Of a DNA stretch of 64,000 nt, positions 1-64,000 are shown one piece after another. This DNA comes from Thermotogae bacterium (GTDB lineage Bacteria > Thermotogota > Thermotogae > Mesoaciditogales > Mesoaciditogaceae). The notes beneath the pieces were generated by a model. The model was not told the DNA's origin. It made no database searches and saw only the letters and a list, made by a program, of their open reading frames with translations. The stretch covers positions 1 to 64,000 of the forward strand of contig JALSLY010000076.1 in assembly GCA_026988035.1 (NCBI GenBank), given 5' to 3'. Each line of letters begins with the position of its first letter. The stretch's first letter is position 1. A program made the translations under genes and the position numbers.

Positions 1-700
1 CTTCTCTCACATCACCCTTGCTTCTTGTTAAGAATAAAGCAGCAGAACCGAATTTTTCTCCTATCTCTGGGATCAAAGGAATCCTTGCAATCACATCAAG
101 GCCTGTTTTTTTTGCGAGCTCTTCCGTGTTTTTCCCAAATAAATAATGACGGGTTTCGCAATGGGGACATACGTAATAAGACATATTTTCCCAAAGCCCT
201 GTGATGGGGATTTTCATCTTCTTCAAAAAATTTATTATTTTTTCCACATCTCCAAGTGCTACCTTTTGTGGCGTTGTAACAATCACTGCCGCATCAATCC
301 TATTTTCATAAACCTTTAGAACTTCAAGTGATTCATCACCACTTCCGGGTGGAAAATCGATGACCATGTAGTCCAAATCGCCCCACATAGTATCCTGTAT
401 AAACTGATCTATGAGCTTAGCTTTCAAAGGGCCTCTCCATATTACTGGAGTGTTTTGATCAATCGCGAAAGCGATCGTCATAAACTTCAAATTCCCAATA
501 TCAATGGGTTTAAAGTTTTTGCCATCTGTCATTATTTCACTCTTTTCGATTCCGAGAATGATGTGATCATTTGGGCCATGGATGTCAACATCGAGTAAAC
601 CAACTTTATTTCCATTGAGAGAAAGCTCCATTGCAAGATTGACCGCAACCGTAGACTTTCCAACTCCTCCTTTACCACTTGTTATCATTATGGTTTTCAA
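1..700 (-). CDS. Mrp/NBP35-family P-loop ATPase (Fe-S carrier type), 3' end outside window
   Basis: The family carries and transfers Fe-S clusters in the cytosol. About 233 residues are visible, and the C-terminus lies beyond position 1. A deviant Walker A (SGKGGVGKST) stands near residue 7, followed by the DVDIHGPN segment, as in Mrp/ApbC proteins. A CPHC pair lies near residue 178; the equivalent cysteines bridge the cluster in the dimer. TTG at 700 is preferred as start: GGAGAGG stands just upstream, and the TTG directly follows the TAA of the HEAT-repeat gene, so the two are translationally coupled. Family assignment is firm; the client protein is unknown. Confidence 0.9.
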   Translation of the reverse strand, partial: MKTIMITSGKGGVGKSTVAVNLAMELSLNGNKVGLLDVDIHGPNDHIILGIEKSEIMTDGKNFKPIDIGNLKFMTIAFAIDQNTPVIWRGPLKAKLIDQFIQDTMWGDLDYMVIDFPPGSGDESLEVLKVYENRIDAAVIVTTPQKVALGDVEKIINFLKKMKIPITGLWENMSYYVCPHCETRHYLFGKNTEELAKKTGLDVIARIPLIPEIGEKFGSAALFLTRSKGDVRE

Positions 701-2002
701 TTATACCCTCTCCTCCAATTCCAACAATTTTTCAGGTGCGATTCTCGAAAGACCATCAAGCGCTGTAAGCCTGAACTTTAAAAGATCGTACGATTCCACA
801 TAATTTCTCAGGTCTGAATCCGTGATTTCCTTGGTTGCAACGAGAGCTTTTAGCGCTTCTATCCTTACATTGGGAGGATAGCGTTTATCAACGTACTCTT
901 TCACAATTTCTTCTTTTAAGCCAAGTTTCCTCAAGACTTTTAAAGCTGGTACAAGTGTTTTTTCGTCCCCTTCTTTTAATATGTTTCTTACAGCTTCCAC
1001 ATTTTCCTCAGATGGATACTTATAAACAAAAGGAATGGCGACTGTTTTCATATATCGATCGTCAGAATCCAAAAAATCTTTAATGGCATCAAGAATATAG
1101 GCTCCATTCGAAGTCATTATGACTTTGAAGGCCGCTATCCTTACCATTGATGAGAGATGGTCCAAATAATTAACGGCTAATTTCTCTAACTCTGATTTAT
1201 CATGACAGCTTTTAGATGCTCCATTCAAGGCAGAGCAGATTTTAGAGGGAAGATTACCACGATTTGAAAGAACAGATTTGAAAAAATCCCAGACATCATC
1301 GCATTTCATGTCTCCCATAAGTTTAAGAGCTCCTGATGAAAGAGGTGAATAAGAAGAATTGGCTGCCTTTTTAAGAACACTCAGTGGATCTACAGAATTT
1401 AGAGTATAGAGTTTCAACGCCGTAAGCCGAATTCGATCTGGGAGCGAGACATCAAAAATCATGTCAGCGATCGATTCGTTTTCAATATTTTCTCCAAGTT
1501 CAACAAGGGTCTTGAATGCCTCAATTTTGACTTTTGGATCTGAGCTTCCAAGTAATCTTTTTGTTTCTTCATTTAAGCTGTCACACCCGATTTTTGAGAT
1601 AGAACGAAGTGCAGAAATTCTCACATCCAAAGATACATCGTCAAGAAAAACTTTGAGCAGTTTGCATGCTTGTCCAAATTCCATAAGATTGATCGATTTT
1701 GCTATTTCTTTTCTAACTTTTGCGGACCTTTTTAGAAGTGGTTTTATTTCCTCAATTGAAATCGGATGATTCATGACATTAAGATATCTGAGTGCAGCAG
1801 TTACCACAAGATCAGACTCGTGCAAAAGTAATTCTTTTGCGCGATGCATGTGAAGAGGATCTTTTAGTTTTTTTAGTTCGTTAAGAGTAGTGGCTATTAC
1901 AATTGCATTTGAAGAATCCAAGCCTTCCGAAATCTTTTGCGCCTCAGATTCAATTAAGTTCCTTTTTATCCTACTTAAAACTTTACGCGGATTCTCTCTC
2001 AT
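701..2002 (-). CDS. HEAT-repeat protein
   Basis: 433 residues, almost entirely tandem two-helix repeats of about 30 residues with the HEAT pattern (for example DVRISALRSISKIG and NVRIEALKALVATKE). There is no signal peptide, membrane segment or catalytic motif, so it is probably a cytoplasmic scaffold. Its ATG overlaps the TsaB stop as ATGA, and its own stop abuts the Mrp-type ATPase start, giving a three-gene operon. It might serve as a docking partner for the ATPase or for TsaB; that is inference from position only. Confidence 0.8.
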   Translation of the reverse strand: MRENPRKVLSRIKRNLIESEAQKISEGLDSSNAIVIATTLNELKKLKDPLHMHRAKELLLHESDLVVTAALRYLNVMNHPISIEEIKPLLKRSAKVRKEIAKSINLMEFGQACKLLKVFLDDVSLDVRISALRSISKIGCDSLNEETKRLLGSSDPKVKIEAFKTLVELGENIENESIADMIFDVSLPDRIRLTALKLYTLNSVDPLSVLKKAANSSYSPLSSGALKLMGDMKCDDVWDFFKSVLSNRGNLPSKICSALNGASKSCHDKSELEKLAVNYLDHLSSMVRIAAFKVIMTSNGAYILDAIKDFLDSDDRYMKTVAIPFVYKYPSEENVEAVRNILKEGDEKTLVPALKVLRKLGLKEEIVKEYVDKRYPPNVRIEALKALVATKEITDSDLRNYVESYDLLKFRLTALDGLSRIAPEKLLELEERV

Positions 2003-2637
2003 ATACTTATACTACCTCTCTTTTTTTTCATCAAATTCTCTTCTGCAATAGGTCTCTGCACATAAAATGGTTTAACGCTTAAGTGATCGTAGATATGTAT
2101 TTTGTTTTTGAAGGCTTCTTCCATCGCTTTGATCATGTCAAATCCTGTGAATAGTGGACCGTTGTTTATTTCCACGTTTGCAGTTTTTATCTCTTCTTCA
2201 GATATCGCCTTTTTCCCGCTCAAAAGTTTCGAGATGGTATCGAGGGAGTTCATGGAATAAGTCCAAGACTTCCCATCGTATTCAGAGACATACATCCATC
2301 CTTTTCGTGCTTTTCTTAATAAAACAATGGGCTCTTTTGCGTGAAAACATTCAGCATAAGGTAATCCTATTACCGGCACGGATTGAGCAAAGGATATTGC
2401 CTTTATGGTGGCAAGTCCGCTCCTTATTCCTGTAAAATGACCCGGCCCAGTAATGCACCCAACTAAATTTAAATCCCTCACCGTAATACCGGCTGATTTT
2501 AAAATGTGATCTATCTCAGTCATTAAAAAGTCTGAATAGCGATTTCTTGATCTCACGATTGTTGAGCGCACTTCTCCATCAGCATCTAATGCTACTTTAA
2601 GCCAGTTTGAAGAGGTATCTATTGCGAGTAGGTTCAA
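1999..2637 (-). CDS. tsaB: TsaB, tRNA threonylcarbamoyladenosine biosynthesis subunit
   Basis: TsaB partners TsaD and TsaE in making t6A37 on ANN-decoding tRNAs. The N-terminal ASKHA fold shows LLAIDTSSNWLKVAL, and the TsaB hallmark GPGHFTGIRSGLATIKA lies near residue 85. The length of 212-218 residues is normal. A GTG at 2655 gives a longer reading but lacks a ribosome site. The TTG at 2637 has AAAGGATGG about 8 bp upstream and places the ILAIDTS-like strand at the N-terminus as in homologues. First gene of the tsaB-HEAT-mrp operon. Confidence 0.92.
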   Translation of the reverse strand: MNLLAIDTSSNWLKVALDADGEVRSTIVRSRNRYSDFLMTEIDHILKSAGITVRDLNLVGCITGPGHFTGIRSGLATIKAISFAQSVPVIGLPYAECFHAKEPIVLLRKARKGWMYVSEYDGKSWTYSMNSLDTISKLLSGKKAISEEEIKTANVEINNGPLFTGFDMIKAMEEAFKNKIHIYDHLSVKPFYVQRPIAEENLMKKKRGSISI

Positions 2638-2791
2638 AAGAACCATCCTTTCCACATTACTAATTTAAGTTGTGCATCAACTTTACAATCTATTAGCATT
2701 TATCAAGTGAATATCGCTTGTGAAGCGATTAAAGAATTTTTCAAAGTCTTATAAAAACTGATTTTTTAACATCATCCTGAACCGACCGTAA

Positions 2792-2850
2792 GTCATCCCG
2801 GACCTGACCCGGGATCTCATCCTCAGATTCCGGGTCAAGCCCGGAATGAC
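2792..2850. repeat. inverted repeat with GTCAT...ATGAC ends
   Basis: The arms contain CCCGG and CTGACCCGG matched by CCGGGTCAAG and CCGGAATGAC. In translation such repeats give the NVIPGLTRNL-type peptide often mis-annotated in bacteria. A partial second copy (GGAATGACGTTATGG) lies near 2888-2902, and a diverged relative sits at about 24865-24895 before phoP. Confidence 0.75.
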
Positions 2851-2936
2851 GTTATGGTCAAGGACTCCATTCAACGGCTCGTAGGCCGGAATGACGTTAT
2901 GGTTAAAGAGTCTGTGTAAAGCACAGTGCATACTTA

Positions 2937-3055
2937 ACACCTTCCACCGCTACGCGGTCCCCCTTCCTCAATGAAGGATTACCTTTTGTCGGCTTCGCCG
3001 CTACCTCGCGGTTACCGCCAGCGCCTACGCGCCCTGTAAAAGACAACAGAACGAA
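2937..3055. repeat. mosaic palindromic intergenic repeat, copy 1
   Basis: Begins with the AACACCTTCCACCGC module and includes the GTCGGCTTCGCCGC hairpin module and a CTCGCGG block. The same modules recur near 26.9, 35.3, 38.5, 41.4, 43.9, 44.5 and 49.8 kb. Confidence 0.75.
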
Positions 3056-3208
3056 CATGAAAGTGGGAAAACATTGTGCACCGCACAATCCCTTCTCGGC
3101 TAACGCCTCGGTCATGAAAGTGGGAAAACATTGTGCACCGCACAATCCCTTCTCGGCTAACGCCTCGGTCATGAAAGTGGGAAAACATTGTGCACCGCAC
3201 AATCCCAC
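3056..3208. repeat. 57-bp tandem repeat, about 2.7 units
   Basis: CATGAAAGTGGGAAAACATT begins at 3056, 3113 and 3170, an exact 57-bp period with essentially identical units. Each unit contains the ATTGTGCACCGCACAAT palindrome and the CTCGGCTAACGCCTCGG module of the dispersed repeat family. No spacers differ between units, so it is not a CRISPR array. Confidence 0.9.
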
Positions 3209-3376
3209 TCCTCGGATCTTGTAAGCTTCCAGGTGACAAGCTTATACGTCTTGATGAAAACTTCAAGTAAGATGTGAAAGCTCCTTCTTTACGGACTTTT
3301 GGATCGCCTTGTAATGTTCATGCACAATCTGAGTTACTGATTGAATTATAACACTCTTGAGTGATTTGTACGATGA

Positions 3377-3514
3377 AGAATATCAATCTTTAGAGGAGTC
3401 TTCAACCATGACTTTTGGTCAGTTCAGGATGTGACCTCCGTAGCAGTCTATTATGCTGAATTGAATGCAACGCATCCAACACAAAATCCTGACACGATTG
3501 ATATAGATGTTTAA
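3377..3514 (+). pseudogene. possible 3' remnant of a decayed gene
   Basis: A 45-codon open stretch ending in TAA at 3512-3514 reads like genuine protein near its end (FWSVQDVTSVAVYYAELNA and PTQNPDTIDIDV) but has no plausible start or ribosome site. I do not recognise the family. It could equally be chance. Confidence 0.3.
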
Positions 3515-3515
3515 C

Positions 3516-3543
3516 TTTGGCTTCACCAAATTTAGTGTAAAAT
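3516..3543 (+). promoter_or_regulatory. likely sigma-A promoter for the 3.6-16.2 kb run
   Basis: TTTGGC at 3516-3521 and TAAAAT at 3538-3543 with a 16-bp spacer, about 30 bp before the MFS start. The -35 is imperfect. Confidence 0.45.
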
Positions 3544-3573
3544 CATTGGAATTTTAAAGCGGGAGAGTTCACA

Positions 3574-4980
3574 ATGATCAAAAGCCTCAGAAAATGGTAT
3601 TTTTCATTTGGTTTCCAGGGAGCAGCATACGGGATGGTAAGCCTTGTTATAAGTTTGTTTGTAGTCACGGCGTTGGGAGGAAATGTGGCCAGCGCAAGTG
3701 TTGCTATGGCGCTGTTTTCCACCGGTAACCTCATCGGATCGATTTTCACTGGATTGTTTCTTGACAAATACCCACGTTTTTTTGTGATTGTTTTTGTAAG
3801 TGCTCTGATGGATTCTATAATTTCCATATTTATGGGCCAGTCACATTACATCACTCCGTATTATACACTTTCTTTAATGATGGGCTTTTTTCTTTCGATG
3901 ATGAGTCCGGCCATCATAACTTATTTGAATAAAAAATTTGATGAGGATACACGAAGAAAAGAGATAAACATTTTAAATATGTTTAACAGTGTTGGTGTCA
4001 CCGTTGGGATATTTGGAGGTGGTGGATGGTTAACGTTAAGTCTACCATTTTTGATTAAGGATGTCGACAAGATGAGATGGGTTTTTGCCCTTGTCGCGCT
4101 TCTGTTTGGAATATCAGCTGCTTTTGCCGCGGTTTATTTAAAGAGAAAAGCAAAGATTGCGCGGCACATTTCAAGACGCTTTAGCATAAACATGCATTCA
4201 CTTGCTGGAAATATTATGGCACTTCCACACAATGTTATTTCTCCATTTAGAGCTTCTAATTTCAAGCCTGAGACCAAACGTTACATGATTGGATTGTTCA
4301 CGATATTTCTTGGAGCTAACATGTTTTTCACACCTTTCCCCATTTTCCTTAAAGATGTTCTTGGAATACCAAGTGGACTTATTTTCATAGTTTATGGATT
4401 TAACGGCATCTTTACGAACATAGCATATCTTTTCACTAATAGAACAATGTCAAGATTCAGGGATATGTCCATCATGAGTGTTGTGATATGGATAAGAATT
4501 TCTATGTTTCTTTTAATCGCTTTTATTGGATTGTTTTACCACGCTCTTTTGGGTGTTTGGTTCACGATCGCTTCTTTCATGATCATTGGATTTACATGGC
4601 CGTTTTTCTATATACCTGCAACGATTCAGGTAACCAATCTTGCTTTACCAGAAAACAGAGGAAAAATCATAGGTTTATTCAACATGGTGATCAATCTTGG
4701 AGCAATTTCAGCTTCCTTTGTGGCCGGATATGTTGCTTTAAGATTTGGATATTTTGTGATATTTAGTATAGGCGCTTTGCTTCTTTTTGCAGGCAACAGG
4801 ATACTTCGGAAAATAGCCATAACTCATCCCATTCGTCGCGATCTTTCTCAAAGGGAAAAAAAGAGAGTGCTTGCCAATTTGCATGATATAATAATGAAAA
4901 ATGGGAAGCGATTGAAATGGGGCATTTGGAAGTTGTCGACCTTGAAACAAAAATCGGTGACTTCACACTTGGGCCTTTAA
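3574..4980 (+). CDS. MFS transporter
   Basis: 468 residues with about twelve hydrophobic segments in two halves joined by a basic cytoplasmic loop around residues 185-235. A loop rich in charge (NKKFDEDTRRKE) after the fourth segment is typical of MFS. GGGAGAG precedes the ATG. The substrate cannot be read from sequence. Its last 64 bp overlap the degenerate ABC ATPase gene, so the two are co-expressed. Family call firm, specificity unknown. Confidence 0.85.
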   Translation: MIKSLRKWYFSFGFQGAAYGMVSLVISLFVVTALGGNVASASVAMALFSTGNLIGSIFTGLFLDKYPRFFVIVFVSALMDSIISIFMGQSHYITPYYTLSLMMGFFLSMMSPAIITYLNKKFDEDTRRKEINILNMFNSVGVTVGIFGGGGWLTLSLPFLIKDVDKMRWVFALVALLFGISAAFAAVYLKRKAKIARHISRRFSINMHSLAGNIMALPHNVISPFRASNFKPETKRYMIGLFTIFLGANMFFTPFPIFLKDVLGIPSGLIFIVYGFNGIFTNIAYLFTNRTMSRFRDMSIMSVVIWIRISMFLLIAFIGLFYHALLGVWFTIASFMIIGFTWPFFYIPATIQVTNLALPENRGKIIGLFNMVINLGAISASFVAGYVALRFGYFVIFSIGALLLFAGNRILRKIAITHPIRRDLSQREKKRVLANLHDIIMKNGKRLKWGIWKLSTLKQKSVTSHLGL

Positions 4981-5903
4981 GTCTTTCTTTCGAAGAAGGA
5001 AGTATAACCGCTATTCTTGGACCATCCGGTTCAGGAAAGTCGACTTTTTTAAAAGCCATTTGCGGTTTGCTTCCAAGTAAGGGAAAAGTAATCGTAGATA
5101 ATCGTGATTTATCAGATACAGCTCCGCATTTACGTAGAATGGCGATGATGTTTCAAAATTACGCTCTTTTTCCAAATATGAATACGTTCAAGAATATATC
5201 GTTTCCATTGGATGTTAGGAAGATTAAAGGTGAAGTTGTGAAAAAAGTTGTCCATGGTAGAGCACGCGAAATGAATGCAGGACTTGAAGAAAGTCTTTCC
5301 TTTATGCCAAAAGCTCTACCTGATGGACTTAAACAAGCAACGGCTTTTGCAAGAGAGACGATCAGAGATTTTGATATTCTTATGCTTGACGAACCGTTTT
5401 CAAGGTTAGATGCTTATCAGAGACAATTTGTCAGAGCTGATCTGAAAAAACGTCTTCAGAAATTAGAAAAAACGTGCATCATAGTCCTGTCTGATGCAAG
5501 CGATGCATTATCGATGGCAAAGAAAATAGCAGTCTTGATTGATGGGAAGATTGCTCAGTTTGATAACGCAATGGAAGTTTACAAACATCCTAAAACTCTT
5601 GAAGTAGCGCGAATTATGTCACCACTTGGTTTGAATGCTATCAATTGCTATGATTTTGGGGCACCAACAGGATCTGTTTTGGCCTTCAGGCCAAGTAGTG
5701 TTTATGAGTCCGAAGATGGTGTTGAGTTTGTGATAGATTCGATAGAACCGTTGGATTCACATCGTGGGTTGTTTCATATCAAAAGGAATGACTGTGAGAT
5801 TGTAGCTTTGCTATCTGGTGTGTTTTCAAAAACGGTTGGTCAAAAAATCAGAGTGGCTCTGAAACGTGAAGAAAGTTGGATATTCAGGGAGGAAAAGATT
5901 TGA
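4917..5903 (+). CDS. degenerate ABC ATPase of the CysA/PotA/ModC type, orphan
   Basis: 328 residues. Walker A (GPSGSGKST, near residue 35), the Q-loop (FQNYALFPNM) and Walker B (DILMLDEPFSRLD) are intact. The signature LSGGQ is replaced by LPDGL, and the switch histidine (usually V-T-H-D) is replaced in VLSDASDAL. The last 100 residues resemble the regulatory TOBE-like tail of importer ATPases. No cognate permease or binding protein lies nearby; the neighbours are an MFS transporter and a radical SAM gene. GGGAAG precedes the ATG by 8 bp. It may hydrolyse ATP poorly or act as a regulator. Confidence 0.8.
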   Translation: MGHLEVVDLETKIGDFTLGPLSLSFEEGSITAILGPSGSGKSTFLKAICGLLPSKGKVIVDNRDLSDTAPHLRRMAMMFQNYALFPNMNTFKNISFPLDVRKIKGEVVKKVVHGRAREMNAGLEESLSFMPKALPDGLKQATAFARETIRDFDILMLDEPFSRLDAYQRQFVRADLKKRLQKLEKTCIIVLSDASDALSMAKKIAVLIDGKIAQFDNAMEVYKHPKTLEVARIMSPLGLNAINCYDFGAPTGSVLAFRPSSVYESEDGVEFVIDSIEPLDSHRGLFHIKRNDCEIVALLSGVFSKTVGQKIRVALKREESWIFREEKI

Positions 5904-7639
5904 ACGTTCTCAAAAACCTCGTTGGTATACTTGATAAGGTTCAAAAGCCGAGCAGATATATAGGAAATGAGTACAATGCGATTTATAAAAAGAAGGCCAA
6001 CGTACGATTGTGTCTTGTTTTTCCGGATCTTTACGATATAGGCATGTCTCATTTTGGATTACACATATTGTATGACATTGTGAATTCATCTGACTTTGCC
6101 AGCTGTGAGAGATCATATCTACCTTGGATAGACATGCAGGGGTTGATGAAAGAGAACTCAACCCCTTTATATTCTTACGAAAGTTACAGACCCTTGAGAG
6201 AGTTTGATGTTGTTGGCTTTACTCTGCAGTATGAGATGTCCTATACAAATGTTTTAAGGGCTTTGAGATTAAGTAATATACCTTTGCATAACGCAGATCG
6301 ATCGGATTCTGATCCGATAATCATCGCCGGTGGTCCATGTACCGTTAATCTTAATCCAATGAAAAGATTTATAGACGCATTTTTAGTTGGAGATGGGGAA
6401 GAAGCTATTTTGGAAATGCTTGACGCGGTGAGAAGTGGAACGCGGGAAGAAAAGTTGAGAAAGTTGTCAACAATTAGAGGTGTTTACGTTCCAGGATTTA
6501 GCAATAAAGTTTCAAGAAGGATTGTAACTAAAATGGGAAAAGCACCGCTTGCGCAGCTTGTTCCATATACCAACGTGGTTCATGATCGAGCTGTTGTGGA
6601 GATTCTCAGAGGATGCACGCACGGTTGCCGTTTTTGCCAAGCAGGAATGGTGTACAGACCAGTTAGAGAGAGAAGCGCCAAGGAAATTTACGATATCGTG
6701 AGTAATGTGGTGCAACGCACGGGTTACGAAGAGATCAGTCTTCTATCTTTAAGTAGCGCAGATCACTCCCAAATTAATGAGATCGTATCTCTTCTCAAGA
6801 ACTTGGATGACACTTCGGTTTCTATACCATCTACACGTGTTGACGCTTTCAGTGTGAAACTTGCGAATGCTGTTAGCAGTGTGAGGAAAAGTGGCATTAC
6901 ACTTGCACCAGAAGCTGGGAGTCAAAGACTCAGGAATGTTATAAACAAAGGAATAAATGAGAGGGAAATATTTGATGCTTTGGAGCATGCGAGAAAGTTT
7001 GGTTGGAAGAGGGTGAAGTTGTACTTTATGCTTGGTCTTCCAACAGAAACCGACGAAGACGTGATAGAAATAGGTGAGATGCTCAAGCGTGTCAAAAAAA
7101 TGGGTTTCGAAAGTGTTTCTGCCACTCTTGGAGTTTTTGTCCCCAAACCACATACACCTTTTCAATTTGCTGAACAAATAAAACCAGAGGAAGCGTGGAG
7201 AAGATATAAGCTCATAAGTTGGGCAAAAAGATTTGCCAAAATCCATTTCACAGATCCTCGAAAGGCTTTGATCGAAGGCGTACTTTCTAGGGGTAGCGAA
7301 GATACGTGCAAAGTTATTGAAATGGCGGAAGAGCGGGATCTTGTTTTTGCTGATTGGGGCGAAATGTTCAGGCCAGATGAATGGTTTGAAGTTTTTGAAG
7401 AGTGTGGTATAAAAGTCGAAGAAGTCATGTCAGCGAAGACTCTTGAGTATGAATTTCCGTGGGATTTCATCAATGTTGGAATATACAAAGAATATTTGTG
7501 GGCAGAATATGAACGTGCATTAAATGGAATTCTTACTTCGGACTGTAGGGAAAGCTGTACGAAATGTGGAGTGTGTATGAATTTTGGTGTTAGAAATGTG
7601 CTAAAAGGGAAAGGCAAAATAGTTCCAATGCCGAATTAA
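5900..7639 (+). CDS. B12-binding-domain radical SAM protein, TIGR03960-like
   Basis: 579 residues. An N-terminal B12-binding-like region (residues about 30-190, with GLHILYDIV and IIAGGPC) is followed by the radical SAM cluster motif CTHGCRFC near residue 238. The C-terminus carries extra cysteines (CRESCTKCGVC). The reaction is unknown. TTG at 5900 is chosen because GGAGG lies 7 bp upstream and the TTG overlaps the preceding TGA. The next gene encodes the DUF2344 domain that in many bacteria is fused to this protein; here they are separate neighbours. Confidence 0.88.
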   Translation: MNVLKNLVGILDKVQKPSRYIGNEYNAIYKKKANVRLCLVFPDLYDIGMSHFGLHILYDIVNSSDFASCERSYLPWIDMQGLMKENSTPLYSYESYRPLREFDVVGFTLQYEMSYTNVLRALRLSNIPLHNADRSDSDPIIIAGGPCTVNLNPMKRFIDAFLVGDGEEAILEMLDAVRSGTREEKLRKLSTIRGVYVPGFSNKVSRRIVTKMGKAPLAQLVPYTNVVHDRAVVEILRGCTHGCRFCQAGMVYRPVRERSAKEIYDIVSNVVQRTGYEEISLLSLSSADHSQINEIVSLLKNLDDTSVSIPSTRVDAFSVKLANAVSSVRKSGITLAPEAGSQRLRNVINKGINEREIFDALEHARKFGWKRVKLYFMLGLPTETDEDVIEIGEMLKRVKKMGFESVSATLGVFVPKPHTPFQFAEQIKPEEAWRRYKLISWAKRFAKIHFTDPRKALIEGVLSRGSEDTCKVIEMAEERDLVFADWGEMFRPDEWFEVFEECGIKVEEVMSAKTLEYEFPWDFINVGIYKEYLWAEYERALNGILTSDCRESCTKCGVCMNFGVRNVLKGKGKIVPMPN

Positions 7640-7651
7640 AGGTGATGCGTT

Positions 7652-8197
7652 TTGAGTGAAAATAAGAAATATCTTTTTCATTACAAGCGATATGGGCTTT
7701 TGAGATATCTATCTCATCTCGAGACGATGAGGATGATTGAAAGGGTTTTGAAGCGAACAGGTGTACGATTCGAGCAAACCCAGGGATTCCACCAGAGAAT
7801 GAAATTGTCTTTTGGTCAAGCGCTACCGACAGGTATAATAGATCTTTCAGGGTTATTTGTGGTGTCAAGCGTCAGGCCGATAGGAAAGGAATTCATAGAT
7901 CTTGTAAATTCAGTATCCCCAAAGGGATTTGAGATTTCAAATTTTGAGGAAGTACCTAAAGATTTTAAACTTTCAAGAGTTTTAAATGGATACGAATTTA
8001 AGATGTTGTTTATAGTGACCCCACCATTGGATATGCTTGAAACAGCATTGAAAGTGAACAACATATGGATAGTCAAGCTTTACATACCTTTCAATTCTTC
8101 TGTCCCGAAAAATGGAGAATTTGGGCAGTTTTTGACGTTGAGAAGCAAAGCGTTGTTTTCGGAGGTGCAAGTTGATCAAAGTATTGGTAGTAGATGA
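7652..8197 (+). CDS. DUF2344 (TIGR03936-like) protein, partner of the radical SAM protein
   Basis: 181 residues beginning near KYLFHYKRYGLLRYLSHLET and containing the GFHQRMKLSFGQALPTGI segment typical of this family. TTG start with AAAGGTG upstream, 12 bp after the radical SAM stop. Split or fused, the two domains are known to travel together. The biochemical role is undefined. Confidence 0.85.
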   Translation: MSENKKYLFHYKRYGLLRYLSHLETMRMIERVLKRTGVRFEQTQGFHQRMKLSFGQALPTGIIDLSGLFVVSSVRPIGKEFIDLVNSVSPKGFEISNFEEVPKDFKLSRVLNGYEFKMLFIVTPPLDMLETALKVNNIWIVKLYIPFNSSVPKNGEFGQFLTLRSKALFSEVQVDQSIGSR

Positions 8198-8537
8198 TTC
8201 GGATGTCTTGAGGAGAATAACAAAATTCAACCTGAAACGTGCTGGTTTTGAAGTCTACGAAGCTGTAGACGGATTAGATGGATTGAAGAAGATGAAAGAA
8301 ACGAAGCCGCAGGTTGTTATCCTCGATGTTATGATGCCAAATCTCGATGGATTTGGGGTTTTGGCGAAAATGCATGAGGATCTGGAACTTTCGGGTATAA
8401 AGGTTATAATGTTAACTGCAAAGGGTGGCGATGATGACGCGGAGCACGCTGTAAAATTGGGAGCGAATATGTTTCTCACGAAACCCTTTAGTCCCAAGAA
8501 TTTGGTGGAGGCTGTTAATGAGCTTGCAGGGAAGTGA
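8172..8537 (+). CDS. CheY-like single-domain response regulator
   Basis: 121 residues, receiver domain only. The acidic pair in VVDDSD, the phospho-accepting Asp in VILDVMMPNLDG, the Thr in LTAK and the Lys in FLTKPF are all present, so it should be phosphorylatable. TTG start inside the 3' end of the DUF2344 gene (26-bp overlap), and the next gene starts 20 bp before its stop. It probably signals to the phosphatase encoded downstream. No output domain. Confidence 0.93.
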   Translation: MIKVLVVDDSDVLRRITKFNLKRAGFEVYEAVDGLDGLKKMKETKPQVVILDVMMPNLDGFGVLAKMHEDLELSGIKVIMLTAKGGDDDAEHAVKLGANMFLTKPFSPKNLVEAVNELAGK

Positions 8538-9876
8538 TGAACTGAAAAAACTTTATATACTCATTTCTAAGCATTATAAGCAAATGAGCGGAGAACGTGT
8601 TGATTTGGATAGCAATGGAGTAACAGTTGAAACTATTGCTAACATGTTTGAAAAGTTGATGAGTAATCTTCAAAGATATAGACAAGAGCTTGAGGATACT
8701 TCGCTCGTTTTGGAAGCAAATTTGGAGGAAATTTCAAATACCTACGATCTTCTCTCAAGTCTTTTGGAAATCACAGATGTACTCTCAAAAAATGTGAACC
8801 CATTTGAAGTAGCCATGGAAGTCGTGAGTATCATAGGGAAAAATGTTCCTTCTGAGGAAGTGGCACTTTTTGTAATAGAAGAGGGGCAAGTAAGAGAATT
8901 TAGTGAAAGCGAGACAAAACGTGCTCGTTCCTTTTTTAATTCGTATATGCTGTCAAGTCATAAGCCAGTGTTGGATGAGGAAAGACCTCTTATGGCCATT
9001 CCGATTGAAGCGAATGAATTCTATGGTGCATTTGTATGTATAGGAAAGAAAAACGGACCATTTTACACAGCGGCCGATAGAAAGTTGGTAGAGTCAGCTG
9101 CAAAACAACTCAAGGTTGCTTTTAGCAATTACAAGTATTTCAAGATGGAATTAAGAAGAGCCACGATTCAAAAAGAGCTTTCAATCGCTTATGACATTCA
9201 GCAGAGTCTTTTTCCGAAGGTCTTTCCCGAGAATTTCAACGTAGCAGGTGTGTCAATACCAGCTCACGATGTCGGGGGTGATTACTACGATGCCTTTGAG
9301 TTGAATGGAAAACTCTTTATAACGGTAGCAGATATTTCTGGGAAAGGTATTCCTGCGGCCATAATAATGAGTTCATTCAGAAGTTATCTTAAAGGTATAG
9401 TACGAAGTAGTAAGAACCTTGAAGAACTCTCAAATTCTTTGAATCATTTAATATCATCTGACATATCTGAAGATAGGTTTGTTACAGCTGTTATTGGAAT
9501 TTTCGACCCCAAATCCCAAACTTTTGAGTACGTAAATGCCGGCCACGATCCGGTAATTCACATAAGCAAAGGGAAGTCCAGTTTTCTTGAATCTAACGGT
9601 ATTCCATTTGGTATTATGGATACACCCGGAATGTACAAAACGGAAAAGATCAACGTTAAGCCTGGTGATATGCTCATTGTATATACAGATGGGATCGCAG
9701 AGGCAAGAAATCTGGATAAAGAGGAATATGGGCTTGACAGGCTCATAGAGTTTGTAAAAAAATTCAGCGATCTTCCGCCACACGATATGCTTGAAATGCT
9801 TATAGAAAATGTGGCAAATTTTTCACATGGCGCCGAACAACATGATGACATAACGGCCTTGATAGCCAAAGCCTAA
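8518..9876 (+). CDS. GAF-domain PP2C/SpoIIE-type serine phosphatase
   Basis: 452 residues: a short N-terminal region, a helical coiled-coil stretch (about 40-85), a GAF-like domain (about 90-215) and a PP2C-like SpoIIE domain (about 230-450). Metal-binding motifs DVGGDYYDAF, DISGKGIPAA, NAGHDP, YTDGI and HDDITAL are visible. Such proteins dephosphorylate anti-sigma-factor antagonists in partner switching. Translationally coupled to the CheY-like gene, which probably controls it. GGTGGAGG precedes the ATG. No anti-sigma or STAS gene lies in the window. Confidence 0.88.
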   Translation: MSLQGSDELKKLYILISKHYKQMSGERVDLDSNGVTVETIANMFEKLMSNLQRYRQELEDTSLVLEANLEEISNTYDLLSSLLEITDVLSKNVNPFEVAMEVVSIIGKNVPSEEVALFVIEEGQVREFSESETKRARSFFNSYMLSSHKPVLDEERPLMAIPIEANEFYGAFVCIGKKNGPFYTAADRKLVESAAKQLKVAFSNYKYFKMELRRATIQKELSIAYDIQQSLFPKVFPENFNVAGVSIPAHDVGGDYYDAFELNGKLFITVADISGKGIPAAIIMSSFRSYLKGIVRSSKNLEELSNSLNHLISSDISEDRFVTAVIGIFDPKSQTFEYVNAGHDPVIHISKGKSSFLESNGIPFGIMDTPGMYKTEKINVKPGDMLIVYTDGIAEARNLDKEEYGLDRLIEFVKKFSDLPPHDMLEMLIENVANFSHGAEQHDDITALIAKA

Positions 9877-9929
9877 GTGTTTTTGTGGTAAAATAATGCG
9901 AAACCATAAGAATTCAGGAGGGATTTTAG

Positions 9930-10691
9930 ATGTCTGGACATAATAAGTGGGCTAATATTAAGCATAGAAAAGCAGCCCAAGACAGTAAGCGCTCGGCGGA
10001 GTTTACAAAAGTAATACGGGAGTTGACAGTTGCTGCCCGAACTGGTGGCGGCGATCCGAGTTCCAATCCAAGGTTGAGAACGGCGATTGATAAGGCGCGC
10101 CAAGTAAATATGCCAAAAGATACTGTTGAACGCGCGATCAAACGTGGTACCGGGGAACTCGAAGGTGTAAATTATGAGGAGATAATGTACGAAGGATACG
10201 CTCCAGCTGGAGTTGCAATGTACATATCTACGCTTACAGATAACAAAAATAGGACAACGGCTGATATTAGACATGTGCTTTCCAAATATGGTGGGAACCT
10301 TGCAGAATCCGGCAGTGTTGCATGGCAGTTCGAGAGAAAAGGAGTAATAAATGTTCAAAAAGGAGCTGTTTCTGATAGTGAAGAATTCATGATGGTTGCC
10401 ATTGATGCTGGAGCTGACGATATAAGAGAAGATGAAGAAGGATATGAAATTATCACTGCTCCAGAAAATCTTGTTAAAGTCGTTGATGCTCTCAAAAATT
10501 CCAAATATGAAATAGAATCGTACAAGTACACTTTTATGCCCAAAACGACTGTTCACATTACTGGTAGAGATGCTGAACGGGTGCTCCAGGTTGTGAGTAT
10601 AATAGAAGATCTGGATGATGTTCAGGAAGTTTATGCCAATTTTGATATTGATGATCAAGAGTTAGAAGAAATAATGTCTAAAATAGGTTGA
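9930..10691 (+). CDS. YebC/PmpR-family DNA-binding or translation factor
   Basis: 253 residues, full length for the family, starting [15 protein letters not shown] with the conserved [17 protein letters not shown] and [12 protein letters not shown] segments. Members have been described as transcriptional regulators, and some as factors that relieve ribosome stalling. The ATG has GGAGGGA upstream. Confidence 0.95.
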
Positions 10692-10695
10692 TTGA

Positions 10696-11526
10696 ATGTT
10701 GAAAAAGATAGACTTACACTTTCATAGCAATCACTCAGATGGTGCTCTTAATATCAAGGAGGTTCTCGAAATAGTTGTGCGATCTGGAGTTGTACTCACA
10801 TCACTTACAGATCATGATACAATTAAAGGGGTATCAGAAGCGCTTGAGCTATCCGAAAAACTTGGGGTAAAGCTGATTCCTGGTGTCGAAATATCAACTA
10901 TGTACGAAGAAGGAGAAGTTCACATTTTAGGTTATGATTTTGATCCCTATGATGAAGAATTCTGTGAATTTCTTGATGAAAGATTTGAGTCCCGAACGAA
11001 GAAAGTTGTTGAAACGATAAAAAAGCTGAACTCTCTTGGGTATAATCTAACCTTTGATGATGTGATTAAAGAGTCTCCAGGTCCTTTTGTTGGAAGGGTG
11101 AATGTTGCTAAGGCTTTAGTTAGCAAAGGATATATTAAGTCAGTCAAAAATGCTTTCACCCCTCAGCTAATTGGTGATAAAGGAGCTGCGTATGTGGCTC
11201 CACAAGGATTGACTCCCAAAGAGGCCATTGAGAGGATTCACAAAGCTGGTGGGTGGGCTGTTCTTGCTCATCCAGGGCTTTATAAAAGCTCGCGGAAATA
11301 CGGTCTTGACGAATCTGACGTCGTCAGGATGGCAGAGTGGGGACTCGATGGTTTGGAAGTGTATCACTCAAAACATTCAAGATCCGTTGCACAGTATTAT
11401 CATGATATGGCGCGTCTGCACGGCTTAAAAATTACGATAGGCACGGATTATCATTCTGGTGTGTACCCAATAGAACTTATGGACGTGCCAAGGGAAGTTG
11501 TAATAGAGCTTTTGAAAAATGCTTGA
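10696..11526 (+). CDS. PHP-domain metal-dependent phosphoesterase (RNase AM/YciV type)
   Basis: 276 residues. The PHP metal ligands appear in order: HFHSNHSDG, TDHDT, GVEIS, LAHPG and GTDYHSG. Related enzymes degrade 3'-phosphoadenosine phosphates or short RNAs in the cytoplasm. Starts 4 bp after YebC. Substrate not determined from sequence. Confidence 0.9.
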   Translation: MLKKIDLHFHSNHSDGALNIKEVLEIVVRSGVVLTSLTDHDTIKGVSEALELSEKLGVKLIPGVEISTMYEEGEVHILGYDFDPYDEEFCEFLDERFESRTKKVVETIKKLNSLGYNLTFDDVIKESPGPFVGRVNVAKALVSKGYIKSVKNAFTPQLIGDKGAAYVAPQGLTPKEAIERIHKAGGWAVLAHPGLYKSSRKYGLDESDVVRMAEWGLDGLEVYHSKHSRSVAQYYHDMARLHGLKITIGTDYHSGVYPIELMDVPREVVIELLKNA

Positions 11527-11583
11527 TCGAAAGGGGATGCACCTTAGTTTACTTGAACAGTGGTAGCTTTGGTGCGAGAGAGA

Positions 11584-12516
11584 ATGAAAAAAGTGATTTT
11601 GTTATTCATCTTATCTATCGCGCTTTTGCTTATAACATTTACTTCGTTTGCAAAACCGATAACTCATGCCTTCTTTAGAATTGGACCGTCTCTTTCTTCG
11701 AAGGGGATTTCGTTCTCTGGAAGCGTAGATTTTTTTCTTGATTTTTGGGTTGCTCATGTTGAATCAGATTTTTCGATAGATGTGACGGCATCAAACAATG
11801 CTTTGGTGGTTACTCCGAATGCGTCAGATATTTTCAAATACGTCGATTTTAACTGGAAAACTCTTAGGATTGAGTACGGTGCGACAAGAACGGTTTTTTC
11901 TCTTTTTCCCACAGTTTGGGATATTGGAAAACCACCCCTTGGCTGGACAATAACGTTGGCTGCCTCCTCTGCGAAAAATGCTTTGTCCTTCTCCATGGAT
12001 AGAGGTTCTTATGTTGCGAGGTACGAAGGATCGATTTTTGTCGACGCTTTTTGGTACAATGATTCTTCACTCTTCACCATAGGCCCTTCAAAAGGTGAAT
12101 TCTTTTTGAGCGGAGGAAATTCAGGAGATGCGTATTTTATCGGTGTAGGAGGAAAGTTGGGTGATCTTTCAATGAATTTTCTCGGATTTTCAAGTGCGAT
12201 AAATGTTTTTCCAAACCTTGAGCATCAAATTCCATCAAGATATGTTGGAATATTCAAATATAATTCCGAGAGAATTCGTGCAATTCTGGCAATTACCGAA
12301 AATGAATTCAACTTAGAAGGCTCATCATTTTTCAAGATGTTTGGGGGAAGCTTGAAGATTGGAATTTCGACCAATTACGTGAATGAAACAATTCCGTATT
12401 TGAGTACGGAGGCCGAATTGAGTTTCGAAAAGCCTTTTGGTGACAAATTGTTTTTCTTAAAAGGTGTATATGGAGAAAAAAACTCTTTGTGGGCTGGAAT
12501 GGAGTGGAGATTTTAA
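11584..12516 (+). CDS. secreted protein, probable outer-membrane beta-barrel
   Basis: 310 residues from ATG 11584; an in-frame GTG at 11560 would add eight residues. A clear signal peptide (hydrophobic LFILSIALLLITF ending at SFA) is followed by alternating beta-strand-like sequence with many aromatic and Gly/Ser residues. It ends WAGMEWRF, a C-terminal Phe as in outer-membrane barrels. I do not recognise a named family. Its stop lies 1 bp before the cheR GTG. Confidence 0.65.
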   Translation: MKKVILLFILSIALLLITFTSFAKPITHAFFRIGPSLSSKGISFSGSVDFFLDFWVAHVESDFSIDVTASNNALVVTPNASDIFKYVDFNWKTLRIEYGATRTVFSLFPTVWDIGKPPLGWTITLAASSAKNALSFSMDRGSYVARYEGSIFVDAFWYNDSSLFTIGPSKGEFFLSGGNSGDAYFIGVGGKLGDLSMNFLGFSSAINVFPNLEHQIPSRYVGIFKYNSERIRAILAITENEFNLEGSSFFKMFGGSLKIGISTNYVNETIPYLSTEAELSFEKPFGDKLFFLKGVYGEKNSLWAGMEWRF

Positions 12517-12517
12517 A

Positions 12518-13297
12518 GTGCTGGATGAAGCTTCTTTTATGAAATTTGCAAATGAGATAAGAAAAAAGATGGATTTTGATATGTCTGGGTATAAGCTTGC
12601 AAGGATGAAAAGGCGTGTTGATTTTTTGATGAGGAAGTACAATTTCGACGATTACAGTGAGTATTTGAGGGTACTTGACAAAGACCCTTCCAGACAGAAG
12701 GAATTTTTTGACAGAATAACGATAAACGTCACAGAATTTTTCCGAAATCCGGGAAAATGGGAGCGATTTAAGTATTATATTTCCGAAGAAATGAAAAGAG
12801 TGCGTAGAGGTACCATCTGGAGTGCTGGATGTGCGAGTGGAGAAGAAGCTTATTCTATAGCGATCATACTTGAAGAGCTTGGAGCCTTATCAAGTTTCAG
12901 GGTACTCGCAACGGATCTGGATCCAAATATCCTCGAGGTCGCCAAAAGAGGTATTTACGAAGAGAAAGCTTTGGTGAACGTGAATTCTTCACTTATAGCA
13001 AAATATTTTGAGAAATTAGACGACGGAAGATACCAAATACTTGAGAAAGCAAAACATCGCGTGACTTTCAAGAGACATAATTTACTTTCTGATCCGTTTG
13101 AGAAGGAAATTATGGCTATTCTGTGTAGAAACGTTGTCATTTATTTTGAAATGGATGCTAAAGAAGAATTGTATAAGCGATTTTCCAGAGCCTTGAAGCC
13201 TGGAGGAATTCTATTTTTGGGAGGTACAGAAAGAATTTTTAACAGTCGAAAGATAGGTCTTGAGCCAGTTGAACCGTTTTTCTACAGAAAGGTTTGA
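12518..13297 (+). CDS. cheR: CheR-type chemoreceptor glutamate methyltransferase
   Basis: 259 residues from GTG 12518, chosen because GGAGTGGAG lies about 8 bp upstream and the longer frame overlaps the previous gene. An N-terminal helical CheR domain (MKRRVDFLMRKY) is followed by the SAM-binding AGCASGEEAYSIA segment and the ATDLDPNIL strand. It would methylate receptors at the inner membrane. No other che gene is in the window. Confidence 0.92.
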   Translation: MLDEASFMKFANEIRKKMDFDMSGYKLARMKRRVDFLMRKYNFDDYSEYLRVLDKDPSRQKEFFDRITINVTEFFRNPGKWERFKYYISEEMKRVRRGTIWSAGCASGEEAYSIAIILEELGALSSFRVLATDLDPNILEVAKRGIYEEKALVNVNSSLIAKYFEKLDDGRYQILEKAKHRVTFKRHNLLSDPFEKEIMAILCRNVVIYFEMDAKEELYKRFSRALKPGGILFLGGTERIFNSRKIGLEPVEPFFYRKV

Positions 13298-13300
13298 TAT

Positions 13301-13798
13301 ATGATTTTTCAATGGAGTATAGTAATAGCAGTGATCGTTGCGGATCAATTGACGAAATACTTAGTGGAAACGAGAATGCATTTATGGCAGTCCATTACTC
13401 TGATAAAAGGTCTCCTAAAATTCACATATGTTCGAAACACCGGAATAGGATTCAGTTTTTTGGCCAACAGTGGAAAGACGATTGAATATATCATATTGAT
13501 CATTGTATTGTTCATTATAGCAATGCTGATCATATTTTCATTCATGTGGAAAAAAAGAAATTGGTTGTTTAATTTATCAATGGGTTTAATAATCGGTGGA
13601 GCTCTTTCAAACAATGCTATAAGCAGGGTGATTTCTGGATCTGTAACAGATTTTATACAGTTACCATATTGGCCGGTTTTTAACGTGGCAGATTCGTGTG
13701 TTGTGGCAGGAGCTATTGGCATTGGATTTTATTTTTTGAGAAGAGATGGTAGAAGTGGAAAAGATCGAATTGAAAGTCACAACCAGAGAAGCAGGTAG
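13301..13798 (+). CDS. lspA: LspA-family signal peptidase II with an altered catalytic motif
   Basis: 165 residues with four hydrophobic segments. It removes lipoprotein signal peptides in the inner membrane. The VRNTGIGFSF segment matches the NxGxxF motif, and the second catalytic Asp is present in FNVADS. The first catalytic motif, normally GNxxDR, reads SNNAISR with Ser where the aspartate is expected. The gene starts 3 bp after cheR and overlaps rluD by 53 bp. A lipoprotein with a good lipobox is encoded at 27.2 kb, so an active enzyme would be needed somewhere. Confidence 0.82.
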   Translation: MIFQWSIVIAVIVADQLTKYLVETRMHLWQSITLIKGLLKFTYVRNTGIGFSFLANSGKTIEYIILIIVLFIIAMLIIFSFMWKKRNWLFNLSMGLIIGGALSNNAISRVISGSVTDFIQLPYWPVFNVADSCVVAGAIGIGFYFLRRDGRSGKDRIESHNQRSR

Positions 13799-14678
13799 AA
13801 GAATAGACATTGCGATGATGGAATTCGCTCCTTTTCACACTTCGAGAACCGTGCTTCAAAATCTCATTCATATTGGCAAAATAACTGTAAATTCGAAAAA
13901 AACGAAGCCTTCGTACAAATTGAAAGTTGGAGACTTTGTTGAGGCATTTTTTCCTCCCCCAGAAATTCCACAAATTCCGGCTGAGGAAATACCGTTAAGT
14001 ATAATTTATGAAGATGAGTACATGATCGTTGTTAACAAGCAACCAGGACTTGTGACACATCCAACTTTAAAAAAAACTACTGGGACTCTTGTTAACGCTT
14101 TACTTTGGAGGTTTAAAGGCGAGACCCAACCATTCATCGTTCATAGGTTAGACAAAGATACCTCTGGAGTGATTGTTGTTGCGAAAAATCCGGAAACTCA
14201 GAGGATACTCTCAGCTCAATTCAAAGCCCGAAAGACGAAAAAAACTTATTTTGCGCTTGTGGAAGGTGTCCCTAAAGAGGTTAAAGGCGAAATTGACGCT
14301 CCGATAGCTCGGAATCCGCAAGTCAGAACCAGGATGGACGTGCTGAATTGGGGGAGAAGAGCTGTTACGACCTACAAAATAATGAAAAAGTTTGACTCTT
14401 GGGCTTTGTTGAAAGTAAAGATAATGACTGGCCGTACTCATCAAATAAGGGTACATATGCGACATATAGGCTATCCCATTGTTGGAGACAAAATATATGG
14501 TGTGAGACCCATCCATCCATTAGAATGGGTGGATCGTCAGATGTTGCATGCAGCAGTGCTTGAACTTTACCATCCTATAACTGGTAAGTCAATGAATTTT
14601 GTTGCTCCTTTGGCTGAAGATTTCAAGAATGCTTTGAAAAAGTTAGCGTCTTTTCGAGAGGTGGGACATGTTCAATAA
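13746..14678 (+). CDS. rluD: RluD-family 23S rRNA pseudouridine synthase
   Basis: 310 residues: an N-terminal S4 RNA-binding domain (about 15-75) and a catalytic domain with HRLDKDTSG carrying the catalytic Asp, near residue 138, followed by GRTHQIRVHM. Starts inside lspA and ends 11 bp into the site-2 protease gene. The exact uridines modified are inferred from family. Confidence 0.93.
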   Translation: MVEVEKIELKVTTREAGRRIDIAMMEFAPFHTSRTVLQNLIHIGKITVNSKKTKPSYKLKVGDFVEAFFPPPEIPQIPAEEIPLSIIYEDEYMIVVNKQPGLVTHPTLKKTTGTLVNALLWRFKGETQPFIVHRLDKDTSGVIVVAKNPETQRILSAQFKARKTKKTYFALVEGVPKEVKGEIDAPIARNPQVRTRMDVLNWGRRAVTTYKIMKKFDSWALLKVKIMTGRTHQIRVHMRHIGYPIVGDKIYGVRPIHPLEWVDRQMLHAAVLELYHPITGKSMNFVAPLAEDFKNALKKLASFREVGHVQ

Positions 14679-15348
14679 CATAAGGCTTTTCCTCATTCAA
14701 GCACTTGGTGCAACGCCGGGTGTACTCATGGCTATTTCTATTCATGAGTATTTTCATGCCCTAAGTGCCCACTTTTTTGGTGATGATACTGCGAAAGAAG
14801 CAGGACGCCTTACTCTGAATCCCATAAAACATTTGGATCCTTTAGGAACATTAATGTTGGTTTTCTTTCATTTTGGATGGGCAAGGCCCGTACCGATCAA
14901 TTTCTGGAAATTTAAACATCTCAAACGTGACATGATAGTTGTTGCTTTAGCAGGACCGGTTTCCAATTTGGTATTTGGTTTTGCCACAGAGTACGTTTTC
15001 GTAAAAAGTGGTTTTTATGCTTATGCACGATATTCTTTTCCGATTTTAGGCCAATTTCCAAATTTCACGGCAAGCCCGTATATTGCATATTTAGCGGATG
15101 TCGTAGGATGGTTTATACTTATAAATTATGTTCTGTTCATTTTTAACTTGATCCCCGTACCCCCGTTGGATGGTTCGAAAGTTTTAGTGGCACTTCTCCC
15201 GAGCAGATATATGAATTGGATGTTAAAATACGAAATGTACGGTACAATAATATTACTCGTGCTGATATTTTTTGGAATCGTGAATGTGGTATTAAATCCA
15301 GCACTTTTTTGGATAATGAATGGAGCGGCACACATCTTAGTGAGGTGA
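14668..15348 (+). CDS. site-2 protease family (M50) membrane metalloprotease
   Basis: 226 residues with about six membrane segments. Zinc motif HEYFHA near residue 27, and the third-ligand region NLIPVPPLDGSKV near residue 160, plus NPIKHLDPLG, place it in the short FtsrA/Rv-like M50 group. Substrate unknown. GAGGTGGG precedes the ATG within rluD. Confidence 0.9.
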   Translation: MFNNIRLFLIQALGATPGVLMAISIHEYFHALSAHFFGDDTAKEAGRLTLNPIKHLDPLGTLMLVFFHFGWARPVPINFWKFKHLKRDMIVVALAGPVSNLVFGFATEYVFVKSGFYAYARYSFPILGQFPNFTASPYIAYLADVVGWFILINYVLFIFNLIPVPPLDGSKVLVALLPSRYMNWMLKYEMYGTIILLVLIFFGIVNVVLNPALFWIMNGAAHILVR

Positions 15349-15352
15349 TTCG

Positions 15353-16216
15353 ATGGGCGAATACATAAAAGTTTTTGTACCAGAAGAGATGAAATGGATC
15401 CTTGATAAAATAGACCCCTTTGCGAATAGCGTAAAAAGGGAAAATGCTTCTGTTATATTTTCAAATGTTCCCATCGAGTCGAATCTTCCCGTTTGTGTGC
15501 AAAACAAAGGCAAATTTGATGTGATCTATAAAGGGAAGACCTCTCATCTTGAAAGTTCAGATCCTGCATTGGCATTGGCTGTAGCGACTTCTATTGAAAA
15601 AGGGTTTGAGAATGTTTTTGTTTATCGCCGTAGAATGAGAATTCTGATCAGTCGGATGCTTCAAAGTTTTGTAGTGAATGGTGAAGTTGAAGATAGGAAT
15701 GGAATGAGTCATTCCGAGCGCGTGACATTATTGGTGAAAAAGTTCGCACCATTGCTTGGCGTAAATACTAAAGAACTTAACCTGCTTTTGGAATATTCTA
15801 TGCTTCATGATGTTGGGAAAATAGGAGTTGAGCAGTTGATGCTTTACACTCCAACAAGGTTAAGAGAATGGTTGCACAACGGCCACGATCACACAGTAGT
15901 TGGCTCTATTTTCCTCGCTACAACGGTTGTATTGGAAGATGCCTCACCCATAGCACGAAGTCATCATGAAAGATGGGATGGTAAAGGGTATCCAGATGGG
16001 TTGAGAGGAGAAGAAATTCCATATTATGCAAGAATCATTGGTATATGTGATTTTTACGATGAAGCTCTGAACACCGTTTCTTCGGAAATAATGGGAAGAC
16101 CTTTGAATGAAACGGAAACCCTCGAACTTATAGAATCCGAGAGTGGCAAAATGTTCGATCCGGAAATTGCAAAAAAGTTTGTGGATTTTATGCGTGAAAA
16201 ATTGGGGATGGATTAA
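15353..16216 (+). CDS. HD-GYP domain protein, putative cyclic di-GMP phosphodiesterase
   Basis: 287 residues. An unrecognised N-terminal region of about 110 residues is followed by the HD domain (HDVGKIG), GHDHTVVGS and the diagnostic HHERWDGKGYPDGL stretch of HD-GYP proteins. All the expected metal ligands appear present. Starts 4 bp after the protease gene with GAGGTG upstream. It ends 3 bp before the convergent SRP RNA gene. Confidence 0.9.
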   Translation: MGEYIKVFVPEEMKWILDKIDPFANSVKRENASVIFSNVPIESNLPVCVQNKGKFDVIYKGKTSHLESSDPALALAVATSIEKGFENVFVYRRRMRILISRMLQSFVVNGEVEDRNGMSHSERVTLLVKKFAPLLGVNTKELNLLLEYSMLHDVGKIGVEQLMLYTPTRLREWLHNGHDHTVVGSIFLATTVVLEDASPIARSHHERWDGKGYPDGLRGEEIPYYARIIGICDFYDEALNTVSSEIMGRPLNETETLELIESESGKMFDPEIAKKFVDFMREKLGMD

Positions 16217-16218
16217 AA

Positions 16219-16493
16219 GACATCGTGCAATCGATTTCGATCAAGCTGCTACAGGGCGGTACCCATTTTAGAAGCTCCAACAAAGCTACCCCACGTCACC
16301 CAGAAGTGGCCACTTATGGCTGCTTCCTTTCGGACCTGACCAGGTTCGTGGTTTTCCGCCGCGTGGGACTCTGTCTTCAGCACTTCAAAATGAGCCCATT
16401 CCGTACAGCAGCTGACCTCGATCGATCATCAGCCCCGCGTAAAGCGGATTTCGGGTACAGGGAACCGCTAACTCCCCGCTTAGCACGATGTCC
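16219..16493 (-). ncRNA. ffs: signal recognition particle RNA, large bacterial type
   Basis: On the minus strand the conserved domain IV core GGTCAGGTCC (complement of 16332-16341) is followed by the A-rich loop and AAGGAAGCAGCC. The ends pair (GGACATCGTGC with GCACGATGTC), and about 275 nt with a 5' domain containing GGGGCTGATG indicates the long, Alu-domain form. A T-run follows the 3' end. Confidence 0.93.
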
Positions 16494-16499
16494 AAACAT

Positions 16500-16527
16500 A
16501 TTTTATCATAAAAGCGAACCAATTCAA
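16500..16527 (-). promoter_or_regulatory. sigma-A promoter of the SRP RNA
   Basis: On the minus strand TTGAAT (16527-16522) and TAAAAT (16505-16500) with a 16-bp spacer. The first RNA base at 16493 lies 7 bp after the -10. Confidence 0.75.
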
Positions 16528-16549
16528 AGCTGAAAGAGGTGGAAAAAAC

Positions 16550-17497
16550 ATGAAAGTGCTTGGAATAGACCTCGGTGGAACAAATGTATCCATGGGTGTT
16601 GTAGATGATACTGGAAAAATAGTCGCGAGGTTAACGATTGAAACACGTGTGATTGATGGATTTGAGTCCGTGGTAAAGAGGATCTCTGAAGCATCTTCAA
16701 AATTGATTGAATCAGTAGGTGGAGTAGAGGGAATTGGAATTGGCTCTCCTGGCTCAATAGATCACAAGCGGGGAGTGGTGAGGTTCTCGCCTAATTTTCC
16801 AGATTGGATTGATGTGCCTCTGGCTCCGGAACTTGAAAAAAGACTTGGGGTTAAAGTTGTTCTTGAAAATGATGCCAATGCGTTCGTCGTTGGTGAAAAA
16901 TGGTTTGGGAGTGGAAAGGGATACACAGATATCATTGGAATAACTCTCGGAACTGGTGTTGGAGGAGGAGTTATCTCAAACGGACAATTACTTCGAGGTT
17001 CCACTGGAATAGGAGCAGAGCTTGGCCATGTTGTGGTAGAACCAAATGGATACCTTTGTGGTTGTGGAAATCACGGCTGCCTTGAAACCATAGCGTCTGC
17101 CACTGGAATATCAAGATTAGCAAAAGAATGGAAAGAGAGATATCCAAAAAGCAATCTAAGTGATTTTAGCGCTAAAAGTGTAATGAACGCCGCACAAGCT
17201 GAAGATCCGCTGGGATTAAAAGTTTTGGACAGAGTCTCAAGTGCGCTCGGAATCGCCATTGGTAATCTTATTCACATTTTTAACCCTCAATTGATCGTTA
17301 TCGGTGGAGGTGTCTCGAGAGCAGGAAAAGTGCTGCTTTCCGCTGTGAAACAACGTACACGTGAAAATGTTATGCGGTCATTCTGGGGAACTTACAAAAT
17401 TGTGCTTAGCGATCTTGTTGACGATGCTGGAATCTATGGAGCCGCGTCAATGGGATTTGAGGAAATAAATTCTCCTTCTCTTGAAAATGATATATGA
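16550..17497 (+). CDS. ROK-family sugar kinase, probably glucokinase
   Basis: 315 residues. N-terminal phosphate loop DLGGTNVSMG, the catalytic Asp in ENDANAF, GTGVGGGVI, the ExGH segment GAELGHVVVEPNG and the zinc motif CGCGNHGCLE identify a ROK kinase. Closest in pattern to ATP-glucokinases, though other hexoses are possible. AGAGGTGG precedes the ATG. Confidence 0.9.
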   Translation: MKVLGIDLGGTNVSMGVVDDTGKIVARLTIETRVIDGFESVVKRISEASSKLIESVGGVEGIGIGSPGSIDHKRGVVRFSPNFPDWIDVPLAPELEKRLGVKVVLENDANAFVVGEKWFGSGKGYTDIIGITLGTGVGGGVISNGQLLRGSTGIGAELGHVVVEPNGYLCGCGNHGCLETIASATGISRLAKEWKERYPKSNLSDFSAKSVMNAAQAEDPLGLKVLDRVSSALGIAIGNLIHIFNPQLIVIGGGVSRAGKVLLSAVKQRTRENVMRSFWGTYKIVLSDLVDDAGIYGAASMGFEEINSPSLENDI

Positions 17498-17534
17498 GAA
17501 TGAAATATTTGTGATAGAATATAAAGGATTGATT

Positions 17535-18461
17535 ATGAAAAAGTACATTTTGGTTGACAGTAATTGGAGATTGAAAAGATATTTACTCAATTTTGATGAT
17601 CGAGAAAAGATCGTGATAGATTCTCGTACTGAATCTAAGCGAGATCGGTTGAACGACCTTCTTTTCTCATATCAGCTGTTTGACAAACCTCTTGTGATCG
17701 CAAAATTCGTGGATGAATGGGGAAATGATGAGGTAAAATGGCTGGTAACAGCGTGCAAAGAAACACATTCTGATGTGATAGTGATTTCCAGGAATTCTGA
17801 AATTCTGAAAAAATTTGGTGATTTTTTGGATCTGTCCAGCCCAAAACCGTGGGATCTTAAAGGATGGATGGACCTGATAACAGAAATATCCAAAGCGTTT
17901 CTAATAAATCTAAAGTATGAACTCAAGATGGAAATATTTGAACGAGTTGGCCCAAATGTCGATCTTTTAGCACAAGAACTGGAAAAGCTTTCCGTTGTAT
18001 CTAAAAAACCATCTACAGATGATGTAAAAGAAATCATTGCGACTTATACAGAGCCAAACCTTTTTGAGTTCAGTAGGATTTTCATGGAAAGGAACGTACA
18101 CTCAGTTGAGTTGCTAAAGAAAATTGTCGATGCAACGCATCCTCTCGTTGTAATAAGGACCCTTGAAAAACAGTTTATGATACTGGCGCAGATGATCACT
18201 CAAGGGAAAACATCGTATTCTTGGGATGATGTAAGAAAAGCGTCTAAAAATTTTGGTGTTCCTATTCCACAAATTGCGAATTTGGTAGGATTCCCACTTG
18301 GAGAAAAGAGGGGAAGGAATTTTTTGAAACTCTGGAGCTTTGAAAGCGTCATCAAACTTCTTGAAAGTATCCAAAAAGTCGAAATAGATGTAAAAAGGGG
18401 AGAAGATCCGAAATTTTCTTTGATCAGTATGGTGGAGAAATGGACATCATCAACTGCTTAA
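17535..18461 (+). CDS. holA: DNA polymerase III delta subunit (HolA)
   Basis: 309 residues from ATG 17535, which has AAAGGA upstream; a longer reading from 17481 overlaps the kinase and has no good ribosome site. Typical HolA layout: an AAA+-like N-terminal fold without a working P-loop, the LAQELEKLSV and EPNLFEFSR segments, and a helical C-terminal collar domain. It loads the sliding clamp. Confidence 0.85.
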   Translation: MKKYILVDSNWRLKRYLLNFDDREKIVIDSRTESKRDRLNDLLFSYQLFDKPLVIAKFVDEWGNDEVKWLVTACKETHSDVIVISRNSEILKKFGDFLDLSSPKPWDLKGWMDLITEISKAFLINLKYELKMEIFERVGPNVDLLAQELEKLSVVSKKPSTDDVKEIIATYTEPNLFEFSRIFMERNVHSVELLKKIVDATHPLVVIRTLEKQFMILAQMITQGKTSYSWDDVRKASKNFGVPIPQIANLVGFPLGEKRGRNFLKLWSFESVIKLLESIQKVEIDVKRGEDPKFSLISMVEKWTSSTA

Positions 18462-18520
18462 CATTAAGGGGGTAAAAACATTATTGTCATGATTCGTTCA
18501 GTCGAAGGGAGGGCTTTCCT

Positions 18521-19216
18521 GTGAATATTGAGAGCATTTCTCAATTTGTAGTGCAGTATTGGGCAATTGCTTTGATAGTTAGCCTTGCATTTGCTTTTTT
18601 TGGATATTATCTTTTGCGTGTATCTTTAGCACTAATTGGTTTTGCTGGGGGTGTTTATTTGGGACAATACCTCTGGTTGCAACTCATTAACAGATATAAT
18701 CTTCAGATTACCCAATCAAACGAAAAGATGATTCACCTTGGTGTAATAATGATCGTTGCATTTCTTTCTACGGCTCTTTTCATTTCTTTTTACAAACTTG
18801 CCATCTTCATTGCCGGTTTTGTAGCAGGAGGTGCGGTAGCGTATTATGTATATAATTGGGTACTTTTGGCTTTTAAAGTAAGTGTGAAATTGCATCCTGG
18901 CCTGATAGGACTGGGCGTATTTGTAACATTTGGGATCATAGTAGGCCTTGTTATTTTGAAAAGTGAAAGAAAAGCTGTGGGTACCGTTCTTGCGACTATA
19001 GGAGCACTTGTGGCTTCTTACTCAATTATGGTACCGCTTTCAATTTATTTTAAGGTAGAGCCAATAAATCTCCTTCATGATCTGACAGATGGAAATCATA
19101 TTTTTATGCTCACAATTTTTATCCTGATCTTTTTAAGTCTCTCTATCATCTCAGTAAAGCTTCAAATTGGGAAAAACAAGAAAAGAAATAACAACAAAGG
19201 TGAAAGTGAAGATTGA
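18521..19216 (+). CDS. multi-spanning membrane protein, DUF4203/TMEM198-like
   Basis: 231 residues with about seven hydrophobic segments and a basic C-terminal tail (KNKKRNNNKG). The glycine-rich GFAGGVYLG and GFVAGGAVAYYVY segments resemble DUF4203. Function unknown. GTG start with GGGAGGG 7 bp upstream, and the stop overlaps the murA TTG. Confidence 0.75.
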   Translation: MNIESISQFVVQYWAIALIVSLAFAFFGYYLLRVSLALIGFAGGVYLGQYLWLQLINRYNLQITQSNEKMIHLGVIMIVAFLSTALFISFYKLAIFIAGFVAGGAVAYYVYNWVLLAFKVSVKLHPGLIGLGVFVTFGIIVGLVILKSERKAVGTVLATIGALVASYSIMVPLSIYFKVEPINLLHDLTDGNHIFMLTIFILIFLSLSIISVKLQIGKNKKRNNNKGESED

Positions 19217-20451
19217 TCGCTAAAGTTTGGGGGAATTCGAAAATCAGAGGTGAAGTTTCAATAGGTGGTGCCAAGAATGCAGCTCTTCCTATTTTGGTAG
19301 CATCTATTTTATCTTCAAAAAGGATCGAAATTTTGAGGATTCCGGATCTTGCCGACGTTCGAGAGATGATTTCCATGTTGCGTGCTTTGGGAGTTGATGT
19401 TTCGTTTGAAAACAACTCCATTTCGATGTTGTCCACCAATTTAAATAGTGATATATCTGCTTTTCCTTCCAAAATACGGGCTTCCATACTCTTGCTTGGT
19501 CCTTTGGCGTTAAAAACTGGTAAGGCTAAAATTTCATATCCAGGAGGATGTTCTATAGGGAAAAGGCCCATAGACATACATTTAGATGGTTTAAGAAAGT
19601 TGGGATTTGATGTCTCAGTGGGGGAAGAATTTGTGGAAGCCGTTCCCATTCATAGATACAAGCAAGTTGATATTCGTTTGGGATTTCCAAGTGTTGGTGC
19701 AACCGAACATCTCATGACAACTGCTTCGATGATGAGAGGAACGGAAACAAGGCTTTTAAACTGCGCGAGAGAGCCAGAGATCGTTGATCTGCAGAGATTT
19801 TTGAATTCTATGGGGGCACGCATTTCTGGGGCCGGAACTTCCAAGATTTGTATTACGGGGGTCTCACAATTTTTAAGTGCACGCTATGAAGTGATTGGTG
19901 ACAGAATAGAAGCTGGTACGTATGCCATTGCTACAATGGCAAGCGGTGGCAAGTTGGTTATCAAAGGGGTCACACCTTCCACTTTAAACTTTGTAGGTGT
20001 CTTGCAGAAAATAGGAGGCATAATATCCATAAAAGATGATTCTATGTGTATAAAAGCATCTGATTTGAAATCTATAAAAGTTTTCACAGCTCCATATCCA
20101 GGTTTTCCGACGGATTTGCAGCCTCAAATCACCGTGCTTGCCTGTAAGGCAAAAGGTATTTCAGAGATAAGCGAAAAAATCTTTGAAAACAGGCTTGGGC
20201 ATGTTGAAGAACTTAGAAAGATGGGAGCAATTTTAGATGTTGCCGGACAAACGATCAGAGTAAAAGGGCCGCAAGTTCTTCACGGTGCAAGAGTTGTGGG
20301 TAAAGATTTAAGAGAAACTGCCGCAATAACCATAGCATCGGCAATTGCAAATGGAACGAGTGAAATCGAAAATTTTGAAATACTTTTTAGAGGGTATGAA
20401 AAAGTTGTAGAGAAGCTCAACAAAATAGGGGTGCGAATCGCCACTTCGTAG
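19213..20451 (+). CDS. murA: UDP-N-acetylglucosamine 1-carboxyvinyltransferase
   Basis: 412 residues. First committed step of peptidoglycan synthesis, transferring enolpyruvate from PEP. The PEP/fosfomycin-binding cysteine is present in GGCSIGKRPID, with the SVGATEH and PGFPTDLQPQ segments as expected. TTG start overlapping the previous TGA. Length and order are those of a normal MurA. Confidence 0.95.
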   Translation: MIAKVWGNSKIRGEVSIGGAKNAALPILVASILSSKRIEILRIPDLADVREMISMLRALGVDVSFENNSISMLSTNLNSDISAFPSKIRASILLLGPLALKTGKAKISYPGGCSIGKRPIDIHLDGLRKLGFDVSVGEEFVEAVPIHRYKQVDIRLGFPSVGATEHLMTTASMMRGTETRLLNCAREPEIVDLQRFLNSMGARISGAGTSKICITGVSQFLSARYEVIGDRIEAGTYAIATMASGGKLVIKGVTPSTLNFVGVLQKIGGIISIKDDSMCIKASDLKSIKVFTAPYPGFPTDLQPQITVLACKAKGISEISEKIFENRLGHVEELRKMGAILDVAGQTIRVKGPQVLHGARVVGKDLRETAAITIASAIANGTSEIENFEILFRGYEKVVEKLNKIGVRIATS

Positions 20452-20487
20452 GTTTTTTCTCCTCCATATTCTGTTTATGGTTTTCAA

Positions 20488-20515
20488 GTAAAAGTGAGGT
20501 AAAACTCAGGTAAAG
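20488..20515 (+). promoter_or_regulatory. Pho-box-like direct-repeat array before pstS
   Basis: GTAAAA, GTAAAA and GTAAAG start at 20488, 20499 and 20510, an exact 11-bp period; on the other strand they read TTTTAC/CTTTAC. PhoP-type regulators of Gram-positive bacteria bind TT-rich hexamers with 11-bp spacing, so this is the likely PhoP site. A weak -10 (TAAATT) lies at 20525-20530. Confidence 0.65.
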
Positions 20516-20541
20516 ATCGTTTGCTAAATTAAAAACGATCT
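20514..20541. promoter_or_regulatory. perfect 9-bp inverted repeat between Pho box and pstS
   Basis: AGATCGTTT (20514-20522) and AAACGATCT (20533-20541) with a 10-bp loop that contains the candidate -10. It could be a repressor operator or a 5' mRNA hairpin. Confidence 0.5.
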
Positions 20542-20561
20542 CGAATAAGGAGGAGAAAGGT

Positions 20562-21386
20562 ATGAAAAGGTTCTTAGTGGTATTCTTTTTTTCGTTGGGA
20601 CTAAGCCTTTCTGTATTCGCTTTCAATCTTGTGATTACAGGGTCAACTACCGTTTTACCCATTGCACAACAGTGGGCACAAGCTTACATGGCTCAACACC
20701 CGGAGATTCGGATATCAGTTGTTGGTAACGGTTCCGGGAACGGCATAAAGGCTCTTCTCGATGGCCTCACCAATATTGCCGATTCTTCAAGATGGATGAA
20801 AAATTCGGAAATAAGACTTGCAGAATCCAGGGGTTTTTTCCCATTTCCAATAGTAGTTGCTTACGATGCGATAGCGCCGGTCGTTAACGTAAACAATCCC
20901 GTGAGAAACCTTTCTTTAGAGCAGCTCAAAGGAATATATGAGGGAAAGATAACCAGATGGTCTCAAGTTGGCGGACCAGATATGCCAATCGTTGTTGTCC
21001 AAAGGGATAACAGTTCTGGCACTCATGAGGTGTGGGAAGAAAAAGTTATGAAGGGTGCACTCGTAACGGCAAGAGCTTTAACCGTTGCTTCAAATGCCGA
21101 GGTTGTGAGAATGATTTCTCAAAACAAGAAAGTTATAGGATACGTTGGTATAGGTTACATGGAAAGTAGCACTATGATAGCTGATGTGGCTATTAGTGGA
21201 ATTAAAGCCACAATAGCAGCTGCTCGAGCCGGGAAATACCCATTAGCCAGGCCGCTATTCATGATAACGAGAGGTATTCCAAATGGAGAAGTTTCAAAGT
21301 TCATAATAAACTTTGGACTTTCTCCCGCAGGCCAGGAAATTGTCAAAAAAGTGGGATTTATACCAATTTACAGATTGAAAAAATAA
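20562..21386 (+). CDS. pstS: phosphate-binding protein PstS
   Basis: 274 residues with a signal peptide (LVVFFFSLGLSLSVFA) and no lipobox, so periplasmic or secreted. The phosphate-site motifs GSTTVLP, GNGSGNGI, DSSRWM and RDNSSGTHE are present. First gene of pstSCAB-phoU-phoPR. GGAGGAGAAAGG precedes the ATG. Confidence 0.95.
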   Translation: MKRFLVVFFFSLGLSLSVFAFNLVITGSTTVLPIAQQWAQAYMAQHPEIRISVVGNGSGNGIKALLDGLTNIADSSRWMKNSEIRLAESRGFFPFPIVVAYDAIAPVVNVNNPVRNLSLEQLKGIYEGKITRWSQVGGPDMPIVVVQRDNSSGTHEVWEEKVMKGALVTARALTVASNAEVVRMISQNKKVIGYVGIGYMESSTMIADVAISGIKATIAAARAGKYPLARPLFMITRGIPNGEVSKFIINFGLSPAGQEIVKKVGFIPIYRLKK

Positions 21387-21413
21387 TCTAACTTATCGGG
21401 ATACACTCACTTG

Positions 21414-21450
21414 CACTGTGGAGGCCTCCTTCAATGCAATACCATTACCA
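21414..21450. repeat. partial copy of the phosphate-locus palindromic element
   Basis: CACTGTGGAGGCCTCCTTCA and the following AATGCAAT match the 3' half of the elements at 24763-24823 and 26736-26796. It lies between pstS and the true pstC start. Confidence 0.7.
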
Positions 21451-21483
21451 AAAGTGAAAACATGTGGAGGGTTGTGGATAAAT

Positions 21484-22359
21484 ATGAGAAAAATCAATGC
21501 AGTTGACACTATTTTGTGGTCTTCTGGATGGATTTCAAATGTGATCATCATAGCGATCATTTTCTTTTTATTCTACAATTGGATGCCACTTTTTAGAATG
21601 GTTTCACCGATCGAATTTTTCTTTGGAACAAAATGGTATCCAACCGTTGTGCCGCCGTTGTACGGAACACTTCCTCTTTTGGTCGCAACAATTGAAATAT
21701 CACTTTTCTCTTTGATTTTGACGTTTCCAATTTCTCTTGTTGTAACGATTTTTATGACTTTTGTAGCACCGAAAAAGATTCGTTATCTGTTGAAAGTTTT
21801 CTTGGAATTTTTTTCGAGTATACCGTCAGTTGTATTGGGATTGATAGGTTTGAGCATTCTTTCTTCATACCTTCAAAACGTTTTTAATCTCGACACAGGT
21901 CTCAACATTTTCAACGCTTCGTTGATGCTCACATTTCTTACAATACCAATGGCAGCTTCAATGATGGAAGATTTCATCGTTTCCTTTCCAATTGAACAAG
22001 TAGAAGGAGCCCAAGCTTTGGGGGCAACGAATATGGAAATACTTTGGAAGGTTATGATTCCAGGCCTTAAAGGGCCTTTTGCCTCTATTGCCATGCTTTC
22101 GATGGGAAGAATATTTGGAGAAACGATGATAGTTTTAATGGTTGCTGGCAACGCTGCCATATTTCCACTTAGTGTTTTCGATCCGGCAAAACCTCTTTCT
22201 GCAACGATAGCAGCTGAAATGGGTGAAACGGCAGTTGGAACCTCACATTTTTATGCTCTCTTTGGAATAGGAGCCATTATATTTTTCATAACGTTGGTCA
22301 TAAACATCATTGGCGAATGGGTTAGGATCAGGTATGAGAGGGAGATGAGGAGAAGTTGA
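21484..22359 (+). CDS. pstC: phosphate ABC transporter permease PstC
   Basis: 291 residues from ATG 21484, preceded by GGAGGG; the longer GTG reading from 21418 runs through a repeat element and is rejected. Six membrane segments, and the coupling motif EGAQALGATNMEILWKV contacts PstB. Overlaps pstA by 4 bp. Confidence 0.93.
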   Translation: MRKINAVDTILWSSGWISNVIIIAIIFFLFYNWMPLFRMVSPIEFFFGTKWYPTVVPPLYGTLPLLVATIEISLFSLILTFPISLVVTIFMTFVAPKKIRYLLKVFLEFFSSIPSVVLGLIGLSILSSYLQNVFNLDTGLNIFNASLMLTFLTIPMAASMMEDFIVSFPIEQVEGAQALGATNMEILWKVMIPGLKGPFASIAMLSMGRIFGETMIVLMVAGNAAIFPLSVFDPAKPLSATIAAEMGETAVGTSHFYALFGIGAIIFFITLVINIIGEWVRIRYEREMRRS

Positions 22360-23231
22360 ACTTGTACCTTAGAAAACGTCTTCGAATGCAGAAAATCGTA
22401 TTTTTTATAGTATCTGTTTTAGCCATTGTGACCCTCACTGCGATGATGGGAATTATATTAATCATATTTGTGAAAGGTATAGGAGTTATAAATTGGAGGT
22501 TTCTCACATCCTTAACTTCATTTGATTTTTACGGGGTTCCACAGGGTGGCATAGGACCGGCCATTGTTGGAACTTTCCTTGTAACAGGCCTCGGGCTTTT
22601 GTTTTCCGTTCCACTTGGAATTCTCGGAGGAATTTTTCTTTCCGAATACAAAACAAAGCGAAGGCTTTTTAGCATCATGAGGATGAGTGTTGCGAACCTT
22701 GCAGGCGTTCCATCGGTTGTTCATGGACTTTTTGGCATGGCAGTTTTTACGGTGTTTCTCGGATTTGGGCTTTCAATATTGAGCGCTTCATTAACACTTT
22801 CCATTTTAGCTCTTCCCATAGTGATAATGGTAACTGAAAATGCTATGAAAAATGTTCCCAATAGTGTGAGAGAAGCCGCATTCGCACTTGGTGCTAAGCG
22901 ATGGCAAAGTGCGTTGCTTGTCGTGTTTCCGGCAGCTTTTTCAAAGGTCATGACGGGGGTTATTCTCGCAAGTGTTAGAATAGCTGGAGAAACGGCGCCA
23001 ATACTTTTTACGGGTGCAACACTGTATCTAACCTATTATCCTCATGGATTTAATGAACAATTCATGGCTTTACCGTATATGATCTGGGGGCTTGTTACAA
23101 CAAGCATTAACATATCAGCCAGTACTCCTTTCGCTTATGGTATAGCCATCGTTCTTATAACTTTAGTCGCGGTTATGAACATTAGTGTTATGTTGTTGAG
23201 ACTAAAAATGCGAAAACGTGCTGTTTTATGA
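22356..23231 (+). CDS. pstA: phosphate ABC transporter permease PstA
   Basis: 291 residues, six membrane segments. The coupling motif EAAFALGAKRWQSALLVV and GPAIVGTFLVTGLGLLFSVP are typical. TTG start overlapping the pstC TGA with GAGGAGAAG upstream. Confidence 0.93.
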   Translation: MNLYLRKRLRMQKIVFFIVSVLAIVTLTAMMGIILIIFVKGIGVINWRFLTSLTSFDFYGVPQGGIGPAIVGTFLVTGLGLLFSVPLGILGGIFLSEYKTKRRLFSIMRMSVANLAGVPSVVHGLFGMAVFTVFLGFGLSILSASLTLSILALPIVIMVTENAMKNVPNSVREAAFALGAKRWQSALLVVFPAAFSKVMTGVILASVRIAGETAPILFTGATLYLTYYPHGFNEQFMALPYMIWGLVTTSINISASTPFAYGIAIVLITLVAVMNISVMLLRLKMRKRAVL

Positions 23232-23255
23232 TAAAATTTTTAGGAAGGTGAAACA

Positions 23256-24011
23256 ATGGAATTTTCCTTAAAAATAGAGAACCTTTGTGCGTATTTTGGT
23301 GAGAAAAAAATATTGGACTCCATAACTTTTGACATTCCATCGAAAGCGGTAACTGCAATAGTTGGCCCTTCTGGATGTGGAAAATCTACTTTCATTCGTA
23401 CCATAAACAGAATGAACGATAGATTTGAGAATTTTAGAGCAAGCGGAAAGATAATCCTTGATGGTGAAAACATTCTTTCTAAAGGCTATCCTCTTGAATC
23501 TTTGAGAATGAGAGTTGGAATGGTTTTTCAAAGACCGAACCCCTTTCCTAAGTCTATATACGAAAATGTTGCGTTTGGGCTGAAAATTCACGGGATAAAG
23601 AACAAGAAAGTTTTAGATGAAACCGTGTATTCGTCTTTGAAAGCCGCGGCTGTATATGAGCAAGTCAAGGATGATCTCTCCCTTAACGCTTATAAGCTTT
23701 CCGGGGGTCAACAACAAAGACTTTGTATAGCACGTGCCCTTGCGGTTAAACCAGAAGTGATTCTTTTGGACGAACCTACATCAGCGATCGATCCGATCGC
23801 TACAAAACAAATAGAAGAAGTTCTTGAAAGACTGAGTAAAGATTACACGATAGTTATCGTAACGCACAACATCCAGCAAGCTGCTAGAATAGCTGATTAT
23901 ATAGCTTTCTTTTACCTTGGGAAACTCATAGAGTTCGGAAAGGCAGAAAAAATTTTGACATCTCCAAAAGAAAAATTAACCAACGATTATCTTACAGGTG
24001 TGTACAGTTAG
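23256..24011 (+). CDS. pstB: phosphate ABC transporter ATPase PstB
   Basis: 251 residues. Walker A GPSGCGKST, Q-loop FQRPNPFPKS, signature LSGGQQQRL, Walker B ILLDEPTSAIDP and the switch His in VTHNIQQA are all intact, and FQRPNPFP is diagnostic of PstB. Confidence 0.96.
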   Translation: MEFSLKIENLCAYFGEKKILDSITFDIPSKAVTAIVGPSGCGKSTFIRTINRMNDRFENFRASGKIILDGENILSKGYPLESLRMRVGMVFQRPNPFPKSIYENVAFGLKIHGIKNKKVLDETVYSSLKAAAVYEQVKDDLSLNAYKLSGGQQQRLCIARALAVKPEVILLDEPTSAIDPIATKQIEEVLERLSKDYTIVIVTHNIQQAARIADYIAFFYLGKLIEFGKAEKILTSPKEKLTNDYLTGVYS

Positions 24012-24024
24012 AAAGGAGAAAGAT

Positions 24025-24696
24025 ATGGAACATTCAAGACTTTCAAATTACGAGCATGCTCTTGACCTTTTAAGAATGAGGTTAAACGAAATGTTCGCAT
24101 CATCACTTGAGGCATTCAAGTCTTCAATGGAATCTTTAGAGAATTCTGATGTTGATCTTGCAAAAGAAGTGATAAACAGTGATGACAAAATAGACTTATT
24201 GAAAAGAGAAATAGAAGAATTGGTTTACGAAATACTTACAAGATTCCAACCTCTTGCTTCTGATCTTAGAAGGGTGATCATGGCAATGAAGATCGCAGGA
24301 GAGTTGGAACGTGTGGCAGATCAGGCGGTGAATATAGCTCAGGTTACAGAATTTCTAAAAGGCAAGAAGCTGATAAAGCCTCTTGTTGATATTCCTAAAA
24401 TGGCGCAAATTGCTACAGACATGATGGCAAGATCAATGAGAGCGTATTTCGATGAAGATGTAGAATTAGCCAAACAAGTATGGCTTGTTGATGATCAAGT
24501 AGATGAACTCGATAGATTGATAGTGGATGACATCGAAGAAGTCATAAAAAAGTATCCAACAGATGAGGTTATAAAACAATCAGAAAGAATTATATTGGTT
24601 TCCCGAGCCATAGAGAGAATTGCAGATCATGCAACGAATATTTGTGAAGAGACTGTTTACATGCTCCTTGGGAAAGAATTGTTCAGCCTACTCTAA
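24025..24696 (+). CDS. phoU: PhoU phosphate-signalling protein
   Basis: 223 residues from ATG 24025, preceded by AAAGGAG. Two PhoU helical repeats with the metal-site pattern ELERVADQAVNIA and AIERIADHATNICE. It links the Pst transporter to the PhoR kinase and restrains phosphate uptake. Confidence 0.95.
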   Translation: MEHSRLSNYEHALDLLRMRLNEMFASSLEAFKSSMESLENSDVDLAKEVINSDDKIDLLKREIEELVYEILTRFQPLASDLRRVIMAMKIAGELERVADQAVNIAQVTEFLKGKKLIKPLVDIPKMAQIATDMMARSMRAYFDEDVELAKQVWLVDDQVDELDRLIVDDIEEVIKKYPTDEVIKQSERIILVSRAIERIADHATNICEETVYMLLGKELFSLL

Positions 24697-24762
24697 CTTG
24701 ATTTGCAAGTAAAACCATTGGTCATTGCGGACGTGACCATCGAATGGAGTCCTTGATGGTTC

Positions 24763-24823
24763 TGACAATTGCATTTTGGGTCTGTCCTCGCTGTGCTGTG
24801 GAGGCCCCTTCAATGCAATGTCA
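24763..24823. repeat. 61-bp palindromic element, phosphate-locus copy 2
   Basis: Ends TGACAATTGCATT and AATGCAATGTCA are near-perfect inverted repeats. The internal GTCCTCGCT...GCTG.GGAGGC core is shared with the copies at 26736-26796 and, in part, 21414-21450. It sits between phoU and phoP. Confidence 0.8.
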
Positions 24824-24913
24824 TCACCAAGGATACAAAGAGTTTAGAATACATTAGGTACAATGTCATTGTGGGCTTGACCCGCAATCTCATTTGAATC
24901 GAGGAAGATGAAT

Positions 24914-25594
24914 ATGAAATCAATATTGATTGTGGAAGATGAGGAAGACATGGTTGAAATAATTTCTTACACTTTGAAGGAGAATGGATTCACTGTTCTT
25001 TCGGCCAGAACCGCTTCTGAAATGTGGGAAAGGTTGACAAATGATAAGGTCGATCTTATTCTGTTGGATATAGGTCTGCCTGACGAATCGGGAATAGATG
25101 TACTCAAAGCCTTGAGAAGGCAAGGAAATGATGTGCCTATTGTGATCTTAACAGCGAGAAGATCAGATGTGGATAAGATCCTTGGGCTTGAACTTGGAGC
25201 TGATGATTACGTGACTAAGCCTTTCAACAGATACGAACTCGTTGCAAGAATAAGAACCGTTTTAAGAAGATATGCGGGGCATAAGGTTAACAAAAGTATC
25301 GTGAAACTTGGTGAGAATACACTGAATATGGATTCCTACACTGCGGTGGATAGTGAAGGGAATGAAATAGAGTTTACGAAAAAAGAGTTTGGACTTTTGA
25401 AACTTTTAATATCAAATCCAAAAAAAGTCTTCACGCGTGAAGAAATACTCGATAGAATTTGGGGAGAGGATTTTTTTGGAGATTTCCGGACAGTGGATGT
25501 TCATGTTAGCAAAATAAGAGAGAAATTGGGAGATTCTGTCATAAAGACTGTTCGTGGAGTTGGGTATAAGCTTGGTGAGACTAACAATGGATAA
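24914..25594 (+). CDS. phoP: OmpR-family response regulator, PhoP/PhoB type
   Basis: 227 residues from the second ATG (24914), 7 bp after GAGGAAG; ATG 24908 abuts that site. Receiver with VEDEED, phospho-Asp in LLDIGLPDESG, LTAR and KPF, then a winged helix with RTVDVHVSKIREKLG and TVRGVGYKLG. By context it activates pst genes under phosphate limitation. Confidence 0.92.
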   Translation: MKSILIVEDEEDMVEIISYTLKENGFTVLSARTASEMWERLTNDKVDLILLDIGLPDESGIDVLKALRRQGNDVPIVILTARRSDVDKILGLELGADDYVTKPFNRYELVARIRTVLRRYAGHKVNKSIVKLGENTLNMDSYTAVDSEGNEIEFTKKEFGLLKLLISNPKKVFTREEILDRIWGEDFFGDFRTVDVHVSKIREKLGDSVIKTVRGVGYKLGETNNG

Positions 25595-26585
25595 AATACT
25601 GAATTTTGTGGATGAGGGTTTGATCGTAACAAATGACGAGTTTATTATCCTTGATTTTAACAACACACTTCGAGACAACTTCATTTCAGAAATCGAAAAG
25701 GGAACGAAAATCTTGGAGATTATTTCATTTCCTGAAATAAACGAAGCCTTTGAAAAAGCCTCTGTGGGTTATACTTTTTCGAAAAGAACACCTGTTTACT
25801 TCGGTTTAAAAAGAATAGAGTGTGAAGTTACTGTTTTAAAAGAAAATTACATATATTGGTTGTTTAAAGATATAACAGCTCAAGAAGTTCTTAAGAATGC
25901 CAAAGCAGATTTTATTTCTGCCGTTTCTCATGAATTTATGACGCCAATAGGCATTGTAAAAGGGTTCCTTGAGATCATTAAGGATTCAAATACTCCCGCT
26001 CACTTAAAGGATAATTATTTTGACCGAGCAACCGCTCAATTGAATAGATTAGAAAAACTGCTGGATCAGCTCCTTTCACTTAGCGAATTGGAGATGAAAA
26101 GGTACAGACCAAACTTTTCAAGTGTCAATGTATCTCAACTTCTTTCGGAAGCCAAAGAAGAGATGTCATACAGATGGAAACCCAAAAAAATACAAATTTT
26201 CATAAACTCCGATAAATCACTTTTCGTTTACACAGATGGAAGCGCGCTCTACAGAATAGTAACGAATCTTCTTTCTAATGCTATAAAGTACTCGTACGAA
26301 AATGGCGAAGTGACGATCTCAGCAAAAGAGAAAGTTGGATCGGTGGAAATATCGATCGAAGATCATGGTATAGGAATAAAAGAAAAAGAGTTACCCCGTG
26401 TTTTTGAAAGGTTTTACAGGGCATCGAATTGTTCTCAAACCGGTGCAAAAGGAATGGGACTTGGTCTTGCACTTGTAAAACATTTATGTGAAATCCTGAA
26501 TGCAAAAATCTCAATAGAATCGAAATATACGCTGGGAACCAGCGTTACCGTTCTCATTCCAAATTTAGACTTTCGTTCAAAATGA
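25587..26585 (+). CDS. phoR: PhoR-type sensor histidine kinase without membrane segments
   Basis: 332 residues from ATG 25587, overlapping the phoP stop. A PAS-like domain (about 1-105) leads into the H-box FISAVSHEFMTP, then the N box (NLLSNAIKYS), G1 (DHGIGIKEKE) and G2 (GAKGMGLGLALVKH). No transmembrane or periplasmic part is seen, unlike most PhoR proteins, so it probably senses through PhoU/Pst or inside the cell. Confidence 0.9.
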   Translation: MDKILNFVDEGLIVTNDEFIILDFNNTLRDNFISEIEKGTKILEIISFPEINEAFEKASVGYTFSKRTPVYFGLKRIECEVTVLKENYIYWLFKDITAQEVLKNAKADFISAVSHEFMTPIGIVKGFLEIIKDSNTPAHLKDNYFDRATAQLNRLEKLLDQLLSLSELEMKRYRPNFSSVNVSQLLSEAKEEMSYRWKPKKIQIFINSDKSLFVYTDGSALYRIVTNLLSNAIKYSYENGEVTISAKEKVGSVEISIEDHGIGIKEKELPRVFERFYRASNCSQTGAKGMGLGLALVKHLCEILNAKISIESKYTLGTSVTVLIPNLDFRSK

Positions 26586-26735
26586 GTTGTAAAGGTGTAG
26601 AACAAACTTATTTAAGAATTTTCTTTCTTTATTTGGAAAGCTCCTTCTGAATCTTGAATCCTTATTCTTTGAAACTTATATGCCACTTTGGGGAAATATA
26701 CTAATTTAACTTTAAAAGATAAGTGTTGATGGCTC

Positions 26736-26796
26736 TGACAATTGTCTTTCGGATCTGTCCTCGCTACGCTGCGGAGGCTCCTGCAAGGCAATGTCA
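26736..26796. repeat. 61-bp palindromic element, phosphate-locus copy 3
   Basis: Same length and ends as the 24763-24823 copy (TGACAATTG ... GCAATGTCA) with scattered substitutions, including compensating changes in the arms. Lies just after phoR. Confidence 0.78.
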
Positions 26797-26844
26797 TCGC
26801 CGATGATTACTTTCTGGACTTCAATTTTGAAGTGTATCGAGTAT

Positions 26845-27140
26845 AACATCTTCCACCGCTACACGGTCCCCCTTCTCAGCTATCGCTTCGGTCATGGAAG
26901 TGGGAAAGACATTGCACACCGTGCAATCCCACTCAGCTGCCGCGTGCGCCTACTACTCGGTTGCCACCTCAGACACAAAGAGGAAGTGATGATGCTCTCA
27001 ACTTCGTTTCGGTCAGAAAAGTGGGAAAGACATTGCACACTGTGCAATCCCGCTCCGGCAACTCCACTCACAGCACAATCCCACTTCTCAAGAAAGGATT
27101 AATCCCCTCTATTAAGAGGGGTGCCTGAAAGGCGGGGTGT
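26845..27140. repeat. mosaic palindromic intergenic repeat, copy 2
   Basis: Includes ACATCTTCCACCGCTACACGG, two copies of the AGTGGGAAAGACATTGCACAC module (near 26898 and 27019), and the CCCCTCTATTAAGAGGGG module ending GGCGGGGTGTGTGG. Confidence 0.75.
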
Positions 27141-27155
27141 GTGGATGTTTTTGCA

Positions 27156-27172
27156 CTGGCATGATACTTGCT
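27156..27172 (+). promoter_or_regulatory. sigma-54-type (-24/-12) promoter
   Basis: CTGGCATGATACTTGCT has the GG and GC dinucleotides exactly 10 bp apart and matches YTGGCAyG-N4-TTGCW at all but one key position. Predicted start near 27183, about 64 nt before the TTG of the lipoprotein gene. Confidence 0.7.
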
Positions 27173-27246
27173 AAGCAATATGAGGGGGTAGGGAATATTT
27201 TGTGATGCAATATGATTCGGATTTTGTCGAAAGGAGGTGGAAAATC

Positions 27247-28926
27247 TTGAGATTTTCAAGAATTTTTCTTGCCCTCTCAATAATTGTTGTCACATTTTTG
27301 CTTGGTGCCTGTTTCTTGTTTGAAATGAAGTATCAAATAACAATTAGCCCAAGCTACGGTTCAAATCAAGTTGGGACTTCTCACACTTTAAATATTAAAG
27401 TTTCAAAAATCGGGTTGCTTGGGGGGCCTGTAGGAAACGCCAATATTTATTTGAATGTAACAGGTGCTAATCCATCTTCGACTACCCTTACAAGTGATTC
27501 AAACGGAAAAGCAACTTTCACTTACACAGGAACAAATATTGGTACTGATACGATTGTGGCATCAGCATTTGGGGTTTCTGCAACGGCTGTTAAGTTATGG
27601 ACCAAGTCAGCCACAGATATAAGAAATGAGATAATGGGCATTGTAGCCACCTTTGATGATGGCGTGCCTCAAACATTTTCAAGTGTTGAAAAGATCGTGG
27701 TCATGGGCGATGAAGCGGTTCCCGTACTTTTAAACCTTCTGTCAACTTCAAATTCTTTAAAAGTGCGTTGGGCAAGCATCTATACACTTCCAAGAATTGC
27801 AAATCTTGATGAAATAGGTGGCGCGAAAGTGGCTCTTCAGGATCCTAATGAAACCATCGGGACAATGGCAGCCGCGATCTTTGTGGGAACAGGAGATGCT
27901 ACGAGTTTGTCAATATTACAGGATGCTGAAAACTCGAATAGTGTGATGATGTACAGCATTCCACCAATTCTTTTAAGTGAATTTGCGAATAGAGTGTTGA
28001 AAGCCACAAGTTCTGGAACCAGATACGAGAATCCAAGATTCTATGGATATTCTGCATATCCTTTATATGAATCGCTTGATGAAGACATCGGAGAAACAAA
28101 GTTCACAGTCACAAAAGATGATGCCAAATGTGAGATTATGGTGAATATATACATAGAGCTTACCGGTCCTGGTGCAACGAGTTCTTTGGCAAACACATGG
28201 AAAAACGGCATCGAGTCTGTTTGGAATGGCCCAAATGGTTACAGAAAATTTGGCTGTTATAAAGTCAAATTCAACGCAGACATAAAGGTCAACACTACAG
28301 GTGCAACACCGGAAGCGAGCAGAGATCAAATCAAAGTAGTGAGTATACATCCAACGCAAACACATACTTCGAGTACTGTTTTGGGGAGACCAAATGATGG
28401 TTCTACAAACGGTGAATGGGACAATCAAGACACCGGAAACGTAGCAGCGCATGAAACCGGGCATTTGATGGGATTAGATGATGAATACACCTATGACGCG
28501 AGTGGGAATTACGTGAATACTAATCCCCAAGTCACAGATCCTCAGAGTATAATGGCTCAAACGTGGGGAAATGTTTCTGCACTTCAATCTCATATAAACG
28601 CAATAATGAAAAATGCCGGCATAAGTGTTCCAGCTACAATGACAGTTGTTCCTGCATCTGCAACAAATATTATAGGTACAGAACACACGGTGAAAGTGAA
28701 TATCAGAGATCCTTTTGATAAGCCGGTTGCTGGCGTGAAAGTCACTTTTACTGTAAGCGGGCTGAACAATTTCACAAGAGAAGCGCTCACTGACGACAAT
28801 GGTGATACGGCTTTGACTTACGTCTATCAAGATGAAAAAGAAGGGAAAGATACAATAAATGTGAAAGCTAATTGTTGTCTAAGTGCTACCGTTGTTAAAT
28901 TCTGGAAATTTCCGAGTTCAGATTAA
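27247..28926 (+). CDS. lipoprotein with Ig-like, HEAT-like and metzincin-type protease regions
   Basis: 559 residues from TTG 27247, which has GGAGGTGG 6 bp upstream. Signal peptide ends at a lipobox (LLGAC), so it should be a lipoprotein. Order: Big-1/Ig-like domain (about 25-115), a HEAT-like helical part (about 125-260), a protease region with HETGHLMGLDDEY (H402, E403, H406, G409, D412) and a Met-turn-like QSIMAQ about 32 residues later, then a second Ig-like domain (about 455-559). HExxHxxGxxD is the snapalysin-like form of the metzincin site. Upstream is a sigma-54 promoter, downstream a terminator. Substrate unknown. Confidence 0.75.
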   Translation: MRFSRIFLALSIIVVTFLLGACFLFEMKYQITISPSYGSNQVGTSHTLNIKVSKIGLLGGPVGNANIYLNVTGANPSSTTLTSDSNGKATFTYTGTNIGTDTIVASAFGVSATAVKLWTKSATDIRNEIMGIVATFDDGVPQTFSSVEKIVVMGDEAVPVLLNLLSTSNSLKVRWASIYTLPRIANLDEIGGAKVALQDPNETIGTMAAAIFVGTGDATSLSILQDAENSNSVMMYSIPPILLSEFANRVLKATSSGTRYENPRFYGYSAYPLYESLDEDIGETKFTVTKDDAKCEIMVNIYIELTGPGATSSLANTWKNGIESVWNGPNGYRKFGCYKVKFNADIKVNTTGATPEASRDQIKVVSIHPTQTHTSSTVLGRPNDGSTNGEWDNQDTGNVAAHETGHLMGLDDEYTYDASGNYVNTNPQVTDPQSIMAQTWGNVSALQSHINAIMKNAGISVPATMTVVPASATNIIGTEHTVKVNIRDPFDKPVAGVKVTFTVSGLNNFTREALTDDNGDTALTYVYQDEKEGKDTINVKANCCLSATVVKFWKFPSSD

Positions 28927-28943
28927 TCAAATTTAAAAGGGTG

Positions 28944-28974
28944 AAGGGCACGATAAAATCGTGCCCTTTTCAAG
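28944..28974 (+). terminator. rho-independent terminator
   Basis: AAGGGCACGAT and ATCGTGCCCTT form an 11-bp stem with a 5-base or smaller loop, followed by TT. It ends the lipoprotein transcript. Confidence 0.85.
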
Positions 28975-28998
28975 TAAGTAAAAAGTTATAGACCTTGC

Positions 28999-29027
28999 TT
29001 AAAATCCAGTTTATCATGTGATATAAT
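28999..29027 (+). promoter_or_regulatory. extended -10 promoter of the tRNA
   Basis: A perfect TATAAT (29022-29027) preceded by TGA, giving TGnTATAAT; the -35 (TTAAAA, 17-bp spacer) is weak. It lies 17 bp before the tRNA. Confidence 0.7.
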
Positions 29028-29044
29028 TAGCGACGGGTAATTGA

Positions 29045-29119
29045 GCCCCTATAGTTCAACGGATAGAACGGCGGATTCCTAATCCGCAAATGGAGGTTCG
29101 ATTCCTCCTAGGGGCACCA
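29045..29119 (+). tRNA. tRNA-Arg (anticodon CCT)
   Basis: A 7-bp acceptor stem (GCCCCTA/TAGGGGC), the D-arm (GTTC-GAAC), anticodon arm GCGGA-TTCCTAA-TCCGC with CCT anticodon, T-arm GAGG-TTCGATT-CCTC and an encoded CCA. Reads AGG codons. Confidence 0.97.
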
Positions 29120-29155
29120 GTTTTTAGTGTGTTTTTATAATAGCATAGTTGTAAT

Positions 29156-29219
29156 CGCACTTATTTTAAGAGTGCGGTTCATCTGGTGGGTGTTGTTCTT
29201 TTATACATTAATAAAGAAC
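29156..29219. promoter_or_regulatory. two short inverted repeats before the YeeE-family gene
   Basis: CGCACT/AGTGCG (29156-29176) and GTTCTTT/AAAGAAC (29195-29219). Either could be an operator; no clear promoter was found between them and the gene. Confidence 0.3.
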
Positions 29220-29331
29220 TCAACTATTCATAGCTAAGAACTATTTTCTATTAATTTTACAGAATTCTCAGTCTGGTACCTTATTTTTCAGATGCGCCGT
29301 ACCCAACTTCTCAATGAAGGAGGGGTTTTTG

Positions 29332-30708
29332 ATGTCTGAAAATGAAGAAGGAGAAAGGACTGAAGAAGCGCTTTCCCAGTCAAATCAAGGAGAAGAGAGG
29401 ACTGGTTTAGCACCCTGGTTGATGGCAATCTCTCTTTTGGTTTCTGCGCTACTGCTTTTTATGGCTGGTTTCTTCTATCACCACGCCGCTTTGTGGGTTG
29501 GAATACTGCCTGGAATAATACTTGGTGTGCTGCTTGAAATATGGAATTTATCTGATCCTAACATTCTAATCAAAATGTTTTCTTGGAGAGATAGAACATT
29601 TATCTCAATTTTTGGCTTGATTGTGGGAGTTTCTGCTTTTTTGCTTTACTTTTTGTACATGCTTGGGGTTCCCATGAACTGGGGCTTTAACAATTTGTAT
29701 TTTTGGGGAATCATAATAGGTGGGATAATTTTTGGAATAGGGGTATCCATAGCTGGTTACTTTCCCGCTTCTGTTTGGGTAGCAATAGGCCAAGGTAGAA
29801 AAGAAGCGTGGTGGGCGCTCTTTGGTGGTCTTGTGGGTGCCTTTGTGTGGACGCTTGTATATGGTCCATTTAGCCTTGGGCTTGTTAAACCAGCGAATTA
29901 CGGTCCGGTTTCGATTGCTTTGGGAATATCGAATCAAAATGCCATAGGTGCGTGGTTTGTTGCCATGATATTTGCAGCTGTTTTCATAGGGTTATGGCTT
30001 GTTGTACCGAGATTTCCGGATGAAAAGAAGGGTTATGGCATTTTGTTCTTCAGCCGTTCGCCTGACGAAGGTTCACGTTCTCCTTTGACAGAAGAGGATA
30101 GGAGAAGATATCCTCACATGAGAAAGTGGGTTGAGCCCATTGTGGAAGGGGACACCAACAAAGCATCGAGGTTGATCTTCATACTCATACTATCTTTTGC
30201 CATCACGATCACGGCTGTCATAATGCTTAGACAGTACTTTGGCCAATCGATAACGTATTCATGGCTTGCAGGATGGCCTTTGTGGTTTACTCCTCACGCG
30301 GCTGAAAGTTTACCGTATGTGGCAAATATGTTCCCCACTTCCACAAACGGAGTTTTTGAGTACATGAAGGTTGTGGGATGGGCACCGATAGTCGACTTTG
30401 GACTTTTCCTTGGTGGCATTCTGTCTGCTATTGGTATAACGAAGCGCTGGATGGGCTTCAAAAAAGATATTCCTCCTGTTTGGGAAAAGAAGTACGGTTC
30501 GAGTTATGCCAAAAGATATACAGCGGTATTTTGGGGTTCGTTTCTTGTTCTCTTCGGTGCTCGAATGGCTGGAGGAGGACTAACTGGACACATGATCTCC
30601 GGCATTGCCCAGCTTTCGGCTAGTGGATTTCTTTTCTCTGGTGTTGTATTTTTAACGGCTTTGATAATGACACACGTTCTGTACGGTAAGGAAATCCTTG
30701 GAGATTAA
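29332..30708 (+). CDS. YeeE/YedE-family membrane protein lacking all cysteines
   Basis: 458 residues from ATG 29332, which has AAGGAGGGG upstream. Two homologous membrane halves, with GYFPASVWVAIGQGR in the first and GARMAGGGLTGHMISGIAQL in the second matching the sulfur-transport repeats. The family's thiosulfate transporters use conserved cysteines in these motifs; here they are Phe and Gly, and the protein has no Cys at all. The acidic N-terminal tail is unusual. A monocistronic unit ending at a terminator. Substrate is uncertain. Confidence 0.8.
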   Translation: MSENEEGERTEEALSQSNQGEERTGLAPWLMAISLLVSALLLFMAGFFYHHAALWVGILPGIILGVLLEIWNLSDPNILIKMFSWRDRTFISIFGLIVGVSAFLLYFLYMLGVPMNWGFNNLYFWGIIIGGIIFGIGVSIAGYFPASVWVAIGQGRKEAWWALFGGLVGAFVWTLVYGPFSLGLVKPANYGPVSIALGISNQNAIGAWFVAMIFAAVFIGLWLVVPRFPDEKKGYGILFFSRSPDEGSRSPLTEEDRRRYPHMRKWVEPIVEGDTNKASRLIFILILSFAITITAVIMLRQYFGQSITYSWLAGWPLWFTPHAAESLPYVANMFPTSTNGVFEYMKVVGWAPIVDFGLFLGGILSAIGITKRWMGFKKDIPPVWEKKYGSSYAKRYTAVFWGSFLVLFGARMAGGGLTGHMISGIAQLSASGFLFSGVVFLTALIMTHVLYGKEILGD

Positions 30709-30730
30709 AATTGACGGCTTACAATTATTA

Positions 30731-30771
30731 CGAGGGCAACAACTATGAAGCAACAGGTTGCCCTCGTTTTT
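30731..30771 (+). terminator. rho-independent terminator
   Basis: CGAGGGCAAC and GTTGCCCTCG form a 10-bp stem followed by TTTTT, between the YeeE-family gene and the convergent importer operon. Confidence 0.85.
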
Positions 30772-30786
30772 CATGTGTGTGGTAAT

Positions 30787-31668
30787 TCACTCCTCAATGG
30801 CTTTCTCTTTTGATGATTTAACTCCTTGATATATCAAAGCTGCGACAATTGCTAAATAGGGAAACATCATAGTTAGGTTGGAGTTCAAGCCGTACGTTTG
30901 GAGGGATATTCCAAGTGCGTCCATGAATCCAAATGCAACCGTTGCGATTATTGTCCATGTGAAATTTCCATTTCCAAAAATTACCGCAGCGACTGCGATC
31001 CAACCACGCCCTGCACTCATATCTTTGTTAAAAAGTTTTAAGTATCCTATTGACAAATAAGCACCAGATATCCCAACTAACACCGCATTTATGAGTATGC
31101 TCATGTATCTCACTTTTATGGAAGACACCCCTGCTGAATCAAGCGCGCGCCAGTTTTTTCCAGCAGCTTTCAAGTGAAGACCAAATGTTGTGTGGGAATC
31201 TATGTATTTGAAGAGTATTACGAGTATCAAAGTTAGCCATACTATCGAAGAAAAATCGTTGAAAACTCCGTTGAAAATTCCAAGGTTTCCCAAATGCACA
31301 AATGGAATCTGCTGAATTCTATCTGATGTGAAAGAGCCTTTCACGCCAAAGATACTTTTGAGCAAAAGAATTGTCAAACTGGAAGCGAGAATGTTCAAAG
31401 CCATTCCTATAACCCATATATTCGCGCGTAAGTTAACGCAGAACAAGGCGTATATGAGATTGAAAACAAGAGATGCGATTATCGCAAAGAACAATCCCAT
31501 CCAGAAAGAAGAAAAGATATAAGAACCGAAAACGGCGAAGAAAGCCGCAACGAGCATAGAGCCTTCTTGAGAGATGTTGAGCATTCCGGTTTGAAGCGTC
31601 CACATCCCACCAAGCGCAGGAAGGAGGATCAACACAAGCGTATTTATCGTTGATCTGTATATATACAC
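30787..31668 (-). CDS. ABC importer permease, nucleoside type (BmpD/YufQ-like)
   Basis: 293 residues, mostly hydrophobic, with the GMLNISQEGSMLVAAF segment of this permease family near residue 27 and a LGISLQTYGL segment near the end. GTG start with GAGGAGGGA upstream, 4 bp after the previous permease stop. Last gene of the four-gene operon. Confidence 0.88.
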   Translation of the reverse strand: MYIYRSTINTLVLILLPALGGMWTLQTGMLNISQEGSMLVAAFFAVFGSYIFSSFWMGLFFAIIASLVFNLIYALFCVNLRANIWVIGMALNILASSLTILLLKSIFGVKGSFTSDRIQQIPFVHLGNLGIFNGVFNDFSSIVWLTLILVILFKYIDSHTTFGLHLKAAGKNWRALDSAGVSSIKVRYMSILINAVLVGISGAYLSIGYLKLFNKDMSAGRGWIAVAAVIFGNGNFTWTIIATVAFGFMDALGISLQTYGLNSNLTMMFPYLAIVAALIYQGVKSSKEKAIEE

Positions 31669-31672
31669 AAAT

Positions 31673-32710
31673 TCATCCCTCCTCTTGCATGCGATTAGCC
31701 ACTTTGTTTGCCAAAGCGTATCCGGCTGTTACAAACATAACGGATGCGACAAAGATGATTTGTACAAGTTCTTGAGGAATGCCAAGGATCAGTTCCATCC
31801 GCAGACCGCCTGAAGTCATTACGGCGTATATGAAAGACGTGATTATCACACCGATCGGGTCGTAGTTTACCATCATGGCCAAGATCATGCCAGTCCACGA
31901 ATACCCCGGCGATATGCCGTTGAGAAATCTGTGATAGTCACCCATAACGAGAAGCATTCCAGCAAGACCGGCAAGCATGCCACTTATCACCATTGCGAGT
32001 ATCATATTCTGTTTCACTGATACGCCTCCATAAACTGAAAATCGTGGATTGAGACGCATCATCTTCCATTCATAACCGTGTTTTGCAAAGAGCATGAGAT
32101 AAACAATCAAAGCCACAGCCACGATTGCTACAAATACACCTGTGTTGAGATTTGACAAAGGACTTATGTGATTGAACCACATTCCTTTGTCTATCACATT
32201 CGTTGCACCAAGAGAACCTTGCGAAGTTCTGAAAGGCCCATTCGTCATGTAAGTGGTAAAGTAAATAGCTATGGAATTGAGCATGATCGTCAACACAACC
32301 TCGTTAACGTTGTATTTAACGCGAAGGTAACCAGGAAGCCACGCCCATAGTCCACCTATTGCAAGCCCCAAAGCGACGCCGAGTGTTAAATATATAGCGG
32401 TAGGTATATCGTGAAAACTCACGCCCATGGCAGCCACCACAAAGGCTGCCAGATACAACTGACCTTGGGCACCTATGTTCCAAATTCCGGCGTGGAAAGA
32501 TATGGCAATTGCGAGGCCGGTGAGGAGTATTGGTACCATACGTGCAAGTGTTGAATAAATCATGTATCGGCTTCCCAGAGCACCGAAGATCATAACTTTG
32601 TATCCTTCTATTGGTGAAACTTTGTAAAGCATTATAAGAAAACCACCCAAGACGAGTGATAGAAAAAAGGATATTACCACTATAAGAAATCCACGATATT
32701 TTTCGCTCAT
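31673..32710 (-). CDS. ABC importer permease, nucleoside type (BmpC/YufP-like)
   Basis: 345 residues. ISFHAGIWNIGAQGQLYLAA is the family hallmark, and WAWLPGYLRVKYNVNEVVLT follows the pattern of the paired subunit. Overlaps the ATPase stop by 4 bp. It should form a heterodimer with the downstream permease. Confidence 0.9.
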   Translation of the reverse strand: MSEKYRGFLIVVISFFLSLVLGGFLIMLYKVSPIEGYKVMIFGALGSRYMIYSTLARMVPILLTGLAIAISFHAGIWNIGAQGQLYLAAFVVAAMGVSFHDIPTAIYLTLGVALGLAIGGLWAWLPGYLRVKYNVNEVVLTIMLNSIAIYFTTYMTNGPFRTSQGSLGATNVIDKGMWFNHISPLSNLNTGVFVAIVAVALIVYLMLFAKHGYEWKMMRLNPRFSVYGGVSVKQNMILAMVISGMLAGLAGMLLVMGDYHRFLNGISPGYSWTGMILAMMVNYDPIGVIITSFIYAVMTSGGLRMELILGIPQELVQIIFVASVMFVTAGYALANKVANRMQEEG

Positions 32711-34215
32711 GATCTCATTCCCAACATGGCAAGTCCTATTTTTTGCAGATCGGCATCTTTTGTGGAAGTTGAATGCACAATTTGTCCCTCGTACATGACA
32801 ACGATTCTATCCGAAAGCAAGAGAATTTCATCCAAATCTGAAGAAATGAGTAAAACGGCCTTTCCCGATTTTTTCATGTCGAGTATCTTTTTGTGTATAA
32901 ATTCAATTCCTCCCACGTCCACGCCGCGCGTTGGTTGCGAAACTATGAGGAGATCCACATCATGTGCAAATTCCCTTGCTATGACAACCTTTTGCATATT
33001 TCCTCCGCTCAAAGTTCCAACTTGCTCGTCGACGGATTTACAGACGATCCTATATTCGTTAACCAACTGATTTGCAAAATATCTGGCTCTTTTGCGCTTC
33101 ATGAAATCCAGCCGAGCTGAGAACTCCCTTTCGTTTTGATGACCCATAATGACGTTTTCCAGAACGGAGGCAATTGGAGCAAGTCCGGTGCGTATCCTGT
33201 CCTCCGGGATGTATCCTATTCCAAATTCACGACGCTTTCTCACAGACATCTTGCCGATATCGACGCCTTTAAATTCTATTTTCCCATTTGCAATTTTTCT
33301 CATACCCACCAAGGCCTCTTCGAGCTCGCTTTGACCGTTTCCAACAACGCCGGCAATTCCAACTATTTCCCCACGACTCACATCAAGACTCAGCCCTTTC
33401 ACCGCCGGAATTCCTTTATCTCCAATTATGGTTAAATCATTGATCTTCAAGATCGTTTCGCCTTTTTTTGATGAAACAGCGGCGGGATTTTGAATTTCAC
33501 GGCCGGCTATCATTTTGGCGAGATCGATTTCAGAAAGGTTTTCGTTTTTGAAAGTATCGAGCAGTTTTCCATTTCGCATAACAGAAACCCTATCTGAAAT
33601 CTCTTTTACTTCTTTGAGTTTGTGAGATATGAATATCACCGTTTTTCCGAAAGCTTTAAACTTTCGGAGCGTGTTAAACAACGTCTCAGATTCCTGAGGG
33701 GTTAGAACGGCAGTTGGTTCATCAAAAATCAAGATACTTGCATTTCTGTACAAAAGTTTCAATATCTCCACCTTTTGTTGAAGACCAACCGAAAGAGAAC
33801 CAACAATCTCATTGACGTCGATTTCCATTTTATATTCTTTTGCTAATTTTGCCACAGTTCTTTTTGCCTTTTCTCGATCGAAAGAGATAAAATGATGCGG
33901 CTCAGCTCCCAATACCACGTTTTCATAAACTGTGAAATCATCGATTAACATGAAATTCTGATGCACCATTCCGATTTCATCTTTTATAGCGTCTTTGGGT
34001 GAGGAAAAATTCACCTCTTTTGCCCGCACAAATATTTTCCCAGAATCGGGTTTGTACATTCCGTACAAAAGATGCATCAATGTGGTTTTTCCAGCTCCAT
34101 TTTCACCTATGACAGAGTGGATCTCTCCACTTTTGATGGAGAGATCCACAGAATTTACCGCGACAACTTTTCCGAATTTCTTGGTAACGCTATTAAAACG
34201 TATTATTTCGCTCAT
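32707..34215 (-). CDS. ABC importer ATPase with two nucleotide-binding domains (YufO-like)
   Basis: 502 residues. The first domain has GENGAGKTT, LSVGLQQKVEI and DEPTAVLTP; the second has a degenerate P-loop GVVGNGQSE, an intact LSGGNMQKV and SQPTRGVD. This asymmetry is usual for the simple-sugar/nucleoside importer class. Coupled to both neighbours by ATGA-type overlaps. Confidence 0.93.
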   Translation of the reverse strand: MSEIIRFNSVTKKFGKVVAVNSVDLSIKSGEIHSVIGENGAGKTTLMHLLYGMYKPDSGKIFVRAKEVNFSSPKDAIKDEIGMVHQNFMLIDDFTVYENVVLGAEPHHFISFDREKAKRTVAKLAKEYKMEIDVNEIVGSLSVGLQQKVEILKLLYRNASILIFDEPTAVLTPQESETLFNTLRKFKAFGKTVIFISHKLKEVKEISDRVSVMRNGKLLDTFKNENLSEIDLAKMIAGREIQNPAAVSSKKGETILKINDLTIIGDKGIPAVKGLSLDVSRGEIVGIAGVVGNGQSELEEALVGMRKIANGKIEFKGVDIGKMSVRKRREFGIGYIPEDRIRTGLAPIASVLENVIMGHQNEREFSARLDFMKRKRARYFANQLVNEYRIVCKSVDEQVGTLSGGNMQKVVIAREFAHDVDLLIVSQPTRGVDVGGIEFIHKKILDMKKSGKAVLLISSDLDEILLLSDRIVVMYEGQIVHSTSTKDADLQKIGLAMLGMRS

Positions 34216-35219
34216 CTTTTGCCAAAGTAAGATTTAACCTTGATCTTTCCGGTGATTATATCCGTTCTGAGTTGTATGAGTTTTTGAATGATATCTGCCG
34301 GGACGTTGTGAAGCATTTCTTTGGAATAGCTCAGTCCAACTCCGTTGTTTGCGATCCCATAAGTGTATATAACACCACGTTTGTACGTGCCGTCTATTTT
34401 CGCTTTTATCATGTCAAAGACGGCATTTCCGACATTTTTAACCACTGAGCCGATGATGTGATGCGGCGCAAGATATCCCTGTGGAGAGTCCACACCAATG
34501 GCCCAGAATCCTGCCTGTTTCGCGGCATCTATGACACCTAAACCACTTCCGCCAGCAACTTGGAATATCACGTCTGCTCCGCGGTGAAATTGATCGAGGG
34601 CTATTTCTTTCGCTGTAGCTGGATCATCCCATCCACCAACGTATCCAGTAAGCACTTTTATATTTGGATCGATGTAGTGAACGCCCTGCTTGAAGCCGAT
34701 CAGAAAGTCCCTTATGACAGAATAGTCCTCTCCCGCTACAAATCCCACAACCTTCTGAGCATTAACCATGGGAAACCCTTTTCTTTCGGTGATCATAGCT
34801 GCAAGAGCCCCACCCATAAATGAGCTTTCATTTTGCTTGAAGACGATGGAGGTAACCTGCCCGACTTTTACCACGTCATCCACGTACACGTAGTCAACAT
34901 TTGGAAATTGTGGTGCCACCTGCTTGAGCGTATCGATCAACTCGTATCCCACAACGATCACGAGATCAAAATTGGATGAGGCCGCTATCATTTGCGGCAT
35001 GTAGTTTGCCGGATCTGTTTTACATGGCAGTACTTTGCCGTATATGCCAAGTTGTTGTTCAGCACGAGTTAAGCCTTGGTAAGAAGAATCATAAAAAGAT
35101 TTGTCTCCCAATTCTCCAGCGATAACAACCGCGACGCGAAGGCGACTCGCCGCCAGAACCGTTGGAACGAGGCCGATTAACAATACGACAATGGAAAGAA
35201 ACACCATAAACCTTTTCAT
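34212..35219 (-). CDS. BMP/PnrA-family substrate-binding protein
   Basis: 335 residues from ATG 35219 with GGAGG upstream. Signal peptide (FLSIVVLLIGLVPTVLA) without a lipobox, so probably periplasmic. The family binds purine nucleosides (some relatives bind riboflavin); GELGDKSFYDSSYQGL and GYELIDTLKQVAPQFPNVD fit. First gene of the operon, which runs away from the sigma-54 unit. Confidence 0.9.
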   Translation of the reverse strand: MKRFMVFLSIVVLLIGLVPTVLAASRLRVAVVIAGELGDKSFYDSSYQGLTRAEQQLGIYGKVLPCKTDPANYMPQMIAASSNFDLVIVVGYELIDTLKQVAPQFPNVDYVYVDDVVKVGQVTSIVFKQNESSFMGGALAAMITERKGFPMVNAQKVVGFVAGEDYSVIRDFLIGFKQGVHYIDPNIKVLTGYVGGWDDPATAKEIALDQFHRGADVIFQVAGGSGLGVIDAAKQAGFWAIGVDSPQGYLAPHHIIGSVVKNVGNAVFDMIKAKIDGTYKRGVIYTYGIANNGVGLSYSKEMLHNVPADIIQKLIQLRTDIITGKIKVKSYFGKR

Positions 35220-35307
35220 AAAAAGCACCTCCAATTTTTCAACGTTGAGAAAACATATATATTTCCGCTCTGTTCAATTCTATCACAAGTTTCTTAAGTA
35301 ACACCTT

Positions 35308-35391
35308 CCGTCGGCTTCACCGCCACCTTCCTCAAGGAAGGATTAATCCCCTCTATCAAGAGGGGTGGCTCGAAGATCCGGGGTGTGTTAC
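35308..35391. repeat. mosaic palindromic intergenic repeat, copy 3
   Basis: A compact copy running from AACACCTTCCGTCGG to GGGGTGTGTT. The CTTCACCGCCACC, AAGGAAGGATTAATCCCC and CTCTATCAAGAGGGG modules appear in order. The ends are short inverted repeats, as in a MITE. Confidence 0.8.
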
Positions 35392-35408
35392 CATAAACGC
35401 ACTTTTTA

Positions 35409-35463
35409 GGAACCATCAGTTCCTATGAGGAACAATTAGTTCTCTGCAGGAACTGGCAGTTCC
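35409..35463. promoter_or_regulatory. three palindromic operators, probable enhancer (UAS) array
   Basis: GGAAC-N5-GTTCC at 35409-35423, 35429-35443 (last base T) and 35449-35463, an exact 20-bp period, so all three face the same side of the helix. They lie 93-147 bp upstream of the predicted sigma-54 start, the usual distance for enhancer-binding proteins. The candidate binder is encoded at 42383-43747. Confidence 0.8.
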
Positions 35464-35528
35464 GGCTATCAAGATCAATATTTCCTCATTTTATACACTT
35501 TTCAGAGATCTAAAAAATTTACAAAGTG

Positions 35529-35545
35529 TTGGCACGAATTATGCT
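35529..35545 (+). promoter_or_regulatory. sigma-54 (-24/-12) promoter of the secretin operon
   Basis: TTGGCACGAATTATGCT has the complete TTGGCACG -24 box, with GG (35531-35532) and GC (35543-35544) separated by exactly 10 bp. Predicted start near 35556, only about 15 nt before the first ATG. Confidence 0.85.
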
Positions 35546-35570
35546 TTATGTAAAGCGGGGACAGAAAAGG

Positions 35571-36035
35571 ATGCAGAAACCATTGGAGATGGAAAGAGAA
35601 AGTGAATTCACCGTTTTATGCGACAAAGAAGACAATAAAATATCCTTATCAGTCTTTGAAATTCAAAAAAGGCATTCCTGGGTAATCACCTATTCTTTTG
35701 AACACGGGGAAAACGAAAGAAAAGTGGTCTATTCATTACAAAAAGGAATAGAAATCATAGGAAGAGCAAGGGGGAATAGGGTGTTATTCACGGTAATTTC
35801 TCCAACGTGGTCAAACGGGACCAACTTCGCACCGGCAAACATGTCTGTTCGATTTTTAGAAAATGCGCGTATTGATAAAAGGCTGTTTGCCGCGGGTGCG
35901 GTAACGGTGGGAAAGCTTGATTTCAAAAATGCCACTCGTGTTGATAGTCTCGGAAAGATCATGGTGTCCATTCAACTGTCAAAAGACGCCAAGGCTGGAG
36001 TTTATTCCGGCATGATCACGATCACGTTGGATTGA
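35571..36035 (+). CDS. small beta-sandwich-like protein of the secretin operon
   Basis: 154 residues from ATG 35571; the GTG at 35526 lies inside the promoter and cannot be the start. No signal peptide is visible, which is odd beside its secreted neighbours. Strand-rich, ending AKAGVYSGMITITLD, very like the end of the protein at 41526 (TKAGIYTDNITITV), a pattern seen at the last strand of pilin or coat-type beta sandwiches. Possibly an N-terminally truncated subunit. Family not recognised. Confidence 0.6.
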   Translation: MQKPLEMERESEFTVLCDKEDNKISLSVFEIQKRHSWVITYSFEHGENERKVVYSLQKGIEIIGRARGNRVLFTVISPTWSNGTNFAPANMSVRFLENARIDKRLFAAGAVTVGKLDFKNATRVDSLGKIMVSIQLSKDAKAGVYSGMITITLD

Positions 36036-36116
36036 AAAAAGGTGGTGGTGATGTAGGGACCAATTTGTGTTGATCTGTGATAGGCTTCAAAGATTCATGC
36101 AAGTGTTTTTCAAAAA

Positions 36117-36132
36117 TTCTCGGGGGAAACCC
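36117..36132 (+). promoter_or_regulatory. short GAAA-tetraloop hairpin before the 36161 gene
   Basis: GGGG-GAAA-CCCC just upstream of AAGGGAGG. In mRNA it would form a stable tetraloop; a processing or stability element is possible. Confidence 0.35.
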
Positions 36133-36160
36133 CATATAAATCTCAAGGGAGGTATTTCGT

Positions 36161-36799
36161 ATGAAGAAAGTTCTTATTCTCACGGTAATTGCGATTTTGG
36201 CGTTAGGTGTAATGGCGTTGGCAACCACTTCACAGGTCCACATGGGAGGTAACAACACGGTGGCTTTTAGCGGATCGATAAACATTCATGTGGATCAATG
36301 GACTACTTTAGCATCAAGCCCTGTAGAAGTGGAATTGGAGGATTATAATACCGAAATTGGATATCCATGGCGAACAGTCGGATATTTTCACGTAGAATCA
36401 AACGGTCGTTGGCGAATAATTGTAACATCTAAGAAACATTTCAAAATAGGATCGTCCGTAGAGCTTACCATTAGTGGTGCTAGGATAATTGAGTATTATG
36501 GTCATAGTTTTACTGGAACTTCTTACTATGATTTCATAGGTTCTGGTGCAACGTCTACAGCAGCCCAAGGCACCATCACCGCACCGTCCTCGAGTGTATA
36601 TGAAGCATGGCAATTTAAACCACCAGCTGGTTATTATAATCATCCTTACTTTATTTTCACTTCTGGAAGTGGCTATGCACCGGGATTTAAACTCGAGTTG
36701 CAATTCAACCAAGACAAGTGGATGCCCACAGGAGACTTCAGTTTGCCAGTGCAAGTATGGATCATTCCACAAGCTCATTTTTCCGACTTCGGATTCTAA
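36161..36799 (+). CDS. secreted beta-rich protein, candidate major subunit
   Basis: 212 residues with a signal peptide (VLILTVIAILALGVMALA). The mature part is rich in Gly, Ser, Thr, Tyr and aromatic residues in alternating patterns and has no cysteine, resembling surface subunits. Strong ribosome site (AAGGGAGG). A terminator-like hairpin directly follows, which would raise its expression relative to the later genes, as in pilus operons. Family not recognised. Confidence 0.65.
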   Translation: MKKVLILTVIAILALGVMALATTSQVHMGGNNTVAFSGSINIHVDQWTTLASSPVEVELEDYNTEIGYPWRTVGYFHVESNGRWRIIVTSKKHFKIGSSVELTISGARIIEYYGHSFTGTSYYDFIGSGATSTAAQGTITAPSSSVYEAWQFKPPAGYYNHPYFIFTSGSGYAPGFKLELQFNQDKWMPTGDFSLPVQVWIIPQAHFSDFGF

Positions 36800-36814
36800 C
36801 TTTTCGTAAGATGA

Positions 36815-36859
36815 ATTCACCCGCGGGATTTAATTCCAAGTAGACCGTGGGTGAATTTT
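36815..36859 (+). terminator. attenuator-like hairpin after the candidate major subunit
   Basis: ATTCACCCGCGG (36815-36826) and CCGTGGGTGAAT (36845-36856) pair with one mismatch and are followed by TTTC. The short T-run suggests partial termination. Confidence 0.55.
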
Positions 36860-36886
36860 CACTTGAAGATTTAAGGAGGAAGTAAT

Positions 36887-38461
36887 TTGAAAAAAATCAT
36901 TGGTGTGTTGTTAGTTGTAGGTGTATTTTTCTATGTAAGTGGATTTTCAGCTTTAAGAGTTTATCCAATGATCAAAAAGATTTCCGCTGAAAAGGGACAA
37001 AAAATCACCTTTAATTTTAGGCTTTCCAACACTTCAAACACTTCAATGAACGTTGAAGTGTTGTTGAAGGATTTCTTTATAGATTCAAATGGAAATTATT
37101 TCATAAATGTGGCATTTCCATCTTATTCACATTCTTGCCGCAAATGGATAAGTGTTCCGAGTACGGCGATTACCCTTTCGCCATCTCAAGTGATGAATTT
37201 TCCAATAACGCTTCGTGTACCCCCAAACGCGGCGGGTAATTATTACGCTGGAATTGCTTTTTCGTATTCTCCATCAGAATCAAATGTGAATGGCGGAAAG
37301 CTCAGTTTTAAACTCGCGATGAATCTTTTCGCAATTGTAGCCATCGATGTGGTGAATTCCCCGCATGTTTATGAAGCAAAATTCGAAAGCATTAAACTTT
37401 ACAACACGAAAATCGACGATCTTCCAAAAAATTTTCCAGATTCGCTAAAGAAGTATCCTTACGTTTTTAGACTGGATTACACAAACCAGGGCAATGTTGT
37501 CGTGGGCTTAAAAGGTCAATTCAGAGTTGTATCCGATACCTTGCGTAGAATTGTAGGAAACGTTGATCTTAATAGAGAAGAAACGATCTGTTTTCCAGGT
37601 ATCACAAGAACCATATGGATCCCGTTTGAAAGGCTCATGCCAAACGGTGAATATCGCGCGCTGCTTTCGGCCGATCTCGGAGAACAACACATGACGAGCC
37701 AAATATTCAAATTCAAAATAACCGATGCGAGTGTGAGTCAGTCGCCGATTTTAAAGGTGGATAATTCCGAAATCGATATTCCCTTAAGAAGAGCCAATAC
37801 GTACGTGGGAGGAGATTTCAAAATTGAGAGTTTGGACTACAGGAAGATAGACATTTCAGCGCATTTAAGCGGATTCATGCAAACTGAAGATGGAAGCATC
37901 GTGTCGGCTCCATTAGATAAAAAGATCTTTGGAAATTTAAAAATGTATCCGTCTAAATTCAGCGTTTACCCGTATTCACAAAGGGAAGCGAGGATCGCCG
38001 GGCGAGCGCCTTCAACCATGCCGACAGAGGGTCAGTACTACGCACTGCTCACGCTGGTGGCGAAGGTGGCCAAAGGCAAAGAGCCGAAAATTTTGAAACT
38101 GCCCATCGTAATAAACGTTGGAAAACTGACGAAATCTCTGAAAGTGGAAAATCTGACCGCTTCCAAAGTGGGAACAAGCGCTAACGTGTCATTTGACATC
38201 GTTAACAATGGAAATTCGTACGTCGATTATTCCGCGGAGGTTTTCGTCACAAACGAAGAGAAAAAATCCATGTTGTCTCATCCTGTTATGATAAAGGGAA
38301 AAATGATTTACGCCGGATTCACGCTTTCAGCGAGTGCGAATGTTCCAGTTGAATTGAAAAAAGGTTATACTGTTAGGGTAGTGGTCAAATATGCAACCGG
38401 TAAAGGGGCGAACGGTGCTCCTATTTATAAGACGGTATCTAAGGAATTGGTTGTTCATTGA
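36887..38461 (+). CDS. secreted PapD/DUF916-like protein, candidate chaperone or scaffold
   Basis: 524 residues with a signal peptide (GVLLVVGVFFYVSGFSA). The first 140 residues follow the PapD/DUF916 pattern: LRVYPMIKKISAEKGQKITF, then NTSNTSMNVEV, and RVPPNAAGNYYAGIAFS. Further Ig-like modules (about 165-290, 290-415, 420-524) follow. PapD-like folds bind unassembled subunits or tether surface proteins. TTG start with AAGGAGG. Role inferred from fold and context. Confidence 0.65.
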   Translation: MKKIIGVLLVVGVFFYVSGFSALRVYPMIKKISAEKGQKITFNFRLSNTSNTSMNVEVLLKDFFIDSNGNYFINVAFPSYSHSCRKWISVPSTAITLSPSQVMNFPITLRVPPNAAGNYYAGIAFSYSPSESNVNGGKLSFKLAMNLFAIVAIDVVNSPHVYEAKFESIKLYNTKIDDLPKNFPDSLKKYPYVFRLDYTNQGNVVVGLKGQFRVVSDTLRRIVGNVDLNREETICFPGITRTIWIPFERLMPNGEYRALLSADLGEQHMTSQIFKFKITDASVSQSPILKVDNSEIDIPLRRANTYVGGDFKIESLDYRKIDISAHLSGFMQTEDGSIVSAPLDKKIFGNLKMYPSKFSVYPYSQREARIAGRAPSTMPTEGQYYALLTLVAKVAKGKEPKILKLPIVINVGKLTKSLKVENLTASKVGTSANVSFDIVNNGNSYVDYSAEVFVTNEEKKSMLSHPVMIKGKMIYAGFTLSASANVPVELKKGYTVRVVVKYATGKGANGAPIYKTVSKELVVH

Positions 38462-38463
38462 CA

Positions 38464-38606
38464 ATACAACATAACACACCCCGCCCTTCGGGCACCCCTC
38501 TTGATAGAGGGGATTAATCCTTCCTAAAAAGTAAGGTGGCGGTGAAGCCGACGGAAGGTAGTCCTTCCTTGAGGAAGGGGGACCGCGGAGCGGTGGAAGG
38601 TGTTAA
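38464..38606. repeat. mosaic palindromic intergenic repeat, copy 4 (reversed)
   Basis: Reads AACACACCCCGCCC through CCCCTCTTGATAGAGGGG, GGTGAAGCCGACGGAAGG and CGCGGAGCGGTGG to AAGGTGTTA, i.e. the opposite orientation to copy 3. Lies inside the secretin operon. Confidence 0.8.
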
Positions 38607-38646
38607 AAGTACAAATTGACTAAAAAATCATAGGGGGAAACTAAGG

Positions 38647-39804
38647 ATGAAAAAGATCTTTCTTACCACAATTATATTAAGTGTTTTGACGCTTTTGTCA
38701 TTTTCTCAGAGCGTGAGTATTTCATTCTTTCAAGAGTCTCTCACTCAAGCTTTGAGCGATCTCGCAGCGCAGGAAAATATAACGATCATCACCGACTCGA
38801 CGGTGGGAGGGTTTATAACATTAAATCTTGAAAATGTGAGCATTTCTGATGCACTCGATCTGATGTTACTTCCTGGGGGGTATTCATGGAAGGAAATAAA
38901 GCCGGGCGTGTACTTTGTGGGAACGGCCGATCCTACGTCAAACAGTTTTCTTTATTTGGCAACTTCCACATCTTACCATCTCAAGTACGTTAATGCGACG
39001 ACTGTGATGGATTTTCTCCCAAAGATCATGCAAAAGTACATTTTCACATCGAGTAACTCTCCCACCACTTTGCTTATCGGTGCTCCTGAGAATGTCAAGG
39101 GAGCAATAATCGATCTTATAAAAAAGATCGATGTGCCAAAGAGAGAGATCATCGTTCAGATGAACGTCGTGGAGGCAGATGAATCTGTGGTGAAAAAATG
39201 GGGAATGGATCTTCAATATTCCAATCCATCTGGAACTTCTTCTTCAACGACGTTCAATTTTTTGGACAACGTGATAAATCTGGTTTACAAAGTTAACAAT
39301 CTCTCGATCCTTTCGGATATAAGGGCTGAGGAAGCGAGTGGGGCTGTGAAGATTCTTGCTAATCCAAAGATCAGGATAGAGAGCGGAAAGACCGGGAATG
39401 TAGATGTGTCAACGACAAGAAAATATCTTTATACAAATTCAGAAGGTAAAAAAGTTTACGCCGACGTAAAAGTTGGAGTGAATATAACTGTTATTCCCAC
39501 AATATCAGCCTCGGGGGACGTGACATTGAATTTATCCGAGAGCGTGTCAGGTGCAATAAAAACAGTGAACCCCCTTCCAGACACTGTTACCCACACGCTC
39601 TCTACGACATTTAACACCGAGGTTGGCCAAACAGTTGCAGTTGGAGGCATCAGCTTTGATACATATGAAAAATCCATCTCCAAAGTGCCAATTCTTGGCG
39701 ATATCCCGATAATAGGTTATCTTTTTACCCAGGATGGAATGCGTAGCGTTAAGAAAGAGATTATGGTGATCATTACCTGCGAGAAAGCGGGCGAATGGCA
39801 ATGA
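38647..39804 (+). CDS. secretin, compact, orphan
   Basis: 385 residues, short for the family. Signal peptide, N0/STN-like domain (about 25-93, FFQESLTQALSDLA), N1-like domain (about 105-165) and the secretin domain (about 170-380) with the hallmark VPILGDIPIIGYLF. It should form an outer-membrane channel for protein export. No GspE, GspF, GspC or prepilin peptidase gene is near. Coupled to the next gene by a 10-bp overlap. Confidence 0.88.
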   Translation: MKKIFLTTIILSVLTLLSFSQSVSISFFQESLTQALSDLAAQENITIITDSTVGGFITLNLENVSISDALDLMLLPGGYSWKEIKPGVYFVGTADPTSNSFLYLATSTSYHLKYVNATTVMDFLPKIMQKYIFTSSNSPTTLLIGAPENVKGAIIDLIKKIDVPKREIIVQMNVVEADESVVKKWGMDLQYSNPSGTSSSTTFNFLDNVINLVYKVNNLSILSDIRAEEASGAVKILANPKIRIESGKTGNVDVSTTRKYLYTNSEGKKVYADVKVGVNITVIPTISASGDVTLNLSESVSGAIKTVNPLPDTVTHTLSTTFNTEVGQTVAVGGISFDTYEKSISKVPILGDIPIIGYLFTQDGMRSVKKEIMVIITCEKAGEWQ

Positions 39805-41258
39805 GGAAAGCTTTATTGTTCGTTTCCCTAATTTTTGTGGCGATTGTGGTTCTTGCCACAACTGCCACCTTTTCTTTTTATCAAGAAAGTTTGTCGCAGG
39901 CGTTCGTGGATGTATCTGAAAGTTTCAACGTGCCCATAGTTGTGGACGAAACTGTTAGTGGACAAGTTACTATGGCTCTTAATAATGTAACGTTCAAGGG
40001 AGCAATAGATGATTTGTGTGCTAAATTCGATTTGTTCTATTTTGAGAAAAATGGAGTGTACTTTGTTGGGTCATCGTCTTCATCTGTCATGATGAAAGTG
40101 TACGGTTACTCAACACACGTCATACCGTTGAAATACCTAAGTGCGAATGATGCAATAAAGTTTCTTGCTCCTTACACATCGTACATAACTTACGCAAGTG
40201 GAAGCGGCATTTTGCTTTTTAGAGGGCCAAAAGAGATCTATTCAAAAGTTGCAAAGATTATTAAAAATGTTGATAAAGTGCCAAATACATCTTACATCGT
40301 TTACGCACTTTATAGTGTGCCAAGTGATTTCTACACGAGTGGAAATAATTCGGGATGGCTTAGCAAACTTGTGAATACAGGAAATTTTTCGAGCGTTGAT
40401 GCCAAACAATTTACAAGTGTGAAAAAATCTTTCATCGCTGAAGAGAATGGCTTTGCTTTTGCTCAATCCGGAAAGACGGTGAGTTTTGACATCTCGGATA
40501 TGAAATCAAAATTGGACGCAACAGTTATGTCTCAAAGCGCTTCTGGAGCAAAGATCAATTTGTCACTGTCAAGCTCAGGCCTTGTAAATGTTGCTGCGAA
40601 TTCTGTTTTGACAATTAGAAAGAATGATGTTGTCCTTGCTGCTTTGAGAAACGGTGAACAGGATTTTGTTATTGAGGTTTCTGTGGTTAAAACATCACCG
40701 AGCATTTCTAAACTTGCCAAAATGTGGCCAATCGAAAGAAAAGTGAGAAGCTTTTATTTAAAGGCGAACATTTCAACCAGTGAGATTTCTTTTGAGGTTT
40801 TGGCAAGATATTTGAACATCGCAGCAGATGTGGAAAAAACAGCATCAAACGCCAGCATTTATGCTGGAATTGGTGAAAAAATCGCTCAGAATCTTTGGGG
40901 ATATTTACTTGCTGGTTCGAATGTTCCAATCAAGTCTTTAGATTCTTACAAAGTGAAATTTGTACTTGTACAGACGGAAAATTCAAATGGTTTCATTTTA
41001 TCATCTGGTTCTTTGAGTTTAGCGGCTCCTCTCAAGGCTTTTAATGAATTCAAATTAAATTATTCTGGAACTGTAGAAATGAGATTTGATACTTTGCTTT
41101 TGGGCGTGAATATGCAGTATTCTTACGATAACACAAACGGTGAACAATCTTTTGATTCATTTCTAACGGGAGGATATTTATTGAATGGGAATGTGGTACG
41201 TGTCATGTATGGACCTCTATCTAAAGAGTTCAGATTTGAATTGGAGTGGGGAATGTGA
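39795..41258 (+). CDS. secretin-like paralogue with N0/N1 domains but no secretin core
   Basis: 487 residues with a signal peptide. Residues about 27-95 (FYQESLSQAFVDVSESF) align with the secretin's N0 domain, and about 105-170 with N1. The VPxLGxIP signature is absent; the remainder is a unique beta-rich region ending FELEWGM. It may cap or extend the secretin ring, or form its own barrel. ATG 39795 or 39801 are both possible. Confidence 0.7.
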   Translation: MAMRKALLFVSLIFVAIVVLATTATFSFYQESLSQAFVDVSESFNVPIVVDETVSGQVTMALNNVTFKGAIDDLCAKFDLFYFEKNGVYFVGSSSSSVMMKVYGYSTHVIPLKYLSANDAIKFLAPYTSYITYASGSGILLFRGPKEIYSKVAKIIKNVDKVPNTSYIVYALYSVPSDFYTSGNNSGWLSKLVNTGNFSSVDAKQFTSVKKSFIAEENGFAFAQSGKTVSFDISDMKSKLDATVMSQSASGAKINLSLSSSGLVNVAANSVLTIRKNDVVLAALRNGEQDFVIEVSVVKTSPSISKLAKMWPIERKVRSFYLKANISTSEISFEVLARYLNIAADVEKTASNASIYAGIGEKIAQNLWGYLLAGSNVPIKSLDSYKVKFVLVQTENSNGFILSSGSLSLAAPLKAFNEFKLNYSGTVEMRFDTLLLGVNMQYSYDNTNGEQSFDSFLTGGYLLNGNVVRVMYGPLSKEFRFELEWGM

Positions 41259-41289
41259 GACCACTCGACTCTTTGAGTTACCTTTTAGA

Positions 41290-41515
41290 AGAGAACATAC
41301 CTCGCCACTTCGTGGTCCCCTCCTCTAAAGAGGAGATTACGCCCACTTTGATAGAGGGGACTAATCCCGCCTATTAAGGAGCAGGATTGCGCGGTGCGCA
41401 ATGTTTTCCTGCTTCTACGACCGAGGCGGTAGCCGCGAGGGGGACCGCGGAGCGGTGGAAGGTAGTCCTTCCTTGAGGAAGGTGGCGGCGAAGCCGACGA
41501 AAGGTGTTATAAAGG
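41290..41515. repeat. mosaic palindromic intergenic repeat, copy 5 (rearranged)
   Basis: A scrambled set of modules: TCGCCACTTCGTGG, AAGAGGAGATTACGCCC, ATTGCGCGGTGCGCAAT, GACCGAGGCGGTAGCCGCGAGG and CCGCGGAGCGGTGG. Lies inside the operon before the 41526 gene. Confidence 0.75.
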
Positions 41516-41525
41516 AGTCAAAACC

Positions 41526-42320
41526 ATGAAGAAATTTGTTATCCTTGGTATTATTTTGACGATTACCGCATTTTCCGTGTTTGCTAACGGATGGGTGAAT
41601 GCGAGAGAAGAGATAGCAAAAAGCGTTGCTGAAAATTCACCGAAAAGCTTTACTGTTGCCGATGAGATGGCAACACCCATGATAAGCTCTAATTTTGGAA
41701 AGGTATCACGTGTTGGAAGTTCAGCAAAGACCAAATGCAATTCTGATGACACGTATGCGGCGACAATTGAGTTTTGGAGTGCGAACGCCGTGCGGGAAAT
41801 TTTGGAAGGGAAAAAGAATCACGAACGCCTTTTCAAAGGTCTTATCTATTACACCGGTTCTACAGACACATCTTTTGTGAGGCCAAAAAAGATGGATCTT
41901 GGAACGTACACGATCACGGATTATGGCACGTACGACATGCAACTTGCGTTTTTGACGGTTGAAACCAACGCGACGTTAACGATCACTGTGGATGATAAAG
42001 GAAGGCTTGTAGATAAAAATGGTGATACCATGAAGTCAGAGCATGGATTCTATTTTCTAAACGATGCTCTTAAAGCTGTGTTTTTAAATCTAAAAAACGG
42101 GGTTATCACTGGCTCAAATCTCCAAAAAAAGGCACTTTTTGCAGAACCGAAGAGTTTTTCTTCTCCAACTGCTTCGTGTGAAATTGAGCCTAACACTACA
42201 CATAGCGTTCCATTTACGATACTAAGTTGGTGGCTGCGTGCTATTGTGAAGAGGGATACCAAAGCGGGTATTTATACGGATAATATAACCATAACTGTGT
42301 TAGCGAAGCCAGACTTTTGA
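41526..42320 (+). CDS. secreted beta-rich protein of the secretin operon
   Basis: 264 residues with a signal peptide (ILGIILTITAFSVFA). Two cysteines, and a C-terminal TKAGIYTDNITITV segment similar to the protein at 35571. Probably another surface component. AAAGGAG precedes the ATG; a terminator follows 35 bp after the stop. Family not recognised. Confidence 0.65.
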   Translation: MKKFVILGIILTITAFSVFANGWVNAREEIAKSVAENSPKSFTVADEMATPMISSNFGKVSRVGSSAKTKCNSDDTYAATIEFWSANAVREILEGKKNHERLFKGLIYYTGSTDTSFVRPKKMDLGTYTITDYGTYDMQLAFLTVETNATLTITVDDKGRLVDKNGDTMKSEHGFYFLNDALKAVFLNLKNGVITGSNLQKKALFAEPKSFSSPTASCEIEPNTTHSVPFTILSWWLRAIVKRDTKAGIYTDNITITVLAKPDF

Positions 42321-42354
42321 ATTGTTTTGTAGATTGTTTCTTCTTGGCGGTAGG

Positions 42355-42378
42355 AAGGGGCTGAAAGGCCCCTTTTTT
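42355..42378 (+). terminator. rho-independent terminator of the secretin operon
   Basis: AAGGGGC and GCCCCTT stem with a 6-base loop followed by TTTT, between two convergent units. Confidence 0.85.
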
Positions 42379-42382
42379 ATTC

Positions 42383-43747
42383 CTATTTTTTCTTTTCTTT
42401 TTCTCCCTTTCTTTCTTTCATCCTTCTGTCTATAGCGTATTTAGTGATCAATTTGTTGAGATACCGATGTGTGATTCCCAACTCTTTTGAAGCTTGCTGC
42501 TTGCTCCACTTAAAAATCCTAAGCACTTTTTCGACGTATTGTTTTTCGAGTTCTTCAATGACGTGACTTTTAAAGATGGAAAGTTTTGGCAAACTGTTGC
42601 TTTGAACTATGGAATCTACAAGAGATGAAATGTGCTCCAAAATGGGTCCTTCTATTTCATTGCTAACGTTATCAATATTAACAGTGAAAAATTTGGACTC
42701 CGAAAGCAAAAGCTCTATGCTTCCTGTAACTATGTATCTTTCAAGAATGTTTTCCAATTCTCTGACATTTCCAGGATAATTGTATTCGAGAAGCATTTCA
42801 CGTTCCCTGTTAGTGAGATCTTCAAAACTAACTTTCAATCTTTTTGATTCAAAGAAGTGATTGACGAGAAGCGGTATATCATTTTTTCTTTGGCGAAGTG
42901 GTGGAATTTCCAGGACATTCTCAGATAACCTGAAAAAAAGATCTCTTCTTATTCTGTTGGGTTCTCTGTTGGTTGCAGATATGAACTTCACATCTACTTT
43001 TCTTGGAGTAGGATCTCCTATAACATTGTAGGCACCTTTTTCAACAATATATAAAAGTTTTCCCTGAACACGTGGTGAAAGCTCTGCAATTTCATCTAAA
43101 AACATGTGCCCATGGTTTGCGTTTTCTATCATGCCCCGCTTTTTCGAATCTGCACTTGTGAATGCACCTCGAGCATGCCCAAAAAGCTCACTCTCTATAA
43201 GTGAATCTGGCATTGTGGCGCAGTTCAAACTTACCATTTTTCCTTCTTTTCGAGGAGAAATTTTATGGATGATCTCAGCGAGAAGCGTTTTTCCTGTGCC
43301 AGTTTCCCCGAGGATCAATATATTACCATCGTGGAAAGAATGATATAGGATATTTCGTCTTAACTTTCTTGCTTCAGTAGTTTTTCCTATGAATTTGCTC
43401 AAATTTTCTTTGATATTTTGTGCTAATCCTAAAATAGGAGTTTCCGCATCACCAGTAGAAGTGTACAATATTTTTGTATTTAAGCTGACAAGACCTTTAT
43501 ACGTGTGATCTGAGATGATAACAAAATGAATTCCGGTAAACCTGTCAAGATTTTCCATCAATTCTTTTGTGCTTTGGATACCAATTGTACTTGATTTAGT
43601 GGCATTTAAGAATACAATGCCCCTTTTGAATTTTTTTAATGTGGCATCATCTATCTCTGAGGGATGATTCAGGAGAAAAATTTCTTGATCGTACAGCAAG
43701 TCTTTAACATCCTTTATGGAACTGAAACCCAAAAAGTATAGTCTCAC
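42383..43747 (-). CDS. sigma-54 enhancer-binding protein with a pseudo-receiver
   Basis: 454 residues. Residues 1-110 look like a receiver fold, but the phospho-Asp position reads IVFLNAT (Asn48) and the acidic pair is missing. The AAA+ domain has Walker A GETGTGKT (147-154), the sigma-54-contacting loop GAFTSA (194-199; normally GAFTGA), LDEI (217-220) and LRQRKNDI. A Fis-type HTH (QASKELGITHRYLNKLI) is near the C-terminus. GTG start with AGGGAG upstream. Convergent with the secretin operon and its likely activator. Confidence 0.93.
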   Translation of the reverse strand: MRLYFLGFSSIKDVKDLLYDQEIFLLNHPSEIDDATLKKFKRGIVFLNATKSSTIGIQSTKELMENLDRFTGIHFVIISDHTYKGLVSLNTKILYTSTGDAETPILGLAQNIKENLSKFIGKTTEARKLRRNILYHSFHDGNILILGETGTGKTLLAEIIHKISPRKEGKMVSLNCATMPDSLIESELFGHARGAFTSADSKKRGMIENANHGHMFLDEIAELSPRVQGKLLYIVEKGAYNVIGDPTPRKVDVKFISATNREPNRIRRDLFFRLSENVLEIPPLRQRKNDIPLLVNHFFESKRLKVSFEDLTNREREMLLEYNYPGNVRELENILERYIVTGSIELLLSESKFFTVNIDNVSNEIEGPILEHISSLVDSIVQSNSLPKLSIFKSHVIEELEKQYVEKVLRIFKWSKQQASKELGITHRYLNKLITKYAIDRRMKERKGEKEKKK

Positions 43748-43801
43748 TGTTCGCTCCCTTGACCCCCTTCCAAAAATATTTTATCACATTTTACAATTTT
43801 T

Positions 43802-43828
43802 GTTACATATCTTATATGATAATGTAAC
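43802..43828. promoter_or_regulatory. 27-bp inverted repeat upstream of the enhancer-binding protein gene
   Basis: GTTACAT...ATGTAAC with inner ATC/GAT pairing, about 55-80 bp before the GTG. A likely operator; its sequence differs from the GGAAC palindromes. Confidence 0.5.
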
Positions 43829-43973
43829 ACCTTCCGTCGGCTTCGCCATCACCTCGCGGCTACCGCCTCGGTCATGGAAATGGAAAAGACATTGCACACC
43901 GTGCAATCCCATTCCTCAAGGAAGGACTAAGTCCCCTCTATTAAGAGGGGTGGCCGAAGGCCGGGGTGTGTTT
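43825..43973. repeat. mosaic palindromic intergenic repeat, copy 6
   Basis: Runs from AACACCTTCCGTCGG to GGCCGGGGTGTGTTT and contains the CATTGCACACCGTGCAATCCC and CTCTATTAAGAGGGG modules. It lies on one side of the DUF559 gene. Confidence 0.8.
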
Positions 43974-44026
43974 ATGCAGATCACACTCTCCACTGCTACG
44001 TGGTCTCACATCTTAACAAGTGGAAT

Positions 44027-44401
44027 TTAAATCTTTCGACCTTTATGCTCTTTTATCCAATTCTTAATCCCCGACAGAACGCCTTTCATATTCGTTTTAA
44101 CTTCATGGTCACTGAATCTCAGAAAATTTACACCAAATCTTTCTATTTCTTTTTGCCTTAAAACATCTTTTTCGTATTTCTCATCATGACTGTTACCGTC
44201 AATTTCTATTGCTAACATTAGTTCAGAACAGAAAAAATCAACGATGTAATTCCCTATTGGTTTTTGTCTGTGGAATTTGTATCCATGCATTTGCTTCTGC
44301 TTTAAATAATTCCATAATAAAACCTCAGATAATGTCATGTTCTTTCGGAGATTTCTCGCCACACTTTTGAGTTTTGAATTGTATGAAATAGTTTTTTTCA
44401 T
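44027..44401 (-). CDS. DUF559 family Vsr/REase-fold endonuclease-like protein
   Basis: 124 residues with NLRKNMTLSEVLLWNYLKQK, GYKFHRQKPIGNYIVDFF and the catalytic-like AIEIDGNSH segment followed by RQKEIERFG, all typical of DUF559. No signal or membrane segment. It is bracketed on both sides by full copies of the local repeat, so the whole 43.8-44.6 kb block could be one unit. Function of the family is not established. Confidence 0.88.
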   Translation of the reverse strand: MKKTISYNSKLKSVARNLRKNMTLSEVLLWNYLKQKQMHGYKFHRQKPIGNYIVDFFCSELMLAIEIDGNSHDEKYEKDVLRQKEIERFGVNFLRFSDHEVKTNMKGVLSGIKNWIKEHKGRKI

Positions 44402-44411
44402 GATGATATTC

Positions 44412-44612
44412 TAACACCTTCCACCGCTGCGCGGTCCCCCTTCCTTTTTAGGAAGGACTACCCCCATCCACCATTTCCGATGGTTTCTCTTCTCGGCTAC
44501 CGCCTTGGTCGTAGAAGCAGGAAAACATTGCGCACAGCACAATCCCACTCCTTTTCAGGAGGGATTAAGTCCCCTCTATTAAGAGGGGTGGCCGAAGGCC
44601 GGGGTGTGTTAC
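44412..44612. repeat. mosaic palindromic intergenic repeat, copy 7
   Basis: From AACACCTTCCACCGC to GGCCGGGGTGTGTTA. It includes the TCTCGGCTACCGCC and ACATTGCGCACAGCACAATCCC modules. Its last bases supply the TAA stop of the protein that follows on the minus strand. Confidence 0.8.
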
Positions 44613-46294
44613 TCTCCAACTTTTAGACTGATTTTTCCTCCAATTTGACCATCTACCATGGCAACTGTGAATCCTCCGCTCACATTTAGACCCCATAACT
44701 TTCCGGTTACCGATGTGTTAAAAGCCACTCCTTTTTCGTCGAATTTTGTTTCCAGTGAGTATTTTGTTTCTCCAAAATCCTTTGCAAGGGTGAGATTCAC
44801 AAACGGGGAATTTCCAATTGAAAGGGAAATCTTTCCAAAGTTTGTGTCAGCATTGGCGTTCAAAGTTGTGGTCAACGTGGAAGGTGATGTGTAAAGACTG
44901 AAGTCGACCGAGATGGGGATTTCACTCCACAACCATTGGTTTCCTATGTTCAGATTCATTTCTTCTTTTCCGGAATTATCTTTTTGCCAATTGAGGGTTG
45001 TTTGAAGTAAACCGAAAGATTTTGAGATTTTTAAGCCAATTTCTTTGGAATTAAAGCTCGCTTCAAGCGTTATTGGTGTGGAAACGCTCAATTTTGATTT
45101 CATCTCAAATTTTTTTCCAAAATGCTGATCGAAACTCAAAGAAATGTCGCCACTTGAAATTTTTTCAGTGCTTTCTACTTCTGAACTTCCTGCACTTAGG
45201 CCAAAACGAAATGTATTTGATGAGAACTTTAAAGCGATATTTGGATTTTTTCCAATGTAAAATGTTGCCTTTGTTTTTGAGGCATCAACAGATACTTGTA
45301 AAGCTTCTCCGTTTGACTCTATTTTTACATCTCCATACGAATTTTGCGCAGAAATAGAAAGGCTTCCGCCTTCGTTCATTGCTACTCCTAGCGGTTTTCT
45401 GAATCCTTTGGTGTTATATCCGGCATTTGCAACGAATTTCGTTCCATCGATCGAAAACCTGGATGTAGCTTCTATTTTGAAGGATGGGAAGTTGTCCATG
45501 TTAATGTAAGTTGAAAGAGAAAAGGAAGGCATGATGTTCAAAAGTTTGGCAAAGGCGAAAAATTGATTTGTAGGTGCCGGGAACTCCTGCGGAGTTCGTT
45601 TTTCTGGCATTAAATCGAATATAGCGAAGATGGAGGTTTCGAGAATATAATCTTTAGTTTTTTCTTTATCTCTTAATGTGGTCACGTACGAAGAAGAAGG
45701 AGTTGTTACGCTCTGATACTCTACAGTTACGACATCTCCGCGAACGAGATTTGGTACGAATATTTCTCCTTTGTTGTAATTGATTGTACATTCACTCAGG
45801 GGAATTGGGATTCCATTTAGATAAATCTGAACGCTCTGATATGCTATCGGGCCAAGGATAATTGGCATGCTTGGATCTTCGATTTTAAAAATTGTACGTT
45901 TGATAGAGCCACGAAGTTGTCCAAAAGAGAAGATAGGAGAAGAGAATCCAACGATTGAAAATTCATTTGTGCCATAACTCACGGTTCTTACAGTTCCGAA
46001 GCTGAGATCCTCCGGCGTGTAATGAAGTACCAGATTGCTAATAGAATTTCCCCCAATATCACCAGAGAGATAAAAACCTTTTGCCACTTTTCCTTCAAGA
46101 TGCACAGAAAGATTTTGAGAGAACCATAAACCTTCTGGAGAATTTATCCACGCGAGGACTTTTTGAGGGCCAAAACCATACAAGAGTTCGATGGCATGAT
46201 TGATTTGAATATTTAGTCCGAAAACGATCGTAGAAAGTTCAAGTGCCCAAAACACTCCCATGATCGATCTTACGACCGTTTTTAGCCTCACCAA
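44609..46294 (-). CDS. long secreted beta-rich protein, probable outer-membrane component
   Basis: 561 residues from GTG 46294, which gives a proper signal peptide (basic VRLKTVVR then GVFWALELSTIVFG) and has AAGGTG upstream. The mature part alternates polar and hydrophobic residues in short Gly/Ser-bounded strands throughout, as in large barrels, with an Ig-like stretch near 140-200 (QSVQIYLNGIPI). Start lies inside fmt. No named family recognised. Confidence 0.65.
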   Translation of the reverse strand: MVRLKTVVRSIMGVFWALELSTIVFGLNIQINHAIELLYGFGPQKVLAWINSPEGLWFSQNLSVHLEGKVAKGFYLSGDIGGNSISNLVLHYTPEDLSFGTVRTVSYGTNEFSIVGFSSPIFSFGQLRGSIKRTIFKIEDPSMPIILGPIAYQSVQIYLNGIPIPLSECTINYNKGEIFVPNLVRGDVVTVEYQSVTTPSSSYVTTLRDKEKTKDYILETSIFAIFDLMPEKRTPQEFPAPTNQFFAFAKLLNIMPSFSLSTYINMDNFPSFKIEATSRFSIDGTKFVANAGYNTKGFRKPLGVAMNEGGSLSISAQNSYGDVKIESNGEALQVSVDASKTKATFYIGKNPNIALKFSSNTFRFGLSAGSSEVESTEKISSGDISLSFDQHFGKKFEMKSKLSVSTPITLEASFNSKEIGLKISKSFGLLQTTLNWQKDNSGKEEMNLNIGNQWLWSEIPISVDFSLYTSPSTLTTTLNANADTNFGKISLSIGNSPFVNLTLAKDFGETKYSLETKFDEKGVAFNTSVTGKLWGLNVSGGFTVAMVDGQIGGKISLKVGE

Positions 46295-47153
46295 AGGTGA
46301 TCACCTTCTTAGATGGAAATTGAATTTTTTCAACCATGATGGCACCTTTTCCACAAGCTATCAGAGCATGAGAATGAATGTTCAAAATTTTCCCGGGTTT
46401 TCCACTATTTGACTTTGAGATCCCCTTAAATCCAAACAGTTTTACGAGTACGCCTTTGAATCGTGTTCTGGCACCCGGTGTGGAATCAAAAGCCCGTATT
46501 TTGTTTCCCACTTCTTCTGCTGTCTTGTTCCAGTCTATGAACGTATTTTCAATCGATATTTTCGGAGCTCGAGAAGGCTTTCCTTCTTGTGATTTCAAAG
46601 GTAGATTGGGATTTTCGAGAAAATCTTTCACCACTTGTGCTCCCATCTCTGAAAGCTTTTCTGAAAGCGTGTCGAAATTGTCCAGAGGATCGATTTTTGT
46701 TTTTTTGATAATTGCCACTTTTCCGCTATCCATGCCCTTATCTATTTTAAACAATGTTACTCCCGTTTCTTTTTCCCCGTTAAGGAGTGCATGCTGTATT
46801 GGTGCCGCCCCGCGGTATTTGGGAAGTATGGAAGCGTGAACGTTAAAAAATCCGAGTTCTATTGTCGAAAGCAGTGAATCTTTCAAAAATTGCCCAAATG
46901 CCACCACGATTGCCACATCGGGTTTTATCTCTTTTATCCTGTTTATCACTTCAGGTGAGTTCACATTTTCCGCTTCTAAGAGGTTCAGTCGCTTAGATAC
47001 AGCAAGATCTGCTACAGGAGTCGGTCTTGACTTTCGTTTTCTGCCAGCAGGTCTTGGAGGTTGAGTTATCACAAGCGGCACGTCGTGATATTTTGATATT
47101 ATCTCAAGTGTTTTGATGGAGAACGATGCTGAACCTAAAAACAACACTTTCAT
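46239..47153 (-). CDS. fmt: methionyl-tRNA formyltransferase
   Basis: 304 residues. Formylates initiator Met-tRNA. FNVHASILPKYRGAAPIQHA contains the catalytic Asn-His region, KIDKGMDSGKV follows, and the C-terminal OB-like domain is present. Start 28 bp after def. Confidence 0.95.
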   Translation of the reverse strand: MKVLFLGSASFSIKTLEIISKYHDVPLVITQPPRPAGRKRKSRPTPVADLAVSKRLNLLEAENVNSPEVINRIKEIKPDVAIVVAFGQFLKDSLLSTIELGFFNVHASILPKYRGAAPIQHALLNGEKETGVTLFKIDKGMDSGKVAIIKKTKIDPLDNFDTLSEKLSEMGAQVVKDFLENPNLPLKSQEGKPSRAPKISIENTFIDWNKTAEEVGNKIRAFDSTPGARTRFKGVLVKLFGFKGISKSNSGKPGKILNIHSHALIACGKGAIMVEKIQFPSKKVITFGEAKNGRKIDHGSVLGT

Positions 47154-47181
47154 TTTAAACCTCTAAAGAAAACCGCTCATT

Positions 47182-47706
47182 TCAGTTCCGAGCGGTGGAT
47201 TTTATCTCTTTGAGAATTTCAGCACTCTTTCGCTTTATCTCATCGAGTTTCGCTTTTATCATCCGTCTTCTTACCACAGTAAGATAATCGATAAACAATT
47301 TTCCATTCAAATGATCGAATTCATGTTGAAAAACTCGAGCTTCGTATCCTTCTAACTTTTTAACATACTCCTCACCGTGTTGATCAAAATATTTAACCTT
47401 TATGGAAATGGAACGCGAAACCTTATCAAATATCTCTGGAAAACTCAAGCACCCCTCTTCTCCTATTTCTTCTTCTTTAGACTTTTCAATGATTTCAGGG
47501 TTTATCACAACGTTCAACTTTTCTCCAACATCATATATAAAAAATCTTTCGGAAATACCAATTTGTGGTGCCGCTAATCCAACTCCATCTTCGACATACA
47601 TGGTTTCACTCATCTCATTCACAAACTCGGGAGTCAGGGATGTTGGCTTTATCGGCTGAGCAACTTTTCTCAAAACCGGATCACCATAAAGTCTCACTTT
47701 GAACAT
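47182..47706 (-). CDS. def: peptide deformylase
   Basis: 174 residues from ATG 47706 with GAGAGGTG upstream. The three deformylase motifs are present: GVGLAAPQIG, EGCLSFPE and QHEFDHLNG (metal ligands Cys, His, His). Removes the formyl group that fmt provides. Confidence 0.96.
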   Translation of the reverse strand: MFKVRLYGDPVLRKVAQPIKPTSLTPEFVNEMSETMYVEDGVGLAAPQIGISERFFIYDVGEKLNVVINPEIIEKSKEEEIGEEGCLSFPEIFDKVSRSISIKVKYFDQHGEEYVKKLEGYEARVFQHEFDHLNGKLFIDYLTVVRRRMIKAKLDEIKRKSAEILKEIKSTARN

Positions 47707-47726
47707 GAAATCACCTCTCACAACAA

Positions 47727-48872
47727 TTATATCACGTCACTCAGTGCTTCAAACCATAGGCATTTAAGGTAATTTGTCTCTGGCATGGAGAGTAAATGTG
47801 GATGATCGATTGGCAAACCAGTCCATTTAATGGGTCTGACAATCCGATTTTTGTTTCTTGCGCTTCTCCCCACAATCTTCAAAAGCATTTCCCTATCTAT
47901 GTTGTAAGCGCAGGAACATATTCCGACAATACCGTTGGCGTTGAGATGATCGAATATTTGATCCATCAAGGTGTTAAGCAAATTGAAAGCTTTTGGTTTT
48001 TCTTCACGCCTTTTAATGAGAGATGGGGGATCTGCGATGATAAAATCGTATTTTCCCAGGGTTTCAAGATCGAAGGCATCTCCCTCCAAAAAATTGACAT
48101 CTATCCTATTAAGATAGGCGTTTTTTCTTGCAACTTGGAGATCGGCTTTAGATATATCAACTCCATCTACTTTCATACCCTTTGAGGCCATTAAGAGTGC
48201 AAAAGCTCCCGTGTAAGTGAAAAGATCTAAGCCTTTTCCCTGAGTAGAGATTTTTTTGACGAATGTTCTTGAATCACGTTGATCGTAAAAAAAGCCTGTT
48301 TTTTGGCCATTCACTACGTCTACCATGAATTTTAGGCCGTTCTCTTCCACAATTTGCGGTTCAGGCATGGGACCATACAAGAGTTTCTTTTCTCTCGAAA
48401 GGCCATTCTCTGGAATGGATTCAAAGTCACTGCGTTCATAAATCGATTTTGGAGAGTAGGTTTCGATAAGTGCATCGATGATCTTATCTTTCATTTTTTC
48501 AAGCGCAAGCGATCGTATTTGGACGACAAGAACGCTTCCAAATCTGTCTACGATGAGGCCTGGTAAAAAATCGCCTTCAGCGTTTACCTCGCGTCTGAAT
48601 GGTGGAAGTGATGTTCGGCGAGAAAGGGCTCTTTTAAATCTTTTGACAAAGAAGTTCTTATTTATTTTCTCGTACGATTTTGTGAGAAATTTTGTTGAAT
48701 TTTTTGCATTCGAGTTGTACAATCCACGCCCGACAAATTCATCTTCAAAGAAAAGATTGGCTATTCCGATATTTTCGTCTCCATCTACTTCCACTATCTC
48801 ATCTGAAAATATCCACAAATGTCCACGCTTGATCTTTTCACGCGCTCGAGCTTTGAGTTTGATGATTATCAT
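47727..48872 (-). CDS. RlmI-like class I rRNA cytosine-C5 methyltransferase
   Basis: 381 residues from ATG 48872, overlapping the Ppx stop as ATGA with TTTGGAG upstream; an upstream ATG at 48935 adds unrelated residues. An N-terminal PUA-like domain (GHLWIFSDEI) is followed by a Rossmann SAM domain (LDLFTYTGAFAL, DGVDISKADL) and the DPPSL catalytic motif with a later SCAYN cysteine. Target base inferred from family. Confidence 0.88.
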   Translation of the reverse strand: MIIIKLKARAREKIKRGHLWIFSDEIVEVDGDENIGIANLFFEDEFVGRGLYNSNAKNSTKFLTKSYEKINKNFFVKRFKRALSRRTSLPPFRREVNAEGDFLPGLIVDRFGSVLVVQIRSLALEKMKDKIIDALIETYSPKSIYERSDFESIPENGLSREKKLLYGPMPEPQIVEENGLKFMVDVVNGQKTGFFYDQRDSRTFVKKISTQGKGLDLFTYTGAFALLMASKGMKVDGVDISKADLQVARKNAYLNRIDVNFLEGDAFDLETLGKYDFIIADPPSLIKRREEKPKAFNLLNTLMDQIFDHLNANGIVGICSCAYNIDREMLLKIVGRSARNKNRIVRPIKWTGLPIDHPHLLSMPETNYLKCLWFEALSDVI

Positions 48873-49756
48873 GGTTTTTGCTCCAAAATATCCTTGGCTA
48901 TCGTGTAACGATGACCACGAATCGAAACAAAACATCCACTCATGTTTATCTTTTTCACGGCCTGCATAAGGATCAGCGCTCCTGCTGCTATTATTCTTTC
49001 ACGTCCTTTTTCCATGCCACGAGCTTTTGAAAGATCATACAGACTCATTGAACACAATTTATCGTACAGATTTTCAACTTCTTCAATTTTCAGAAATCTG
49101 CCATGCACGCGAACGGGATCGAAATCTTTTTCGTCGATAAGATCTACAATGGTGGTACCTGTGCCTCCAATTGTAACGAGATCTCCGCTTGTAATTCCTT
49201 CGAAAGTTTCGTTTAGCAAGTTGATCCCTTCATTTAACTGATTTTTTATCGGATAAGATTTCACAAATCGGCTTGTCAGAACCATTGCACCAATTGGGAA
49301 GCTCCGTGTTGTAAACTTTTCGCTTTTATAAGCGAATTCAACACTTCCTCCGCCAATATCCATCACAACTGGGTTTGGTAGAAATGAAAAATTCTCATCT
49401 TCGATCACAGACAAATACGATAACTTTGCTTCTTCCGAACCGGAAAGTATCATCGACTCGTCAAAGTCCTTTGAGAAATGCTCGAAATACATAGGATCTA
49501 TCTTTCTGAAAAACTCCGTTCCAACTATTACACGCTTTTCGACTTCATATTTGTCACATAGCTTGTGATATGTGTTTATCACTTCTTGGGCATGCTTTAA
49601 GATCTTATCGTCAATCAAATTGCTTTTGAGACGTCCAAGTCCTACGACAGTTGAAGTATCCAGAAGATATTTAAAATGATCATCTGATTTTTCGGCAATA
49701 AGCAGTAAAAATGAATTTGTTCCTGCATCAACAATGGCAACTTTCAATCTCATCAT
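48869..49756 (-). CDS. Ppx/GppA exopolyphosphatase family protein
   Basis: 295 residues. ASKHA phosphate loops VDAGTNSFLLL and MDIGGGSVEF, plus the catalytic Glu region ILSGSEEAKLSYL. It degrades polyphosphate or pppGpp. The start is ATG 49756, 49753 or a TTG a little downstream; the frame extension to 49801 lies in a repeat and is rejected. Confidence 0.9.
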   Translation of the reverse strand: MMRLKVAIVDAGTNSFLLLIAEKSDDHFKYLLDTSTVVGLGRLKSNLIDDKILKHAQEVINTYHKLCDKYEVEKRVIVGTEFFRKIDPMYFEHFSKDFDESMILSGSEEAKLSYLSVIEDENFSFLPNPVVMDIGGGSVEFAYKSEKFTTRSFPIGAMVLTSRFVKSYPIKNQLNEGINLLNETFEGITSGDLVTIGGTGTTIVDLIDEKDFDPVRVHGRFLKIEEVENLYDKLCSMSLYDLSKARGMEKGRERIIAAGALILMQAVKKINMSGCFVSIRGHRYTIAKDILEQKP

Positions 49757-49770
49757 CTCTTTGTTATGGT

Positions 49771-49862
49771 TTGTAACACCTTCCGTCGGCTTCGCCGCCA
49801 CCTTCCTTTTTGAAAAAACTATTCCCCCCTATCAAGAGGGGTGCCTGAAAGGCGGGGTGTGT
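49771..49862. repeat. mosaic palindromic intergenic repeat, copy 8
   Basis: A compact copy of about 90 bp from TAACACCTTCCGTCGG to GGCGGGGTGTGTT. It directly abuts the stop codon of the fRMsr-like gene. Confidence 0.8.
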
Positions 49863-49863
49863 T

Positions 49864-50337
49864 CTACATTTCTGCCACAAGTTCACAAATTTTTTCAAGA
49901 AACACTTTGTCCTTTTCGGTAAATGGTCCAATTTGGTGGGAATCTATGTCAAGTTCGCCGATAATCTCTCCGTTTTTGAAAATTGGTACCACTATTTCAG
50001 ACTTCACTTTTGGACTGCAAGATAAGTAATTTGCCTCTTTGGAGACATCTTGCACCACAAAGGTATCTTTCATTTCTGCAGCTTGTCCACATATTCCATC
50101 TCCAAATTTTATTTTTACGTGTTCTGTTGATTCACCAGCAAATGGTCCGAGAACAAGCTCACCTTTTTTGGTATCGCTGACGAAATAGAAACCAACCCAA
50201 TCGTAATGATCAACATTATTTTTGAGAAATTCACATACGGACTTTAATTTTTTATATTTATTTTGGGAATTGTTGATAATTCCAATAACGTGATCTAAAA
50301 GTAAGTCGAATTTTGAATTCTTACCCATCTTGGACAT
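49864..50337 (-). CDS. GAF-domain free methionine-(R)-sulfoxide reductase-like protein
   Basis: 157 residues. WVGFYFV, LGPFAGES, GICGQAA, LSCSPKVKSEIVVP and GELDIDS match fRMsr. The catalytic and one resolving cysteine (in SCSPK and GICG) are present; the third family cysteine, before the RI-like strand, is replaced (ESTEHVKI). Repairs free Met-R-sulfoxide. Starts at ATG 50337 or 50328, overlapping the CMD gene. Confidence 0.85.
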   Translation of the reverse strand: MSKMGKNSKFDLLLDHVIGIINNSQNKYKKLKSVCEFLKNNVDHYDWVGFYFVSDTKKGELVLGPFAGESTEHVKIKFGDGICGQAAEMKDTFVVQDVSKEANYLSCSPKVKSEIVVPIFKNGEIIGELDIDSHQIGPFTEKDKVFLEKICELVAEM

Positions 50338-50695
50338 CACCCTGCATTTTTTTCTCTTTCAATTCATCCCATATTTTAAAGGCTCTCCTGAGATGTGGAA
50401 TGGTTATAGATCCTCCCACGATGAGTGCTATTGATAGGGCTTCTTCAATTTCAGAATCAGTTACATTTTCCTCGTGACATCTTATTATATGATATTCTAC
50501 ACAATCATCACATCTTAGCGCTAAGGATGCAACGAGCCCCATCATTTCTTTTGTTTTCCTTGAAAGCGCACCATCGAAATAAACTTTGGAGTCGAGAGCG
50601 TAAAATCTTTTCATATTTGTTTGTGCATACTTCATAACTATGTCGTTTAGGTAATTTCTCTGCTTTTTAAAATTTTCTATGCCTTCTGTACTCAT
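50321..50695 (-). CDS. carboxymuconolactone decarboxylase (AhpD-like) family protein
   Basis: 124 residues with the redox motif in LRCDDCVEYHI. CMD/AhpD proteins often have peroxidase-linked disulfide activity. With the fRMsr-like gene it suggests an oxidative-stress pair. Confidence 0.88.
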   Translation of the reverse strand: MSTEGIENFKKQRNYLNDIVMKYAQTNMKRFYALDSKVYFDGALSRKTKEMMGLVASLALRCDDCVEYHIIRCHEENVTDSEIEEALSIALIVGGSITIPHLRRAFKIWDELKEKKMQGDVQDG

Positions 50696-50701
50696 TTATT
50701 A

Positions 50702-51829
50702 TCATGCTCCTTTCTTTAACATCGGAATAGTCATCATCATTTCAAGAGTAATAAGTAATGGTATCATGGCGAACCCCCAAAAAATGCCACCTGTGTTTGC
50801 GACTTGTCCAATAAGCCATTGAGATATTGATGCTCCCATACCAACAAATAACACGAAAATTCCCATAAGATTTCCAATTCTTCCTCCTGCACGTTTTGCC
50901 AGCATGGCTTGCACTGTCGGATAAGTACTCGCAAAAGATAAACCACTCATGAATATAAGAAATATCGCAAGATAAATGTTTGAAGCGAGCATAGAGATCG
51001 TAGCTGAAATGAGCGAAGAGACAACGATGATAAAAAGCCATATCTCTTCTTTGATTTTCAAGAAGCTCGCGGCGTACCTTCCGATAAACATTCCCATCCA
51101 GAATGTCGATGAACTGATAGCCGCCACTGTGATGCTTATTCCGCGGCCACGAACTAAAAGTGTGCTGATCCACGAAGAATACCCAACTTCATATCCAACG
51201 TAAATCATGATCAAGATATCGATTATAAGAAGGGAAGGAGAGAAAATCAATTTCAAGTTAAGCTTTTCCTCTTCAACCATTTCTGGCTCTTCGAGATGAA
51301 ATGAAAACACAAACGCGATCAAAGCGAAAAGAGCTTCAAAAAGATACACGGTGCGCCAGCCGAATCCAATTTTTATGAATGCTGAAACAAAAAAGGGACT
51401 GATAAGAGCTCCGAGAGCGAAGAGAGAATTGACACGGTTGAGGAGACTTGAAGCCTTTTCTTTTGCGGCAGCACTCACAAGTGATCCGACACCAACTTCT
51501 ATAAAACCGGCGCCAGTATTTGCAATCATATCTGCAATTGCTATCTCAGAAAAATTATTGCTAAATACAAACATAATAGCACCAATTATCATAAAGAAAG
51601 CTCCTGCCATTGCTATACGCTTAAGACCCGTTACATGGGCAAAGATCGCACATAATAGTGAGCCAACGACATATCCCGCCGTCCCAATGATCAGAAGATA
51701 TCCACCATGTAGGTAATCGATTGAGAGATCAGTCAAAACTTTTGGGAAAGCGCTTGATAAGATCATTACAAAAAATCCAAAGGCAAAGAACGCAAAGTAT
51801 GAATACAATTTCAAGTCTTTTGAAATCAT
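50702..51829 (-). CDS. MFS transporter
   Basis: 375 residues from ATG 51829, preceded by AAGGTG; the longer frame from 51868 has no ribosome site. About twelve membrane segments. GGYLLIIGTAGYVVGSLL and GRIGNLMGIFVLFVG resemble sugar-type MFS carriers of the FucP/YfcJ sort. Substrate unknown. Confidence 0.85.
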   Translation of the reverse strand: MISKDLKLYSYFAFFAFGFFVMILSSAFPKVLTDLSIDYLHGGYLLIIGTAGYVVGSLLCAIFAHVTGLKRIAMAGAFFMIIGAIMFVFSNNFSEIAIADMIANTGAGFIEVGVGSLVSAAAKEKASSLLNRVNSLFALGALISPFFVSAFIKIGFGWRTVYLFEALFALIAFVFSFHLEEPEMVEEEKLNLKLIFSPSLLIIDILIMIYVGYEVGYSSWISTLLVRGRGISITVAAISSSTFWMGMFIGRYAASFLKIKEEIWLFIIVVSSLISATISMLASNIYLAIFLIFMSGLSFASTYPTVQAMLAKRAGGRIGNLMGIFVLFVGMGASISQWLIGQVANTGGIFWGFAMIPLLITLEMMMTIPMLKKGA

Positions 51830-51960
51830 TATCTTATCACCTTGTAATTGAGATATCAAAATATACATTTTTTCACGTAAAAAAACAACTCTATAGTTAA
51901 AAAAATGCCAAAAGAGGCATCAAGTATGTTATCATAATTGAAGAATATTCGTTTTTTTGA

Positions 51961-52569
51961 TTGAATTTATGGAGGTGTTTCTTAATAGATTTAAAAACTG
52001 TTTATCTTGTAAGGCATGGTCAGACAGATGCAAATTTAAACCACATAATTCAAGGGCAAACTGATACTTCACTGAATGAAACAGGATTGTTTCAGGCACA
52101 AAAGGTGGCGGAGGAACTGAAAAATGTTCGTGCTGATTTGATCTTGTCGAGTGATCTCAGCCGAGCCGCTCAGACAGCCAAAATAATCGCAGAAGTTTGT
52201 AGTATACCCCTTAAGTTTGATAAAAGGCTTCGTGAAATGTCCCTTGGAATATGGGAAGGAAAGAGATTTGAAGAAATAGAAAATACACCTTTGAGTAATA
52301 TATGGTTCAAAAAGCCATCTCAGCTAAGACTTGAAGGAGCAGAAAGGGTAGAAAAAGTTCAAGAAAGAGTAGTTGCCACGATTTTCAACACGCTAAAGCG
52401 ATGCAAAACGTTAATAGTCGTTTCGCACGGTTTAGCCATAGCTCTTTTTCTTTTGTATGTGAACAAACTTCCACTTGATTCTATGTGGAAATACCTTGTA
52501 GACAACGCATCCGTAAGTAAAATAATTTTGTCTGGTGAGTTAGTGAATGTCACGCAAATTAGTTTGTGA
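51961..52569 (+). CDS. histidine phosphatase (phosphoglycerate mutase superfamily)
   Basis: About 195-202 residues. The phosphohistidine motif VRHGQTD, DLSRAAQTA and VSHGLAIA are present, so the enzyme should be active; CobC-like or small-molecule phosphatase activity is possible. The start is unclear: TTG 51961 has no ribosome site, while a good GGAGGTG at 51971-51977 is spaced to an ATA (51985), not a standard start codon. Confidence 0.85.
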   Translation: MNLWRCFLIDLKTVYLVRHGQTDANLNHIIQGQTDTSLNETGLFQAQKVAEELKNVRADLILSSDLSRAAQTAKIIAEVCSIPLKFDKRLREMSLGIWEGKRFEEIENTPLSNIWFKKPSQLRLEGAERVEKVQERVVATIFNTLKRCKTLIVVSHGLAIALFLLYVNKLPLDSMWKYLVDNASVSKIILSGELVNVTQISL

Positions 52570-52636
52570 GCAAAATTTCCTTTTTTCTCGAATTTGATCA
52601 ATAATAAGAGTAAGGTTGAGAAAGGGGGAAAGCTCG

Positions 52637-54523
52637 GTGAAATCTTTCGCGTTTTTTCTTTTGTTCTTATGTATAGCGGTGCTTTCGTTTGCAATACAAA
52701 TAGGAACTCTAACCGCGAGTCCCATCTATGCTCTCAAAGGGGATTCATTTACTTTGTCTATAACACTCTCGCCAACATCTGATGTAAAAAGCGCATACCT
52801 AATGCTCTACAATTCTTGTACCAAATCGACTGAAACTTTTTACATTCCACAGATATATGGTGATATCTACAAGTGGGTATACACCTCCTATAATTCTTGT
52901 AATTTTAAAGCACAAGTTCAGGTCACTTTAAAATCCACAAGTGCTACGCTTCTTTCAAATGTGGCAACTTTTACAACAGATATACCTGCTGCCAGCGTGA
53001 AATCAACGATAGTTTACGTGCCATTTATCACCAATGCGACAAAAACATGGATAGTTAATGCGCTTGATATAGGCTCGAAAACCTTAACGTTTACCACAAT
53101 TTCGTCTCCGTCTGGGCTTTCGATTTCTCCCAGTAGTGGAAGTATTCAGCCGGGAGAATCAACCAATTTCTATATAACTCAAACAGGGTTCTTTTTGCCG
53201 GGGGAGATTTACGTTTTAGACGCTTTTATGAATACTAATGATCCGAGAGTAAACTATTCGAGATACCTGCTAGCACGTGTTATCATGGGGCCAGATGGGT
53301 TAGTAATGACACCTGTTCGGCTTTCGAGCAACCATGCGTTTGTTGATAGCGATGTGGGTTTCAATTTTTCGATATGGAAGCATAATGTCACTTTGAATTA
53401 CGTGTATGTAATTTGGAATACTCCAAGTGGTTCAAAAATTTTTAATTTCACACCTGGGCAAGAATGCTTTTCTGCTTCAATAAGGGTGACTTCTCCAGGG
53501 ACTTATGTGCTTTCCCAAATAAGACTAAGTTACACGTATAAAGGTTCTAATAATTCCATCACGTATTACCCCGATTTGAAAGTAAAGGTTGCTAAGTCGT
53601 CAAATTCTATGGATCTGCGTTTGACAAACGGTACGTCCGATGTTGGAATATTTTTAAAATCTTCTTCCACACCAACGGTTTACGCGATCGATGGAACTCT
53701 CAAGGAAAAACTTTATGTTAAGAAGGCCAAAACTACGTGGATAGCATCTTATACTTATTCTGATGTACCTGGACGTGTGACGATTCTTTCAACATTTGAT
53801 GGAACAGATTATGTACTATCCAAGTCATTTGAAAGATACCAAGTATCAAGTGCCAAATTAATAAACTTTAACGGTGGATGGATATCTATTCCAAGCGGTA
53901 CTTTTGCATCTTCCACAATTGTTTCTGTATTTTCGAGCACCTTATTTTCAAATAATTTGTATGCCGGATTTTCGAATTTCAATCAAGTGTCCAACAGTGT
54001 GAGCTTGGTTTCAAAGTCCAATCCTTTGGCGACGATAACTTATCATCTCTATTTTGACACAAACGCCGTAAATGGGTTGTTCGGTAATGTGAGAGTTTAC
54101 AAATTAACAGGTGAAAATTCGTGGAGTCTCATGTCAACGAAACCAAGCATTGAAAATGACATAGCTACATTTGGTGGGGAAACAGGAACATATGCTTTGG
54201 GACTTACTGCGAATATTGACAAATCTTCTAAGCCGAGGATCGTCTCCTTTACGGCAGTTCCGAAGAAACTTGTTGGACCTGGAAATGTTCAATTCATCCT
54301 TACTGTGGATAAAGACTGCTATTATAGGTTGCTAATTTACGATATGCGTGGCAGAGTAGTGGCGATTCAACGTGGAAAAGCTCTTAGGTCTCTTGGAAAT
54401 TTATTATACGTTTTGAATCCGACGACAATTTCAAATGGATTGTATGTGGCAGTTGTGGCCATTGGACCTTCACCAGGTTTGATAACAGAAACTGTATCAA
54501 CCTCATTTGCGATCGTTAGGTAG
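52637..54523 (+). CDS. secreted multi-domain Ig-like surface protein
   Basis: 628 residues from GTG 52637, which has AAAGGGGG upstream and gives a signal peptide (FAFFLLFLCIAVLSFA). Several beta-sandwich-like modules follow, and the last 80 residues (RLLIYDMRGRVVA, then NGLYVAVVAIG) resemble the FlgD/C-terminal-sorting type Ig fold. Followed 17 bp later by a barrel gene. Family not recognised. Confidence 0.65.
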   Translation: MKSFAFFLLFLCIAVLSFAIQIGTLTASPIYALKGDSFTLSITLSPTSDVKSAYLMLYNSCTKSTETFYIPQIYGDIYKWVYTSYNSCNFKAQVQVTLKSTSATLLSNVATFTTDIPAASVKSTIVYVPFITNATKTWIVNALDIGSKTLTFTTISSPSGLSISPSSGSIQPGESTNFYITQTGFFLPGEIYVLDAFMNTNDPRVNYSRYLLARVIMGPDGLVMTPVRLSSNHAFVDSDVGFNFSIWKHNVTLNYVYVIWNTPSGSKIFNFTPGQECFSASIRVTSPGTYVLSQIRLSYTYKGSNNSITYYPDLKVKVAKSSNSMDLRLTNGTSDVGIFLKSSSTPTVYAIDGTLKEKLYVKKAKTTWIASYTYSDVPGRVTILSTFDGTDYVLSKSFERYQVSSAKLINFNGGWISIPSGTFASSTIVSVFSSTLFSNNLYAGFSNFNQVSNSVSLVSKSNPLATITYHLYFDTNAVNGLFGNVRVYKLTGENSWSLMSTKPSIENDIATFGGETGTYALGLTANIDKSSKPRIVSFTAVPKKLVGPGNVQFILTVDKDCYYRLLIYDMRGRVVAIQRGKALRSLGNLLYVLNPTTISNGLYVAVVAIGPSPGLITETVSTSFAIVR

Positions 54524-54540
54524 AGGGGGAGTGGTATTTC

Positions 54541-55383
54541 GTGAAAAAGGTGTTAGTGGTATTTTTGGTATCTTTGCTAAGTATCTCTGTCTTTGCCAAC
54601 GTTGTAAATGAAATAAATGATCCTTCGGCTTATTCTCGAGCAATGGGAGGAGCAATATATGCACTCTATACTGGTCCACAGTCGATTAGCTACAATCCAG
54701 CTGGCATGGCAACTGGGAGAGATGCAGTATTTTTTTCACATATAGAACACTTTTTTGGTGTGGTACGAAATGAATTTTTGAGTGGTTCTTTTAGATTGAA
54801 AAACATTTACGTAGGTGGTGCTATTCAATACACTTATCCTGTTGACGAGCTTAATTACGATCAGTACAAATTGAATGGAGCTGTTGCTTACAAAATTGGA
54901 GAAAATACTTTCGGACTTGGTTTAAATGCATGGATAGGGAGTAATATAAAAAATGGTTTTTCTATGGATTTTGGCTCGATAATCAAATATGAGAATTTTA
55001 ATTTCGCAGTAGTGGTGAAAAATGCCTTTGCTTCAATCACATGGGCATCCACTCCATCCACCTCGCAATCGTATACTCCCGAATTGATCTTTGGAGCTTC
55101 ATACATTGGTCAGAGGTACACTTTGAATTCTTATGTTAATTTTGTTTCTGGTGAGTTAGGATTGGGAGCGGAGATTCCAGTGACGTCTTTCTTCAGTTTG
55201 TTGGGTGGTTATAGAATGACCTTTTATAAAGAGTTGTCGAAGGAAGTTAGTGTGGGAACAAGAATTTATTATCATGGACTTGATCTTGACATTGCTTACG
55301 TTTTCAAAGGATCCCTTCAATTTGGTGATGTTATAAATCCTTTCTACGTGTCTTTAACGTACAACTTTTCAGGAGGGATTTGA
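54541..55383 (+). CDS. outer-membrane beta-barrel, PorV/UPF0164-like
   Basis: 280 residues, GTG start with GGGGGAG upstream, signal peptide (VVFLVSLLSISVFA). The N-terminal segment SRAMGGAIYALYTGPQSISY followed by NPAGMA is the conserved PorV/PorQ-like start. Strand-rich to the C-terminus. Directly followed by mutS2. Confidence 0.75.
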   Translation: MKKVLVVFLVSLLSISVFANVVNEINDPSAYSRAMGGAIYALYTGPQSISYNPAGMATGRDAVFFSHIEHFFGVVRNEFLSGSFRLKNIYVGGAIQYTYPVDELNYDQYKLNGAVAYKIGENTFGLGLNAWIGSNIKNGFSMDFGSIIKYENFNFAVVVKNAFASITWASTPSTSQSYTPELIFGASYIGQRYTLNSYVNFVSGELGLGAEIPVTSFFSLLGGYRMTFYKELSKEVSVGTRIYYHGLDLDIAYVFKGSLQFGDVINPFYVSLTYNFSGGI

Positions 55384-57687
55384 GTGCGGGTAGACAACGA
55401 GACCTTAAAAGAGTTGGAATTTGAATCTGTACTTGAGATTTTGAAATCGAAGGCCTTCTCGGACTATGGGAGGGCCTACTTCGATTCACCCAAATTTTTT
55501 GATGATCCTTTCAGGATATACGATCAAGTTAATGAAGTAATACCTAAGATACAAGATATTTCATCCATTTTCTACCGCGTTGAAAACCTTACAAAAGTCC
55601 TTAAATCTGTGTTGGAAGGGAAGATTCTTGAATCTAAGCAGATTTTCGATTTCTCCAATCTTTTCAAAATATCTAAGAAACTGTCAGGGATTCTTGAAGA
55701 TACCCAAACTTTAGGGAAACTTTCGAAGATGTTGAACCCTCCTAAGGGTTTTATCGAGAAATGTGAACGCACGTTTAATTTGGATGGAACGATAAGGGAC
55801 AATGCAACGCCCACGCTTTTTAGAATAAAAAGGGAGTTAAAAGCGATTGATAGAAACATTAATGAAAAGGTTAGAAAACTCCTTTTTGATGGGGTGAATA
55901 AAGGCTACATCACTGATGCGCTTGTAGTTCAACGTCACGATAGGTACGTGCTTCCTGTTAATGCCGCCAAGCACACGATGGTAAGAGGGATCGTTCATGG
56001 TCAATCTTCCAGCGGGGTTACTTATTATGTTGAACCGGAAGAGTTGATTCAGTTAAACGACGCACTTGCAATTTATCGTTCAAAAGAAGCTGTGGAAATA
56101 TCACGAATATTAGCGGCGCTCACGAAGATGATATACGACAATTCTCAGAAGATATCAGATTTAATGCGCGCTCTTGGAGAATTTGATGCATTGTGTGCAC
56201 GTGCACGATATGCGATACAAAATGGATGCATTTTTCCTAACATTAGAAAAGACGGCGCTTTGCGTATAATATCTGGACGCAATCCATTAATCGCTGTGGA
56301 AAAAGTTGTGCCAATAAATTTTGAACTTGGTTCTGAGGATCATGTGATAATACTGAGTGGACCTAACACAGGTGGAAAAACAGCTACTTTGAAAATCATA
56401 GGCTTGTTTGTTTTGATGACTACCATGGGGATTCCCATTCCCGCAATGAGTGGCACAGAGATTTCTGTTTTCGATTCCCTTTTTTCAGACATAGGAGACA
56501 ATCAATCAGTTAGAGACGAATTGAGTACCTTTTCTGCAAGAGTTATGCGCGAAGATCGGATTTACAAATCGGCTAATGAAAGAACTCTTGTACTTATTGA
56601 CGAAATAGGAGATGGGACTGAACCTGCCGAAGGCACAGCTTTTGCCAAATCAATGATAGAGCTTCTAATGGAACGTGGCGTTCGTGCGGTTGTTACAACT
56701 CATCTTCCTGGGCTGAAAACCTTGGCTTTTACAAATAAGGGGATTAGAAACGCATCAGTCGGTTTTGACATCGGCACCATGACACCCACATATCGAATAC
56801 ACATGGATATGCCTGGAAGAAGCCACGCGTTTGAAATGGTCAAGAAGCTCGAAGTTTCTGCTGATCTGATCAGAGAATTTGCAAAAAACCGTACGGTTTC
56901 CCTTTCGAAAACAGATTTGCTGGTTGAAGAGTTGCAAACAAAAATTCATGAGTATGAAGAAAAGTCTGAAGAACTTAAAAAGAAAGAAGAAGAACTTTTG
57001 AAAAAGGAACGTGATTTTTGGAAGAAGTTTGAAAAGTTGAAAGAGAATAGGTTAGAAGATCTCTCAAATGAGGTAAAAGAACTTTCCACCAACTTAACAG
57101 AAGTTAAAAAAGAGTTGGAAAAAGCCATTCACACAGTGCGTTCTTCGAGCGATCTGAGTGAATTGAAAAGACAAGATAAAAAGATTGCTGCTTTAAAAGA
57201 GAGAATAAATGACTTCGCAATTTCAAGAAGCCACTCAGTCAAAAAGATAGGTATGGGATCTCATGTAAAAATTGCAGGAACTGATGCACAAGGTATCGTT
57301 ATCGGCGAGGAAAAGGACAAGATCATTGTGGAAGTGGGAAATGTTCAGATAAAGATTGTACCAGAAAGGGTAAAACTCATCGAAGAGTCAGGATCTCTGA
57401 GCTTAATTCAGAAAACAGCTAAACAAATTGACTATGTGATGTCAGAAAAAAACTCAGGGCGAATAGACGTGCGTGGAATGACTGTGGAAGATGCACTTCC
57501 AAACGTTGAAGAGTTTGTGGATCGTGTGCTACAATCTAATTCGATAGGATACGTGATACACGGGAAAGGAACCGGAAGATTGGCCAATGGTATTTGGGCG
57601 TTTTTGCGTTCAAAACGAGTTCCCTTTCGGATAGGTAGAAAAGGTGAGGGAGGAACGGGTGTTACTGTGATAGGAGTGGAAAAATGA
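55384..57687 (+). CDS. mutS2: MutS2 family ATPase/endonuclease
   Basis: 767 residues. ABC-type ATPase with GPNTGGKTATLK and LIDEIGDGTEPAEG, a coiled coil (about 510-615) and a C-terminal Smr nuclease domain (IDVRGMTVEDAL ... VIHGKGTGRL). It acts on branched DNA and can rescue collided ribosomes. GTG start with GGAGGG upstream. Confidence 0.95.
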   Translation: MRVDNETLKELEFESVLEILKSKAFSDYGRAYFDSPKFFDDPFRIYDQVNEVIPKIQDISSIFYRVENLTKVLKSVLEGKILESKQIFDFSNLFKISKKLSGILEDTQTLGKLSKMLNPPKGFIEKCERTFNLDGTIRDNATPTLFRIKRELKAIDRNINEKVRKLLFDGVNKGYITDALVVQRHDRYVLPVNAAKHTMVRGIVHGQSSSGVTYYVEPEELIQLNDALAIYRSKEAVEISRILAALTKMIYDNSQKISDLMRALGEFDALCARARYAIQNGCIFPNIRKDGALRIISGRNPLIAVEKVVPINFELGSEDHVIILSGPNTGGKTATLKIIGLFVLMTTMGIPIPAMSGTEISVFDSLFSDIGDNQSVRDELSTFSARVMREDRIYKSANERTLVLIDEIGDGTEPAEGTAFAKSMIELLMERGVRAVVTTHLPGLKTLAFTNKGIRNASVGFDIGTMTPTYRIHMDMPGRSHAFEMVKKLEVSADLIREFAKNRTVSLSKTDLLVEELQTKIHEYEEKSEELKKKEEELLKKERDFWKKFEKLKENRLEDLSNEVKELSTNLTEVKKELEKAIHTVRSSSDLSELKRQDKKIAALKERINDFAISRSHSVKKIGMGSHVKIAGTDAQGIVIGEEKDKIIVEVGNVQIKIVPERVKLIEESGSLSLIQKTAKQIDYVMSEKNSGRIDVRGMTVEDALPNVEEFVDRVLQSNSIGYVIHGKGTGRLANGIWAFLRSKRVPFRIGRKGEGGTGVTVIGVEK

Positions 57688-59702
57688 TATTTGCTCTTGA
57701 CATTGGGACGAGAACAGTAATTGGTGTGATAGCTGAAGAGATAGAGAGTGGAATTCGAGTTTTAGATTTTGAGATCGTTGAGCATGAGGAAAGGGCAATG
57801 CTTGACGGGCAAATAAATGATGTACCTAAAGTTGCACGTGCAGTAATGCGTGTTAAAAATGTGCTTGAAGAAAGATTGAAAACTAAGATAGAAAAGGTTT
57901 CAACAGCTGTTGCAGGTCGTTTTTTGAAAACAGTTGTGGGAGAGGCTGTGGAAAGGATTCCTGCATCAAAAATAGATGGAGATTTTGTGAGAGCACTTGA
58001 ATTTCGCGCTCTTTCAGATGCGGTTGAGAAAAATGGCCAATCTCGTGACTACTGTGTTGGATATTCGATTTTGGAGTACGCGGTTGATAATGAAAAAGTT
58101 AGGAATTTGATAGGGCAATTTGGAGAAAAAGCCACTGTTAGCGTAATAGCTGCCTTTCTTCCACAACGTATGGTAGAAGCGCTTTTCTCAGTTATGAAAG
58201 AAACCGGCTTATCGCTCGAGTATCTCACTCTTGAACCGATGGCAGCTATGAATCTTGTGGTACCACAAGATTTGAGAAGGTTAAATATAGCTCTTATTGA
58301 TGTTGGAGCTGGAACATCTGATATAGCAATCAGCAGAGATGGAACGATAGTTGCATACGGTATGATACCTATGGCTGGAGATGAGATAACCGAAAAGATC
58401 TGTGATGCACATCTTTTGAGCTTTCAAGATGGTGAACGCCTCAAGCGTGCAATTGGAGATGGAGAACTTCCAAAGGTGGAAAATATTCTTGGGATTCCAG
58501 TAAATACCACACGTGAAGAGCTACTTAACATTGTCAATCCAGTTAGTGATTCCATAACTGATGAGATAGCTAAGATCATTCTTGATTTGAACGGCAAAGT
58601 TCCAGCGGCGGTTGTGATAGTTGGTGGAGGCGCAAAAGTGCCTGGATTTACAAAACTTGTCGCAGAAAAACTTTCTTTACCTATAAACAGGGTGGCACTT
58701 CGAGGTGTTGAAAACATAGTGTATGCGCAGGATATTACTGGAAAAATGAAAGGAAGCGAATTTGTTACGCCGGTTGGAATTGCTCATTCTGCAAGGTTTA
58801 ACATATCGAAGATTTTCAAACAGGTAACTGTAAATTCGCGTACCGTTCAGCTCATGAATCTTACAGGTCGTGAAGATGTCTTACAGGCTCTAATGCAAGG
58901 TGGATTCAATGTAAAAGAAATTCTTGGAAGTCCTTCTGCTGGCATAACGTATGAATTGAATGGAGAAGTGGTGGTAGTACCTGGCAATATGCCGGAGCCT
59001 CATGTAAGTATCAATGGTAAGCACGCCACACTTCGAACTCATGTGAACGATGGTGACATAATAGAAGTATCGCCATCCGATGGGAAACCAGCAGTAATAA
59101 GGGTTAAAGACGTTGTGAAACCCGTGAAAGTTTTTATTGACGGAGAGCCCGTTGAAGTTTTTCCAAGGGTAAAGATAAACTCAAAAGATGTCTCTGCTGA
59201 TGAAATAATATCTGACGGAGATTCTGTAGAATTTAGAGAACGTGTGGATGTGGAAGATGTGATAAAGATGCTTAATTTACGCTGCCAAGTTAAGGTAAAC
59301 GGTAACATTTATTCCCTTTCCAACTTTACAATAGTGGGAGAAAATGGAGAGCCAATTAAAACCGTGGAACCCGAACAAGTACTAAGACTTAAATCCAAGA
59401 ATCTTACAATTGGGGAATTCTTCAACCGCATAGGTATTGGTACTCTTTCAATAAATGTCAATTCAAAAGAAATGAGAATTCCACTTCCTGCTCAGATAAA
59501 AATTAACGGAGAAGAAGCTCAACTTAATACTTTGATCAATTGTGGTGATGATATAGAAGCGTTGTTCGGAAAACTCAGGATCTTGGATGTCTTCAAATTT
59601 TTGAAATTCACTCCAGATGGATTCAAAGTTTTGCTCAACGGATCGCTTTCAGACTTGAGAGAAGAGCTGAGAAATGGTGATAAAATTGAGGCGATTCTTT
59701 GA
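57684..59702 (+). CDS. FtsA/PilM-like actin-fold ATPase with a C-terminal repeat region
   Basis: 672 residues. The first 380 have ASKHA motifs (DIGTRTVIGV, DVGAGTSDIA, VGGGAKVPGF). From about 390 on, at least four modules share the pattern VxINGK...GDxIE (near 439-465, 494-520, 603-630 and 647-672). Long FtsA-like proteins of this type occur in Firmicutes and Thermotogota near mutS2. Role at the membrane or in cell division is inferred. Confidence 0.8.
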   Translation: MIFALDIGTRTVIGVIAEEIESGIRVLDFEIVEHEERAMLDGQINDVPKVARAVMRVKNVLEERLKTKIEKVSTAVAGRFLKTVVGEAVERIPASKIDGDFVRALEFRALSDAVEKNGQSRDYCVGYSILEYAVDNEKVRNLIGQFGEKATVSVIAAFLPQRMVEALFSVMKETGLSLEYLTLEPMAAMNLVVPQDLRRLNIALIDVGAGTSDIAISRDGTIVAYGMIPMAGDEITEKICDAHLLSFQDGERLKRAIGDGELPKVENILGIPVNTTREELLNIVNPVSDSITDEIAKIILDLNGKVPAAVVIVGGGAKVPGFTKLVAEKLSLPINRVALRGVENIVYAQDITGKMKGSEFVTPVGIAHSARFNISKIFKQVTVNSRTVQLMNLTGREDVLQALMQGGFNVKEILGSPSAGITYELNGEVVVVPGNMPEPHVSINGKHATLRTHVNDGDIIEVSPSDGKPAVIRVKDVVKPVKVFIDGEPVEVFPRVKINSKDVSADEIISDGDSVEFRERVDVEDVIKMLNLRCQVKVNGNIYSLSNFTIVGENGEPIKTVEPEQVLRLKSKNLTIGEFFNRIGIGTLSINVNSKEMRIPLPAQIKINGEEAQLNTLINCGDDIEALFGKLRILDVFKFLKFTPDGFKVLLNGSLSDLREELRNGDKIEAIL

Positions 59703-60985
59703 ATTTAGCTGGAGTGATGTCAGTAATAGTTTTCTCAATAGCATATCTTTTCATAGCCACTGAAAAAGTAAACAAAACTGTGGTGGCCATTTTGGGGGCC
59801 ACAACAATGATTTTTTTTGGTCTTTTTCTTGAAAAAGAAAAGGTTTGGGCGACATATGTGGATTTCAACACCATATTCTTGCTCATGGGAATGATGACCT
59901 TTGTTAGTGTCATAGAAGAGAGCGGACTTTTTCAATACATAGGAGTGAAATTCGCCCAATCAGCTGGAGCTTCTCCAAAAAAACTTTTTCTCTCTCTTTC
60001 TTTGTTTGTAGCCATTATGTCTGGTTTCCTTGATAACGTGACCACCATACTTGTAGCGATGCCCCTGACTTTTGCCATAACAGAACCACTGGACTTGGAT
60101 CCGATTCCATTTGTCATAGGTGAGATTTTCGCATCAAATATTGGTGGTACTATGACGCTGATAGGTGACCCACCAAATATAATGATAGGATCTGAAGCCA
60201 AACTTGATTTTATACAGTTTCTTTGGAATACAGGGCCAGCTGCGCTTGTGGTGCTTCTTTTATCTGATATGTTCATCCTTTTTTTATTCAGAAGGGAATT
60301 TAGAAAGCGTTTAGACAAAAAAGTGATAAACAGTTTAGATCCAAGATCTTCCATAAAAAGCAAGCGAGATTTCACGTTATCCACCGTTTTTCTCATTATA
60401 ACTATGGTAATGTTTCTGCTTCAAAGTGTAACTCACATTGAAAATTCGGCGATAGCCATGGCTGCAGGATTTACATCTATTCTGTTTTTAGGAAAAAATA
60501 GAGTTGATTACATACTCAAAAAAGTCGATTGGTCAACACTTATGTTCTTTCTTGGACTATTTGTTATGGTAGGTGCACTTGGAGATACAGGTGTTTTAAA
60601 GCTTTTGGCAAATTTTTTGATAGTTCTTGCACATGGTTCTTACAAATTAACAGAAGCCGTGATAATATCGCTGTCCGCCATGTTATCCTCTATAATTGAC
60701 AATGTTCCTTTGACGGCAACTCTCATACCTGTTATAAGGTCTATGCATGCTATCAATCCAAAAGTTTATGCCGATATTAATTCATTGTGGTGGTCACTCA
60801 GCCTCGGAGCGTGTCTTGGTGGCAATGGCTCAGCTATTGGAGCTTCCGCAAATGTTGTCGCGCTTGCATTGTTGAAACATTCTTATAACAAGGAAATAAG
60901 TTTCATGAAATTTTTGAAATATGGCATTATGGTTTTGGCATTGGGGATAATTGTATCAATTGCATATGTTTTCTTGAGGTATTGA
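59699..60985 (+). CDS. ArsB/NhaD-superfamily anion or sodium/proton transporter
   Basis: 428 residues with about eleven membrane segments. The paired motifs DNVTTILVAMP and GGTMTLIGDPPNIMIG in the first half, and DNVPLTATLIP and GGNGSAIGASANVVA in the second, are those of the ion transporter superfamily. TTG start overlapping the previous TGA. Ion not determined. Confidence 0.88.
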   Translation: MNLAGVMSVIVFSIAYLFIATEKVNKTVVAILGATTMIFFGLFLEKEKVWATYVDFNTIFLLMGMMTFVSVIEESGLFQYIGVKFAQSAGASPKKLFLSLSLFVAIMSGFLDNVTTILVAMPLTFAITEPLDLDPIPFVIGEIFASNIGGTMTLIGDPPNIMIGSEAKLDFIQFLWNTGPAALVVLLLSDMFILFLFRREFRKRLDKKVINSLDPRSSIKSKRDFTLSTVFLIITMVMFLLQSVTHIENSAIAMAAGFTSILFLGKNRVDYILKKVDWSTLMFFLGLFVMVGALGDTGVLKLLANFLIVLAHGSYKLTEAVIISLSAMLSSIIDNVPLTATLIPVIRSMHAINPKVYADINSLWWSLSLGACLGGNGSAIGASANVVALALLKHSYNKEISFMKFLKYGIMVLALGIIVSIAYVFLRY

Positions 60986-60986
60986 C

Positions 60987-61388
60987 ATGCCAGATTGTGG
61001 GACGTACATCGTGAAGATAAAAGTAAAAAAATCAATAGAGATAGTCATTGGTTCTCTTGGAAAAATGAGATTTGAGCCAGGAATTTATGTTTATGTCGGC
61101 TCAGCGATGAATTCAATTTCTGGTAGAATTAAGCGTCATGTGAAGAAATCAAAAAAGCTTCATTGGCATATAGATTATCTAACCAGCGCATCGGAAGTTG
61201 ATGTGATTGGTGCTTATGCTTTTTATGATAAAAAGATAGAAGAAAAGGTGTCTTTTGAATTTTCTAAAAGATATAGAGCGGTTGGAAAATTTGGGGCATC
61301 AGACATGAGACGAGTGAACTCTAATCTTTACATTGCCGATGAAGATGTGGATAAATTCATAGAATTGTTAGGTGGCGTATCGATTTGA
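60987..61388 (+). CDS. DUF123 GIY-YIG-like nuclease-fold protein
   Basis: 133 residues. GTYIVKIKV, FEPGIYVYVGSAMNSISGRI and KLHWHIDYLTS are typical of DUF123. Starts 1 bp after the transporter. Function unknown. Confidence 0.88.
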   Translation: MPDCGTYIVKIKVKKSIEIVIGSLGKMRFEPGIYVYVGSAMNSISGRIKRHVKKSKKLHWHIDYLTSASEVDVIGAYAFYDKKIEEKVSFEFSKRYRAVGKFGASDMRRVNSNLYIADEDVDKFIELLGGVSI

Positions 61389-63406
61389 AACGCTTCTTTC
61401 CTGCAACTATCGATGGTTTGGGAGCGGCGATCGCGTTTAAACGTCTTCATCCAAATAGCAGAGTTATTTTGATGGGGGAAAAGGCAGCTATTTTAAGTGA
61501 ATTCCCCCAAATACGTGAAGTTGAGTTTGAAAATAGTGAATCTCAATCCATCGAATGTAAAAATGTTGAATGCCTTTCATGCACAGCTGAATTTGTACTC
61601 AAAATGAGGGATTCCAATAGAAGCTTATCCACTGATGATGCGAGACTCTTTGCATTTGCCATATATTCAAAAACATCTGGCCTTACTGACAAATTGACGA
61701 CTCCTGGAGATGTAAAGGCACTGGCTTTCTGTTTTGAGCATGGAGCAAAATTGAATGAAATACCTGCGCAGCTTCGAGTTCCATTTGAATGGCATGTGAA
61801 AGCCACTGATATAATGACGAAATCAGTACGGATAGTAAGGCTCGATATGGGATTGCGGAAGGTGCTTGATATTGTGAGTCGTACAGGACTTACCGGATTT
61901 CCGGTCGTTGATTCAAACGATCGAGTGATCGGTGTCATCACAAAAAAGGATGTAGAGAGGGCATTAAAGTCCAATGTGGATGACTTGCAGATGGTAATGA
62001 GCATTCCTCCCATCATTGCTCGACCGGACGAATCCATTAACAGAATAGGCGAGCTCATGACGCTTCATGATGTTGGACGTGTGATCATAGTTGACAGTGA
62101 TATGAAGCCTATTGGAATAATCACTCGCCGCGATCTGATGAGGGCCATATCCACCGCGATGGGAAGCACAGAACTCACCGTAGATGTGTCGAGGCTTCTC
62201 AGTGAAATTGTGCGTCGGGATGTTCTCTACTTATTAAAAGAGATGGGGAAATTTGCCAATTCAAGGAAAGAAAAGATATATGTAGTGGGGGGATTTGTGA
62301 GGGACCTCCTGCTTGGAAAACACAGTTTGGATGTTGATACAGTTTTGGAAGGAGATGGCATAAATTTTGCCCAAGAATTTGCTTCTCTTAAGAATGTAAA
62401 ATGTCATGTTCATCCAGAGTTCAGAACTGCCACGCTTTTCTTCGATGGAATCTCAATAGATATTGCGACCGCTCGCACAGAATACTACGAAATGCCTGGG
62501 GCTTTACCTAAAGTGGAAGTTTCCAACCTTCGGAAAGATCTGTACCGACGGGATTTTACAATCAACGCAATGGCAGTTAGTTTGAATCCCGGAAGTTTTG
62601 GTACATTAATAGATTTCTTTGGTGGAAGGCGTGACCTGCAAGCTGGTAAGATCCGTGTTTTACATGGTATGAGTTTTGTTGAAGATCCTACCAGAATTTT
62701 GAGAGCCCTCAGATATACTGCAAGGTTCGGTTATTCACTCGGAGAGAAGACAGAAAAGTTGCTTGTTGATGCTGTAAAACGTGGATATCTTAAATCGGTT
62801 AGTAGCGCGAGAATCAGAGCAGAACTTGAGAGAGCATTAAAAGAAGATAAGCGTTCAGCTTCTTTTGAATTGTTTCAAAAGTATGGAATATTTAAGATTT
62901 TTCCTTGTGCGCGAAGGGTAAATTTCGACAGATATTTCACTTTGGTTGAAAAGATGGAAAGAGATTTGAGCGTTCTTTATTCAATTTTCCTTTTATTGTT
63001 AAAGCCTTGCACTTCAAAGATAGCTTATGAGATAATGAAAAGCTATGGCGTTCCAAGGCGTTTTCGCGATGTGTTTGAAAATGTATATGACGAAAAAACG
63101 CGGATGATGATTTTAAATCCATCAGCACCTTCAGATTTGTATTTTACACTTTACAAGTTTCCAAATGAAGCTTTACCTGTTCTTGCATACGATGAAAAGA
63201 TGGAAAAGAACATCCTTGAATATGTGAGAAAACTGGCAAAGCTGCGTCTTGAAAAGGTAACAGGACGTATGCTGAAGGAGAAATACGGACTGAAAGGACA
63301 AAAAATTCAAAAAACTCTCAACATGGTGATGAAATTGAAAATAGATGAAAAAATTGATGAATTAGATGCACTGCAAAAAGTACTCGAGCATGGTGATTTG
63401 AATTGA
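61385..63406 (+). CDS. CCA tRNA nucleotidyltransferase fused to CBS domains
   Basis: 673 residues. A degenerate N-terminal region of about 135 residues resembles the end of a DHH domain; two CBS domains (about 140-265) follow, then the nucleotidyltransferase with VVGGFVRDLLLG and DVDTV and the RRDFTINAMA motif. In relatives the N-terminal DHH part is about 300 residues long. It adds CCA or A residues to RNA; the CBS pair suggests adenylate control. TTG start with AGGTGG. Confidence 0.88.
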   Translation: MKRFFPATIDGLGAAIAFKRLHPNSRVILMGEKAAILSEFPQIREVEFENSESQSIECKNVECLSCTAEFVLKMRDSNRSLSTDDARLFAFAIYSKTSGLTDKLTTPGDVKALAFCFEHGAKLNEIPAQLRVPFEWHVKATDIMTKSVRIVRLDMGLRKVLDIVSRTGLTGFPVVDSNDRVIGVITKKDVERALKSNVDDLQMVMSIPPIIARPDESINRIGELMTLHDVGRVIIVDSDMKPIGIITRRDLMRAISTAMGSTELTVDVSRLLSEIVRRDVLYLLKEMGKFANSRKEKIYVVGGFVRDLLLGKHSLDVDTVLEGDGINFAQEFASLKNVKCHVHPEFRTATLFFDGISIDIATARTEYYEMPGALPKVEVSNLRKDLYRRDFTINAMAVSLNPGSFGTLIDFFGGRRDLQAGKIRVLHGMSFVEDPTRILRALRYTARFGYSLGEKTEKLLVDAVKRGYLKSVSSARIRAELERALKEDKRSASFELFQKYGIFKIFPCARRVNFDRYFTLVEKMERDLSVLYSIFLLLLKPCTSKIAYEIMKSYGVPRRFRDVFENVYDEKTRMMILNPSAPSDLYFTLYKFPNEALPVLAYDEKMEKNILEYVRKLAKLRLEKVTGRMLKEKYGLKGQKIQKTLNMVMKLKIDEKIDELDALQKVLEHGDLN

Positions 63407-64000
63407 AGAAGTTCGGAATCTATCTTATTTTAATAGCGATTGTGTCGGCTGTTGCCATTTACCTCTTAAACTCCTTTGGAGGAGGTATAGATTGGAAGGA
63501 AACTTTTAACTTTTTTACGCATGATTGGTGGGGAGTAATTGGTCTTATCAGTCTGTTGGTCTCATGGTTAGCCGATTCGAGCGTGATCTATCTTCTCGTT
63601 AACAAGGGCTCAGACAAGCATTTCAGCTTTTTTAAATCTTTTAAGACAAGCATCATAGGAGCATTCTTTGGAATGCTTACTCCTTCGTATTCTGGCGGGC
63701 AACCTATGCAACTGGTGTATATGAGTAGGCATGGAATTTCGCTTGGCGTCTCAACATCTGTAATGGTTTTTAGATTTGTTGTAGAGCAAGGGGCACTTGA
63801 GACGATTGCGATCTTTGGGTTACTTAGAGCAATGCGCCTGATGACGCGCGTACCAGCAGCTGCTTCTTTAGCCTTTCTTGGTTTTGCCCTCTCAACTGGG
63901 ATGATCTTTTTTCTCATAACTTTGAGCTTGAGTAAAAGGGTTTACGATAAGATATTTGGCATTTTCAAGTGGTTTATCGCTCTTTTCAAGTTTAGTAAGA
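63403..64000 (+). CDS. LPG-synthase-like (UPF0104/YbhN) membrane protein, 3' end outside window
   Basis: 199 residues are visible from TTG 63403, overlapping the CCA gene stop. FGMLTPSYSGGQPMQLVYMSR is the hallmark of the lysylphosphatidylglycerol synthase transmembrane family, with several membrane segments. Flippase or exporter function is possible. Confidence 0.85.
   Translation, partial: MKKFGIYLILIAIVSAVAIYLLNSFGGGIDWKETFNFFTHDWWGVIGLISLLVSWLADSSVIYLLVNKGSDKHFSFFKSFKTSIIGAFFGMLTPSYSGGQPMQLVYMSRHGISLGVSTSVMVFRFVVEQGALETIAIFGLLRAMRLMTRVPAAASLAFLGFALSTGMIFFLITLSLSKRVYDKIFGIFKWFIALFKFSK

Follow-up and report, generated by a model that had tools for sequence, protein, structure and literature searches.

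Six open reading frames of one orientation lie at positions 35571–36035 to 41526–42320 (forward strand) of the 64,000-nucleotide stretch of DNA analysed here (the window), in line with the earlier note, in which six genes of the same orientation were described. They form one unit, with a sigma-54 promoter at the 5' end and a Rho-independent terminator after gene 6 (42352–42377, forward strand; 11-pair stem and T-run). The product of gene 1 lacks a signal peptide and those of genes 2 to 6 start with Sec-type signal sequences; for gene 1 this agrees with the signal-less first protein of the earlier note. The -24/-12 promoter TGGCACGAATTATGCT (35530–35545, forward strand) has one mismatch to TGGCACN5TTGCW. 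The ATG at 35571, already assigned as the start of gene 1, was kept, since a start at the alternative GTG given by the ORF finder (35526) would make the gene overlap the promoter. A sigma-54 site, either full-consensus or one-off, was found at the corresponding place in the related loci L037, L038, L040, L042, L043, L044 and L045, showing that the predicted sigma-54-type promoter of the operon is conserved. The gene for RpoN is present in the source genome.

Upstream of the promoter, three tandem dyads of the enhancer type (AGGAAC-N5-GTTC(C/T); 35408–35463, forward strand) are arranged with an exact spacing of 20 bp. Exact matches to AGGAACNNNNNGTTCY in the 64-kb window are confined to these three dyads, with 0.05 expected by chance; the search gave four reports, two of which are one dyad read on both strands. 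Judged from their sequence, the dyads are probable binding sites for a sigma-54 activator. Such an activator, containing a Fis-type HTH, is encoded at 42383–43747 on the reverse strand (PF00158, E 6e-50). Its relatives are located divergently upstream of the corresponding operon in related genomes, and the protein is probably the dedicated regulator of the unit. Regulators, namely sigma-54 activators or a BTAD activator, adjoin many copies of the operon.

Three of the six gene products are small beta-proteins. That of gene 1 (35571–36035, forward strand) has a strand-like end, AGVYSGMITITLD, and its relatives in L037, L038 and L040 are likewise without signal peptide. Gene 2 (36161–36799, forward strand) encodes a secreted small beta-protein of family c3, a putative exported subunit, and gene 6 (41526–42320, forward strand) a second secreted protein of the subunit type, ending in AGIYTDNITITV. 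Relatives of the N-terminal part of gene 6 (L042, L044) are found in proteins clustering with gene 2, and one of them (L044:12044-12997) is a fusion of a gene-6 N-terminal-type part to a gene-2-type domain. Gene 2 shows a distant relationship to the remaining subunit families (95.9% in hhalign with A7). The subunits have no relative in Pfam or the PDB (no PDB match for the profile of A7, one weak and unrelated PDB match for that of A8), and none of the WxL models matches genes 1, 2, 6 or the gene 2 family. As the AlphaFold2 model of the gene 2 product was poor (18 homologues, pLDDT 57), no fold was assigned to this subunit; the poor model and the missing relatives count against the reading preferred below. 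Genes 2 and 6 have a terminal-strand motif in common with dozens of relatives: G-x-Y followed by an alternating terminal strand was present in 49 of 88 subunits, compared to 4 of 86 signal-bearing controls. The loci encode one to five different subunits each, with no single dominant pilin. We infer that the products of genes 2 and 6 are subunits of the beta-sandwich type that might be completed by strand donation.

Gene 3 (36887–38461, forward strand) encodes a secreted multi-Ig protein (PF06030, E 7.6e-4), which by its sequence is a member of the WxL-interacting protein (WxLIP) family, DUF916/DUF3324. PF06030 (WxLIP_PGBD, formerly DUF916) was matched in 21 of 40 gene 3 relatives with a best E of 1.6e-8, PF11797 (WxLIP_HBD) in three of the 40, and the family profile retrieved 9i1y (EfmWxLIP1) from the PDB with E 2.3e-10, followed by a second, weak stretch in the next domain. 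The protein had been described in the earlier note as PapD/DUF916-like. The DUF916 part of this assignment holds, while PapD identity is ruled out, as none of the 40 homologues matches a PapD family. Gene 3 is a putative chaperone or scaffold for the subunits; the chaperone role would be in keeping with the Gram-positive WxLIP, for which AlphaFold2 predicts that a DUF916 strand inserts into WxL, so that the lending of a strand has a precedent (PMC10599100).

Gram-positive WxL clusters combine WxL proteins with a WxLIP (DUF916-DUF3324), the latter encoded beside at least two small secreted beta-proteins (PMC10599100), and the unit described here is similar in that its WxLIP homologue adjoins at least two such proteins. 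It might therefore be the diderm form of a WxL cluster, a static complex of WxLIP and small proteins linking peptidoglycan, outer membrane and environment, in which the secretin and barrel proteins encoded by genes 4 and 5 only carry or anchor the complex and no polymerisation takes place. The number of different subunits per locus and the lack of a dominant pilin would fit such a complex. The unit differs from the Gram-positive clusters in belonging to a diderm cell and in including secretin and barrel proteins. Against a static complex, none of the gene 2-type subunits has a recognisable WxL domain, and gene 3 is longer (524 compared to 337–365 aa) and ends in ...GAPIYKTVSKELVVH without the hydrophobic C-terminal transmembrane helix of WxLIP. 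Moreover, mere anchoring would not call for a conserved secretin, and a static complex of this kind is regarded as unlikely.

Secretins are usually associated with a small number of well-characterised machines. Gene 4 (38647–39804, forward strand), which the earlier note had recognised as a secretin, has the full features of the family (secretin domain PF00263, E 2.4e-29; STN, E 7.9e-7; Secretin_N, E 0.0055) in a short form comprising N0, one N1 and the secretin domain, and is a putative outer-membrane channel. This domain composition is common to the family (GspD of T2SS, PilQ/HofQ of type IV pili, SctC of T3SS and phage pIV), whereas the lineage and the neighbourhood of gene 4 are different: it is encoded beside a WxLIP and not beside a motor, pseudopilins or an inner-membrane platform. 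Among the NCBIfam models, PilQ (E 2e-30) and GspD (E 4e-27) were matched, both far below the model cut-offs. In the phylogenetic tree, the secretins of WxLIP loci form one group (support 94/97), apart from GspD, the sequences of which form a clade of their own that does not include gene 4, and from the type IV pilus secretins of Thermotogota. As far as the sequences go, the short secretins are thus shown to be a lineage separate from the pilus secretin of the phylum. The grouping with secretins from outside Thermotogota was just under the starred threshold, which counts against the reading preferred below. An ordinary type IV pilus or T2SS secretin is ruled out for gene 4 by tree and neighbourhood.

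Gene 5 (39795–41258, forward strand) encodes a paralogue of the secretin. Its N domains are recognisable from the sequence (PF03958, E 7e-5; STN in 17 of 26 family members), which is in agreement with the secretin-like paralogue postulated earlier, a description now corrected by a predicted C-terminal barrel. The AlphaFold2 model (pLDDT 85.5) has 12 strands within residues 320–486, and Foldseek related it to N0-N1 structures of secretins and to the 12-stranded transmembrane barrel 9fdg (TM by target 0.57). In the predicted fold, the N0-N1 domains are thus combined with a secretin domain that is degenerate and with the C-terminal barrel of 12 strands.

The arrangement of small beta-proteins, WxLIP, short secretin and barrel paralogue is repeated across Thermotogota. 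Among the 35 short secretins of Thermotogota loci, a WxLIP gene is located directly upstream in 33 and a barrel- or paralogue-type gene directly downstream in 34, an arrangement that, on gene order, is far beyond chance. The gene-neighbourhood search suggested in the earlier note thus revealed a recurrent pairing and not an oddity of one genome. The WxLIP family is present in 68 of 103 Thermotogota genomes, and the source genome harbors a second copy of the system on contig C43. Outside the phylum, WxLIP is encoded beside a secretin in Calditrichota, KSB1, Rhodobacteraceae and further groups. At each of the eight loci there for which upstream DNA was present, it is no more than one gene away from the secretin, and relatives of the subunits adjoin WxLIP in L144 (E 2e-11) and L143 (E 7e-6). 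A conserved WxLIP-secretin module therefore exists. The barrel paralogue was found outside Thermotogota in L100 only and is therefore no universal part, which counts against the preferred reading, as do some Petrotogaceae loci (L062, L072, L074, L075) with WxLIP and paralogue and no secretin proper. In the Petrotogaceae variant, the WxLIP-paralogue pair is followed by genes for a response regulator and a histidine kinase. The genome-wide secretin scan was performed with a narrowed secretin alignment; its matches in a planctomycete and in Limnohabitans were set aside, as no WxLIP is found there. With tblastn of the Rhodobacteraceae secretin against plasmids, the annotated matches among those listed were T2SS secretins of approximately 20–24% identity.

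The earlier note had also pointed to the lack of a GspE/GspF-type motor and of an usher in the window. Both are indeed absent, and motor genes, the conservation of which next to the operon in relatives had been named as an argument against a new route, are not conserved there. GspE- and GspF-type genes are, however, encoded somewhere in every genome tested, with matches to PF00437 and PF00482 on other contigs or far from the secretin (C56, C84 and C23 in the source genome). Since the PilB-type ATPase of Thermotogota is distant even from the true pilus secretin, a motor might act in trans, and the absence of one from the window says little and is no longer counted as an argument. The short secretin might then be an accessory outlet of a type IV pilus or T2SS, an alternative port driven by the pilus ATPases, as secretins of known systems work with such motors. 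Against this, most genomes tested have a separate large secretin within a few kb of PilC (linked to pilC on C23 in the source genome, and different from gene 4), the short secretins are placed elsewhere in the tree, the operon shows neither a pseudopilin nor a GspC/PilP-type gene, and WxLIP and beta-subunits are foreign to the parts of T2SS and pili. Such an outlet appears quite improbable. All known secretin systems use a cytoplasmic motor, and pilus motor genes are present elsewhere in these genomes, which counts against the reading preferred below; chaperone-usher assembly needs no motor. The usher (PF00577) was not found in any of 20 genomes, including the source genome, while the E. coli control was positive.

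It is rather probable that the unit is a dedicated WxLIP-secretin system by which beta-subunits are exported or assembled as a fibre or surface layer, because of the conserved WxLIP-secretin gene order, the separate lineage, the terminal-strand motif, the lack of an usher in the 20 genomes, and the sigma-54 promoter with its dyads. The operon would be turned on by the sigma-54 activator. The beta-sandwich-type products of genes 2 and 6 would be exported by Sec and bound in the periplasm by the WxLIP-like gene 3 product, which would probably lend a strand. The short secretin and the barrel paralogue would form a gate in the outer membrane; the subunits would pass through this gate or be deposited on it, so building the fibre or surface layer. 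Direction of transport, export through the secretin, polymerisation and independence from a cytoplasmic motor are putative features of this model. Surface assembly by a route neither type II/IV nor chaperone-usher, as proposed in the earlier note, agrees with the data insofar as the locus is not one of the known types: the secretin is outside the GspD branch and not accompanied by GspE/GspF-type genes, it is not the pilC-linked one, and no PF00577 usher was detected in the 20 genomes and no PapD-type chaperone among the 40 gene 3 homologues; the surface assembly itself we still only infer.

Similar to chaperone-usher pili, especially archaic ones, the unit combines an Ig-like periplasmic protein, small subunits with a G-x-Y terminal strand and an outer-membrane channel, the latter, unlike an usher, being a secretin with a 12-stranded paralogue. 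A more far-reaching and rather doubtful version is a motor-free "chaperone-secretin" pathway of several phyla, in which WxLIP Ig proteins hold strand-deficient subunits and the secretin replaces the usher as assembly gate, with the barrel paralogue helping in Thermotogota, and which would share ancestry with Gram-positive WxL.

Thermotogota possess an unusual loose sheath (PMC3387000), and a secretin-type ring or barrel might anchor this toga and sense the state of the envelope without being an export channel. The two-component genes following the Petrotogaceae pair and the regulators beside many operon copies would fit a sensor, but nearly all copies retain a complete secretin domain, phyla that have no toga show the pairing as well, and several variable exported subunits suggest cargo; a scaffold or sensor is very unlikely.

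Searches of the open-access literature, which also covered orphan secretins and Thermotoga surface appendages, gave no description of a secretin paired with DUF916/WxLIP, and the unit has the appearance of a hitherto undescribed system for the export or assembly of proteins at the surface. The secretin lineage, always accompanied by a partner other than those of the well-described machines, extends from deep-branching thermophiles to Alphaproteobacteria, and the homology of WxLIP relates it to a system on the surface of monoderms. If surface fibres are indeed exported or assembled, this would be a new secretion route and a handle on the construction of the poorly understood outer envelope of Thermotogota, and it would directly connect the surface assembly of monoderms with that of diderms. 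The system is testable, since cultured carriers exist (Athalassotoga saccharophila and Salinihabitans flavidus).

The six genes at 35571-42320, all running in the same direction, are framed by regulatory signals. Three AGGAAC-N5-GTTC dyads (35408, 35428 and 35448; spacing exactly 20 bp), the window's only exact matches (0.05 expected by chance), lie upstream of gene 1 and are followed by a -24/-12 promoter (35530-35545), and a strong terminator (42352-42377) is located immediately 3' of gene 6. Beyond it, a sigma-54 activator is encoded on the opposite strand (42383-43747); RpoN is encoded in the genome (2.04 Mb; window on contig C76). Full-consensus or one-off -24/-12 sites also precede the first subunit genes of related operons in seven other loci. 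The six-gene unit proposed in the earlier note is therefore real, and its gene 1 start at 35571 is upheld. The sigma-54 activator is the regulator type found next to the operon in this family, that of Athalassotoga and Mesoaciditoga (compared genomes include Athalassotoga saccharophila NAS-01, NZ_AP019551), while a BTAD-type activator is found in other families. A small interspersed repeat is dispersed over intergenic sites of the window (26901-26916, 27022-27037, 41386-41402 and 43891-43907); it consists of a short ATTGC(A/G)C..GCAAT hairpin with GTCTTTTCCA or a near variant after it. A secreted, beta-rich protein of 561 aa, barrel-like in look and without Pfam match, is encoded at 44609-46294 (minus strand).

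For gene 3, a PapD-like identity had been suggested, but no PapD family was among the matches of 40 homologues. Instead, WxLIP_PGBD (DUF916) was matched by 21 of the 40 (best E 1.6e-8) and WxLIP_HBD by three, and the sole convincing chain for the family profile in the whole PDB was Enterococcus faecium WxLIP1 (9i1y, E 2.3e-10). Judged by sequence, gene 3 encodes a member of the WxL-interacting protein (WxLIP) family. For Gram-positive bacteria, a role of WxLIP in holding WxL proteins has been proposed, and one strand of DUF916 is predicted to enter WxL (PMC10599100). We infer the mechanism here by analogy: in the periplasm, beta-subunits would be held by the gene 3 product, which would hand them to the secretin and the barrel protein to be exported or assembled. 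Competing explanations of the system are a static, WxL-like complex in the envelope and an envelope scaffold or sensor.

Genes 2 and 6 encode small secreted beta-proteins. The gene 2 family aligned by profile with the equivalent family of Thermotoga-type loci (95.9%) and more weakly with the Petrotoga-type family (82.7%). A G-x-Y motif with an alternating final strand, picked by eye and thus descriptive only, was present in 49 of 88 subunits compared to 4 of 86 signal-bearing controls of the same loci. Gene 1 (35571-36035), described before as signal-less, is without signal peptide in all four relatives; its product terminates in a strand-like motif shared with exported subunits.

Gene 4 encodes a short secretin. 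The AlphaFold2 model of gene 5 (pLDDT 85.5) predicts a signal helix, N0, N1, a degenerate secretin-type beta domain and 12 strands at residues 320-486, which agrees with the secretin-like paralogue recognized earlier and adds the C-terminal part. In Foldseek searches with this model, the front matched secretin N0-N1 structures and the back barrels, including 9fdg, a designed transmembrane barrel of 12 strands (TM by target 0.57). In the counterpart from other families (alignment A5), N0-N1 is lost and the degenerate secretin domain kept; A5 aligned with the gene 4 family (hhalign, 92.8% over 189 columns). The counterpart is equated with gene 5 by its location in the gene order and by the degenerate domain, the direct profile comparison (14%) giving no match.

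Clustering of ORFs from 40 Thermotogota neighbourhoods revealed a constant order of one to five small beta-proteins, WxLIP, short secretin and barrel/paralogue. The 35 short secretins are directly preceded by WxLIP in 33 cases and directly followed by the paralogue in 34; both loci without adjacent upstream WxLIP are Kosmotogaceae-type, with WxLIP beyond the regulator. The WxLIP family is present in 68 of 103 Thermotogota genomes. A second system copy is found in the same genome on contig C43 (L004:1940-10625) and comprises four c1-type subunits as well as a lipoprotein with PQQ-propeller-like repeat (L004:3300-4691); its third subunit has an internal -24/-12-like site, TGGCACGAAGTACGCT, ahead of it, as in related type-2 loci. 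In Petrotogaceae-type loci (L062, L072, L074, L075 and L076), genes for a response regulator and a histidine kinase come after the secretin paralogue, and neither secretin proper nor subunits adjoin it; WxLIP accompanies the paralogue in the first four.

A scan covering 85,462 species genomes, followed by profile searches of the neighbourhoods, extended the pairing to lineages outside Thermotogota: WxLIP lies at most one gene from a related secretin in Calditrichota (L093), KSB1 (L094, L143), UBA2214 (L091), Hebobacteria (L090) and Rhodobacteraceae (L108 and the isolate Salinihabitans flavidus, L110), as well as in MAGs labelled Bacillota (L100) and Piscirickettsiaceae (L116), whose taxonomy calls for caution. 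WxLIP occurs sporadically in the Salinihabitans family, where 3 of 121 genomes have a hit to the WxLIP profile with E <1e-40. Subunit-type proteins were also found outside Thermotogota (L144, E 2e-11; L143, E 7e-6). In a maximum-likelihood tree, the outside-phylum secretins group with the Thermotogota short secretins (94/97), apart from GspD (100/99) and the Thermotogota pilus secretins.

This separate lineage and the absence of an usher from all 20 genomes tested support the earlier placement of the system outside known T2SS, type IV pili and chaperone-usher pathways. The missing motor, also put forward then, is confirmed in that GspE-type genes never adjoin the operon in the genomes tested, but it says little because GspE-type ATPases do not adjoin the pilus secretin either. 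A GspF-type gene is present in all 20, mostly a few kb from another, larger secretin (here on contig C23). A motor might thus act on the system in trans, and an accessory outlet for the pilus machinery competes with the proposed subunit export or assembly. No description of a WxLIP-secretin pairing was found in the open-access papers searched. The system differs in at least one tested defining feature each from T2SS, type IV pili, chaperone-usher systems and WxL clusters, and is therefore filed as new at the system level with putative function, each protein family being known already.

In the MAG labelled Piscirickettsiaceae (L116:1925-6481), ExbB/MotA-like and ExbD-like genes, a possible energy source, precede the WxLIP-secretin pair. 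A Rhodobacteraceae cluster in which no secretin was seen (L142:3230-8819) encodes small secreted beta-proteins, a 275-aa two-domain WxLIP-like protein and an 855-aa protein with CarboxypepD_reg as its last domain, and is possibly a chaperone-usher relative.
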